64,000 nucleotides of DNA from Apostichopus japonicus. Its lineage: Eukaryota; Echinodermata; Holothuroidea; Aspidochirotida; Stichopodidae. This document shows, piece by piece, positions 1 to 64,000 of the stretch. Under the pieces are notes generated by a model. The model ran no database searches, was not told where the DNA came from, and saw only the letters and a list, made by a program, of their open reading frames with translations. A program made the position numbers and the translations under genes. Each line of letters opens with the position of its first letter. Position 1 is the first letter of the stretch. The DNA is taken from assembly GCF_037975245.1 (NCBI RefSeq), contig NC_092577.1, positions 32,862,898-32,926,897 of the forward strand. The letters run 5' to 3'.

Positions 1-870
1 GATGTTTGCTTAAAGTAGTATGTAGTGAGTCAAGTTATTGCGTAATATATGTTGGTGTTTCTGAATGCTGATCCATAGTATAAGGCATACGATCAATCAT
101 CATTGTAGATAGTAGAATTCCTCTGTTAGTGAGTACGAATGTGAACACTATAGGCTCTAAGCGCTAGTACAAATACTTCATTTTACATTCAGTACTATCA
201 ACTTCGAAAAGACACGAGAACTGGAAAAATGAGTACAATTCTACAAGAGTGAGTAACTTGAGTATATGCAACTATGTTTGGATACGAGACCGGACTCACT
301 ACGAGTTTGTCGTCTATTATACTACTTATTTAACGATTCATCTTTGGGCTGTAGTCAATTATCATTCCATTGTCCTAGACACACCGTCTACCAAAATTAA
401 ATAATATTCCTGCTTAAACTAGTATATCACACATATAGTATGTCAAGTATTACATATCTTTTTTTTTCTCTCTCACTTTACTCCGTTGTATATTGCCACT
501 GTTACTCCATTGTACTCCATTGTACTCCATTGTATCCATTGTACTCCATTTTACTCCATTGTAATCCATTGTAATCCATTGTAATACATTGTACTCCACT
601 GTACTCCATTGTACTCCATTGTACTCCATTGTATCCATTGTATCCATTGTAATCCATTGTAATCCATTGTAAAGCCATTGTGATACATTGTAAAGGCATT
701 GTAATCCATTGTAATACATTGTACTCCACTGTACTCCATTGTACTTCATTGTAACCCATTGTAATCCATTGTAACTGTTACTCCCTTTTTAGACAAATCG
801 TGGCGTATTCATGTTTGCTTTAAGTAGTATGGTGGTGAGTCAAAGTATCTGTGGTGTTTCTAAATATTAC
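1..870. repeat. Diverged duplicated flanks around a minisatellite
   Basis: The first ~65 bases and positions 809-868 are recognisably the same sequence: both have a TGTTTGCTT-AAGTAGTATG core, then GTGAGTCAA, then GGTGTTTCT. A weaker partial match starts near 411 (CTGCTTAAACTAGTAT, then TATGTCAAGTATTAC). The ~400-base spacing suggests a decayed tandem array whose middle was overrun by the minisatellite at 500-786. The rest of the interval shows no gene. Confidence 0.5.
500..786. repeat. 10-bp minisatellite, ATTGTACTCC unit
   Basis: About 28 head-to-tail copies of a decamer with consensus ATTGTACTCC. Variants carry ATCC, ATACC or CACC endings, and a few units have 9 bases. The array starts and ends next to ACTGTTACTCC. 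The open frames on the minus strand here simply read the repeat and are not genes. Confidence 0.95.
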
Positions 871-1745
871 TTCATCGCTAGTTGAATTATTCTCGCTTTG
901 GGTAGTGTCCTATATGTTTCAATCATTATTACACATTTTCCTGCATTATACGTTGTTATCCCATGCTTACAGCACCTGGTCATATACACCTTGTCGTTTA
1001 TCGAGTTAATTAAAGCAGTGTATTTGAGCCCTCACTGCTACAATAGTGTATTTAAGCTTTATACCTCAAATATATTGCTGTACATACTTGTTCGGCAAAC
1101 ACTCGTCGTTACTACATGGCACATCTTCAACCTACATTAAATTGATCATCTTTAGTAGAAGCCTTCGTCTTGATTTGATCGTGATATAGGCCTATATTTC
1201 AAAAAATATTTCAAATTATTCTAAAACATAATATATCCTAGGTTAGATACAGATTACTCGATGGCAGGCATAATGGCTACTGGTCAAGAGAGGTTTAGGG
1301 ACACCACCATTCGTTCTCCGAACTCCCAAGAGCCTATATTCCAGAAAACACTTCTATCTGAGATGAGGGTACATACTTAGGACTTTGAACAATAATCAAC
1401 CGAGAAGCGAAATACACTCGAGTTACTTTTTAGCTCTTTTCAGCTTGTAACAACCTTGACCAATGCATAAATGCATAAATTTTAATTTTTTTTTTTTTTC
1501 GACAAAATGTTTTTTTTTAATACTTTTTTCTTATTAAGAATGATCGTCACTTATACACAATTATTCCTTATCTTTCAAAGGGGACAAGATGAAGGAGAAA
1601 GGAAAAGAGTAGAATTGCATCGATGCATAAATATGGCTTTCATAGATTTACAAACAGTCCATTGACAGCATATGAACATTCTCAGGCGGACATGAATAAA
1701 CATTAAGTTTTGACGGATGAAAGAGCACATATTCTAACCATCCTA
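871..1745. other. Gene-free stretch
   Basis: No exon, RNA gene or recognisable element was seen. It contains T-rich runs around 1480-1530. The short open frame near 900-1140 has no recognisable similarity or codon character. Confidence 0.5.
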
Positions 1746-1747
1746 CT

Positions 1748-1885
1748 GACATTTGTATACAATTACATTACATTTTCATACAATTACATTACATTTGTAT
1801 ACAATTATATTACATTTGCATATAATTACATTACATTTTAAAAACAATTACGTTTCATTAACATTCAGTTACATTACATTTGCGT
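1748..1885. repeat. Short tandem repeat, ACATTTGTATACAATTACATT-like unit
   Basis: Roughly five to six diverged copies of a unit of about 24-25 bases built from ACATTTGTATACAATTAC followed by ATT. Copies differ mainly at the GTATAC core (CATATA, TCATAC, GCGTAC). Confidence 0.75.
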
Positions 1886-2250
1886 ACAGTTTCCTCATTT
1901 AGTTTGCGGGTTAAAAAAATTGAAGTTGACAAGTTTTGTTCCGAAAGCGAACCTGAAGCAAACATTTCAGAGATACACACTAACACACTTCTGTTATGCC
2001 TTTCATGTTTTGAAACATTTTTTCTACATTTATTCTTCAACAATGCGATGCATCTCAAGGCAAATACACCACAGTTAGATGTGATACTGGCAACTTCACA
2101 CCTCTTACGCAGTTACAGATAAAGTGACGCTGTTCATGATGTTAGGATAATTTTAACTGGGTGACAGGTTACGGAGGGCGCTCCTCGGGTATCGCGCTAT
2201 AGAATCGACAGAGGATCTATTTGTCGGACGCTTTGAGGTGACTTTTTGAT

Positions 2251-2751
2251 TTGCTCTCCCAAATTAAAAGATTTTATAACGAAAACCAACAACTAAAACG
2301 TTTGTATTACCACAGGTGTATGAAAAGGGGGCGGGCGGCTGAAAACATCACATTGAAAGAAATATACGCCATTTTGGATGGCAGGATCTCCAGTTTAGAA
2401 GAAGAACAACATGAGCATGCGTACTTCCTAAAAAGGAACGTTTTCCCGACCTAGCCATGAAGGATATAAAACATTAGAAAATGAAAATTGTCTTACCATT
2501 CCGTCCGAGGTGCTGCAGAAAGCCGGGTACCCAACTGTCACATCGAGACCGCTCATCGTGATGGTAAAATAGTAAGGGGCAGAGACCGCCATATACTTGT
2601 CCGATTATCGTTCCACCAGGAAAAAATCAAAATCCTTAAGAACGCCAGGCAAGCTCTATCCGAAGATCCATTTTATATCACCGATGATCTAACCAAAATG
2701 GAATTAGCTGAAAACGTAAGCGGTCAAAGAAGGCTGCAGATCATTTCCTGA
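2251..2751 (+). pseudogene. LINE ORF1 remnant (L1 ORF1p-like)
   Basis: Two open pieces separated by a frameshift or stop near 2454. The second carries the pattern of the C-terminal domain of L1-type ORF1 proteins: a GR-DRHILVRL strand, a helix with KIKILKNARQAL, and a YITDDLTKMEL segment. ORF1 proteins bind LINE RNA as trimers. The first piece (2251-2454) has a charged helical segment (ISSLEEEQHEHAYFLKRN) and could be the upstream part, but that is less certain. Confidence 0.6.
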
Positions 2752-3203
2752 CGGTAGTTGAGACTGCATTTTCGTAGGGCTGCTGGAGGCAGCCTGACGG
2801 TCGTCCCTTCAAGTTCGTATAAAATTCGAAACTAGAGACATCTTTCAGTCTTTGGCCTGGTTATCTGTTTATGTTTACTTTGGATTTAATCTATAATCCC
2901 AGGCACCAAACTCTTATTTCCATTCAGAGAATCTCGCCAATTAACCCGCTACGTCACCATAGATGTGTCGTTTTGATTCCGTCCTCCCGGTTCCCCTCTA
3001 CGGGGAGTTAATTACCACCGCCATCAGAAGGGTTTGAATGTTTCTGTTATTCTCTCCTCTTCTCTTCAACCTCCGTGTAACTTTGCAAGTTTAATTTCTC
3101 ACTCAATGACTGGTTATCACGTGTACTTCTTAATGAACATCACCAATCTACAGTCTGAAAGTTTATGGAACACAGCCGTTCTTGTGAACAACACACATCA
3201 CCA

Positions 3204-5914
3204 TGGAGAAGGATTTAAATATTTTCTCTTTTAACGCTCGGGGTCTCAGACAGGTTAAGAAACGGAGACAATTGTTCGCCTAATCTTTCATAGACGGAAT
3301 CCTGACATAACTATTCTCCAGGAAACGCACAGCTGCATCAACGATAACTTTAACGGATGGGGAGGAAAATTATCAATCTGCCATGAAAACCAATCTTAGC
3401 CGCGGTATTTGCATCCTCTTTAATCCTCAACTGGACTTTAACAATTATAAAACAGGAACAATGTAAATAAGGATGTTTCATTATTGTACATGTCGAGGAT
3501 TATTTGCGTGTTTTTACTATAGTAGGCATTTACGCTCCTAATACTGATACTCCCTCGTTCTTCACGAATATCTCTGAGTTGCTTAAAGGGTGTGAAGAGT
3601 CGCGCAAAAAGAAACGCCTAATGCCGGTAATCTAACCTAGTTTCGAATGAGGTGTAACAGAAGTGTTAGACACCACCATCGATCCCAGAAAATACACACA
3701 CAGCTTGCTACCGTCGGTAATTAGACACTATAGTGTACAGTCAGTACATACAGCTGCGGTCAATACCCACAGCACAGTATACAAACGATACAGCGATGGA
3801 CATCTCAGGTCCAGCTAAAGATAATCAGGTATCACGTTTCATTACTGTCTGCATTTTGTAGCGTCAAGAGAAAAACTTCACTTGCAAGCAACGGAAAGTT
3901 AACTTTTTTTCAGGTCGTGGTACGCAGATTGGGGCGAGTCTTCAATGCCGACAACAGGTTTCAGGGGGGGGGAAGGGGGATACCATTACTTTAGCGGGTG
4001 ACTTAAATTTCGTTTTTAATCTGGATTTGGATTAGAAAGGGGGTAACCGCAGAAACGAATTACAAGGCAAGGGACAGCTGCCTCGATCTTGTGGCCGCTC
4101 ATGACCTCATTGATATTTGAGAGATATCCTCTGCAAAATAACTTTACTTGGATTTCAAATATTTACCCATGGCATTCATTGTTGCCTCGATTATTTTGTA
4201 GTTTCTAGGAACCTGGAACGTCTGTCCTAACGTCCAGTTCTTTCCAGGTATCCAATCATATCATTCTTTCATTTGGTTATTCTTTTCAACCAATATAATG
4301 TAATGTGGTCCGGGTTACAGCTGGAAATTAAATAATTCTCTTCTTAATGACCCAAACTACATTTTTTTCCTCATAAATGATCTAATTCGTAATGAGTTAC
4401 TAAACAATACTCATGCCTATCCCGCTTGTCTTTGGGAGCTGTTAAAAATTTAAATTTCGTAACGCAAGCATGAAATACTCAAAAGATATAGCAAAGGAGC
4501 GTCGCAGTGGAAAGTCTGGGCTGGTTAATAAGGTTGCTAACCTAGAGCAACATTTGTATACAAGAGAGCGCTGATTTATGTCAAAAGCTTACAGCCGCTC
4601 AAATCGATCTTCTACTCTATTACAACTATTAGCTACAAGTTACAATTGTCAGGTCACGTGCTAAATGAGTTGAAAAGGGGGGGGGGGGGAGAACACAATT
4701 TTTATTTTTTTGAATTTAGAGAAGAGGAACAAGACTTTAAAATTCACTTTTACAAACTGAAAAACATCAAAGAGTGATGTTATTTCTAAAATTGTTGTAT
4801 TTTTTTTTATTTTATATGGGCTGGAAATCCAGATAAAGTGAAACGCTCAGTCATGATAAATCTGTCGGTGAGGGAGGGTTAAAATTAATATAACTCATAT
4901 TTCTAGTTTTATTAACAGTCTTAAATGCACTTAAATTAAGCGCTACAACAGCGACTTAGATGGGTTATGGAAAATGTATTCACTGTTTACTTAAGATCTT
5001 ACGAGAAAGATTTTATTTTTTACTCTAATTGCTCAAAGAATGACGTCACCAATATTTCTAATCCTTTCATTTACCAAATCGTACGTGGTGTGAAATTTCT
5101 TTTATGAACCCGAATAGTATAACTTTGGGAATCAAATTATTTGGAGTAATTCGCACATAGGTATTAACAATAATATCATTTTGTATAAGAATGTTTATTA
5201 TGTTGGGGACTTTTTGATAATGATGGGATACATCTTCCGTTTGAGTGTTTCAAGCGAAAATTCCATATTACGCGTTTCCCTCCACCCTAAATTAGGGGGT
5301 TAATTGATAAAGGGCCCGAAGATTGGAGAGGGGCTGCATGCGTTGGAAATACTATTGATAATGACAACATCATTATATTCAATGAGGTTCTAAAAGCCTC
5401 ACCAGCCTCTCAACTAGTTTAAAAACTTTTTGGGTCGTCTGTCAGCCTGGCATACCAACGGCCATTGAAAAGTGGAATGCGACCTTCACCAATTTAACCT
5501 CCAAAGATTGGCATCGCTTTTCTTAAAATATCGTATGACCCTGTCCCTGAGGCAACACTTCATTTTTATCAGTTCAAATGTATTCATAGAATTGTTGCGA
5601 CGAATAGCCTTCTTTCATTGATGGGTAAAAGTGATTCTGATCTTTTTACTTTCTGTAAAATTGAAACTGAGAATATTGAGCCCTTGTTTTGGAAATATCC
5701 CGTTATTAACTCTTTTATTATAAATGTTGAGAATATGTTTCTTAAGAAGCAGTTCTTTTTGTTCAAAGCAGGATATCTGTTTTGGTTACAACAACGGGAG
5801 AGGACATCCCTAAAATTGTCTCATACTTCATATGAAAGTACTATATATATGATTGCAAAAGAAATGAACAAAATCCAATTATCGATTAGTTTTTCTTTAA
5901 ATTCAAATTCATAA
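3204..5914 (+). pseudogene. LINE ORF2 remnant (endonuclease and C-terminal domain)
   Basis: The frame begins with ATG GAG AAG GAT at 3204 and enters an apurinic/apyrimidinic endonuclease-like sequence: NARGLRQ, then QETHS, then YAPNTDTPSFF. It resumes after the inserted MITE with a GDLNFVFN motif around 4005-4020, HDLIDI and further endonuclease sequence. RSRAKWVE and LEKRNKT mark the linker before the reverse transcriptase. The region 5080-5300 matches the thumb/post-RT segment style (SNSHIGINNNIILYKNVYY), and 5560-5914 the cysteine-containing C-terminus. The catalytic RT block is missing. Many stops make it clearly dead. Confidence 0.75.
3583..3949 (+). mobile_element. TTAA-bounded MITE, copy 1, inserted in the LINE
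   Basis: A ~365-base element that matches the reverse complement of 10569-10933 along its length (shared blocks include AATTAGACACTA, GAAACTAGG-type and CTTGCAAGCAACGG). The left end begins TTAAAGGGTGTGAAGAGTCGC. The right end reads GGGGCGAGTCTTCAATGCC but has lost the final TTTAA. It interrupts the LINE endonuclease frame at an ELLK coding site (TTGCTTAAA), so it landed after the LINE was in place. It has no coding capacity. Confidence 0.8.
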
Positions 5915-5919
5915 TTAGT

Positions 5920-6970
5920 ATTGAAAGGTTCAATTATTTAAAAAAAAACTTGCAGATCAAGAAGACATAAAGTTACTTTGTGGAGCTGTGGCACGGCTTA
6001 TCCTAATGTCCTGGTTGATTCAATTAGGCTTTTTCGATTCTGTTTCCTTTACCCTATCTGTTTTGCTACGTGTACATGTTCTCGCAAAGTGTTGTTCCGT
6101 GTAATATACTTAAAAAATGAAGAAATTATGTTACAAATCATAAGCAAATCTCTGATCAAATTGACGATAAATAAATGGAGGAAAAGAAACATAGGTGAGT
6201 CAATAATTCTTAATTCAACGGCACCCATTCATCCCCCAGTCTTCAAATTGCTAACTTACTATATTATTCAGTTTGAACATTTATTTCTTCAATTCGTCAG
6301 GCAAATATATTTCCTTAAAATGTTTCATTTTGATTCATTTTATATCGTATGACGTGTTACCTTTCTCTCGTTAGGAAATGATGAAATTTCTTGTAAATTA
6401 TTTCTCTTTTGTTCTTTTATTTTTCCTTTAAATACCCTACATGAAAGACATGGTTACTTTAGTTTATCCCTCACACCCCCTCCACCCCTCCAACACCCCA
6501 CCCTCCTTCCCCCTCTCACCAAAGCATAAACAAGAGGCGATTACATTAAGGGTCAAAACCTTGCAGAAGAACCCAAAAATAAATCATGAAAAATGCCATT
6601 ATAGTTGTCGAGCATACAACTTTTTCTACTACCATCCTCCTTCAGAAGAAATACGTGCAGCAGCTGATTTTTTTGAAAGGACCAGTGTATTTGATTATGT
6701 GCGATTTTAAATGTGACTTCTTCAGCATAAGGCAAATGTACAGCCCAATGGTATTAGTCTTGGAAGTTTTGAATGAAAGACTGAAGTATTTTATAAGTTT
6801 TGGTGGGCTCTATAGGGTTAAACTCATGAACATATTCCAAATTTTAATACTCCACCTTTCGTATCCTACTTGTTTCACAATTTCATGATATATATATATA
6901 TATATATAAGTACACAATCAAGCTGATATATTACGTTGCCTCTCTTCGGACCGAACGATCATCCCTCACC
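5920..6970. other. Gene-free stretch downstream of the UGT gene
   Basis: Between the end of the LINE and the UGT stop codon. Open frames at 5978-6352, 6441-6710 and 6586-6888 have no recognisable protein character. An (AT)n run lies at 6888-6908. TTTATT at 6282 and 6417 would read AATAAA on the minus strand and could serve the UGT transcript, but neither is close to the stop. Confidence 0.5.
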
Positions 6971-6974
6971 AATT

Positions 6975-9900
6975 TTAATCCGTTTTACTTTTCTTACCGC
7001 AGCACGACTTGAAGAAACATCCGAAAACGAGCCTACCGACACGGTAAACTATATACAGAACTAACGACACACATAGCAGAAGAAATCCATAAACATCCCA
7101 CAAATTAAGTTGAATAAAGTTCAAATCATGTACAGGAGATCGTAGATGGTCAGCGCCATGTTTGAGAACATGCTCTATCCAAAATGCTGCCCTCTCGCGT
7201 GGAGTGTCCGGTCGATCACGGAATATTTCTGAGATGACTTTAACATTCTTCTGGTATCTAGCAAGGTAAACGAAATGTTTGTATCAAAATAGGTATTGTT
7301 GCACGTTATGTAGGTTATCAGATGTTTGCTTTTCCCAGAGGGGTAGGAGGGTGTGTGTGGATGACCGGGGTGGGGGAGGGGGGTGGAGATGAGTATAATA
7401 CGTTTTTTTTTGTCTTAGAAGCTTCACCCAATCAGAGCCAGCAACGGAAAGGGGCAAGACCTTTCGTTACTCCTATTGTGCCCTCCTATCTGGCAACGAC
7501 CCCATTCTCTTCCATCACGATATGGGTGGTTAAATGTTACGTAATACTAACAAATGAATTGATGCGCACGTGCACCGTGTACGAATGTTTGTCGGACATG
7601 TTACACCAACCATGAAATAAATCGTAGAATTCGATACTGCACCAGAAAGACATCAGCGGTTGTTATGAATTGCAAGAAACACAAACCATATCTTTTTTTC
7701 TTCTTCACACCAAATGGTACAAATGGTGATTGTATCAACTCTGTATCACCTTTGCAAAAAAGAAGGCAACCATTTTAACTTCCTAGCAAAGTTAACCTTC
7801 ATATGTACAATTTAACAACCTATATCCAACTCGCCCCCCCCCCCTTACCCCTTCATTTCCACCCCGTCATCTGACTTACTTTTCATCGGTCAGAATGGTC
7901 ATAATGGCCTCCACGACAGATTCACTAGTGATCTTGGTCACATCAAGCTTCAAACCGACCTCTCTTTCCACTACCCTCTGAGCAACGTCTGGTTGGTCAC
8001 CGAATAACGGCATCACTAGAAGGGGTACAGCATGGTAAATTGCTTCGTAAAGACCATTGTTTCCTCCCTGGTAGAAAAATAGTCTTGTTTTGTTGTGACC
8101 TACAGAGACATTGATGAAGAAATATCATTAACACAAAAAATATAAATCGTGAATTATGGGATAAAGCAGGTAATTCTTTTAGGCGTCTGGTTGTTCGATA
8201 TTAAACTAATTACTATGTGTTTATCGTTTATCGTCATATTTGGCATCTTCTATTTCATAAACTTAGTAACAATGCCTTTATGCAGCCGTATGCACTATTC
8301 ACAAGAAAAGTGACGTCACTGTCACAAGACGGCTGTTATAGATCAATTGATGTTCATCAATATCTCACTCTATATATGTAGCTTACCAACTAGGTAAGTT
8401 ACTCTCTTTATATGTGTAACTGACCAAGTAGGTAAGTTTCTCTCAATATATGTGTAACTTACCAAGTAGGTAAGTTACTCTCTTTGCATGTTTAACTTAC
8501 CTAATAGGTAAGTTACCCTCTATATATGTGTGACTTACCTAACAGGTCAGTTTTTCTCTATGTATGTGTAACTTACCAATAGGTAAGTTCATGGGCGGCG
8601 ATTATGGGGGGGGGGGGGACATGCCCCCCATATTTTAGGTGGGGATGTAGTATCTTATATCCCCCCCCCAATATTCGGTGGCATAGTTCTTTTTGTGTGG
8701 CTATAAATAGAAAATAATGCGTGAGATTATTTATCCAAATCATATTTGGCGGTGGCTAAAACTTCATCCAACACATGCTGCATGAGGTAAATGACTCTTC
8801 GTGGTCGTTTCTGTGACCTGTGACCGTATAGCATGTTGTCACTCATGATTATTATCATGTCTGTACATCTCTTGTGTATGAGTGTAAGTACGTACAATCA
8901 TATATATGATCCACATCGAAATGGGTTCACTGGGTTTCCATTTGGCCTGTTTCCTACAAGATTTCTAACCGCAGGCGCGTAGCCAAGGGGGGGGGGGGTG
9001 GACGAAGGGGGAAGACCGCCCCCCTCGAGCATATTTTTTGTATTTTTTTATGATATCGAAGTTTGATAGTAGCCGTTATAAGAGGTTTTAATATTTGTAC
9101 ACCTGTGAATTTTCGAAAATTCCCTGACCAACATTCTTCATCATACTTCCCCTCTACTCGTGCAATTTTGACCGGTCTGTTAGGGGTTGAAGGGGGTTTT
9201 GCTATATTGGTTGTCCATAGAAGAAATTTTGTGCAACATTATGGGTATGTTTTTAAGTGAATTTATTATGCAAATTCTGAACAAATAATGGGCTTAAAAC
9301 TGGATGGGCTGGAAAATATCACGAAGCGCGCAAAAAATTTTTGGGATGAAAGTTGCTACGCGTCTGCACCCAAGCAAATGTCCCCTCCCCCCCCCCCAAT
9401 ATTTGAAACAAATCGCCGCCCCTGGGTAAGTTACTCTCAATATATACGTAACTTACCTAATAGGTAAGTTACACATATATAGAGAATAACTTACCAAATA
9501 GGTAAGTTTCTCTCTCTATATATGTAACTTACCTAATAGGTAAGGTACACTCTATATAAGTGTAACTTACCTAATATTTAATTGACTCTCTACATATGTG
9601 TAAATTACCTAATAGATCGTTCTGAGGTAACCAAGACATCGTTTTCACACTTTCTGGCATATCTGTAGCTTCTGCTTTATTCTTCCACTGCCAGATAACC
9701 TTTTGAGGCAGCTTTGAAAACGCATCTTGGAAAAGTTTCACTAAGTCGTCGGGAAGATGACTAACATAACTTCCCAGGGCGAAAATGATGACACCGTGGT
9801 CCCCGGATGATTGCATGAATTCTTCAAGATCCTGATATGACGAAAGATGTATACATTGACGTCAGTATATAACATTGTACAAACAGCAATGATGAGAGAG

Positions 9901-12067
9901 TAAAAAAAAATTAATCCTATATCTGTTGTCCGTCTTACAGACTGACTTGAGGCCAAAACAAAAGTGAAAACATAAAAAAAAAATTTAAAAAAAAATAAAA
10001 ATAAATAATGGTTGTTTTCCTACCCCACTTTTAATTTGTATTGAGAAATGACCTTTGAAGTATTTGAGGCCCATCAATGACTCAACACTCACATGTAACA
10101 CAAATATCAATAGGAAAACATAAAAAATGTTATGGCCCAAATAACATATTTACGGTACATTAAAATTTGGTGAAGGATAAATGTTGTTGGACGTCGACAT
10201 CAAATGGAGATTTTTTTGTCCATATACTTTGGTTGAGTTATTAAACTTGACCAAAACTATGGATTAACAATCACATTTTAGCATACACGACGGAGGAGGC
10301 GACGTCATCATCAAATTAGCTTTTAAAGGAGCATTCCGGAGATATAGCATATTGTATAAAGCTGCATACCACAAAACCGGAACAGATATAGTAACGTTAC
10401 CAGCTCTCAAAGTATTTATTGTATTTCTTGGACTATAATGTATACCAAGACTGAAATTCTGACTAAGGTCATCCAGCTTGAACCTTTCTTGCTGGGTCTA
10501 CATGCTAAGTCTTACAATACGAAGAAGGTGTGTGGTGGATTGGGGCGTGAAAGAGTAATACAGTAGGCTTAAAGGCATTGAAGACTCGCCCCAAACCACG
10601 TGCCGCGCTCTGAAAAAGATAAATTTCCGTTGCTTGCAAGTGAAGTTCTCTTCTTGTTGCTACAAAATGCAGACAGTAATGAAACGTGATACCTTGTTAT
10701 CTTGTATCTAGACCTGAGATATCCATCGCTGCTATGAGCACTGTGTTGTGGGTATTGACCGTAGCTGTATGTATTGATTGTACATTAGTGTCTAATTACC
10801 GACGGTAGCAAGCTGTGTGTGTATTTCCTTGGATCGATGGTGGTGTATAACACTTCTGTTACACCTCATTCGAAACTAGGTAAGATTACCGGCATGAGAC
10901 GTTTCTTTTTGCGCGAGTCTTAACACCCTTTAACCGGTTATTTTCAGCGCGTTTCCTATAGGGAGAGAGGATGTTCAAATATTGGGTGTGTCAGATACAT
11001 TGATTTGTGCAATAACTATGGAGATGTTCAATTACTAGTTGCAGCTCGTTACTTGGTTAGGGAAGTATGCTGTGCTACGAATAACAAAACAAAACAGTAA
11101 CCTATTATGCGGCTCTTGCGCAGTGGCCATCCTTGTCTGATTAAAACCTTATTATAAACACAAGTAATTGTTTCTATATAACATACAGGCCTATGTCTTT
11201 AACATACATACATACATCAGAAAGAGGATTTGAAGGATTTGTGGTAACCCCTCCAACCAATGCAACGTTGGGCATGACCGGTATCCGCTGATCAATAATC
11301 GGATCGGATGATGCCAGGACAAAAGATGTTGTTTCGAGACTTTCTTTCCAACTTTTATTGATGTTGAATCTTTCACGAATATTGTCAAGTTCACTCCTCT
11401 GTGTTAAGAATATTTCATGGATAATGATCAAAGCTACATTTTGAACTTTGTTGATGAAGCTCATTTTCACTGGTAAACCAAACCCACTCTCAGCCACTAT
11501 GGCTGGATTTAGTGGGTTGCCATGGAAGCGAAGAAAGCCAGCCACCAAAGCAGGTGGAATGAAGGACACTTTTGTGATGTTCAAGTACTCTGCTAACAAT
11601 GCCGTACATGGCCAAGCTGGGTCATACACGATCATATCAAAATCATGTCTGTTGAATCGTGATATCACATCCGGTTGGAAGAGCGACTCACAATCGGCAG
11701 ACAATTCCTTCAAAATATCAGCAAGACACTGTATGCTCCCCTGTAAAGACCCTCCTTTCAGGACATTTATTGCAAGCGGTTCAAACCGCTTTTCTACTTC
11801 TTCCTTGCTTTTACCTGTTGGTATAACTTCGAAGTCAAATAGCTTTGAGTGTAATGGATGCGTGCTTCGAGATATGAATGTGTCACTTATGACAAATGTA
11901 ACGGAGATGTCTCTTTCCACCAGAGCTTCCCCGATAGCTGATGCCGCGGTGTAATGGCTTCCCTCTCCCATTCCATTAAAGAATAACACCTTATAAGAAT
12001 AACTCACTCTGAAACAACAAGCTAGAACGAGACAACAAAGGACAGGAACCGAGCTAGATTTTTCCAT
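6975..12067 (-). CDS. UDP-glucuronosyltransferase, four coding exons, complete
   Basis: Transfers a sugar from a UDP-sugar to small lipophilic acceptors in the ER lumen (UGT/GT1 family; detoxification and hormone conjugation). Exons on the minus strand: 12067-11216 (ATG in GCAAAATGG context), 9831-9609, 8099-7880 and 7257-6975. All introns have GT...AG ends, and phases 0, 1 and 2 close to 526 codons including the stop, a 525-residue protein of normal family length. Residues 1-24 look like a signal peptide. H38 in EGSHYT and D149 in VYDPAWPC match the catalytic His-Asp pair. The donor-binding signature runs from WLPQNDLLGHNKTR to FGDQPD (D393, Q394); its usual HGG is QGG (Q369). RDRPDTPRERAAFWIEHV precedes a C-terminal membrane helix and a tail ending KSKTD, a KxKxx ER-retrieval pattern. 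Intron 2 is full of minisatellite and a hAT-like insertion; intron 1 holds a MITE. Acceptor substrate unknown. No second UGT copy is in the window. Confidence 0.95.
8367..8589. repeat. 38-bp intronic minisatellite, block 1
   Basis: About six copies of a 38-base unit, such as ACTCTCTTTGCATGTTTAAC followed by TTACCTAATAGGTAAGTT. Each unit holds a near-perfect palindrome made of AACTTACCTA and TAGGTAAGTT, so consensus 5' splice sites (AG/GTAAGT) occur on both strands. It lies in UGT intron 2 and is interrupted on its right by the element at 8590-9424. Confidence 0.9.
8590..9424. mobile_element. hAT-like non-autonomous element in the UGT intron
   Basis: An 835-base insertion that splits the 38-bp minisatellite. 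The left end is CATGGGCGGCGATTA; the right end is ATCGCCGCCCCTG, giving imperfect terminal inverted repeats of CAGGGGCGGCGAT. Both sides show GGTAAGTT (8582-8589 and 9425-9432), consistent with the 8-bp target duplication of hAT transposons. However, GGTAAGTT is also part of every repeat unit, so the duplication is not independent proof. Long poly-G/poly-C tracts lie just inside both ends. No transposase frame. Confidence 0.7.
8972..9366. mobile_element. Possible nested element with CAGGCGCGTAGC ends
   Basis: Inside the larger insertion, CAGGCGCGTAGCCA at 8972 and TTGCTACGCGTCTG ending at 9366 form an imperfect inverted repeat about 395 bases apart, with a poly-G tract next to the left end. 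No clear target duplication is visible, so it may be nested or simply an internal part of the same element family. Confidence 0.45.
9425..9615. repeat. 38-bp intronic minisatellite, block 2, reaching the exon 2 donor
   Basis: Five more 38-base units that continue block 1. The last unit (AATTACCTAATAG, ending at 9615) is the actual exon 2/intron 2 boundary of the UGT gene: on the minus strand it reads CTATTAG/GTAATTTACAC, against CTATTAG/GTAAGTTAC in other units. The final seven coding bases of exon 2 therefore belong to the repeat. Confidence 0.9.
10569..10933 (-). mobile_element. TTAA-bounded MITE, copy 2, in UGT intron 1
   Basis: A 365-base element with TTAA at both outer ends. The left end reads TTAAAGGCATTGAAGACTCG and the right end, reverse complemented, TTAAAGGGTGTTAAGACTCG: an inverted repeat with four mismatches. 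It is an inverted copy of 3583-3949. TTAA targets are typical of piggyBac and Kolobok superfamilies; which one applies cannot be settled without a transposase-bearing relative. Non-coding. Confidence 0.8.
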
Positions 12068-12069
12068 TT

Positions 12070-13270
12070 TGCAAAAGTCTATAATAAGCTCTTTTCATTC
12101 ACAAGATGGAAATATAAGAACGTGTCCAGCTGAGGGCCTATATCATGGAGTAGTCAGCACACGTACTGTCCCAATTTGATTACCAACCAAACATTACGGA
12201 GGTTTCAACAGACGGAATTAGAAACTTCACGACTATGCAAGTGGCAGAAAAAGACCGTCAATGGAATCATTTGGTAGCTAACGTGGAAACGAAATTTCTT
12301 TCCATCGTTGTAGACGACGCATAACTAACACAACTAATAGTCACTCAATACTATGCTGGTAGGACAATTTGTATTCCTACTAGTTCTGAGGCAAAGACTA
12401 GTTTTTGTTCTGCTATAAGAACTGATTTAAACTTTGTGTCTATCGTGTAGATCGATAGGTGTTAGAAGCACAATATTAGGTGCATTAGTACGAACAAGGT
12501 CAAGTTACTTTCATATGACATACTGCGTGCAGATATTGTATAGTCCTTTGGTTAAGTTGACCCCAACAACTTGGTCACAGAAACAAAACGAACGACTATT
12601 TACCCTTCATAGCGTTCCAGAAGCTACACAACCATGGCACTCTGCATGGAACAACACTCGTAACGGATTCTGTTTGGAGAACACCAGTATACAGTACAAG
12701 ACTATACTGTACCTGTACAGAATACAGACGTACGTACGTACGCGTCTAGTATACTGATGTTGTTATTTACTGACTGCGGTATCGATTCCTCATTGCAGAA
12801 TCCAGTAGAACAGTATTTACGGCTCCTATGCAACCTCACTGTGCTGTATGAAATATCACAACAATTTAGTAAACAGCTGAAACGTTATTGCATGCCTGTA
12901 ACCTATATACCAATGTATCGGGACACAACAACGTCCGGAGACCTTTTGCTGTTATGTGCTGAACGCTATGCCGGACTGCACACTAAACGACTTTACTAAC
13001 ATGCGTGCTGTGTTTGTATCAATTTAGCGAACTTTAGATTCTCTTACTAATATGTGTATGACCATGGAGGTTTTACCTCCATGATATGACGGTAAACATA
13101 TGAAGTGTTTGCTTTAGCATCTGTTTGATGTATAGGCAATTATGCTTATGAATACAATCATGACAGTGTGCTTTTATTTCGCGTATGTTGTCTTCAAAGA
13201 CACCATGCAATCATAATCAAAGACCCAGGGAGGGAGAATTGTAGGGGCACGAGATATAACCCGTTTGATC
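12070..13270. other. Upstream flank of the UGT gene, no exon seen
   Basis: This holds the presumed UGT promoter side. No clear TATA box was assigned. A (GTAC)n-like stretch lies near 12728-12742, and a 9-base-arm hairpin (CATGGAGGT, loop TTT, ACCTCCATG) at 13063-13083. Open frames at 12434-12999 have no recognisable character. Confidence 0.5.
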
Positions 13271-13279
13271 AGCCTTAAT

Positions 13280-13785
13280 TAGCAGTGGCGTACCTAGAAT
13301 AGTTGGCACCCGGGCGGTTCCTTCTGTTGTCACCCCGTGCAGGGGATGCCATCCTGGGGTGGGGTCTAATGGGATGGGGATTCTCCGATCCATTTGAGAA
13401 ATGTATGTAAGGTGGCTTAGATGCATATTAATTCTATCTTTGGCAAAGTTTTGAACTGATTATATGTTTAGGAATTCTCATTGTTTAGTAAACGTTTCTT
13501 AACTTTTCCAATTGTTTGTTCAAACTATGGCCAAGCAGACTATAAGTCTATGCGGCTACATTTCGACCACTGAAATAACGGATATTTTCCTGTAGTGTTT
13601 GGGCAAAACAATAATGAGAATTGCGGGCCCCTTTTCCAAGTGGCTACCCCCCTCCATAATGGTACCGGGCAGTGGCGTACGTGGCACCCCTCTTGACTGG
13701 TATACCCGGGCGGATCGCCTGCGGCTCCCCCTCTGCCGCTCATAAATTTACCCGGGCGTACCAATACATGACCATATTGATTTAC
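13280..13785. repeat. Two fragments of an AGTGGCGTAC repeat family
   Basis: CAGTGGCGTACCTAG at 13284 and CAGTGGCGTACGTGG at 13672 begin GC-rich fragments, each followed within ~60 bases by CACCCGGGCGG or TACCCGGGCGG. They look like one end of a transposon-derived repeat. Matching opposite ends (GTACGCCACTG) were not found nearby. Confidence 0.5.
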
Positions 13786-13789
13786 TAAG

Positions 13790-16700
13790 TAACAAGTGCT
13801 CGAAGAGTGTTCGTCCAGGTTTATTCCAATTAATCGGAAACCTGATGTTTTAGGGTGTTAAGGACTTACTCATAGTCCTATCTTATCCAACCTCAACACC
13901 GCCATTGCCAATTAAAGAAGAAGAATAAGAAAACAGACTATGATCAAACAAACAAGAAAACAGAATTTTGAAGAAACTGTTGTAAACACGAACACGATTT
14001 TTCACTGATTAAAATAATTATTTTGGCTTTTTTCTTGTTCTTGTTTCTCTTTTTGATTTTATTGCTTGGTTTTGTTTGTAGAGTTTTTATTTGTATTGTT
14101 TTTTGTATTGTTGAGTATTGTTTTGTATTGTAGAGTTTATTGCCTATATGCATGCACATGCCTGTTATTATCTCACATTTAACAGGGACATTTTCTCATT
14201 TGCATGTGCCTATATATAAAGCCATATAAGTCATAACTTTAGACTTTCTTCAAAAGAATATTTCCAACGAAAAAAAATAATAAAATGTTCAGTTGTGAAT
14301 ATTTTCGCACATTTTTTTACTCTCCTTTTTTTGATATAATTAGATCCGACCATAATATCCGTTATCCACTTGGTTATTTTGAAACTTTTGAGACACATGA
14401 TATATTGACAAATTTCATATATAGATAAAACATATATATGAACATTTCTTTCTTACGAAATCCCTCTCATAAAAAAATATGGTATAGATGTATTAAAAGT
14501 TACATAAAATGATAGCATAAAGTCATACATTCCATTACAGTGGCAGATGTTAGCTATCGAAAACGACAACACCATGAATGATATATGAGTCTTATATGGC
14601 AATTACAATTCTCTCACATCTTTTCACATTTGTCCTTGAGATTTTCAAAAAAAAATACGACAGGAGTAGATTATAAAGTACGTTAAAAACAAAAGGGCAA
14701 CCTTGACAAATTTCCAGCAATTATCGTCACAAAATTGTTTTTTATGACCACATTTAAATAAGAGATGAGACTAAATCAATGATATCTTTAAAAGAAAGAG
14801 GAAGTAGAAATTATAGATTACGGTGGCGGAAGAGAATTGGGTTGATGGAAACGACTGGAAGAAATCCTACACTTTATTTATATCAAGCAGAAAATGAGTT
14901 CCTAAAACAGAGAGAGAGGGAGAGGGAAACCAAAAATAAAACCAATTTTTCGCGCCCTCAAAGTTAAAGTAATAAAGAAATAAAAATCCTGTAACAACAA
15001 CATAAATTAAGAAATTCATCCATTTCCAGTCGTTTTAACGGCATTCTCGTATTTAAGTTAGGATTAGTACTTTTATTATACGTATAAAATTGTTTCTAAT
15101 GTAGAACGGAAGGAGACGAAGTGCCCCTTTTATAATATTAACAAAACTATGACAAATGGAAAGCCATCCCCACTTCACCCCCCCCCCCCCCACACACACA
15201 CGTAGTCGGTATATGGCGTAAGTCAATACTTCAAGAGGAAAACAAGTTACGATTCAAATGCTCCATTTTGTTCCTTGAGTGCTGTTGAAAACAGGAAACC
15301 GGAATCATGTGTCTTGCTCATTCTAATTGGTGATGTCTATCGACAGCGGTGCAAGTTTTAACCCCACTGCAGTTCCTCTATCAAGTTCCAATTTTTATGC
15401 GTTTTCGTTGTCATGGGAACAAACATAAAAGCCGGCCATTCCCAAGGAACTGTACCGTGAAAGCGGCGAGGAAGGCAAGGAAGGCATGGCCGGAGGTGTT
15501 AATGAACTCATTTATACTTGACCTGTGATACGCACGTTAAGTCGATAGGGATGACGTCACTATTACGTCAGAAACGGGCGGCTTTGCCTTTCATGATATC
15601 AGTTTCATATGCTAAGAATGAACTTATCTCTTTCTCTCTCTTTGTTGGCTTGTGCTGGAGTAAGGTTACTTTAATGTTCATAAATTGTTGACGACTGATC
15701 GGAATAGATGACGCTGTTTGGTAATAAAGATATATCAGTATTCTATTTACAATACAATACTGACTAGTGGCGGCGTTCTCATCCAAGACAAACATGTTCC
15801 TATTATATCCCTGCAGTGACTGGACATATGACAACGTGCAGGATCATCGTGTATTATCCATGAGATACTTTTTCAACAGCAGGCGTGCAGACTAGACTGG
15901 ACTTCGCCGTTTGTAGCTTTACTACAACTATTATCCAATTTCTATTAACCGCTTTCAATTTACCTCAATGCAAAAAACAAAACAAGAAAACTTGTAATTA
16001 AATTAGAGGGAACAGTATCATTCCGGTATAGCTTCGATGGGTTCGTCCGTTCATCCAACAAAACGAGTCGTTCCTTAGATTTTATCCTCACATTCATAGG
16101 AGAGGATGGAAGCAATATTGCCAACACTATCATGTAACCTTATGTAATATATTATATTGTAAAGTTTAGTTTCCGGAAGTACCATAGCGATTCCAAGGTC
16201 ATCTTCACCAGATTTAAAGGCATCACATTCGAGGTGTCAACTCTCCATTTTCTCACACTCTCTTGTAAAGAAACAAATGTAGTCATGAGGTGGACTATCA
16301 TAGTATTTGCAAATATACCCAACACGGCAGTTTATATTTAAAGGCAGGAGGAAGAAGGGGCGAGGGGGGGGGGGGGGTTAAATTAAAACTTCTCAACGTA
16401 CCTCCAATCGTCCTTAGTTGCCCATCCTCGGTAGTTCATTTCGTACTCTCGAACATCATAGCATAAAAATGAATGATAGTTAAAGCAACTACGCAATAAT
16501 ATGTTAGCTCTTCTTACATGGACGGGCGGATGCACAAACCTATGATTATGGTATGGTACCTATACCAGGGAGTTTCCATAACAACTCCCTGCCTATACTA
16601 CGCAACCATGTAGTAACTGATTCAATGATTCCCTTTCAAAGCTATATTTCATAAAATGTCGTTCAACATAAGGAACGAGCGCCCTCTCATCGGTATAAGA

Positions 16701-18050
16701 CCTTGAAAGTATCCGAAAGTTAAAAGAGTAACTCATACGTTTTTAATTTGCAGGAAATGATTCTAAATGTAAATAAAACGTTTCCCGTTGACGAAATGCT
16801 GCGGATTGAATCAATGTCATTTTTTTAATTTGCTCAGTAACCTTATATATAATCATCCCAGGGCAAGATCTGTCTGTGTCAACAACCGTTCAAGCTCCTA
16901 GTTTTTCAGGTTCACCTTCAACTGAATTCTTCATGACAATATGCATTTAGAAATGTTTGTGTCTGTGAGTTAGGTGGAGTTGTGTCAAAGGCTGGTGTCA
17001 CAGTTTCAGTGATAACCATGTAAAGGGTCCGTTCTCAAATGGCTATTGACATGTGTCATTTTACGCTATTATAATTATGACGTAGGCCTGCATATAATAT
17101 TCCACGCGCCAACTGGATTGTGTGATTAATCACGCAAAAAAAAAAAAAAAAACTCATAGAAGGGGGGTGGGGCGATCTCTCCCAGTGCCCCCCCCCCTGG
17201 CTACGTCCCAGACGAGAGCCCGAATTGTTATCAGTTGATTGCGAAACTTATACTCACCAAGGAAGAGATTTTCCAATCTAACACTCCAAAAGTCAAGTGT
17301 TCGGATGTTGACTGACATGATCCAACGTTCACACTGTCGGGTATCTTGTCATTGATGTACTTAAACATCATAAATCACTAAAATAAAATAAACAAGTTTT
17401 GTATGTCGACATCTTCAACATATCCAGATGTGGTTTCGAGTGTCACACTTTGGGCAGTCGGGCGGATTGATATCCATCCGTTATGGACCAGACTACTAAG
17501 TTGGTTATGCTTTTAGCTATAATATCACAATTTGAACGATGACTAAATCTATCAATTGTTACAGATTAAAGTGTCCATTACATAAAAATAACAGAGTTTC
17601 AAATACACAACACGAAATCAAAGCAGGGAATCATGATGAAAACAAAGAACCTTTATAATTTATGTTTATTTGGTTTACGATCGTAAATTCCATTAATTGC
17701 TTGCAGAAAGAGTGATTTTACAAAATTTTTAAAATATATACCAAAATCCGAAGTCTTTATTCGTACGATACACACAATATTGGAAAAAGGAAGACATAAT
17801 GAAGGAGAAAGAGAAATTATTGTCGTCTTCATAACTATAACTGTCGTTATCTTCATCTTCCTCTTCCTCGTCCTCCTCCTCATCACCAGTTGCTTCATCA
17901 ACATGTACATTATATATTGTCATTTCAAATCCACGGATGCGTGCATCAGCATTTATACTGTCGTGGAATTATTTCATTGCATAGTTTCAGTTACACGCTG
18001 CAAAGTATAATTCACTTAAATTTCAGTAACAATAAATGTCAAGGCTTCTT
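13790..18050. other. Long gene-poor interval
   Basis: No supported exon. It contains a poly-C/CA tract at 15179-15199, a poly-G tract at 16365-16378 and a CAGGGAG hairpin at 16566-16591. A GC-rich repeat end (rc GGGACGTAGCCAGGGGGG) lies at 17190-17215 beside a long A run. A GAN-codon low-complexity run at 17800-17890 produces an acidic minus-strand frame that I do not accept as a gene. Confidence 0.5.
16566..16591. repeat. Hairpin, CAGGGAGTT arms
   Basis: CAGGGAGTT (16566-16574), an 8-base loop TCCATAAC, then AACTCCCTG (16583-16591). TATA-like bases extend the symmetry outward on both sides with one mismatch. The same design appears at 28704-28739, with a half copy at 23535-23555. Confidence 0.75.
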
Positions 18051-18059
18051 AAAAGGTAA

Positions 18060-18310
18060 ACTTTAACTGCAGTGGAAAGTTATTATCACTGCAACCCATT
18101 CCATTTAAATGTAGTGGAATACGATTACACTACAGTAAAACACAAATTATACTCCACAACATGATTGCAATTCCGTTGCAGTATAATTATCATTCAATGC
18201 TCTGAAACAGAATTATACTAACATTTCAATACCATATCATTGCGATTAAGGCTATAGTTACACTGCAGTGCTATACAATTGTACTATTCCAAAGTTATAT
18301 TGACACTACA
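18060..18310. repeat. Loose repetition of ACTGCAGT / ATTATACT motifs
   Basis: Short motifs such as CACTGCAG, CTACAGTAAA, GTTGCAGTATAATTAT and ACACTGCAGTG recur irregularly in both orientations, with TTATACT boxes between them. No clean period could be defined. It may be an old, decayed minisatellite or foldback. Confidence 0.3.
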
Positions 18311-19304
18311 CAATATTTACACAAAGAGTGTAACATTAAAAGGGATGGGTATCATTTGTGAAGAACTTTGACAATCATTTGAAGCAGCTGTGAACGATTG
18401 GCAATAAAGAATTCATTTAGCGAACAGTGGAATCCATATTTATGTATTTTGTTTATGTTTATGTAAATGAGAAGAGGAACAATCATTATTGACTACGGAG
18501 AAAGCCTTAAAACTTAAAAAAAGGGGGAAAAAACCTTAAAACTAAACATTTCTTTTTTTTAACAATATGACTGATACTAATATTCACTTTATCGTACGAC
18601 TTTGTAATTAGCATTCATCTTTATCAACTTTCGTTTTAATCAGCTGTACTCAATTACCTCTATAAGAGATTCCAGCAACTACTTCATTCTTCAGTGAAAA
18701 ATTAATTCTTAGTGTTTTCTCAGAGGTACCGGAAAAAGTTTCCATTTGGTGGAGGCAAGACACTGGCGGGATACATGGTGTTCGTATGGGAGATGCGAAA
18801 ATATTTTCGATTTGTCCTAGATATGGGGAGCCCTCCCCATTGAGAGAAAGTTTGGGCTTTTACAGGTTTCCTAAATATTCTAATCCTCTAAAAAAATGTT
18901 TGCAAGAGATATTTCTTAAAGTACTTTATTGAGGAATCGAACCATTTCCCGCTCAGGCATAATGAAAACATGAAACCAAGTGAGACGACTTAATGTCTCT
19001 ACGGTGAAACAGTTAGTCCAGATTATTGCATCAGTAAACCACATGTAATGTAAATACTGTGAGAGCATAGGTAGCTAATGTAATCTGTGTGGCACATTAG
19101 TATGACATACATATGTCATTTAACAGTTTGCAGGGCCACATTATTCAGCAGGGAATACAGTAATTACGGTATGTTATGAATGCATGCCATATGATCTAAC
19201 CAAGCACAGTGTACAATACACATGTTCATACAATACACAGTGCCTATACAAATAACGTAATAACCATAATGTGTACAAATATCATATTCACATGAACAGC
19301 AGTA

Positions 19305-19535
19305 TTAAGAAGATTTGTAGTATAAAGTATATTGGTAGTATTAAGTATATTAGTAGTATTAAGTATATTAGTAGTATTAAGTATATTATAGTTGTATTAA
19401 GTATATTAGTAGTATTAAATATATTAGTAGTATTAAATATATTAGTAGTATTAAGAATATTAGTAGTATTAAGTATATTAGAAGTATTAAGTATATTAGT
19501 AGTATTAAGTATATTAGTAGTATTAAGTCTATTTT
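19305..19535. repeat. 18-bp minisatellite, AGTATATTAGTAGTATTA unit
   Basis: About 12-13 copies of an 18-base unit containing TATTAGTAGTATTAAG, with a few substitutions. Because 18 is divisible by three, the array leaves long open frames (repeating SIKYIS or VVLSIL), which are artefacts of the repeat. Confidence 0.95.
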
Positions 19536-19549
19536 TGTATATTTTTCGA

Positions 19550-20660
19550 CTTATTTAACGTTTCCTTCTGATTCAAAACACATGAGCATAGTTTAATCGC
19601 CCGGTTCATGATTTAAGCCAATGCATTAAATAAGTTTTTTCCCCTCATGTTTGCTTGTAATTCATCATATATTATGATTAATAACCGTGTAACGTTTTAT
19701 AGACGGTAGTGTTTGCAACACAGCGTATCTACACAAAGCAAGTACACCCCATGTACCGAATAGTCTCATAACATATATTTCCAACACGTTTTCTTAGGTC
19801 TTGACCTACGACTGTCATGGCCAAAGCGACTAGGTATAAAGTTCTCAGCTTAAAGTTACATATAGCGTCAACTGTATACGTACATAAATGCTTGGTTGGG
19901 TATAATAAATAAAAAATATAAAAAGCAAAACGAAAACAGCATCTTCAAGCATACGCTATATTTTACTTGAGTGTTACAGCGATAAAGCATCAGGAGAGAT
20001 TAAATTTCGACAAATTTGCTAATAAAACGAAACTACAAAATTGCTTGAAATTTGTTGGAAACATTATTTGATTCTACAGGATGAAAGCTCTTGTAAATTG
20101 TGTCGTAAATGTTGTTGTTAAAATAAAAACGTTTCTAAAATAAGATTGTAAGCTCAATGACTTCATAAACATCGATTGTTACAATAACGTTGAAAAGATG
20201 ATTAAAAGAAAGGAATGACATAAGATTCGGGGCTTCTTGCTCGTATCAAGTGGCTAACATTTAATATGAAAGGGAAAATGAAGTTCCTTAATCTCGCAAT
20301 TTGTTTTCTTGTCGTTAGAGGAGGGGAGTTGAGTGGGGATTGAGGCTCAGGTCAGGCCCCTCAATTCTACCTTAAAGTATATTTTGAAAGTTAGAATACC
20401 CTATTCTTTTCTTTTCCCGGTCCTTCTCAACATTTTCCCAGGCTTCTTAACTTATCCCGGACCCCGGAGCGGTAACTTCCTGCTGCTACTCTTATCAGAC
20501 CAGTGGGTTTCCATTGAACATAATCTCTATCATTTTAAGTGTTAAAATAATGGCAAAATGAATGATTATTCTTTGACAGTTTTAATTATAACACAAAAGT
20601 AGCATGCACCCAACACATGAAGGATATTCTGTTGTCTTTCGTAGAGTGGTTGTAGCATGT
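19550..20660. other. Gene-free stretch below the acidic-protein gene
   Basis: AT-rich with no exon recognised. TTTAAT at about 20580 would read ATTAAA on the minus strand, roughly 80 bases past the stop of the gene ending at 20665, and could be its polyadenylation signal. This is a weak inference. Confidence 0.4.
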
Positions 20661-20664
20661 TAGT

Positions 20665-23600
20665 TTAGAAGAGACTCTCAGACGGTGCATCTGCGTTTTC
20701 GGAAATATACTTCATTATGTCGTCATTATCGAGATCTAAGTCTTTTTCTTGAGCCTCTGTCGCCATGGCACCTGGTTTGGCTTTGGGGTCGAGGGAAGTC
20801 GCCACTGCAGAAGGCTTCGGCGATGGCTTCGGTTTTGCTTTCAGTAAAAGGGCGTCCAAATCGTCTTCGATACTACGGGAAGTAATAAAACAACAACAAC
20901 AGTGGAATACTGGTTCGTAGCAAGGATGTTCCTACAATGTCTCCATGGATTGATGGTTTCTCAATGCGTATAAAGAATACCTACCTTTAGTTAGTATCCA
21001 TACGGGTATCTTACCCGCCACACATAATGTAAATGCAAATTTACAATTGCTAATGAAAATTCCAATACAGTACAACCAGAATCCATATTAGTATTGCTCT
21101 ATGTGTCTTTATTTTCTAACATTTCATTAAAACTTGTTGAAAGCAAATTTTAATTGAAAACCCGTGGATCTCATCACAGCAAGGAAATCGATGTTACCAA
21201 TCATCTCCACAAACATTATTTCATATACAGTATAACGGACTAAATAGACAACAAGAGCCCAGCGGGCACTATGGTGCATTGCTTGGTGGAATATTACAGT
21301 GTTATATGTCATCACCCAATATCATAATATTGATGCCCCGTGTACCTCCTATTAACCAACAACTGTATTACAAGTTTAGACGCAATCTGATTCAAGGTTG
21401 TTGGCCCAAAGAATGTGTCCCAAAATGCTTTTGAGGTGGAATTAAAATTTGGGCCCAACCAAAATATCAACCAAAAATAGGCCTACATGTACCAGTGTTT
21501 AACCAACAACTGTATACCAAGTTTGGCTACAATCCCACTTAGGGTTGCGAAGTTATTGCAATGTAAAATATTTACGTTTGACCCCAAAACTTCATAAACA
21601 TTCACAAGGTCATCGCCAAAAAAACGACACGGCACGCCTTCACTATTATACATCTTCATAGAAAGAATGACACATATCCATGAGTTATCGCGGACCCAAG
21701 CAAGTAGGACAGACGCACACACACACACACCCGTCTATACACATACCGACCTGACTGCATAGATTCCTTTGCTACCAGCAAGGAACCAAAAATTGGTACA
21801 TGTGATAAATGGTCACACAGTGAACAATTCGAACACAATATACCCGATTTAATATTGTATAGTTCATGGATGTGTTTACTGCGATGCATTGAACTCTGTA
21901 TTCGTGTCGACTTGCAAATATGATGCATTCTATGGTCTGTCATCTATGGAGTATATTTAGCGAAGATGAATCCTGGATACTAGCACAGTGGTTAAAAAAA
22001 TGGAAACTTCTAAAGTGACATTTATCGCTAAAGCTTAAACAAACTGCGCGTGTTGGAAAAGACACTTTGTTGCTCCTTATGAGGCTGGAAGGGACGTGAG
22101 ACCGACTGCCACGCACGACCTGTGACAGCTGAGGAAGAGAACACCTGATGTTACAAACTTAAGATGCCTGGGGAGAACAGGATTCGAAGAACTCAACAAG
22201 ACGAATAGCTAATCCTTATCGACATATGAAATCATATTGAAATATTATACAGACTCTGAAGACTCAGTTGTACAACCACCTGAAGACTTTTCCAACCGCC
22301 ACCGATGACTGTGGAGACCAACAGGAGAACAAGGACATCAAGTACTTTCCAACCAAGTTCTTATGAATGAGGAGGAGTTCAATAGAAAGCAATCGCCAAA
22401 AGAAACTATGGCTATTAACAAGGAATATCGCTAACAAATATGTCCACAATAATCCCTGATGACTGGGATCAGATACCACATATCTAAGCAATTCAGATGG
22501 CTGAAGATGTAATTCCTAAACGTGCCTTGAATGGCACAGGAGCGAGATCCATTGTTCAGGTTCATCGGACCCTCTCATGATTGCAAAGATCATAATGTGT
22601 TCTCATTAAACAAATGACGACAATAATTGGGAGAGCAAATAACGGCTCCCAATCAACGGCAGAGGTAGATATCATCTGACTGCAGTTCCAATGCCACCCT
22701 CTGACGGGTAAGAATAAGACCTAACGTTGTCTTCAGGATGTAATGTCGACTGAGGCGGTCAACTGGTCAAAAGAGAGACAATTATGGTTTCTCAGCCAAA
22801 AATATATGACTACTATGAAGGAGCAAAAATCAATGCTGTCCTCGATATATTACCTGACGATTGACGAGGACAACTGACGACTTGACTAGTATTGACGACT
22901 GAGTAAAATGGATGTGACGCTCACACTCATAGTCGGTGACAGCGGAAGAGATCAATGTTTTCGCCTCCAAGATAATATGGAGGCTGTCTAAGAGACGGCG
23001 CTTCAACATACTGCGTCACCATTTAGACGAATGACAATATCTTACAATGACATCTCTCCATGAAGGTACCAGTTTGGCAAATCCCAGTTCAGTTTGTCAC
23101 CGTAGTAGTTACATGGGGTGTAAACCAATATCTAGAATAGCGCTCGAGAAATATCGGGTGCAAGTGGGATCGGTTGTAATGAAAGGCACAGCTCGTCACT
23201 TCTACGGTCAAAACATGCATCGAACTAAACAGATTTGAAATCTTTACAACTAAACACCCAATCTCTGCATATTTTGTATATGCACAATTTTACCTTTTGA
23301 CGTTAATTAAGTTACCACATTCACGCAATCTCCGAAATAACCCGTGAATCAATCAACCAACCAAACGGTTAATTAAACCGTTGGTTATCTTGATGGCACG
23401 ATGATCGAATTCGCAGAAGTTGAATACTGCATGACGTTGGTACCGAATACGATCGTTCAAATCAATTTATTACGGATCATTTCTTCGCTATATATAAAAC
23501 ATATCATTGTAATGAAGATTAATCTAGAAAGATCTACCAGGGAGTTTCTATTCAAAATAGCGATGCCATCATACTAGTATTCAATTAACGTTCAGTTGAA

Positions 23601-26600
23601 TGTCTGATGTCATCAGTTTTCTCAGAGGTAAATAGTTCTTGTAATTCTTCGTCGACGTTTGCCGCCACTTGGCGCCCCTAAATATATAATCCATAATAAC
23701 AGGCACAAATGAATACAAGAAAGTCAACAAACGAAATTCGCTTAGTATCCTAATATTACGTTACTTCGAACCTTTCTTCGTATACACAAAAATATGAGGA
23801 TTACCAATTTCCATACTGACCGCTTTGTATTTCAAGTTTTTCTCCCGATTCTAAGTACTGCAACTCATATGGGAACCCAACAACATATTTTAATCAAGCC
23901 GGAAATAGAAAACCAATTTCTTCACTCATTGCAAACTTCTTTGATATGCCTAATAAGTTTGACTTAATCATTCAGCTTAACATTGATCGATGACCCATGC
24001 TTTGTCAAGAACTTCGGAATTGTCAGACTGAGTAAAGATTTGATCCTCTTTTGACTTAGATACTTATCCTTCGCATGCAATTGAAAATGTCTCATGAAAT
24101 AAAGCATCAAAGGGTTTCGCTTGGTTAGATGACAATAACAGTTTCATAAATATAATCATGTAGCTGCGTGATTGTATAAATTTGACATTATGCATGAGGC
24201 TTTTGTTACCAAATTTATATCTTTACTCTGATAACTGACGACCTGATTCCCTTTCTTCTCCAATTCCCTTCAAGAAATTCCGCTACAGGCAAAGTCGCAG
24301 AAATTACATATTCGAAGGGGCATGATAAAGTTTGATCATATTTTTCTTTTGAGGAGAAGTATAGGTTTACCGACAATATACGCAGAAAACACAGAGATAC
24401 ATTACAATTCACTAATTAAGTATTAAAGGCTTACGGAAAGGGTCAAAATAGGGTTTGAAACATTCTAGTTTTTGTTTAAAGACTTAAGCAAGGGGAAGGC
24501 AATATAATATTTTTATTTTATAATATGCCATTTGTTATTTTTTTTTTACAAAGGAGGCATTGCAACAATAAACTAAAACTGTGAAAATCATGAACATCTT
24601 AATTATAAATCATTTGGTGAAACTGTCTACCTGGTTAAGCTACTTTCCCTCTGGAGTATGAAGGTTCGTAAAAAAAAAGACCTCTGTACTCTATTGTTTT
24701 GCTCAATCTGGTAACATAATTAGAACATGAAGTCACATGATTGTCTGTGAGCGAAAAGGTAATTAAGTCATTGATCTTCGCATTGGTGGGATGCTCTGTT
24801 GATGTCAAGTGGAACCCCAAACTTATCCAATGGCTTTGTGGAAGATAAATTGGAACGACACGCATCTACGTGACATAACGTATGACACTAATGTCAAAAA
24901 CACATTTCTGCCAGAAAATTTATTGGAGAAAGCAACCGAGAAGGAATTATCATAGTCACAATTTTTAATGAGTGAATTAATTGCATTTAACGTTCATTTT
25001 AGGAGATGAAAATAAGGGCAAAGAAGTCGCTTCAGTTCATCTTCTAAAAGATCTAATCACCGCTGGGGATATCTCCGTACGGGTGACTTTAATATTAACT
25101 ACAACCGCAAATGACGTCACCATAAATGTAGGTACGTGATAGTAAGTAGAACAGGTTGTATGTGATTCTACAGTAATAAGTTACCGAAGTAACATTAAGC
25201 GATATTTCAACAAATATCAAAGCCAATTCGCGTACCGCCTAGGGTGTAACAGATGAATTTAGGTGAAATAGTGTAAAATAAACATTGATTAATTACAATC
25301 TGCGGTTCTATTTCGACTAACCAATATTGATTCTCCGAAGTCAAACAGCCAGGAAGTATAGCTAACAAGAACTTTAGTTCTAAGAATAGGTTGATAACTT
25401 GTGAATAAAGAAGAAGTTATTCGTGACGGTGGTTAAAAAAATTACCGATATCTTAACCGACGAATATAAAACAACAGTCGTTTTACACATGAAAGAGGGT
25501 TAATGACTCTCTTTTCCGAATGTAACTTTTGATAAGTTACTGTTTTTTTAATATTGTTATTAGTGGTAAAACAGATGTTTTCGTTCCATCGGCAACGCCA
25601 CTAACCCTAGAGTGCAACTGTATTATTTCAAACTAAGATTTTACGATAATGAAATGTAATTAAGAAAATAACTCTCCTACATTTTGAGCCCAAGTAAGAG
25701 GTTAGGAAGTAAAAAGTGAATTTTAACAATTGAACAAAGTTTGCGCTCATTATCTGAAATGAAAGTTGAGCGGAAGCTTTTTATTTTAATTTGATATTCG
25801 TATCGAAACATTAACTCAAAATGTTGTGTGAAGCGATTTCGTCGACGAAACAACCGATATAAGAAATCTCTGATAAGGTTTGTCTTCTATGGGTCGATTT
25901 GGAATTTACAAGCGATAATAGACAATACTTTCAAATTATCAAATTTTATATGATGTTAGCAGCGAGTGGAGGTTCATTACTAACACTAGCTATGCGCATG
26001 CATATTTCGTTGTATTGACCACAATTTGCCGAATTATTCATATACTGGAGAGAGGTATAGTGCGTCACCATAAAACATGATGTGATACTTTAAATAGAGC
26101 ACTACAGCATTGCATGGTATGAACGATGTCCAATGCACAAAATTTACTTTAATACGTTGTAGACCTTTAGAAATCACCTAAGCTAATAAGAATGTTCAGT
26201 GTATCTAAAATTGGACAAGTATAGGGTTTTTATGAAAAGGCATATGAATTAAATATACACCTAAATCAGCAAAAGCTATTCATGTTTTATTTTACAAGGA
26301 CTCTAAAGTTAACTTACGTCATACTTGTTTTCTTGAGTACCTACTGTGAATATAGCGCCACCTTACCTGTCGGACATTTTGGAATACTTTTGTCATTTGA
26401 TCCTGGTTCCAGACATATCAAGCGATCCCCGTGTGCATAATCTTCAGAAATTATCACTCCTAATACAATCGAACTAGACAATTAACAAGTAAAAACACAA
26501 TAATCGGCACGCTGTGGCTCAACAAGAATGGCTGATGAGTTCACGTTGCACTTTTGTGACACAATTTGAGATAACGTGAACATGACAACAAATTTTCCCT

Positions 26601-28438
26601 TTCGAAATCATAACCAACCAGCACGCCTAGGAGTCCCTGAAGTAAAAGCAGACACTGGCGTATTTCTTATTTCTAAGAATAGCAGATGAGCAGTCTAAAT
26701 TCCTGCAAGCGAATCATTAGAATTTACGGGATTTTCTTCAGCATTTCCTTTAATAATAAAATCAAAACAATTGAATGTTCCAGGCGGATGAGATTTTTCT
26801 TTTTCTAAACTTGTGAGATAGCTGGTAACGCTGGACTAATTTCGGGCAGAATCAGCGAAGAACCCTGGTTCTCCTGCAGCACTAATTAATAACTGGTATT
26901 TCTACGAACTATCGCGAAATATTTGAACTGACGCGAACTTAGGATAGTAGGCGATCATCCGACCGCTGTAAAAGTAAAACAAAAGTAGAGGCGACAGCGA
27001 CTTCCTGAAGACATTAGCGATTTGGCCGGTAAAGTGGAACATATTTCAAGAGCAGAGTAACGTAGAAGTTAGGTTCCCTAGAGCAGATACTAGGCAAGTG
27101 TGAACTTGCCTCGTCAGAAATACAAATCTGACATATACGGCTGTATTCAAATTCAGAGACGTTGGACTAAAAGAACGTTACGCTTGATTTCAGATTAAAA
27201 TACATATTATAGTTTATGTTTAAAAATGCCCTGTACCTATGTAGTATCAAAGGCATTGGTTTCTTAATGTTGCTTGTAGAGGTTGTTAATGAAACTAAAA
27301 TAGCATTATTGTTAATCAAACTTGTAGGAAGTCCGTATTTGTATTCGTTTTCTAGCAATGCTGTCTGCAATCGTACACTCTCGATCTCAATGAATTGTTA
27401 CTCATATTTGTACTGGTGGGAATTTGTAATCTATGGTACAGAAAGCTATTAACAAATTAAGTAATCCTTGCGCTAAGAGCCCTGTACTCTTACTCGTACA
27501 AAATGGAATACACTTGTACTCCTTCGGATTATGTTGCACTCTTACCACAAATCTGCTGATAACAGAAAGAATCGACTAGATTGGGAGAGTTCAATGGGAG
27601 ACAAATACATATTGGAAATAACTTTCTGCAAATGTAAGAAACCACCTGTATTTTTTTTACGGGAGCCCAAACAACCATATCATCCAGAAGGAACACTAAT
27701 GACCTTCGTTGAATTCAATAATATCAGAAGTGCAGGGTAATCAATTTGCTTCAAGCTGTCAAGAGTGAGTTCAATATTTTTCAAAGTTTCCGATAGAGCC
27801 TGATATTGATCTACATATACATATATTTTCTGACATATATCATCACCTACAGTCGTACTAGTGATGTTCACAAAGGACCAAGGATTAGAAAACAAGGCTA
27901 CTACATTTGCTCTTATATCCTCATGGTTGAAACTTGTCACGGTGGCAATTCGGTCCGTAGAGGGAAGGAACACCACATCGTTCACATCAAGTGAGTTTGA
28001 TATGCCACAGAAAGGGTGCTCAGTAGACGGTCCGCGGGACAAATCCGACAGGCGAAGGATTTCGATGCTTCATGCAATTAAAACAAAATCTGCCTACAAT
28101 GTTACACTAAGCGAAATGTACACTCTTAACACCTTGGCACCCCGCTGTCATGTCATACACATGGGATTTTGACTGTCTGGCACATTTCTCCCACAGATGT
28201 GCCTTCTCTGACCAGATCTGGTAGAGAATTAACTGAAAATCCCAGTGGAAGGATACCTAGAAGATATCAATCACTTTTTGGAGGGATTTTTTTTTAAGTT
28301 AAGAAATGCTTTACCTAAGAATGTCACCTATATCCTCCGTTTCATCTGTTATATCGGCTTCCTTATCACCCGTAGCTTCTGGTGGAACAAAAGCGGCAGC
28401 ATCTGACTCGTTTTCAGTAAAAAGACGGACTCCGCGAT
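20665..28438 (-). CDS. 3' end of an unrecognised acidic protein gene (last two exons)
   Basis: Two minus-strand exons fit together: 28438-28315 (acceptor AG at 28439-28440, donor AG/GTAAAG) and 20872-20665 (acceptor CCCGTAG/T, stop at 20665-20667). Phase 2 closes exactly at the junction, joining GDILS to IEDDLDALLL. The combined ~110 residues read RGVRLFTENESDAAAF, an acidic stretch (ITDETEDIGDIL), a Lys/Pro/Ala-rich linker (KAKPKPSPKPSAV) and a terminal acidic helix with DLDNDDIMKYISENA. There is no membrane segment or cysteine. It looks like the disordered, acidic C-terminal tail of a larger intracellular protein, but I do not recognise the family. The 7.4-kb intron and absence of upstream exons mean the 5' part is either far upstream with small exons I could not see, or lost. 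Matching phases and codon-like composition make a real gene likely. Confidence 0.65.
21330..21790 (+). repeat. Interspersed repeat, copy A
   Basis: Contains two internal direct copies of AACCAACAACTGTAT followed by ACAAGTTT or CCAAGTTT (21353 and 21503). A TTGACCCC segment follows, then an (AC)n tract at 21717-21731 and the end CATAGATTCCTTTGCTACC with AAGGAACCAAAAATT. Copy C at 61440-61670 shares the (AC)n and CATAGATTTCTTTACCTC / AAGGAATCAAAAACT end in the same orientation. Confidence 0.6.
21950..23240. other. Unassigned stretch of distinctive composition
   Basis: Higher GC than its surroundings and rich in GACGA / CTGACGA / ACTGAGG words (for example 22855-22905). No frame stays open or gives recognisable protein; the best frame, 23047-23238, has no known similarity. 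It could be a decayed element or a non-coding transcript. I see nothing to decide. Confidence 0.3.
23240..27680. other. Gene-free stretch inside the putative long intron
   Basis: AT-rich. The only structured item is a half copy of the CAGGGAG hairpin (TACCAGGGAGTTTCTATT) at 23535. Open frames at 24215-24412, 24635-24865 and 27216-27452 are not convincing. Confidence 0.45.
27680..28067 (-). CDS. Possible exon or gene fragment, extracellular-type sequence, unrecognised
   Basis: A minus-strand open stretch of about 128 residues from a plausible acceptor (TTTTAATTGCATGAAG/C at 28068) to a stop at 27680. A possible weak donor AAG/GTCATT lies at 27702. It reads smoothly, with balanced hydrophobic spacing (DVNDVVFLPSTDRIATV, then ANVVALFSNPWSFVNITS), two N-glycosylation sequons (NIT, NST) and two cysteines, like part of an extracellular domain. 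It sits in the intron of the acidic-protein gene on the same strand but does not fit that gene's splice phases or composition. It may be an exon of another gene, a gene fragment or a pseudogene. Function not assigned. Confidence 0.35.
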
Positions 28439-28619
28439 CTAAAACAATGACAAACCATAATACTGTTAGTGAGCAACACAAAACGAAATTATATTTTCAT
28501 ACAACGGAACTAATGTTTATAAGCCTCTTCTCAATTTCGTTGAAATAATCTGAATAATGGTTGAAAATCGCAACCTAAGTGATTTCAAACACACGATACG
28601 CATGACTCGTACAGTGACT

Positions 28620-28695
28620 ACTGTTCATGTTCTGTAACACATGTTACAAAAACAAAGTAGTAATTGCTGATGCATGGTTGTGGGACATGAACAGT
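28620..28695. repeat. Inverted repeat, ACTGTTCATGT arms
   Basis: ACTGTTCATGT at 28620-28630 and its exact complement ACATGAACAGT at 28685-28695. The loop holds CTGTAACACATGTTAC, a sequence shared with the larger foldback at 28937-29047. Confidence 0.6.
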
Positions 28696-28703
28696 GTTGT
28701 TGT

Positions 28704-28739
28704 ACCAGGGAGCTGCTACTCTAACAGCAGCTCCCTGGT
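28704..28739. repeat. Perfect 14-bp-arm hairpin, ACCAGGGAGCTGCT
   Basis: ACCAGGGAGCTGCT (28704-28717), an 8-base loop ACTCTAAC, and AGCAGCTCCCTGGT (28726-28739) pair without mismatch. TTGTACC or TGTACC flanks both sides. It has the same architecture and loop size as 16566-16591. Confidence 0.85.
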
Positions 28740-28936
28740 TGTACCAACTCATGGGTGCGAGTTCATTAATACGCGATTCTAAAGTAAGGTCGTGTCTAGT
28801 GGTTTTATGCTATAAGTAGGACTACGGATATACCCGATCATGGCCTTTCTTCGTTCTCGGCACGACGAATTGACGTTATTTAAAAAGAGGTGTGAACTGG
28901 AATCAAGCGGTACCGTACCTCCTTTACTTGCAAACA

Positions 28937-29047
28937 CATAGCTAGTATACAGTAACTACCAGTGCCACCTGTAACACATGTTACTACTGCTCATATCCCA
29001 CGGTAACATGTGTTACAGGTGGCATCAGTTGTTCTGTACTAGCTATG
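28937..29047. repeat. Foldback element with 21-bp perfect core
   Basis: The inner arms 28964-28984 and 29003-29023 are perfect complements over 21 bases (starting GCCACCTGTAACACATG). The imperfect symmetry extends out to CATAGCTAGTA at 28937 and TACTAGCTATG ending at 29047. The spacer is 18 bases. It resembles a small foldback or MITE-type element; a hairpin RNA is possible but unsupported. Confidence 0.85.
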
Positions 29048-29049
29048 AG

Positions 29050-31430
29050 TATCAGCTGTTTCAAATTGTAGGAAAACGAAATCTACAGTATCATTTTTGC
29101 TCAGTATTTATGTCATATTTATAGTTCAAGAAAAAATGCGTAGTAGAAATGTTTCTATAACTAATTCGGTTTTAAGATGTTTACATTTATCCATAGTTTT
29201 ATAAAATCTTATTACCCAATCAAGTCTTCAAAACTCCATATGAACAATATAGCATACTTGGATGAAATTTCATACCATTTGACCCTTGACATATTTGTAA
29301 TAGAAATATGTAATAGAAATACATACATAAAAGAGTTTAATTAGGCCCAAGCTGAAACTATAGTTTCTCCCTTACAGTTATTGACAAGAACCTCTAAAGT
29401 TGTCAGTGAAATTTCAACTTGTTATGGGACTCCTTAAAAACCAGTGACCACTAGTGTCTCTTATACTACAGTAATATACAGACTACTGAACATATGGTCA
29501 GAGTGGTGACAGTACGCGGGAAACCCTCCTCCCGAAATGAAACAAATGCTTTTTATTTTTTTATTTCTGAATACAATCATCAAATAATCAATTCCTAAAC
29601 ATGGAAAATAATATAAACAATCATTTATCAGGCATAATATCGTATTACAAGGGTGTCTTATAATCGACAATGAGTTAATTGATGAAAATTCGATTATCCG
29701 AACTCTTTGATTTTCCGAACTACCTTCGGCCCGAAAAGTTCGGATAATCGGGGTTTTACGCTTCATTCCAAACATGTCACTTGAAGCAATAAAAGTACTT
29801 TGAGCTCTGTGTTGCATCTGATGAACAACAGATCTAGTGGTCTGTCTACAAGAATAACTAGTCCAGTCACTTTTATTGAGGAAAATAACTACTTTCTAAA
29901 CGTAATTTTTTTTTTAGATTTGAAACAATAAAACGGAGAACGCTTTTCTGTGGCTTTGGTGTTCGTTGACGGAAGCAGAAATGAAGCAGTAACGGAAGCA
30001 GTAATACATTCATAAATAAATATATAAATAAATATGTCCAGTTACAAACTAATTTATGCAAAATATGTTGAAAGACATCAAGATCACATATTAGCGTTTA
30101 ACGAGATCATTTCGGGAAGCGAGAAAGAGGGATGTCGGTACCGAATGAGGTAGATAGAGACGTTAGAGAAAAGGCACCATGAAAGATCCGATATTAAGCA
30201 GACTGATTCGGTTTTAAAGTGGCATATGTTTCTTTGGCTTTGATAAGCCACAGAATCCATGGCAGGCTTTGAACTTGCATGATTTGATGATATAGAAGTT
30301 TCCTTCCCACATAGTCCCTGTTATCTTAAAATAACCATTCTTGCTTTAACACAACCACGATATGGAACAATTGAAATGCGTATTATATTGATCGAATCGA
30401 TGTGTGATCAACTGCAACTGTCTTTAAATTTAAATGTAAAAACTATACCAGTTGATAATGTCTTTAACTCTACAACAAGATGCCTTCCGTTATGGACAGA
30501 ATCAAACAATCAATTGGATAAAATGACATCTATTAGATATGAAATTATGGGTCTTTTTTTCTCTCATTAATACGTTTCAAAGAGAGGTGTCAAATTTTGC
30601 GCCAATTCGTAAATTGAGGTCACGTAGTAATGGCTTTGTCTCGCTAATTAGCTTCGCTAGATTATGTTTCGATGAACAATTTCAAGCCTGGATAAGCGAA
30701 ATCCGACTCAAGGCTGGATTAGAGGAGATTAAAGTTACGGTACACATCAATTTGCAGAGACCACGGCCATCTGTCACACGTTCATAGTCGATGTGAATTA
30801 CATCATGAATCCCGATTTGAAGCAAGTTCACATTAACAAGACCGGTAAATCATGATGGCTCGCATTTTCCTCTAATGTCAGCTATATAGCTGCATGTTAC
30901 TTGTTAAATTGCAAATTGATACGTAAACCATCGCCAAAGTTTGAAACGTGTCGTGATGGAGAGCTGTCATTCTGTGAAGTCATAATTGTGTTGTCATAAT
31001 TGAAATATGATAAGGTAGAATGTTAGTATAGTGTTGCCACTAACAGCAATGCAATCATTATATCATGTTATGGGTAATGGATACAATGGGTTTATGTCTG
31101 CAGCATTTTCAAAATCCATGTCAACTTACACATGGTAATAAATTAAGAAACAAAATTGATGCACATGTGTCTAGACGATACCATATTAAGACTTGATCTA
31201 GTTTTCAGGCTTTGTGTGTGAAGAAACACTAAATATCCCAAATGGAATAAGATTTATCTTAGCTGTTTGGAGAAAGTTGTTTATGATTGGTATCTCTACC
31301 ACATTTACTAATAATGATGGTAAAGTTTGCGTCACCTTTGAAGCAGTACCTTGGGTCGTTGATTTTCACCTAGCCGACCATAATAAGCAGGAACTATTTG
31401 AAATACTGGGAGGAAGGAACAAAGTAGTGT
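29050..31430. other. Gene-free stretch
   Basis: Apart from the pogo-like end at 29689-29759, no exon or element was recognised. Short frames at 30376-30787 and 31214-31440 carry no identifiable domain. Confidence 0.45.
29689..29759 (-). mobile_element. One end of a pogo/Tigger-like repeat
   Basis: On the minus strand this reads GTAAAACCCCGATTATCCGA, then ACTTTTCGGGCC, followed by two further TTCGGA-AATC boxes. Repeated (G)ATTATCCGAAC words near a GTAAAACC start are typical of pogo/Tigger-like terminal repeats. The opposite end was not found, so it is a fragment. Confidence 0.5.
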
Positions 31431-31440
31431 TAGCAAAAGG

Positions 31441-31680
31441 AGTGTTAGCTCAGTGGTTAACGCCGGTGTCTCTCCATCATAAGATCCCGAGTTCGTGTCA
31501 CTCCAAGATTAATGTATGTCGTCTAGTTACAGAGTTGTTGACAATTGACAATTCATAATCATGGACGTTAAATATGAATCCAAGAGACTGACTTCGGTCA
31601 GCTTGCGGCTTTGATAAGCCAATGGTAGCTTCTTCGCGAGTTCCTGCTTGCAGGAGGATCTAAAATACATACATACAAGT
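31441..31680 (+). mobile_element. tRNA-derived SINE
   Basis: Begins with a tRNA-like head: TTAGCTCAGTGGTTAACGCC carries a pol III A box (TAGCTCAGTGG) and GAGTTCGTGTC a degenerate B box. The tRNA-unrelated body contains a CTGAC-TTCG-GTCAG tetraloop hairpin, GGCTTTGATAAGCC and TCCTGCTTGCAGGA hairpins. The 3' end is a CATACATACATA tail. It ends an otherwise uninteresting open frame. No clear target duplication was found. Confidence 0.75.
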
Positions 31681-32425
31681 ACCTTTGAAATGAATACATT
31701 TCGTGAAGCTCGTAGGTCATAAACATAAACATGATCCAGGGGAATAACGGTTCGTGATGTTATCTCTTCACCTAGAGTAAATTTTTAATCTTCAAATATG
31801 TTAAATTAATGTTGCATATGAACGATCACTTCCTTTGAACTTAATGTACTTGATTCAATTTATTCAATACTATTTGTAGATGATAGTACCGTGGAAGTTC
31901 AAGAGTAAGACAGTTTTTGTTGTTGTATCAAAGCATTGTCTCGAATGGTGACCAGAATGTGACAGGATTTCCAACACATGTGGATCGACAAGCGAGCATA
32001 GTTTTACCGATCATACTGACATGCACGCATGATGGAAACGAACTCTTCATTGCGATGCAATACTGGGTCTTCTGTATAACGTATATGTGGCTGTATTCTG
32101 AGCAATTATTTACTACATGATTATTTCCACAATATCCATCAATGACGAATACATGTGGGTGATTAATCTGGCGTGATTAATTTGTTCAAAGGCATCACGC
32201 TTAAAGCATTTTTGTTTCCGATTTGCATTTTTCTGACTTTTTTGTGTGTGAATTGGCGCTCTTAACATCGCATTTCAAGGCAAACTAATATACTTTACAA
32301 GTTAGTATAAGTTCTAAAGTATATGTTTCTAATTATTTCTTTTACTTATTAGTTCTTTACTGTATTTATTTTTTAAACAATTCATGCTATTATTGCTGGG
32401 ACCTGAACGACTGATGCTATGCTAT

Positions 32426-32516
32426 TTGGCGAGGAAAGTACCCTGACTATAAAAAGAAATTGCCGGAATTTGGCGAGGAAAATACCCTGACAAAAAAGAA
32501 ATTGCCGAAATTTCGG
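32426..32516. repeat. Direct duplication of ~45 bases
   Basis: Two adjacent copies of TTTGGCGAGGAAAGTACCCT followed by GAC...AAAAGAAATTGCCG, differing by a few bases and a 4-base indel. Confidence 0.85.
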
Positions 32517-33647
32517 TGGCCAGAAACAGAGTTAATACATAGAAATAAATATCAAATGTTGCAAACATGTTCACACAAACTATGTGCTTACTAAATACAT
32601 ACTAAAGAAACGTTGCCAAAATGATAAGAACTGAATTAATCTGTGTCCGGCAGTCTAAGATGTCGCGTTGGTGATTGGGACACTGTGTGACGGTTACATA
32701 ATATTAATGTAGGTCTTGTTTCTGAACTCCTAGCAGTTTGTCATCACTTATCTTCGTGAAAATACGCGCATTTGAGTAATTTTAGTAATTGTTCCCTGAA
32801 GCTTAAACTTATATAGAGAATGATTCCATCTATTCATGTTATCATTTCGTATATCAAGAACATAATGAGAATTATATAGTCTCGAAGTATACGGCAAGAA
32901 TTATATTACCAAATAATAATCAATTATAAAGGTTTCTTGTGTCAATATTCGTTATGATAAATTGGACTATTCTCTTGATGAAAGCGTCTTTTGACAGATG
33001 GAAGAAAACAATCAAGTATGTTAATGCAGCTTTTTTGCCACAATCCCCTTCACGGAACTATAAGAATAAGAAAGAAAGAAAAGTTGCTTCTCATAAAGTT
33101 ACACGTTTGGCGATGCCATCAATGAACTGATTTGTGTCGCAGTGTTTGCAATGCCAAGGGAGGACAAAACATTGAAAAGGACTTATATAGTTGAACAATA
33201 AATTCGTTTGAACTACAATTTGTAGTTGATCTGATGAAGTACGGTAGGGAGAATGTGATGATGGTTACAACTTGACAAAGAAGAGGAAGAAGATTGGGGT
33301 TCCTACTGGTTCTCTTGGGTGTGTCTAATAGGACAATTGATCTTGGAACGACGACACTCTTTGGATGGCATGAGCTATCCTGGCACTTTCATAGTCGTGC
33401 AGGTGATTAAGAAATGTGGAATGATTAGTTAGGGCAATATCGGCGACGAGATAGAGCACATGTCAAGGCGATACTGGTGAGTGGCCATGGGTGGTTGTGC
33501 AGATCAATGGTTATGGCGTCGGTTTCTATGAGAATGGTCACATCATCATGGACGTAATAGCCCGAAGAAGAGATCATTTAGGGATTGATGGTCATGTGTG
33601 TGGAATTGACATGATCTATATGAAAAGTAAAATATAGAAACTCCTGA

Positions 33648-33905
33648 TTAATCGGCTGGACGAAAACAACAAAAAACATCATCAATGTAAAGCAACCAAA
33701 TAAGAGGACGACACGGAGCTTCATTCATTCTTCCAAATATGGCATAAAACAGACAAGCCCCAAAACTGACTCCTCTAATTACGCATGGCAGTACCGTGGG
33801 TTTCATGATTATAATGCTTGTCCACGACCTATTTCTAGTGTTAAGGGACACGATATTGAGATGAAGTTTAAAGTGGAATATTCTTCTGTAAGACTGATAT
33901 CTCAT
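33648..33905 (-). pseudogene. Possible reverse transcriptase fragment with YIDDVF box
   Basis: The minus-strand frame ends with RGVSFGACLFYAIFGRMNEA followed by PLIWLLYIDDVFCCF. The layout (a G-containing strand, an A-F helix, PLxW and a YIDD box) resembles the palm of reverse transcriptases of the Penelope or other non-LTR type. It is short, and sequence on either side does not continue the fold, so it would be an isolated remnant if real. Confidence 0.35.
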
Positions 33906-34879
33906 TCTTCATCAATGTTACCACATTATTGCTTCAAGCGCTAATATTGTTATGAGTTCATGTGACATATAATTTCATGGTTGCCGCTCCGCCTGCAGTC
34001 ACGACCTCGTTACTATCAAAAATAGTGTTTATAATGATGTTATCTGTTGGGAAATAAACCACATCACTTTAGATCAACTGCTATTCACATATTCCCAAAC
34101 ATTTTTTTAATATAATCCAAGGGAATTTGCAATAAATCATCTTTGTCATCAGATATACATACTCTCTCTTAGCACAGAGGAAAGTGGAACTGGTCATGTT
34201 CATCACGTAGCAATTTGTCGTCACGTTTTCATGAGGAAAATAAAAACATCGTTGTTCCTTTATTGTCGACAATAAATACTATTGGAAATATTTCACATTT
34301 CAAAACAAGTATCAGTCCATATATTTGTGCCCTGCAACACTTTACGAATTTCATATAATTATGTTTCACGCGCCGTAGGATGCGAATCCACCTGTTGTGT
34401 CTGTTAGAGGTAAGGAAAGACAGCGGCGCACCATTCTTTGCAATGGGTGTCCTGGATGATGACCACCTAGCAAAGAATCTACAAAATCTAATTTGATAGT
34501 ATTCGCAGTTCTCACACTCTTTCGAGTTCAAAGTGTCAAAGTGTCTTCGGAATCATAATATGGAAGAACTGTTGCTTGAGTGAAAACTGAATGAATCAGA
34601 AGGGAACAGTTTACACGACTGTTGTAATGAAATTCCACAGGATGTATGAGCGTTTTATACATGACATAAGAAAGAATCTCATAATATTTGAGTAGATGAG
34701 ATTTGACTAACACTCTTTTATGACAATATACCAAGGCTTTAGTTACGAGTGAAGGTGATGGGAATGCAAGGGTATTTCATAATTATTATTCACTCGTTAG
34801 AACAGTGGACATTTTACAGACACTACCCGTTACTCAGCTTTTGGGTTTGATTTTATCATATGTTTATACTGTTATAATT

Positions 34880-35224
34880 CTGGAGAATTTCTTTTTACAC
34901 CAATCGAAAATTCCTTACGCGAGTAGCTCATAATTCCAATTCGATCCTTAGTATTTCCTCACGGTAGATAATAGTATCAATGACAATGACAATCGCCAAA
35001 TTTGCAATCATGCTAACGTACTGAACGTGTACCCAACATTATATGCCAATACCATTCAATTTTCTTGACGATAACAATGTCCAAAGTGCGAAATCATTTT
35101 TACTATTTTGCCTTTTGCATGTCATTGATACTGTTATCTACCGTGAGGAAATACTACGGATCGAATTGGAATTATAAGCTACTCGCTTAAGAAATATTCG
35201 ATTGGTGTAAAAAAAATTCTCCAG
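34880..35224. mobile_element. Foldback/MITE element with ~105-bp inverted arms
   Basis: 34880-34984 and 35121-35224 are inverted copies of each other with about 90 percent identity by eye. Shared words are CTGGAGAATT, TTTACACCAATCGAA, GCGAGTAGCT, ATAATTCCAATTCGATCC, TATTTCCTCACGGTAGATAA and GTATCAATGAC. The spacer is about 136 bases. No coding capacity; a target duplication could not be identified. Confidence 0.85.
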
Positions 35225-35229
35225 GTATG

Positions 35230-36600
35230 TCTCTTAGTTTGACCAATTCATCGAGTGGATGAAATTGGAACCTTCCCCTCTAAATGCTGCATTAAACAGT
35301 GACCGCAAGAGAGAAGCCGGATAACAAGCAACGAAACCAAGATTTTATCAAATAAAAGATTTGGCCGCGCACTGCAGTTATCAATACTATATGACTTTAA
35401 ATGAAGGTCAACACATGCTGATGATTAACATTAATGCGAGCTGATCGATCATGATTGAAATTGAAACTGAAGTTTAAGTCAGTCTTATTCAAATACGAGA
35501 ATTAAATGTTCCCTTCGACTTCAAGAGCAGAAAGGAACGAGGGGCTGAGTAAGGTCTTTTTTTCTCACCTTCGAATTGAATGATTGTCGATGTATACCAC
35601 TTCGGTTCTCATATGAAAAGTAAGAAGTGTTCCTAAAATGTTTAATAAGTTAACTAACAGATATCTTGCTATATAATGTAGTTATATATCGTAAAGGCCA
35701 CTCTTCGCTGAGTAGAAGAGAAGAGAACAAAGCCGAACAAGCAGCAAAATAAAATGTAGATTAATATTATGCTTGTTTTTGTTTCGTGTAGGGTGGGGGA
35801 GGGCTGCGAATCTTTGATGACGTACTTTGAAATTGATACCATGTTCATTTACGAGTAAGATGACCTTCGTATTGTCATTAAAATATGTCATTTCACGTGG
35901 CAGAAATTAACTAAACTGATAACTATACCAAGGAGGATTAATGGCATAAGATTGACAAATATGTTTTCAAGTTTTGCTGTTAATTGCATGGATTAACTAA
36001 ACATAAAGGAAGAGTTACTGAAGTAAACGTTTTACTTCGCTTTGCAAATTGAATGAATTTACGAAACTGAACATTCCTTCCAAAAATGCATCTACATGTT
36101 AAATGCATCAAATTACTCAAGCGTTTGTAATACATTTACCAAGAAAATGATCAAAACAAATACAGCTATGTAAACAACGTATTATTATGATTAAGTAATT
36201 TTCATGTAGACTGTTGGAATATTTTCTCTTCCATGAAAGTATCATATTGTATGCCACAGGCCGCGTCTTCCCTGAGATGACATGTTGTGTACGATTTAAG
36301 ATTCGTGTACGTCGTGACAATTTTGAGTCACTTCACATAGTTTCTTGAAAACAACAATCTCCAGTCCAATTAATAAATAATGGAGGAAGCAAGATTAAAA
36401 ACAACAATCGGCAGCTATTTGACGGATTGCTTGATATCACTGTGACATGCTGGTTCAATCAGTGTTCTTTTACGAGTAAGCTTAATAATTGCTCATGTCG
36501 TTTGGATAAAAATAGACAACCAAAATGATATGTATACAGATCTCCATTACGATACAAAGTTGCATAGTATGTGCAATACAAAGAACAAGAGGGCCATCCA
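35230..36600. other. Gene-free stretch
   Basis: AT-rich with no exon or element recognised. Confidence 0.45.
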
Positions 36601-37050
36601 TGGAGTTGCAGATCTCATCTGCTCCGCACAATTTAGGTCCATTTGACCTCGATCCTACATTGACCTCTGACCTCGATCCTACATAACCACACATAAGTAC
36701 TATTTTAAAATAAAATCCCAATATTCTCTACATATATTGTGGTGTTATGACTTTTGCAACATACTGACAAACAGGAAACGACTGAAAACAATCTTAGGGT
36801 ATTTGACCTTTGATCTCTGACCTTGACGTCATCGATCCCGTAGACACAAGTTTATATCGCCAGGCACCTTCCCACCATGTATGAACTTGATCAGACTTAT
36901 GGTCCTTGGAGGATTTTTTTTTATAATAATTCACACACACACACACACACACAAGAACGCACGTGCACTCACACATATCCTCACATTTCTGATGTGGGGT
37001 GGAGCACAATATTTCATCTGCCTTTATATTAGATGAAGATGACATAACAT
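36600..37050 (+). repeat. TGACCT-rich interspersed repeat, copy B
   Basis: Contains CATTTGACCTCGATCCTAC twice near 36650-36685, then TTTGACCTTTGATCTCTGAC and CTTGACGTCA near 36800. An ACCATGTATGAACTTGATCAG segment follows, then a perfect (AC)n tract at 36932-36953. The order of TGACCT words followed by an (AC)n tract matches copy C at 61440. Confidence 0.55.
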
Positions 37051-37059
37051 TTTTTTTTT

Positions 37060-39870
37060 AATGCATGTCATATCAACTTAAACCCTTACAGTAATATGAT
37101 ATCCTATGTGCTGAGATTACGCTACTCTCTCTCATGTTTAATCTAAATTAATTCCTTAAAACAATTATTACTGAAGATCAATACGCAATGCGTAAAACTT
37201 CAATCGAACGACGGATCTCGTTGTTTGCTCCGCAGACAACACGGAGAGGAACGCTCACCCAAGAATTCCTTCCCAACGAAGACCAATCGGCAACGGTTTA
37301 ATCGATCTAACATGGTTTTAGCTTAAACGCGTCACAAGTCGTGGATAACAATATCTATCACCTTCAAAGTTACAACAGAAGTCGCATTGAATTTTCGACT
37401 CATAAACCTGAGTCATTAAATCATGTGAGAGGAAACGGGGACGCGTGCAGTTTAAGATTACATCGGTGTTCAGTTACACACATTTACGTTAACCTAGTGC
37501 GATCAGTTCGACCCTAACCCCATATCTCCCATTTAGATGGCGAACCCACAAATCACGCGAGAAATCCCCCATCTTAAAAATCATCTTGTGAAGGAACGTT
37601 TGACGCGGAAGGCAAGCACTGGGGAACAGTGCCGCCTATCATGCTCTATTTGTCGAGTATAGCGTTCCATCACATGCAACGTATAGGCTACATCCTAAGT
37701 CCGGTCACTCCTTCGCTTTGACGCATAGACATTTTTAAACCACCACATCCCCCTTTCGCGGCCCCTTACATTTGAACACCTTGCTCGGTTAAGTCGGTCT
37801 CAATAAGGCTAATCGGTCACACAATCGATCTACAGCTCCTTCCCGAGGGAAATATTGTATATGGCTCCTACTCTTCTCGACTGCTTTGTATAAGTGTTTC
37901 TGGAATTTGGATTTGCTGAGCCGGACAACGCCCATAGCATATAAACGAATGAATAATCTGAGGCATACTTCTGTGGGATGACAAAATGACTTTGACAAAA
38001 ATTGTGAGCTCTAAGCAATTAAAGTACTTCATTGTAGAAACTTCTGTTTACAATTATATCTAAAGTTCTCATCTATTTTGCTTAAGTCATTACGTAAACA
38101 TCTTACTGAAACTGAATTACAATCCCCCTCCTATGCGTATTTTGCCATTAAACCTAGTTGATGTTTGTGAGTTCCATTCCATAGGTACTCTTCTAACCAT
38201 GTGAACCCAAGTACAGACGTATGTCTACATCTTGTGAAGCACTTGTAACTGATACGGTCCCCTCCCGAACCCCACTCAAAACTGGATTTGGACCACATGT
38301 CTCAATGACGAATATGGAAGATATAAGCTATTACGAGATACGCACACATGTTATAATGGTGAAAAAAAAACACCAAAAAATTGATTTAAAGACTGTTCAT
38401 TCCATAGTTACGTCCGTAAATAGTGATACGCAATGAGGTAATAAATTTAATCTCAAGGAGTTAACTTTGATCCTCCAAGTCCTGACAAATCCTTGCAATC
38501 GATCAACTTTGAATTATATCACTCTGCAAAGTAATTTTTAGACATGAATTGTAAGGTTTCCTTTCTCAAAATATGACACAAATGGATTTGGCATTAATCT
38601 GCTCGCTGTTCAGAATGACGTCAAGTAGATACCAAGACCAATTAGGAATGGAAAATTAATGAAACTGACATTCAAATTGATCAATTATGTAAAAAAGACA
38701 AGGGTTGGTTGCAATCTGTTCTACGAATTTACAAAGAAAGATAATAAGTGTTCATAATAAATTACCCATGCTAATTCATAAGCGACTGGTTGGTGAAGCT
38801 TCACGCTAGCAATTTGTTGGTCGATTTCTATTGGCGACTGATGTTACAAGGTATGCCGAAAATTTAATTAGAAAGAAAAATAGCAAACGCGCCCAAGATA
38901 TGTAGTAAGCTCGTTGTAATATTAAAAGTATGCAGACCACATGAAATGATGGAAAATACTTATATTTCCAAACAAAGCGTAACCGAGCAAATCGGAATGT
39001 TTTAGGATCCATGAAAATCGAAAGGTCTATCGACACAGGCATAAATCCGCCCTGTCTGTTTATCTGCATATCTCTTTATTGTTTATTTGTTACAAGGAAT
39101 ACACTTACTCCAGTGGCAAACATTATGTTGGTACCGTGTTGGGTCGTCAAAAATTCAATGAACTATTTCATCGAGATATTTTGCGGACATAATTTCCAGA
39201 ATAATATACACAGTCGTATTGTGTTTTATTAACCAACTCGAAATCATTTTAGTATATTTATCATAAATCAAATTTACATTTATACAAGTATTATGCGAAT
39301 AAATTTCAACTGATCACAATTTCCTTACAGTTATTCCACTCTCAGAAGTACAAAATTAAAAGGTAAAACAGAAAATCATCAAAACGATCAGCATTGATAT
39401 TAGTAATAAAAAAAGAAGATATTTGAACAGATCGAGTCACTGATCCAGTACTTTGACAATACAACACGCATTCTTCACTGTTATTCTACCAACAGAGAAG
39501 GCCCAACATCATCATCAATATTTGGAACAATCCAAATATGACATATATCTTCAATGCGAAATATCTTGAAATATTGAACAAATGTAACAGCATTACAAAG
39601 ATAGATACACATGTACATCGACAAATGGATACATAATATACCACGTAACATTGCTTATTCCCTCTGCGCTTAGTTTCTAGAAACTTAAATAGAATACAAG
39701 GATCTTACAAAGATCAGTATACGGGATTATTTTAGTTCATTTCAACAGTCATCAATATCTGTTAAATGAAGTACAATACTAATACGAAAGACAACAAAAT
39801 ACTTGGAGTTCCTACTCATACTTCTTCGTCACTTATGACGTCAGTTTTGAACTCAATGTCTTTCCCTGCG
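37060..39870. other. Gene-free stretch
   Basis: No supported gene. The minus-strand frame at 37789-37998 has a charged, basic composition but no recognisable domain and no supporting splice partners. Confidence 0.4.
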
Positions 39871-39877
39871 TGTCACC

Positions 39878-40441
39878 AAAAGTGGCGTGTTTTATATTTT
39901 GCGTTTTTTTTACTTCTTAATTGACTGATCGAGTTAACAAGCAATACTTGTGTTGGTCTTTAAATATTGTTGTATTGTTGTATTAAATAATATTATTTAT
40001 TGTTTCATATTAACGTAAAAAGGAGAAGACAAAGCTGCTGCGGATATGTAAATCTTAAAAAATAAAAAGAGAAGTGCATGTGACTAGAAATAAGGATTTA
40101 CTGCTCAATATACTATATTTCGATACCAAATTTGAGAAAAATTCCCTTTGTGTCAACTAAAGTTGGCGAATGTATAAACTTTGCATTTCGTTTTGTTTAC
40201 CACTTTCTTCTTTCTTCATTTGGAACTTGACTATTCGAGTCAAGAAGCAGCAGTTCTATTGGTATTATTTGTATCAAATAATATCCTTTCCCCCAAACAA
40301 ATTTACAAAAAGAGCAGACGTCAAAGTTGCTTCGAATATTTAAATTTTAGTTTGTTCAATAAAGAAGACTTGTATGTAACTAAAAATGACGATTTGATGT
40401 TCGATATACACGAGTACTTTATTTCGACAACAAATTCATGA
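39878..40441. repeat. Diverged tandem duplication of ~260-290 bases
   Basis: 39878-40136 and 40149-40441 align in the same orientation. Shared landmarks are GTGTCA-C-AAAGT, GGCG, a TTGACT..TCGAGT box, AAGCA, a TATTAAATAATA/TATCAAATAATA box, GAC-AAG-TGCT, TATGTAA-TTTT, GTAACTA/GTGACTAGAAAT and TATTTCGA-A-CAAATT. It is old. The open frame in the second copy (40181-40441) is not preserved in the first. Confidence 0.65.
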
Positions 40442-40449
40442 AAGCGTAA

Positions 40450-43085
40450 TGAAGGGATGTCCTTTGTATGCCTTTGGCCTCGACATTGTTCCCAAAATCC
40501 GCCTGCATTGAAGCGCATGTAACATACTTTCAGTAGTCTCTTGACATTTTGGGACTCAATCGGTCGCGAAACTTGTTATAAATCGAACCAGTCCCAAAAC
40601 TAATTCATTCGAACTGTGTGTATCCCTCCATATGTCGCTTGTAGTCAAAAAGAGGTCGTCAGAGACTTTCTATTTCGTTCCCAGATAAGATACTCGATGA
40701 TCTGCAAAATACAGAGAGAGAGAGAGAGTTAGGGGAGATTATATAACATTGGATTGTCATAGCAGATAACCTACATTTATGAGAACTTTCTGGTCTTTGA
40801 CAACTTATGGTGATCCTCAATGGATTACAGATGCACAAACATTCACAGTAACAAGTTAATGTGACTCTGGTATACATTATAATGTACTGTAGCGACAACA
40901 TTGTGTACTGAATCATGAAAATGAGGCAGGTGCTCACAGCGATGTTAAGTTTAGCTAAAAAACAAAGTGCGGGTAGGTACGCTTGTTCATAGTATATGTG
41001 CTGGAAAAGACCCTTCAATGTAATAACGTCAATGTATGAAATTCAGAAATCGGTTCATCTGACAGTACAGGGTAGCGGTTTTACCGTACACAAATTGTGG
41101 ACATCATTTCTGTTTCGTAGCATTTTAATTCTACCACATTATCATCCCTCTTTTCAAAAACTTTTTAATGTGCTCCGCTATCGCTCAACCCAATATAGGG
41201 CAGTAAATATTGCGTTTTGATGCTTCCAGACTAGATTCAACTCATCGATTTCATACAAAAGCTAAAGGTGTAACAGGCCTTCATGAAGAACCATAGTAAA
41301 CTCATAAACGATTTGTTTATGTCCGAAGTCAAAATACCAATTTGTCATGCACCAATTGTCAAAATATCGGTCCAGAATAGTGAGTTTTTTTGTTTTCTCG
41401 TAGATGATTTGTTTATTTATATATTTAACTTTTTCTTTTGACGTCCATTTCAACGTGTAATCTCTTTTATCACTACGGGAATTTGCAGCCATGTAAATAT
41501 TTGAACGAATGTACTTAACATTTTACCTCTTTACCGGACAAACCTGCTTTATTAGCTCTGCGGGAATGTTGTCATGTCAACTAAACATGTTATGGTAAAG
41601 CTTGTAAGCGATTGCCGTACTTTACAATTCAAATCTTACCACTTAGGGAGGCCAACAAATTTCAAAGATCAAAGAGGATGAACGACGACAATGTAAGTTT
41701 ATGGAGGCAATAAAGGTGATGAAGTAAACGAAAACGTCGAATAAAACGTCGAGTTATGTATGGTAATGTCTCAGATATATCGAGCGCTCAGTATCAAATT
41801 CATTTAAAGTATATAAAGAATATATGTTCTGCCAAAAAAAAAATGGAAAAAAAACTTCACTTGGTGTCTCTCATAGCGCAGAATATGATTCCTTCCGGGA
41901 AAGAATTACCAATATGAAAGTTTTTAAGTTGTGATTTCTCTCTTTTGAACGGCATTCATTACCATTTCAATGTCCTCCCAAGCCTCCTATTTTGAGTACA
42001 ACTAGAAAACGTTTGTTGGGCACTCCAATTTCCAAGTTCTCAACTGGGCCCTGAAATATCACGTTAAATGATGTTTAATGACACTAGGTTTCTATTTTTA
42101 AGCATACGCAGGCTGGTAATAACAACTTAGCTACATTTTGAGCAAACGTTCAGGGATGTCAATAGCTTGGCGAAGAGAGTTCTCCAGTTCCTCCCTTCTT
42201 CACAAAACAATTTCAACGTTGTAAACAACTTTCCAGTTTTAATATGCTTTCATATTTACCTGCTATATATATTTATAAATATTATATTAACATATGGTTC
42301 ATTTCGTTGGATTAGTGAGTGTAATATTTATTGCGCATAATTCTCCTTTAAGAAGTAAGGGGGGAAGGAAAAATGCGTTCAGCCGGGATGCAAACGGAAT
42401 TTTGAATTGACTCATAACGTGATTGTGGTTCGTCTTTCGAAAATGGTGTTTTACTTTGGCTACATGATAAGGTTTTATTTTCATGGCCGCAGCCCTCATG
42501 GGATGGGGGAAGAGTACCATGGGAACGGTGAGCGGAGAAAGGAAGAGCTTGAAAAGATATAAAAGGGTTTGAAAGATAGGAAACAAGCCGAACTTTATAT
42601 GTTTACGCGCATTATTCTTACTACTCTTGATGGTGATAATGCTGGTCAAAAAGCATTAGCCTCCATGCTGATCCTCTGACCCCTTTAAACAAAAGTCGAA
42701 GGTTTCAAACACAACGACCAAATCCGACGACGTAAACGCGGTATAACTTAATCCCAACCTTACAAAGCCAGACAATGTAGACAAACAATTTTATCAATGT
42801 TTACTGGCTTGTTGGTAATCAGCCTTCAGATCTCAAATTTAGAGCACCATGCTTTCAAACCGTAAACATGATGTCAAAGAAAAAGTATGTTAGCAAACGT
42901 TGTTTGACAGGGAATGGGAACGAGTATCAAAATTTATTACGTAGCACTAATGGCATGTCAGAAGGACTATGGAGTCATTCAACGTAGCATCGAATCGATA
43001 TTGGAAAATGTTATTGACTTTGGCATATAGGTATTACGATGCACGAGCAATTATGCTTCTAGCATAGTTAAATGTACTCGCACTC
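40450..43085. other. Gene-free stretch
   Basis: Contains a (GA)n tract at 40708-40728. The minus-strand frame at 42299-42649 has no recognisable domain. Confidence 0.45.
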
Positions 43086-43124
43086 GCTCTATTTACTTTG
43101 TACACGAAAACTTTGATTCTTGTA

Positions 43125-44175
43125 CTCGATATCGTAACCATAGCAATGAAAATATACTTGTAATAAAATAGAGTGATATACTTGTAATAAATATATATAG
43201 TAATATACTTGTAATAAATATATAGTTATATACTTGTAATGAATATACATAAATATACTTGTAATACATATGTAGTAATCTACTTGCAATAAATATATCG
43301 TAATCTACTTGTAATAAATATATAGTAATCTACTTGTAAAAAACTATATAATAATCAACTTGTAATACATAAATATTTTTCTTGCAATAAATATACAGTA
43401 ATCTACTTGTAATGAATATATAGTATTGTATAGTATTGTAATGCGCCTTGAGCGCCTTGTTTACTTAAGGTGGATTTGTGCGCTGTATAAATCCACATTA
43501 TTATTATTAGTAGTAGTATTTTACTTGTTATAAATAAATATTCTACTTGCTATAAATAAACAGTAATATACTAGTAATAAATATATAGTATTCTACTTGC
43601 AATATATATATATAGTAATGTATTTGTCATAAATATATAGTAATATACATGTAATAAACATATAGTAATATACATGTAATAAACATATAGTAATATACAT
43701 GTAATAAACATATAGTAATATACTTGTAATAAATATATATTCAATTTGCAATATATATACAGCAATCTACTTGCAATATATATATAGTAATGTATTTGTC
43801 ATCAATATACGTGTTATAAACATATGTTAATCTACTTGTAATAAATGTATAGTAATCTACTTGTAATAAATATAGTAATATACTTGTAACAAATATATAG
43901 GAATATACTTGTAACAAATTTATAGTAAGGTACTTGTAACAAATATATAGAAACATACTTGTAAAGAATATATATAAAAATTAGTTATAATAAACATACA
44001 GTAATATACTAGTAACAAATATACAGTAATCTACTTGTAATAAATATACAGTAATATCCTAGAAATAATATATATTAATATACTTGTAACAAATATATAG
44101 TAATACATTTTTATTAAACATATAGTAATATACTTTTAATAAACATATATATATACTTGTAATATATATATAGCA
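43125..44175. repeat. ~25-bp minisatellite, TACTTGTAATAAATATATAG unit
   Basis: More than 30 copies of a unit of 24-27 bases, usually TACTTGTAATAAATATATAG followed by TAATA or TAATC. It spans about 1 kb and is interrupted at 43430-43515 by a SINE/LINE-like tail. The long minus-strand frames with LLQVYYYI repeats are by-products of the array. Confidence 0.95.
43430..43515 (+). mobile_element. SINE/LINE-type 3' tail inside the minisatellite
   Basis: ATGCGCCTTGAGCGCCTTG, then GTGGATTT-GTGCGCTGTAT-AAATCCAC (an 8-bp stem) and an ATTATTATTATT tail. Tails with a GCGCTATATAAAT-like motif and (ATT)n are widespread in invertebrate genomes as ends of truncated retroelements. It has split the minisatellite. 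Confidence 0.6.
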
Positions 44176-44179
44176 AAAA

Positions 44180-47100
44180 AATTGGAAATCGCAGTGATGC
44201 ATTTTTTACTCGTATAGTAATGATCCGATATCCATCATATAGCTGTATTGTGTTAACTGATATAAACAAAGTATTTTATACACAAAATATTATATGTGAC
44301 GTCGAGCAATTTGATAATAAACCGCAAATGAAACGGCCTACATGCACTAACGTCATAACCTTTTATATTGTTGCCGTAACACTACAAACCAATGTGCAAA
44401 TGACTTGGTGCACTGCAGAAAGCGTACGAGCAAACGAACATTACACGATAAGTGTATGAGGTAACACGTACAATATGTTAATATGCAGGCAGATGGCATA
44501 AGGCACGATTAAAAGCTAATCAAATCCAGCCACCTGTGTCAAGGAGCAATTCTTCGTCGAAAGAAAGCTAGAAATAGTTTTGCACAATTTTGGGATACTA
44601 AAGTGTGATATAGTATGGAATCGGTCTTTTTTTTCATTTTAAAGTTTCATATATTCATGATGGAAGAAAGCATTGCTGTGAATGAAACTATTAATGAAAG
44701 GAATAATGGAACATTGAACATGTTGGCACATAGTTCTCTATCAACGAGAGTAAACATGGCTGTGCAATAAATAAATAAAGAGGGCTTTAAATATTGTCAT
44801 GTCATTTTTGGGAGGATCCAGTCCTCATTTGTTTTCGAGAGAACAAAATAGCATATCTCCCAAAGAATTTCACATCTGCCATATTTTTTGGCTGCGTTTA
44901 CGACAAGCGTGGCAATTAAATTTCTACCATAATTTCTGTCTAAAAAAAATTCTCCCAAAGATGACGCCGAGATTCTCGGTATGGATTTCACAATTTCTGC
45001 AAAACTGTAAAGGATAGCCTTTATAGGGATATAATTGTCCACAATCAACAATATTTTCATTGTTAAGCATTTGATAGTATTTGCAAACGCCTCGGTCACA
45101 CAAATGTATCACTGTGAAGCTTGGTAAGAACATCAAGAGAGATCGACCTCTGGATTATGTAATTCAATCATAAGCAAGTTGGATAACGTTCTGGTTACGT
45201 ACACGATAAAATGATTCTAAGCAAGACAAAATTGTAATACACAGATACAATTGCTCATATGTTTGCTAATTGGTTTTGCAAACACTGGATATTGCAGCTG
45301 TTTATTTCCACAAGAGAGCAAAGTAATGTTCACCGTTGGTATTTTAGAATGTTAAGTGGTGCCACGATACTTCTCCAAAGTAAACTTAATGAATTTTTTT
45401 TCTCTGGCCGCTTCCAAATGATGGATTTGTAAAATGGAAATGTATGGCACTTCGATACTCATTTGGGATAAAGTCAACTACTTCAGAATATATTTGCGAG
45501 TCTACGTTTTCTTATTAAATCTACGGCACTAGTTGAAATACAAGTCTATTATTGAAAGCAGTTAGTCGGATCTATGCTTTAGAATTTTAATTATGTTGTA
45601 AGTGGTAATCTTTATTGAAATAACGCCTAGAGCAGCCAACATTTGCTGACACAAAACTTCTGCTCAAGCAAGTAGAGGTTTTTTGGAAAGTTACAAAATT
45701 GATAATATTTATTAAAAAGATCATCCCATGTATTGTACGGGTTCTTTGCAGTATAGTATGGGCCTCAGGTAAAATATAATAAGAGAATAAAATATTCAAA
45801 ATCCATCCCGAGTGAAGTATGTTTCTTGAATGCAAGATTTTTATGTTCTAACATTTATTAGTTGTAAGATAGCACAATATCATAACTGTCTAAGAAGATT
45901 TGTCAGCACAATCTATTTTTTACTGTGGTACAAAGTTCTACGTATTACAGTACTTACTGAAATCTCTGTGTGAATCGCCTGGGATCTAACACAGACGACT
46001 GCCAGAGCTAATATAGTGTGCGTACTGCTCGCTAAGCTGGTCGCTGCTGGCTTGCCTTATGTCAAAGGTTTTCCTTTTCAAGAAAGTATCTTTCAATTGG
46101 CAAAGAAAACAAAAGCCCTAAAAACCAAACAAAAATTAAGGAACTGATTAGACCTATTTCCGGAAGGCAGTCGTTATAGGCTACTACTTTGGATGAAGTG
46201 TGCGTCTATCTGCATAAGATGTTCTTTGTTTATAAATCTTGTTGTTAATCTTTCAATCCATCTGACTTTCTTTGCCGTTGGTGAACAAATTAACATTTTT
46301 ACCTCTAAAAGATGCACATTTTCGTTTTTGTTTCCAACGAGGATCACATTTCGCGATATGTTTTAATTCTGAGTTTTGAATTATCGAAGGATTTTATGAG
46401 AAGAATTGCTGAGCGAGATATCAAGTTATACTTCAATGTTGCTCACAAACAATACATGCTTCCGTCAGGTCAACAAAATGACCACGTGAATTATATCGAA
46501 TCCTTGTTCAGTTATTACTAACAACATTTAAGTACAACTTGTTACTACGCAAGTGTTGGCAGAACTTGCTTACATTTTAGCACGTTTGTACCCATGTTTA
46601 TGAAATGGATATGCCTACTGGTATCTGTTAATTGAAAAGTTGTTGCTGCTGGTTAGTGCTCAATATGTCATTAAATCCATGTCACCCATTGATGCAGGCG
46701 ACGTAGCATGGTGATAAGTCAAAACTATGCCTCTGACAAAGTTAAATCGTACCGGCGACTGTCAGAGCACATGGTTTTGAAACCAAGGGACACCATATTC
46801 ATTTAATCTAATCTTACAACCCCTCTTGATAATCTTCCTGTTGACGGAATTTGCTAACAAATATATTGCCAAGAACCAAAGTATGTGCAAAGTCGTCCTA
46901 TGCACGAGGATAACCGAGTAACTCAGTGATGTGTAGACCATTTTTGTCGTCCGTCCTTTCCAAACACGCCGGTTCTAAATTACATGTAAAAGGGTCAAGG
47001 ATCTTGCGAAGGTGATGCAGTTTTTATTGTCGTCTTTATTAATTTTGATATCTATTCATATATTTAGAGTTATGCGAAGAGGTATACTTCTAAATAATAT

Positions 47101-47930
47101 TTGCCATACCCTTATATAATATTGCCATTTGGTTAACAACATGTATCGTAAAACTGCTTCAAGTATGATTTTGAAGATGCAATATAGCGATCCCGGGTAC
47201 TTGTTGTTGACATATTCAACAAAACGATATCGTCTTTGAAAGATTGTATCAACATTTATAAGTTTAACTCAGCATCCATGAAGATATTTCGTTTCGGGAG
47301 CACTGACACAACATGTGCTGATGCATCTATTAACTGACAATATTACTTTTACTAAACCCCTTTGCACATCGAAGACATTTGTGCCATCGGAGTAATTTTA
47401 CTGATCTAATAACATACCTTTGTGATGAATATGAAACTATTAAACCACAGAAACGAAACTTGCCTCGTTAACATCATAGTTAAACACAAAACGGCTGTAA
47501 ATAATGGGCAAAGATTCTGGAAACATTGATTGGCCAAACAACTCGTTTCCGTAATATTAAAAATTTTGGACATGCATTATTTTTAAGCGACAATTTTTCC
47601 TTAGACCAATTCTGTGCATTGAACTATAGAAGAAAGTTGCTCGCAAATTGATTGTCTTTTTCCATCGAGTATTAAGTGAGTTAGCTCTAAGGAATAATAT
47701 AATTGCAAATTAATCGGTGCGTGAGTTATGTATGGGTTGACACAATAAAAATTACAAAGAGCATGATATGTCAAATCGAGTCAACTTAGAAGACATCAAC
47801 GTAAAACGCGTAACATGTAAAATGGTGGGCCACTACACGCAAGTCAAAGTAGAATAGCCTAACTAAACTATAGTCTTTAAATAAACTTAAACGACAGCGG
47901 GTGTATAACTGTATCTACGCATTGGTACAC
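44180..47930. other. Gene-free stretch
   Basis: AT-rich. Overlapping open frames at 44797-45136 on both strands and a plus frame at 46312-46521 were inspected; none shows a domain or convincing splice sites. Confidence 0.4.
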
Positions 47931-47937
47931 CAGTAGA

Positions 47938-48090
47938 ATGAACGTGATGGAGTGGTACGGACTTCGGTCTATGACACAAGGTCCGGGTTCGATTCCTATC
48001 TTCGTCTGATGAGTCCCAAAAGGACGACAACGGTATTGAAGTGGAATTTTTCTGGTGTTGATCTTTATTAATTTCATATATCTATTCAAC
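47938..48090 (+). mobile_element. tRNA-like SINE fragment with hammerhead-like core
   Basis: GTGATGGAGTGGTACGG resembles an A box and GGGTTCGATTCC is a perfect B box, about 35 bases apart, as in tRNA-derived pol III elements. Directly downstream lies CTGATGA, a GTCC-CAAAA-GGAC stem-loop and GACAAC. This is the conserved core of a hammerhead ribozyme except that GAAAC reads GACAAC. The 3' boundary is unclear. Confidence 0.6.
48006..48031 (+). ncRNA. Degenerate hammerhead ribozyme-like core
   Basis: CTGATGA at 48006-48012, stem II GTCC/GGAC closed by CAAAA (48013-48025), then GACAAC at 48026-48031, where an active ribozyme has GAAAC. Stems I and III and a cleavage site could not be established, so it is probably inactive if genuine. 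Confidence 0.4.
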
Positions 48091-48099
48091 CCCACCCTT

Positions 48100-48836
48100 T
48101 ACAGAAAGTCGTTTGACCCATGCAGTGAATGAAGTGCACGAAAAGGTGGTTGCATCTACTCTGGATTTTAGTAAAATGCGATAAGTTTGGTAAAATTGCT
48201 GCAAATGGACGACAAACGCAAAAAAACGAACATTTATCTGCAAAGGTATGTATTATTAATTAAGTATTTAAGCTTTCTTTCAATTTCCCCGTAATTATTT
48301 CTGTAGTGTTTACAACATCAAAATCGTTGAAAAAGGTGGATTGCATATATACTTTAACATCACACAACAGAATCGTATGAGATGAAGACAAAGCGATGTC
48401 GATGGGGAGCATAGATTGAAGCTACACCTTACTTTGGGTTGTATATAAGACGGGACCATGCCGATCTAGCTTTGAAATAGTTGCATGTAATTGGCTTTTT
48501 CTTTGTCGAACTAAGGGATCTGTGTGAATACAATAACTTAAGAACAACTAATGAAGGATTGTGTTTAACCATATGGTCACACTTAATTAATGTAATGCAT
48601 CGTATTAACCAGAATGCAAATATGCATTGTGGTTTCGATGATGTAATATGAGCATTTTCCTTCACGAATCTGACGAAATGTAAAGTGAGGGTGTACAACA
48701 TACTTGATCAAAGTAATACAGTGAAAAGCAGTATGATGTGACAAACACCAAACATGTTCGCCTTGCAAACCTTGAAGTGTTTGCATTATTTCTTTGCACC
48801 TAGCTTGATTGCCGTGAACCAATGTACATTTATTTT
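48100..48836. other. Gene-free stretch
   Basis: No exon or element recognised between the tRNA-like element and the hAT MITE. Confidence 0.45.
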
Positions 48837-48844
48837 GTTTCAAG

Positions 48845-49210
48845 CAGGGGTGGGCAACCTACGGCCCGCGGGCCACATGCGGCCCGCCAGTGATATTTTG
48901 CGGCCCGTGAGATGTTTCAAGAAAAAGAAAAAAAAAATCTATTTTACATCATCTCAAAAAACGAGCAAGCTGCTTAGAATTTATCGGCACGAATGATGCT
49001 GTCAGATAGGCATATTATCTCGATTAATTATCAACTATACTGTATTGACATCATGTTTTTGTGAATACAGATTAAGTACACACACCTATTGCTTGAAAGT
49101 CCTCGGAATCAAAGGTTTGAAATCAACAGCAGGTCGCTGGTTAGGTGCGGCCCAGTCAATTTTTCACTCCTTATATCTGGCCCATTAATTCAAAAAGGTT
49201 GCCCACCCTG
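48845..49210. mobile_element. hAT-type MITE, 366 bp, intact ends
   Basis: Terminal inverted repeats CAGGGGTGGGCAACCT and AGGTTGCCCACCCTG, flanked by a perfect 8-bp target duplication GTTTCAAG (48837-48844 and 49211-49218), as expected for hAT transposons. The interior has GCGGCCCGC-type words (CGGCCCGCGGGCCACATGCG) shared with hAT-derived elements in many animals. There is no transposase frame. The perfect target duplication argues for a fairly recent insertion. Confidence 0.93.
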
Positions 49211-49219
49211 GTTTCAAGG

Positions 49220-51065
49220 CACCTTCACCACCTTTCTTTAAAAGTGAGAATGATACCACAAAGTTATTGACAAATTCAACGCAAAATGTAGCTTAAACAA
49301 GCACAGAAAGATGTTAGTGTGGTTATAGAATGGTGGAAGCAAAAATCAGTCAATCACACAAAAACGAGATGGTTATGAATATGAAGCAGCACAGAGTGAT
49401 TTGTAAATGGAGTATTGTTTTTCAGTGACTTTATCTAATTTTTATCTAGTTTGTAATATATGGATGTGATTATGACTTCCTTCAAGCTCCGCCCGCCCAA
49501 CACGTACCCCGAAAAATGCGTCTCTTGTGTCGTGTACTGACGAAATTATGCATATTATTTTATTTTGTTTTACGTAGTGACGAATGTTTTCTATAGGCCT
49601 ATGCCCTTAAAATTGTTCTACATCTTTTAAATTTAGAACGGCGATAAAATATAGTTGGTTGTCTGTGACCTAAAACTAGGAGACTGCGTAAAAGATATTA
49701 TTTGTGATCAAAAATTCAGTTGCAATTTATTGAAAATGATTTGGAAGGTGATATATATATTTTTTCATTCGTCATTACGCGAAACAGGGGACGCATGAAC
49801 CTCAACGCGCGCAACCAAGTACACACCAATTCATTCAACGGAGATAGAGGTCTAGAACTCCATTGTCCATTAGAGCAACTCAGTTATAGTTAAGCATTAG
49901 CTCTGTTTCATGTTAGTGAACGGATGACGTCTCTTTAAGACGCAAATGAGACTTTCTCCCATGAAATCCAGTCAGTTTCTCCGGTCACAACATGTTTTGC
50001 TCAAAAGAAATCCTTTTCAGTCTTAACATCAACTAAATATTTATAAACTACCAGTAACTGACCTCTGTATGGCATCACAAATTTGTTTCCATTCTGGGGT
50101 AAGTATTTTTCATTTGCCCATTTTTGTAAAAGTTGCAGGAGTACCCTAAAACAATTGCGCAAGACTTCGAATGCGCCGTTTCCATTGATCTAATGGCAAA
50201 TACACCGAGTGATACTGGTGACAAGGATTTCCCATATACCTCCAATGTCGACTAATGACATATAGGCAATGGGAGTACAGATTTGAGTAAGACATATGTC
50301 CTTGGAAATTGGTGAGACACATATCCTACGTTATCAATCCAATAGTTACCCCATACATAGAACGTAAAGGAAATCGTTTCGTAAGTTCCCTATGAGCACA
50401 CACCACCACGTCTGTACACATTCTACACGTGGCTGTGTCGCTCTCACTCAACCTGACCTGGAATAGCGATGAGCACATACCGAATTGAATAATTAAAGGT
50501 CTTATATCTTGTGGCCAATGTTACTAACACCTGCGTGTTCTTTCACACAGAACGATTCTGTTCTAGATAAGGAACGAATTAGGTCGGATTTTTCAGATTC
50601 CCCTATTCATCATTCGAAATCTATCTCATTTCCCAACCTTGCAATCCTAATCACGTTTTACCAGTGTCAATGTCCAACGGCGCATGTAGCCTATCATTTC
50701 TCTGGAACCCCCCCCCCCCCCCCATTCGAGTTCCCAATAAGTTTGTTAATGTTTTCTGAATTAGATCGTTCTGCATTTCCATGGGCAATGAGTAAATGGA
50801 TTGACTGTAATCTTAGGAACAAAAAGAAGAAGCTAATCAAGATAACGTCCTATGTGTGTTTCTGTCATCATTCGAGTTCGGAGAATTTGTTCATGGCATG
50901 ATTCAACACAAAGTAATCCATTTGTCCTAAAAAAAGAGTCATGAATTTGTTAACCTTTTCATAATGTGATGCATATGTGTTGTTCACGCAAAGCCTACGT
51001 GTAGATACATGTCACTGATGGCTCCAAAAAAGCAAGTTACTCCGCAAGTGAATTTTGTTGCTTAC
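49220..51065. other. Gene-free stretch downstream of the GPCR gene
   Basis: No exon recognised. A poly-C tract lies at 50709-50722. The plus frame at 50509-50901 spans that tract and is not convincing. No clear polyadenylation signal for the GPCR was found. Confidence 0.45.
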
Positions 51066-51069
51066 ATTG

Positions 51070-53160
51070 TTATAACGCCGTGAAATGTGTGGTGGTGAAA
51101 TTGGAGGTGTCCGTGCGGGAGTAGCGTTTGGAGTGCATGCTACTACCATCACTGAGCTGTAATGATCTTACTTCACGGCACAAGACCGTCCTTTTGTACG
51201 CCTTCCGGAATCTCGCCGACATGATGTTGTAGAGGACTGGGTTGGCGCATGATGAAAGGTAAAGAAGTGTCATCGAGATGGAATACAGCCACTCGTGATA
51301 GGTCGATTCGTTGATACCTCCACTTACGATCAAAGGTCGTAACCGTATCCACATGAAAGGAAACCAAAGGACGAAAAAGCAAACCGCCACCAAAGCTACG
51401 AGAGACAGAGAGAGAGAGGGGTAAAAAAGAAGCAATATTGAAACATTTTTTTAATCGGCGACAATGACGTTATGTATAGAAAGTGCATGACACTTAACTA
51501 AACGATGTCCATATTGTATCGTCTAGTTAGATTTATTTAACAACAAGACGTACTTTAATTTTACGTTTTACATACTTCCTCTGAAGGTTGTGAAGTTTCG
51601 TATCATAGAAAATGAAATTTTGGTTGAAACGACAAACAGTAGTCAAAATAGTCAATGACCGTAAGGTTGCAACGCCTGAGTTAAGTTATTAATGTCTGTC
51701 ACAAAATGATTTGATATTCTTCATCGCAGATACCTATGTTAAATGCTACAGAAGCTTGACCGGTATGTCACTTACGAATTTTTTCATTCACATCAGAACA
51801 TCACTTTCGCACAAAATAAAATAGTTTATTAAATGCCTACGTCGAAGAAAAGAAATACAATTAATGATAATTTTACTAATCTATGAAACAAAATATCAAC
51901 ATGTTAATGGAAAGGGAATTCTAACATGCCATATGAATGTCGGATCTTAGAGAATCATCCCGAATTTCGACGAAATTGCAACATTTTCCAACTTTAATTC
52001 TTCAAATGGGAGAAGATGAATAAGATTCCATGATTTATACAATTGCTGTAGTTTTGAACTTAAAATAACTTAAACAAGTACAGAGCTTTCTCAGCTACAG
52101 AACAGGATAATACAGATTATTCATCATTTGGTGATACAGTTAACATGGCTTTAAATAAAATATACAACCACAACAACTTACCAAGAAGTTTCACGGCATG
52201 GTGTCTGGCTTTGTCCACAGCGTCGCTGGTGGAATGTTTCTTCTTTGCTGTTTTTTTCGGAATTTTCATCATTGATGTCCTCCTCCCTGATGTGATGTTC
52301 TTTGCGTAAAGTGTTCTTGCGATCAATGAATATAAGACTATGATCAACGTCATTGGAACGAGGAACAGAAATATAGAACTAATACCATAAAATATGGCTA
52401 GGAATCTATCCAATTCATACTGTGGCAAACATACAGTCGATTCTGGAATACCAAAGCAAAACTCTTGCGTAGAGAATACTGCAAAGACAGGCGTGGCTAA
52501 GATGAAGGAACAAATCCATATGAGAACGATGATTTTTGACGCACGCGATTGTGATAAAATGGTTCGCGCCCTCATCGGATGGCAAATGACGATATACCTT
52601 TCTATGGTGAACGCTACGATATGCAGCACCGTTGTGTAGAGACACGCTTCCTTGACGTAAGGATGTAAACGGCAAAAGAATTGTGGAAAGCTCCAAGGCC
52701 AAAAGTGCAACTGGAATTTGATCTCCACTGGCGCGGTCGTCAGGAGCATCAGAAGATCCGAAAGGGCGAGGCTGAGAAGGTAGTGGGATGTCGCTTGAAG
52801 GACTTTATTACGCAGAATCACGATAATAGTTAAAATGTTAGCAATTGATCCAAATATGCATAAAATCGCAAGGATCATGGAGAAGAAGAGACCATTCCTC
52901 TGTCCGGGAGCACCCATGGTTGGTTCCAGATATACCATTCGAGTGTCGTGGTCCATATCGTATAAGAAATACGGACACGTCGAACAATATTGGATGCAGT
53001 ATTCGATAATACGACCTGGATACGCGCTAGAACACGGAATGTCCTGACTTTCTGAATGGCAAACAGCTACCAGCGGTTCATTTATGTCGTCACAAACCTG
53101 CCCCATAGCATCGGTATAGTTGAGTTCTAGTAAAGTGAGGTTACAAGCCCACTCCGCCAT
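51070..53160 (-). CDS. Rhodopsin-family peptide GPCR (ghrelin/neuromedin U/TRH receptor-like)
   Basis: A seven-transmembrane plasma-membrane receptor for a neuropeptide-type ligand. Coding exons 53160-52182 and 51395-51070 join at a phase 1 GT-AG intron (CTTG/GTAAGTT; CTCGTAG/CTTTGG) inside the start of TM6, giving 434 residues. The ATG at 53158-53160 lies in GCCATGG. An acceptor-like TTTGCAG just upstream (near 53192) suggests a separate 5' UTR exon. TM1 ~91-114 (N108), TM2 ~127-148 (LALSD, D135), TM3 ~163-187 (C163; ERY 187-189), TM4 with W215, ECL2 C235/C244, TM5 with P269, TM6 327-348 and TM7 ending N378-P-V-L-Y382. ACLYTTVLHIVAFTIERY and NPVLYNIMSARFRKAY place it in the ghrelin/neuromedin U/TRH group. 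Oddities: the TM6 CWxP motif reads LWFP, and the extracellular N-terminus has seven cysteines before residue 63 plus sequons at N7 and N14. No signal peptide. C399 could be palmitoylated. Ligand unknown. Confidence 0.93.
51396..52181 (-). other. GPCR intron
   Basis: A 786-base intron with a strong polypyrimidine tract (CTCTCTCTCTGTCTCTCGTAG) at its 3' end. No other feature was seen. Confidence 0.85.
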
Positions 53161-53199
53161 GGCTATGGGACAATTCTGGAAAATTATGGCAACCTGCAA

Positions 53200-56100
53200 A
53201 TATCAGAAAGAGCGAAAAAGAATTGAGTCAGTAAACAAAAACGACAATATCGTTTTATCTTGACCACTCTCCGGATTGACCGCATTTTGCGACCAAATTT
53301 GGTTTGGGTCTCAGAACATTCTTTTGCGGCCCAAATCTTAAGGTTAACCAAGCTTTTCATTTCAGTAAGCTTATCTCTGAAAAACGTGGAAACATTCACT
53401 CATTTTGATAGTTTTCATTGTAGTGAACATCTCTTTTCATTATCTCGTGTTGCATTGAAAACATAGCATTCGTTGCCAACGAACAAAATGTTCCATTCGA
53501 CCGCTTTCCTCACGCTTGCTTGTCTGTATAATTGTGCATGCGCATTACACAAGTAAGGATACACAGTAGAATCTCTGACGTCATGGCCTCTTTTAATCTC
53601 ACATTAACCATTGATACATCTGACCAATAACATCATCCCGATTTATCTTATGAACGTAAACGCAATCGATATAACTTTCAGCTATCCGATCCGAGTTTGC
53701 TCAGTTTTCCCAACTTTTTTGTTGTATAAAAAGAGTAAACTTTAAATTCTATACTTCAAAATTAAAAAATAAATAATATACTTAAATATATTATGACTAG
53801 TTTAAACCGAGTACATTGTGAGACATTCTTTCATCTGGTAGCTCATCATTGAAATATAAGAAAGGCATGATTATCATCTAAATTGAAAATACAATCGAAC
53901 TTGATAATGTGCTTGACATTTTGAAAAAAAAACCCAATGTCCTAACAAGAGTATAAATTTGTGGCGCTCTGTCACCCCTTTTGCGATGGAAGAATGTTTT
54001 GAAACTTATCCACACATTTTGACACATTTTTGGAGGTCCCTGTTTTCTCCCAAATGTGTCGTTAACTTCGCATACAACGCAATAGGCAATACTTTTTCAT
54101 GCTAACTTCTAATATCGATCTCAACTTCACACAGTAACAGTAAACGATTCATTGAAGGTTTGGAAAATTTCTGTTTTTTCTCCATTATGTTAACGGTATA
54201 CATAATAGTTCAAAAGATATTCATATCCAATTGCCTACGTCATAGTAAAGAAAAAAAAACTAGTCACCCATCGCACTGACGCGCAACAGGATTTCGTTTA
54301 ATGGAGAGAAATATATTCTATTTCCTTGCCATTCACTGCTCTTGAAATCAGCATTTGTTTGTAACATTTCCAGGTGTCATAAGGCGATAATGTTACATTT
54401 ATTGGGATTCTAATATCTACCTTTACGAAAAGCAGTTGGAAGAGAAAAAGTCTTAAATATTTTGTAAGATGGTGAGTCTTCCATTTGTTTAAGTAGACAG
54501 AGATTGCTGCAGGATAACCATGTAATTCATGCGGAGGGATTCAAACAAATATGCAAAGAATCTGTCATTTCGCCATATCGGAATAATCGAACTACAGTCT
54601 GTAGATAACATATTAATGTAATGATGAAGTACAAAATCTTTTGTCATGAAGTAATTGTATTCAAGACTTTCAGCAAGATTTATGAGACACTTTAACCTTC
54701 TTTTTTCTCTCTCTCTTTTTCTTTTCCTGCGTTTGGTCGCCAATTTGACCGAAACTACCAAGGGTTGCTCTAAGTTACCTTGTAAATAAACTTAGATGCC
54801 TTCCAAAATTTCATCACCATATGAAGGTTAATGAGAACATGATTTATGAATCGATTCCCCTTTTACTATACGCCGCTCAGTATCTTGTTTGTTTTTTTTT
54901 CTCTTGTAACAGTTGAGTACCAACTTGGCATTGGAAACTTTGCAACTGCTTTACTGTGATGACGTTTAAGACGCAAGCAGTATCAACACCTTTAACTAAA
55001 TCAATTCAACATTAGCTGTTTGCAGGCCAGAATATGTTCGTAACCTGTTCTGCGTCCTGATTAAACAGGTCTATTTACGACTCAGTTTCGAAACTTGTTT
55101 GTTTCTATTTTAGAGATGAAAGAGCAGTAACGAGGATTTCAGTTACCTTAAGAATTCCAAATTTGCCCTAGTTACCGTTTTACGGGAACTTGCAGCTTAA
55201 GGCCGTAATGGAAGAACTGACAATTTGTAATCTGGTATGAACATTCAATGTGCCTAAGCGTGTCAACTGACAGTTCTAGGAGCAAAATGACACATTTCTT
55301 TAGAGGCAGTACGTATCCGATTAATAGCGAACTATTTAGTGCACACGCGCGCGTCACTTGGATTTAGCGTTCGAATTTAAGAAACCCTGCTTTAAAGGTC
55401 AACGACTCTACTCCTTTGTTGCAACAAGAATTGACACAGAATGTCGGAATATGTCTACGCCAAGACATTTGGCCCTCTTTAATGTATGGCTACATGAAAG
55501 AACTACAAAAGCAAAGTTTATCCTGTGTTATTAAATGTTAACAGTTACTTTCGAAAGTTTATCTGATATACTTTCTCCTCTCCCCCTCCTAACTAAAATG
55601 GACCGACACCAAGGGAGGCATGAAATATTTGCAATTTGAGGCGGCCGCATGTAGATGCAATGTGAAATTATATTTCAACTTTACACGTTTCAACATGTAT
55701 AATTATTATCTTTTCTTTGCCATAACGCCATATATCCATTTTCGACACGGGAGTAGGTGCATCCTTACGTGTTAGGGCATACTAATTGGGTATTAAATTC
55801 CACTGCGTCACTGCAACACAATTTCGTGCACGCCCCTGCTACAGAATGATTCGAAACACGAAACACGCTGACGCGTGCGCGCAAGGGACGCACTCAGTAG
55901 CACAACCCAAATAATAGCACACAGATGCAACTATAATAACACCCGACGACCAAACCCCTTCCAAGATCAATTGACTATCTGTCGTTTTCGAACCAACACA
56001 TTTTTTCCTCTTCAAATAGAAGATGAAAACATCTACCTAAATAATTCTGACTTAAACTTACTTCAATGACAAACGTATTGAGTTATTTATGAGACCATTA

Positions 56101-57110
56101 CATAACTGAAAATATATCAGGCTAACTTCATTTCTAACTGTCAAGACGGACTTGCAAAGAAGCCCCAAATACATTTGCGACAGATTGGAAACATTATTCT
56201 TGAACAGAAGGCTTACCAAATGGCATGTCTTGTTTAACTACTTATTTGAAATGATAAACATATCCATCTAAAGACCATGTTAGAAGTTACTGGGGGCCGT
56301 CAGAGGATTCATGGATAACTACATAACGACTAAAAGGTTTTCCTTTCTATTTTTAGCAGAAATGGAATGAATTTCTTCAGATAGCCTTACAGTACCCACT
56401 TGAAAGTGGTAATAAATGCAACGATGATATCCCTTTTAGGTAATGTTTTTCAACAACTCTTCTTACGCTGCGTTAACAATCCAGAGGAAAGATATGCCCC
56501 ACGTACACATTACTTTAAGATATAAGTTCATTAACGGGACTGAATGAATCACATGGCAATGATCTCTGTTTTGTTCTTCTTTGGGTGGGGGGGGGGGTGG
56601 CACATTAAAATGATGCCGTCTAATGTGCTTGCGGGGATCCCGTTGTAAGGCAACACTGCATATCGGACACTTTTATTAGCGTTCTTATTATTCGATGATA
56701 TACAAGGGCGGTATCTCAATGATAGTTACTTCACAGAATTACCGTCCCAGCTGTGTCAATTGCCCCTGTTGCTCTGATTGTCATTTATTAATTAGTAAAT
56801 TTATGATATTTCGTGTGAATATAAGATCTATTTTCTCTTTACTTTAGCAATGGAGTGTATGGTAATGTTTGGTAAAATTCCGGGAAAAAAGTGAATTCAT
56901 GTTTTTATTCATAAAATGTTGCGGAGACATTTTAAGGTCGTTTTAAAACATACACATAACATAATAATAATGGCTCATTTAAGAAAAACAAGAAAGGCAA
57001 ATGCAGACAATGTAGAACTGCAAGGTCATTGGCCAAATTGATTAGAGTCTAGAAGCTCAATTTTCAATTTGCAATTCTCTTCTCTAGTCAGCTTTTGATT
57101 GATTAATATT
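53200..57110. other. Upstream flank of the GPCR and gene-poor interval
   Basis: A 5' UTR exon of the receptor is expected here but could not be identified. A poly-G tract lies at 56586-56598. Open frames at 54489-54761 and 55875-56069 are not convincing. Confidence 0.45.
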
Positions 57111-57119
57111 CAAAATATC

Positions 57120-57555
57120 TTTTGAATGCAATGCGATAGTAGGAATTGAAAAACAAAGTAAAATCTTCTGCAAAAGCTTTGGATAATATCTGACCTTCAA
57201 AATCAAAATAACCACAGTTCAATTGTATCTTTTGGATGTAAACTTGACAGAAATTTTCTCATAAATTGGAAACGCCAGAAATATTTGTTTCGATATGAAT
57301 TGAAACAGATATGAAATTGACGGTAGCGATATGGGTTACGCTAACTCTGATTGGGCCTATAACCGGTTAATATTTTACAATATCGTTTGTCTGAATTTCC
57401 CGTCATTCGAAATGCGATGGTAAGAACTGATAAATTGTAACAACGTCTGTGAAGTCTGACCTTCAATATCAACATTACGAAAATGCATTTGTATATTTTG
57501 GACATAAACTTATTTGTTTCAATATGAAATGAAACAGACGGGTGGCGATAAGACG
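57120..57555. repeat. Diverged local duplication
   Basis: 57120-57345 and 57405-57555 share, in the same order, AATGCGAT-GTA-GAA-TGA, TCTGACCTTCAA-ATCAA, TTGTAT-TTTTGGA, TAAACTT, ATTTGTTTC-ATATGAA-TGAAACAGA and GGTAGCGATA/GGTGGCGATA. The second copy lacks about 60 bases. No coding content. Confidence 0.75.
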
Positions 57556-57559
57556 TTTA

Positions 57560-60500
57560 TGGATGCCAGCTTTTCATCTTCTTTAGCAATTTCTCCTTCA
57601 GTATTTCTGCAACTTTCAGTGTGTCACAAAAGTTATCGCCAATGATACTTGAAATTCAAATGTTAATATTTCTTAATAAAACAGACAAAACAATTTGTAT
57701 ATTAGCATTGAAATATGCATAGTGCAATACAAAATCAAAAGATGACGGACATGGAATTTATTACAACTAGAGGTAACAAGGGAAATCAGGAAAATGGCAT
57801 GCAATTCCAAATTGCAAGTCTAACGTGTGTTTAATTGTTAGAAAATGTACCAACTTGTGACGTACTCAGTTGACAAAAGTTATGCATTCACTTATGCAAA
57901 TTCAAGACTACAATCAATTTGAATTACGATGTGTTTTTTTCTGGATGCATCAATTCCTTATATCTACTTGTTTTCTTCTTAAATAAATATATATGTCTTG
58001 ATTTTCTTAGACAGCTAAAGTGGGTGTTGTTTACATTGTATACCTAACAACAAAGTTTGGAGATCATTTCTTTGTTACAAAATTTCAGCATTAGGACACA
58101 GACATATTCGAATCTTTCACTAAACGTAATGATGTGTTGAATGTTTTTACCTAAATTACAAGTCAAGCAATTAAATGAAAGTGTGGACTTACATCTGACA
58201 TTCGCATCGTTAAAGCTATACATGTAAACCAACATATGCAAATATCAAATGACCATGTCGGGACACAATTATCGTCAACCCATGCTGCCTCTTCATGCTG
58301 CTAATTCTAGAAAATCCTTATGAGGCTGTGAAGGGGGGGATGTTTCTGTCGAAAGTAAGTATTTGTTAACCTCACATTTCTGTTGCAAATAACTAAAATT
58401 AGAAACTCGATCCTCACCTATTAGAGTGTAATAGCCTCTTTCCCTACTTACAACGTGTACAAATTAGAAGAGCATTTGGAAATTATGAAAATGCTGATCA
58501 CTCGAGAATGTATTCATGTTTCCCTTTTCTATACAGTTTTTGTTTTCGTTGATCGATATTCCTTCAAGATTTGATTCAAAGAATGCATATTGTCTTCCTG
58601 ATTTGCCTTTAAGCCGTAAGTAAAATCGAGATACAGATCAAATCATGTTTTGTTAGTCGATATAATTTAGATCTTTGTGATGAAAAAACTCATCAAATAT
58701 ATAGTAAGGAGATATTTATTCTGGTTCCGAAACATGGTATAGCTGTCGTCTCATTTATTTTGTCAATATTTGATACCATATGTATGTATACCACTATGAT
58801 TAAAAGTATATCATACTTATCTTTCGATTTTCTTTTCATATTTTGTCAAGCTAAACCTCAACATTGTTGATACTAAAACCGATACCAGTAGAAATTTACC
58901 TTTAAAGAGTTTTAATACTCATTTGCCGACACCATCAATATCACAGAACATAAACATTGTAATGTATAACGAAAATCATGAACAAGTGTGTCGATATCAT
59001 AAAGCTATCTTTTCACATAATTGCTTTCACATATGACAGCATATTACCCTACGATGGTAATTTACATAATACTTTAAACGCTATCGCTTCATTTTTTAGG
59101 ATCGAATGTAATGAAACATGTTGCGCTACAGCAAACATGAAATATATGTTACACAACCCTACAACACATTTTCCGTTTACATTATACATAAAAAGTAATG
59201 ATTAACATCTTATTTCCAGTCTCCAGACAGTTACATGGATAATCGATTAAGTACTTTGTACAGAACAGGCCATTTAAACATTACTTATACAGTATTAAAA
59301 TTGTAAAAAAAAAATTGTTGTAAAAACGCCTAATGAGATACTAGTGGGTTACCGGAGTGACAACAAAGCTTTTTACCGTCGTAATCGTACAAACGCTCCA
59401 AGCTCGTGGATGAGGTAAGCTATTAAAACGACAAATTATGGTCAGTCGCTTTTTAATTCACCGTCAATCTCGTAGCGGTTACACGTCACCTGTCCACAAA
59501 GCACATCACGGGATGGCACAATTACCTCGTAGCTTCTAATGATTTACTAAACGGCTTTTAATATGTTAATCTGAGTATGCTATTATCTCAAAAACCTTCG
59601 ATCAGCATGCTGAGCATTCGCCATGAGCAAACCAATTACAATAATTGTTAACGGTCGAAAAGATATGTTTACGTTGTCAAATTGATAGAGGTAATGAACT
59701 TTTTTGATATATTTGTTCCATTTTCTTTCTTTCTTTTTTGAAAATCATTATATCACAAGCGCGCCATCTCTGAATGATCGCCTCAAGTGCGCAAGCTCAC
59801 GATTCTCACTTCCATATTTTAATGGGTGATTTCCAATAATCCCCCAGAATATTTCAACTAAAATGGTAAAATGTCTACTTCCTTAATTTTTCGCGGAGAT
59901 TTAATCATCATTTTCAGCCGTCAATGAATAATTTATTACGCATAAAATGTAGAATCCGCCTCAGAACCAATCTAACATGACCAACATGATTCTCAGTACA
60001 ATGACGTCATTTCAATGGAAACCGACAACTGTTCTAGATTTATTTCGAAATTTTACACACAATAAAGTTTCCCTTATCAAAATATTACACAAAACGTCAC
60101 ACCATCCACAGCATTACGACCGAAGCATTTGCGCTTCTCGATAGATGCGATTTTCAAACTTCCAGTTGGATTCTTATATGAATGAAATCATTTTTTTTGT
60201 ACGCTTTCCAAACACTCTCCACTTTTAAGCAGTCATTTTTTTTTCAGTCTTAAGGATGACATCCCTCAACATTCACGTACTTAAGGCGACTTGTATTGTT
60301 TGAAATAATCAACTGTTCAGTTGATTCAAAATTAACATGATGACACAATGCACCTTTTATCGTCTTCACTAAATTTATTGGTAGCCACAAATATACCTGC
60401 TCTAGAAGACCACAGCAGAGAGAACTGGAATTCAAGTGTCTCCCTTTCCAATGGAATTTCATTGAAAGTTGCTAAATAATTTTACTTTAAATCCGCATTC

Positions 60501-61420
60501 TCTGTGCTATAGCAATAGAGCTGCAGTACCAGCCTTTTAAGTATTCAGTAGGCTACTAATAATGCTATTATCAAAAGGTCGCCATCGGCGATTTCGATAG
60601 GTATTTCCCTCATTTCCAGAGAGATTGGGGGACATTAGTCTATTTATTATTTAACACCCAAGATCATGACAAACTAAAAAGTAATTTAAAGAAACTGCAA
60701 ACGTCGAAATGATACTAGCTTCAATTGTTGTATGCTAGCATGCACGTAATATCTCTAGGTTTTTTTTTTTTAAATTTTACACAAGAATACATATGACGCT
60801 TTATACTGTTACCTGCATATGGTATAGTATATAACTTTGCTTTTATCATACAGTCCTGACAAGCTGAGGAGAATGCCATTTCCTCGAGATCTTGCATATC
60901 AAATTTGACGTTCATGGTGCAATAAACCAAAACGTTCTGACAAACGATTTACCCCATATTACACGTGTCAAAGCTTGTCAATGTATACTTATTGCAAATT
61001 ATCCACACTCCATGGATCCCTTCCTAAGGGCGTACTGGTACCGATTGAATGTCAAACAAACCTGAAAGCCAGCAAGCCTAGTGATTCCATCCATCATAAG
61101 TCTATATATATATCGAATCATCTGATTGATAGCGTAACTGAGGAAAATTGTGTCCTAAAGTCAAGTACAAGAACATAATAATAAAAGGTTCCACATGACT
61201 TGACAATTGCAAAGGTTCTACCTGCCTGAATGTTAATGGCAGATGTCAGTCATTAGTGGAATGGAAAACACTCTCGGTCATTTAAAAGAGAAAAGGTCGC
61301 ATCCTGTGAGAGTGACATGGAAAAGCCATTCATCATCTTGTACTCTATAAGTTGGATCCACGTAAATATTAATTAAATAATCCATATATTAAATATGACG
61401 TTCATCCACTTTACGGTATT
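57560..61420. other. Gene-free stretch
   Basis: AT-rich with no exon, RNA gene or clear element recognised on either strand. Confidence 0.45.
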
Positions 61421-61439
61421 TGAGCTATCGTATTTACAA

Positions 61440-61670
61440 GGTTTCCCGACTTTGACCTCTCTTGACCTTTGAACTTAGCAAAGAAACAATAGGGTCCTTC
61501 TACTCAATATGCCGGTGCATACACATACGAAAATATGAATATCACCCATCATAAGGTTTTTGAGTTATCGCTAAGACTAAGGCGTCACACACACATACAC
61601 GGGCATGCGCATGTCATTACCATCGCATAGATTTCTTTACCTCTAACCAAGGAATCAAAAACTGACTGAA
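61440..61670 (+). repeat. TGACCT-rich interspersed repeat, copy C
   Basis: TTTGACCTCTCTTGACCTTT opens the repeat near 61450. It is followed by AAGGTTTTTGAGTTATCGC, a CACACACA run, then CATAGATTTCTTTACCTC and AAGGAATCAAAAACT. The end matches copy A at 21755-21795 in the same orientation. Confidence 0.6.
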
Positions 61671-61679
61671 TGTCTTCCC

Positions 61680-64000
61680 CGTACAAGATGGAGGTGGGGT
61701 AATACCACCCTATACACCACCCACATCCCTTGCGCACGACACATTATTTCACGCACAAAGTATCACATTATTCACATTATTTACTATTACTCGCTAAAAG
61801 CTGTGATAATTACTCATATAAATTTTAACGATACTCAGATACACATCGAGTATACCAAACAACCGTTTGAATTACTTGACAACATGATAGCGTGTAATAC
61901 AATATAATGTCATTCAATATATGCTAAATTATATACGATATGAGTAAGTGCTCTCAAAGATATAGACATAGATACATGAATAACTAGACACATGATATGT
62001 AATCCCTTGAGATGGAATACTTTCATCTGGTGGAATGTAGTGCCATTTCTCATTTACATTTAACGAAAATAATTATATAAACAAATTAAAAAGTACTTTC
62101 TCCCTGGAATTCTCAAACTAAATTCTTCTCCGTCTGCACTCCGCAATGCACAAGAGAATTGATCAAAACAAATCGTTATTATCAATTTCGGGGGCCACAA
62201 TTAAATTATTTTTTAGGTTCTCATTCTGCGCCACCAATTCCTGTCAGTATGATTGACATGCGTTTTAAGCAACCAAACCTTCTAAGCGACCTGACTTTAG
62301 TACGCTGGTAATAAGAACCACAGAAGATACATATGAGTAGAGTCCTCTGATGTAAAATATGAGTGTACCTTAATATGTGGTGTTGGTTTCTCAGTTGAGT
62401 ATGCATGCACACATTACACAGCAGCGAATATTAATTTGTCTTCCATTTTTTTTCTCAGCCGAAGTTGTCCTTAATGTCTATTGCAATGTTAACATTTGTC
62501 TCTGAATCAATCAGAAGATTGAAATGAAACCAGTTCTACCACTATGACCAGAGAATATTGCCTCTTCAGTTATAACGAAAAGAGAAATACCCCAGTACCA
62601 TGTGTTTCTGTGGGAAATACCGTTTGATCATTAGCGATGTTTCCATGTTTGTCAGAAATCTTAACTGCCATACCTAGTTATGCGTAACATTTGTTCGGTT
62701 AAATTAGAGGTTTGCCATTACGCCATTATACTTATCTAGTGTAGAACACCCGGATTATCCGGATGTTTTAAAAAAACAAAGTAATTTTGTAGATCTTCCG
62801 TACTCGGCACATCTCTCACCAGTCTTTTCACCATGATGTTGTTTGTTCTTGTTCGACATAGCCACACTATGACATAATTACCAGTATCAGTAAAACGACA
62901 AAGCTGCATCGTTATTTTGCTAGGGGGCGTAGGTGGGCAGACGAAATAAAGCATTACAATCGATTAGACCAAATGGTGTTATCTGAAGACAGCAGTAAGT
63001 CTGTAAAGTGATCCGCCTCTCGTACTCACTAATGGTAGCGATCATGTCACGGTCACGTGCTTTCAAAGAATTGCCCTTATTTTCTTCATTTTTTACGGCC
63101 TCCGTCAGTGCACCTCATTATTTAGTACATGATATCGGTGAGCAACAGCGACAAACGCACCATTAGAAGAAAGAGCAGTAAATCATCAACAAACATGCCA
63201 ATGGGATTATAAATGGTCACCCATTTTTTTTTTATTGCCATTCCCCCTTCTTCCTTATTTTGATATTCATGCTGACAGACGTTGTCAAACAAATGGAGAA
63301 ATCTTGGCCTAAAGAAAAGTACTCAGATAAATTTAAACGTGCTCATTTAAGATAAAAAGAAACTTGGGGCCAATGAAAACAAGGACTCCGTAGAGAGAAA
63401 TAAACAATATTGAGCTTCGAAATGTCATTCAAATCCTCATTTTGCGAATATCTGGTTTGGCTCTTAAATGTTCTAGTGCACAAGTCCGAAACTTCAAAGT
63501 CAATTTAAAACATCCGGTACTCTGATTTTTTTTAAATATTTTTTTTATGGTGTTCTTGTAATGAGATATATCTACTCTGCAGTTCAGACTTGATCTCAGA
63601 CTTATAAGAACTGAAAAGAAGTTGCAAAGAACAGGCAAATATTCAGATATAATTAATGGATGGTACTAACTCCATACGAGAAGCTGTAATACCTTTAATG
63701 TTCATTCAAGATTTAAGTTCCCTAGAATGCACTACTTGCTTTTCTTTCGTGAATGTTGATAAATCGAAAATTTCAAGGACTTTTTTGCCCAAATATGTTT
63801 TGTAATACTTTCCGCCTTTTATACTTTTTCTGTACAGTATCTTCATTTGCAACAGTGGGTTCATTTCTCTCATTAAAGGTATAAGTAGGAAAAACTGTAG
63901 TATAAAGTATCTGAAATTCTAAACCTAGCAACAACAAAAATAGTGTGAAAAGTAAACCTCGGAAACATCATTAAATGTTATACCGTATATCAGTGGATAG
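61680..64000. other. Gene-free stretch to the window end
   Basis: AT-rich. Minus frames at 62221-62412, 62736-62954 and 63429-63638 have no identifiable domain. No element recognised. Confidence 0.45.

Follow-up and report, generated by a model that had tools for sequence, protein, structure and literature searches.

A 38-bp repeat array that includes the exon 2 splice donor of a UDP-glycosyltransferase gene, and the predicted folding of its decoy donors

Results

UDP-glycosyltransferase gene

The window, that is, the whole 64-kb stretch of Apostichopus japonicus DNA that was analysed, carries on its minus strand a gene for a detoxification enzyme, UDP-glycosyltransferase; judged by reading frame and homology, the gene is complete. 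Its four joined exons amount to 525 codons without an internal stop:

6975..12067, minus strand: UDP-glycosyltransferase gene, 4 coding exons, 525 aa (reading frame and Pfam)
12067-11216, minus strand: exon 1 (Pfam UDPGT, 9.3e-21)
9831-9609, minus strand: exon 2, 223 nt, 3' end ...GATCTATTAG, the final 7 nt belonging to the repeat unit (Pfam UDPGT, 2.7e-18)
8099-7880, minus strand: exon 3, 220 nt, acceptor TCTCTGTAG/GTCAC, donor GAAAA/GTAAGT (Pfam UDPGT, 7.1e-18)
7257-6975, minus strand: exon 4 (Pfam UDPGT, 5.2e-20)

Joining exon 2 to exon 3 restores the peptide WLPQNDLLGH. Its last eight residues, PQNDLLGH, recur unchanged in the human UGT2B7, 2B10, 2B15 and 2B17 chains (five alignments shown); the preceding residue in the human UGT2B chains is Leu or Ile. 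The matching exon of vertebrate UGT genes is also 220 nt long, as is exon 3 here. Intron 2 spans 1509 nt, with its first base at 9608. The exon 1 donor, GAT/GTATGT, lies within a short GTATGTATGTATGT run (11203-11215) containing several possible donors, and 2 of the 4 donors tried keep the frame. An Rfam search at gathering thresholds gave no match in 7600-12200.

Elsewhere in the window, Tandem Repeats Finder reported a 1-kb AT-rich array at 43149-44176, with 25/50-bp units and longer periods too. Two minus-strand reading frames within 51070-53202 resemble a rhodopsin-type G-protein-coupled receptor and are perhaps exons of one gene (Pfam 7tm_1: 52117-53202 at 2.1e-41; 51070-51450 at 1.1e-6, which falls slightly short of the curated cut-off).

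Array and splice junction

Tandem Repeats Finder also identified 38-bp arrays at 8364-8589 and 9425-9615, the second of which reaches 7 nt into exon 2. Once the insert lying between them is removed, they form a single array of 11 units in gene sense:

9578..9615, minus strand: unit 0, the junction unit, with the authentic donor TAG/GTAATT at 9608; 33/38 to the consensus of the other ten
9425..9577, minus strand: units 1-4, with decoy donors at 9570, 9532, 9494 and 9456 (Tandem Repeats Finder and unit alignment)
8590..9424, no strand assigned: hAT-like, putatively non-autonomous insert, 835 bp, with the 8-bp target duplication GGTAAGTT (terminal inverted repeats and duplication)
8364..8589, minus strand: units 5-10, with decoy donors at 8576, 8538, 8500, 8462, 8424 (GTCAGT) and 8386 (GTAAGC) (Tandem Repeats Finder and unit alignment)
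9571..9573, minus strand: first in-frame stop past the authentic donor, a TAG that is the TAG of decoy 1 (reading frame)

The first-pass annotation had treated 8367-9615 as one array; the 38-bp arrays are indeed there, but 835 of these 1249 bp are the inserted element at 8590-9424.

The authentic exon 2 donor, CTATTAG/GTAATTTAC (cut 9609/9608), is itself the terminal unit of the array, as had been proposed. Against the consensus of the ten units with the junction unit left out, CTATTAGGTAAGTTACACATATATAGAGAGTAACTTAC, the junction unit agrees at all 7 exonic and at 26 of 31 intronic positions, and the 31 exonic nucleotides ahead of it agree at 8/31, approximately the chance level. The best ungapped 38-mer match outside the array, across 126,804 positions on both strands of the 64-kb window, was 23/38, with no unit copy exceeding this value; in the same register, the exon 1 and exon 3 donors match the unit at 16/38 and 12/38, respectively. 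Because the junction unit matches at 33/38 and nothing elsewhere exceeds 23/38, the unit is the splice junction itself, with the homology ending 7 nt inside the exon. The array with its junction unit is a real, non-random feature.

Since the last 7 exonic and the first 31 intronic nucleotides form the unit and the homology stops there, growth of the array from the splice junction, also suggested by the annotation, is well supported by the alignment, and its direction we infer. The exonic heptamer CTATTAG encodes the Leu-Leu-Gly of the conserved PQNDLLGH and, because it codes for a conserved motif, most likely predates the array, which favours growth outward from the junction. Given two leucines, the chance of the codon pair CTA TTA is ~0.024-0.028, based on the 56 leucine codons of the gene.

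Each unit holds the donor together with an inverted copy of it (GTAACTTACC...GGTAAGTTAC), and a search for the palindrome pattern with ≤3 mismatches returned 8 matches, compared with 0.03 expected. The claim that every unit is palindromic was too broad: with the insert removed, 3 of the 10 inter-unit palindromes pair at 10/10 positions and 4 at 9/10, but the others pair at 8, 6 and 6, one of those with 6 being the palindrome that adjoins the exon. In unit 3 (9501-9464), the 15-nt linker is inverted (14/15 identical as inverted vs 3/15 as direct), which exchange between the inverted arms would explain. Donor motifs are present on the plus strand as well, in agreement with the annotation; plus-strand gene content at the array was judged only from the list of open reading frames. 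No exact match to a 21-mer of the palindrome was found in viral contigs. A candidate array copy in a bacterial contig was rejected, the single exact 21-mer match being a lone hairpin without a tandem array and judged to have arisen by chance.

Transposon-like insert

The terminal inverted repeats of the insert at 8590-9424 are 14 nt long and 13/14 alike (13/20 over the first 20). The element ends in CATGGGCGGCGATT and, inverted, CAGGGGCGGCGATT, with GGTAAGTT on either side. This target duplication consists of the donor motif itself, and excision of the insert along with one copy of the duplication renders the array continuous again. The insert combines an 8-bp target duplication with short terminal inverted repeats, which we take to be the criteria of the hAT family, and resembles a non-autonomous hAT element that was inserted once the array was complete. 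No further copy of its end motif was found within the 64-kb window with ≤2 mismatches. The insert also contains a further pair of inverted ends, CAGGCGCGTAGCC and CAGACGCGTAGCA, which mark out a possible nested element of 395 bp at 8972-9366; no target duplication was seen in the flanks inspected.

Strength and coding consequence of the decoy donors

The motif GTAAGT is found in 8 of the 10 intronic units (five as TAG/GTAAGT and three as TTG/GTAAGT), the remaining two carrying GTCAGT (8424) and GTAAGC (8386). All ten have G at position +5, compared with T at the authentic site. Donors were scored with human values for both the donor frequencies and the U1 end. With human frequencies, which may not be those of the host, the authentic donor scores 6.0 bits and the decoys 5.1 to 10.6 bits; with the human U1 end, which may likewise differ from that of the host, the pairing energy is -6.5 kcal/mol at the authentic donor and -5.0 to -10.5 kcal/mol at the decoys. 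By either measure, 9 of the 10 decoys surpass the authentic donor, the exception being 8424, and the claim that most units carry an intact donor, often better than the true one, is borne out. A left-arm site at 8516 (AGG/GTAACT) also scores above the authentic donor (6.5 bits), with weaker U1 pairing (-5.9).

Every product spliced at a decoy would carry the stop at 9573-9571, 11 residues past the Gly of Leu-Leu-Gly and upstream of two further exons. Transcripts that stop ahead of two more exons are expected to undergo mRNA decay. The end of exon 2 may slide into the intron, as the annotation had suggested, but not in a way that yields protein variants: the common in-frame stop leaves the decoys unable to give a longer working enzyme, and we rejected them as a source of longer protein forms.

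Recursive splicing (ratchet) sites have a pyrimidine-rich tract and an AG directly before GTAAGT and can serve as acceptors. The 17 nucleotides before the five TAG/GTAAGT sites contain 10, 10, 8, 6 and 6 pyrimidines, compared with 12 at the real acceptor; the case for recursive splicing through TAG/GTAAGT appears weak, the preceding tracts being poorer than that of the real acceptor.

Predicted folding of the array

The 226-nt segment comprising the end of exon 2 and units 0-4 has a folding energy of -89.5 kcal/mol (z = -10.2). The prediction places units 1 to 4 together in a single long stem and gives the authentic donor a short hairpin of its own, formed with the exonic GGTTACCT. The latter motif is located in exon 2 at 9625-9632, 16 nt before the exon end; in the predicted fold it can pair with the AGGTAATT that lies at the authentic donor.

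When the RNA from exon 2 through exon 3 is folded, 5.1 kcal/mol is needed to open the authentic donor, compared with 8.4-13.6 kcal/mol for nine decoys (all but 8424). After U1 pairing is included, the net value is -1.4 for the authentic donor, -2.1 for decoy 8538 and above 0 for the other eight. In the 407-nt piece that runs up to the insert, the authentic donor costs 5.8 kcal/mol to open vs 11.4-13.8 for the decoys and, among the five sites, ranks first in net value (-0.7, the decoys ranging from 1.2 to 3.3). The authentic donor is thus the cheapest to open in both long-range folds, and most decoys are predicted to be masked by long-range folding.

As a control, the other letters were shuffled singly 100 times with exon 2 and the five 9-nt donors held fixed. 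The authentic site had the best net value in none of the 100 shuffles and was the cheapest to open in 6; the native opening costs were matched in 1, 0, 0 and 0 of 100 shuffles for the four decoys and in 17 of 100 for the authentic donor. The computed masking thus stems from the arrangement of the array and acts on the decoys.

The prediction depends on the range over which the RNA is allowed to fold. In RNAplfold-type windows of 80, 150 and 240 nt, 4, 4 and 2 of the 9 decoys were more open than the authentic donor, decoy 1 in all three, and in folds of the nascent RNA ending at +12, +30 and +60, 7, 5 and 2 of the 9 decoys were cheaper to open. A local hairpin is absent at decoy 1, as it is at the authentic site. 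Local hairpins were therefore ruled out as the full explanation, decoy 1 lacking one and the authentic donor not being the most open site in the 80-240-nt windows or the nascent folds. The computed masking is thus tied to the long-range fold at equilibrium and, as the short-window and nascent folds do not show it, may fail when donors are chosen as the RNA is made. None of the 10 palindromes displays a compensatory change, and selection on the stems is accordingly unsupported.

Discussion

Origin of the array and alternative explanations

The explanation that we consider reasonably probable is that a 38-bp stretch across the boundary of exon 2 and intron 2 spread into the intron by tandem duplication, giving about eleven copies, one of which later received the hAT-like element. 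The extra donors would be by-products of the duplication and not alternative exon ends with a use for the protein. Owing to the inverted donor copy in each unit, the decoys would fold into long pre-mRNA stems. The authentic donor, with the exon on its left in place of an inverted arm and only the short exonic GGTTACCT to pair with, would be easier to open and could win despite its weaker consensus. The gene probably tolerates the decoys because the unit includes the inverted copy of its own donor.

A different outcome in the cell follows if the array, equally grown from the junction, is neutral debris that makes splicing leaky, some transcripts ending at decoys, carrying the stop and being destroyed; the array would then lower the output of the enzyme, and its length may modulate that output. 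We regard this as rather unlikely, with several of the above observations pointing its way: 9 of the 10 decoys outscore the authentic donor, all decoy products share one stop, and decoy 1, only 38 nt away and free of a local hairpin, is the more open site in three window sizes. Furthermore, in the nascent folds at +12 and +30, decoys 1 and 2 both take less energy to open than the authentic donor does; at +60 this holds for decoy 2 but no longer for decoy 1. However, folding at equilibrium gives the authentic site the advantage over decoys 1-4, and the gene is intact over 525 codons, from which we infer that useful transcripts are presumably made. A further alternative concerns the origin of the repeat, which could be an independent minisatellite, formed elsewhere in the intron or imported, whose last unit came to hold the exon end through deletion or conversion. 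Arrays of unrelated units do occur in the window, and the inverted linker of unit 3 suggests rearrangement by the inverted arms. Nevertheless, such an array would have had to supply the conserved Leu-Leu-Gly codons, and the exact register at the donor, the 7/7 exonic match with homology ending 7 nt inside the exon and the lack of any other unit copy above 23/38 in the 64-kb window all argue against this origin, which appears improbable. Finally, by analogy with engineered systems, the decoys might act as landing pads on which extra U1 just downstream helps in the definition of exon 2; G at +5, present in 10/10 intronic units, is missing from this exon's own donor. Exon skipping can be corrected by modified U1 that binds the intron downstream of the donor (PMC4822034), and engineered U1 downstream of defective donors offers a parallel. 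Natural U1 at a strong GTAAGT, unlike in the engineered case, could also splice there, the decoys are predicted to be paired at equilibrium, and the donor arms are only marginally better kept than the linkers (Fisher p = 0.08, or 0.04 when the edge unit is counted), so that this role seems highly improbable.

Relation to known repeats

The closest precedent for the array is the minisatellite of the human interferon-induced gene IFI6 (6-16, G1P3), on which Turri, Cuin and Porter published in 1995. Splicing of that gene employs two repeat units further downstream as donors, and three mRNA species result (PMC4526556). Both arrays consist of minisatellite units that carry donor sites; the array here has the donor consensus in tandem units and includes the real exon end in register. 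In IFI6, however, the donors of the repeat are in use and different isoforms are reported, whereas the decoys of the present array are candidate donors. The IFI6 unit is 12 bp long and placed at the exon end; the unit here is 38 bp long and palindromic, and alternative working proteins are not predicted, every decoy product stopping at 9573-9571. Because of this shared stop, we do not class the array as an IFI6-type source of isoforms; only the principle is the same.

In human segmental duplications, minisatellite expansion with a mean unit of 30 bp is described, and some of the repeats lie at exon-intron boundaries and change splicing (PMC2812944). The likeness is the expansion at such a boundary; as described there, those repeats give novel introns and are kept in the exon or spliced out, whereas the present array is intronic in all but 7 nt and adds donors only. 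An earthworm metallothionein gene shares with it a minisatellite in intron 1 with mirrored parts, an inversion and unexplained spacers (PMC12783039), but those monomers are on average ~180 bp long and mirrored by blocks, not unit by unit, and no relation to a splice donor is stated in the passages on the repeat. A palindromic donor array was not among the matches listed from the openly licensed literature, which is weak evidence of absence. Thus, the donor-bearing minisatellite is known from IFI6 and the palindromic, self-masking form looks new on the computed folds; the array differs from its known relatives in being palindromic, in the stop common to all decoy products and in the masking computed for it.

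Implications

We tentatively propose, as a possibility suggested by the folding computations, a self-masking minisatellite in which each duplication adds both a decoy and the strand that hides it, so that only the copy bordering the exon stays open and a weak authentic donor depends on the fold. If this proposal is true, such an array can grow without destroying its gene, and the choice of splice site would be set by the RNA structure of the whole array, shifting with copy number. If confirmed, the locus would show how a gene survives while strong copies of its own splice signal multiply, and it would be a natural test of RNA folding vs donor strength in setting where an intron starts, with ten near-identical decoy donors of differing pairing in one intron as a ready-made comparison.
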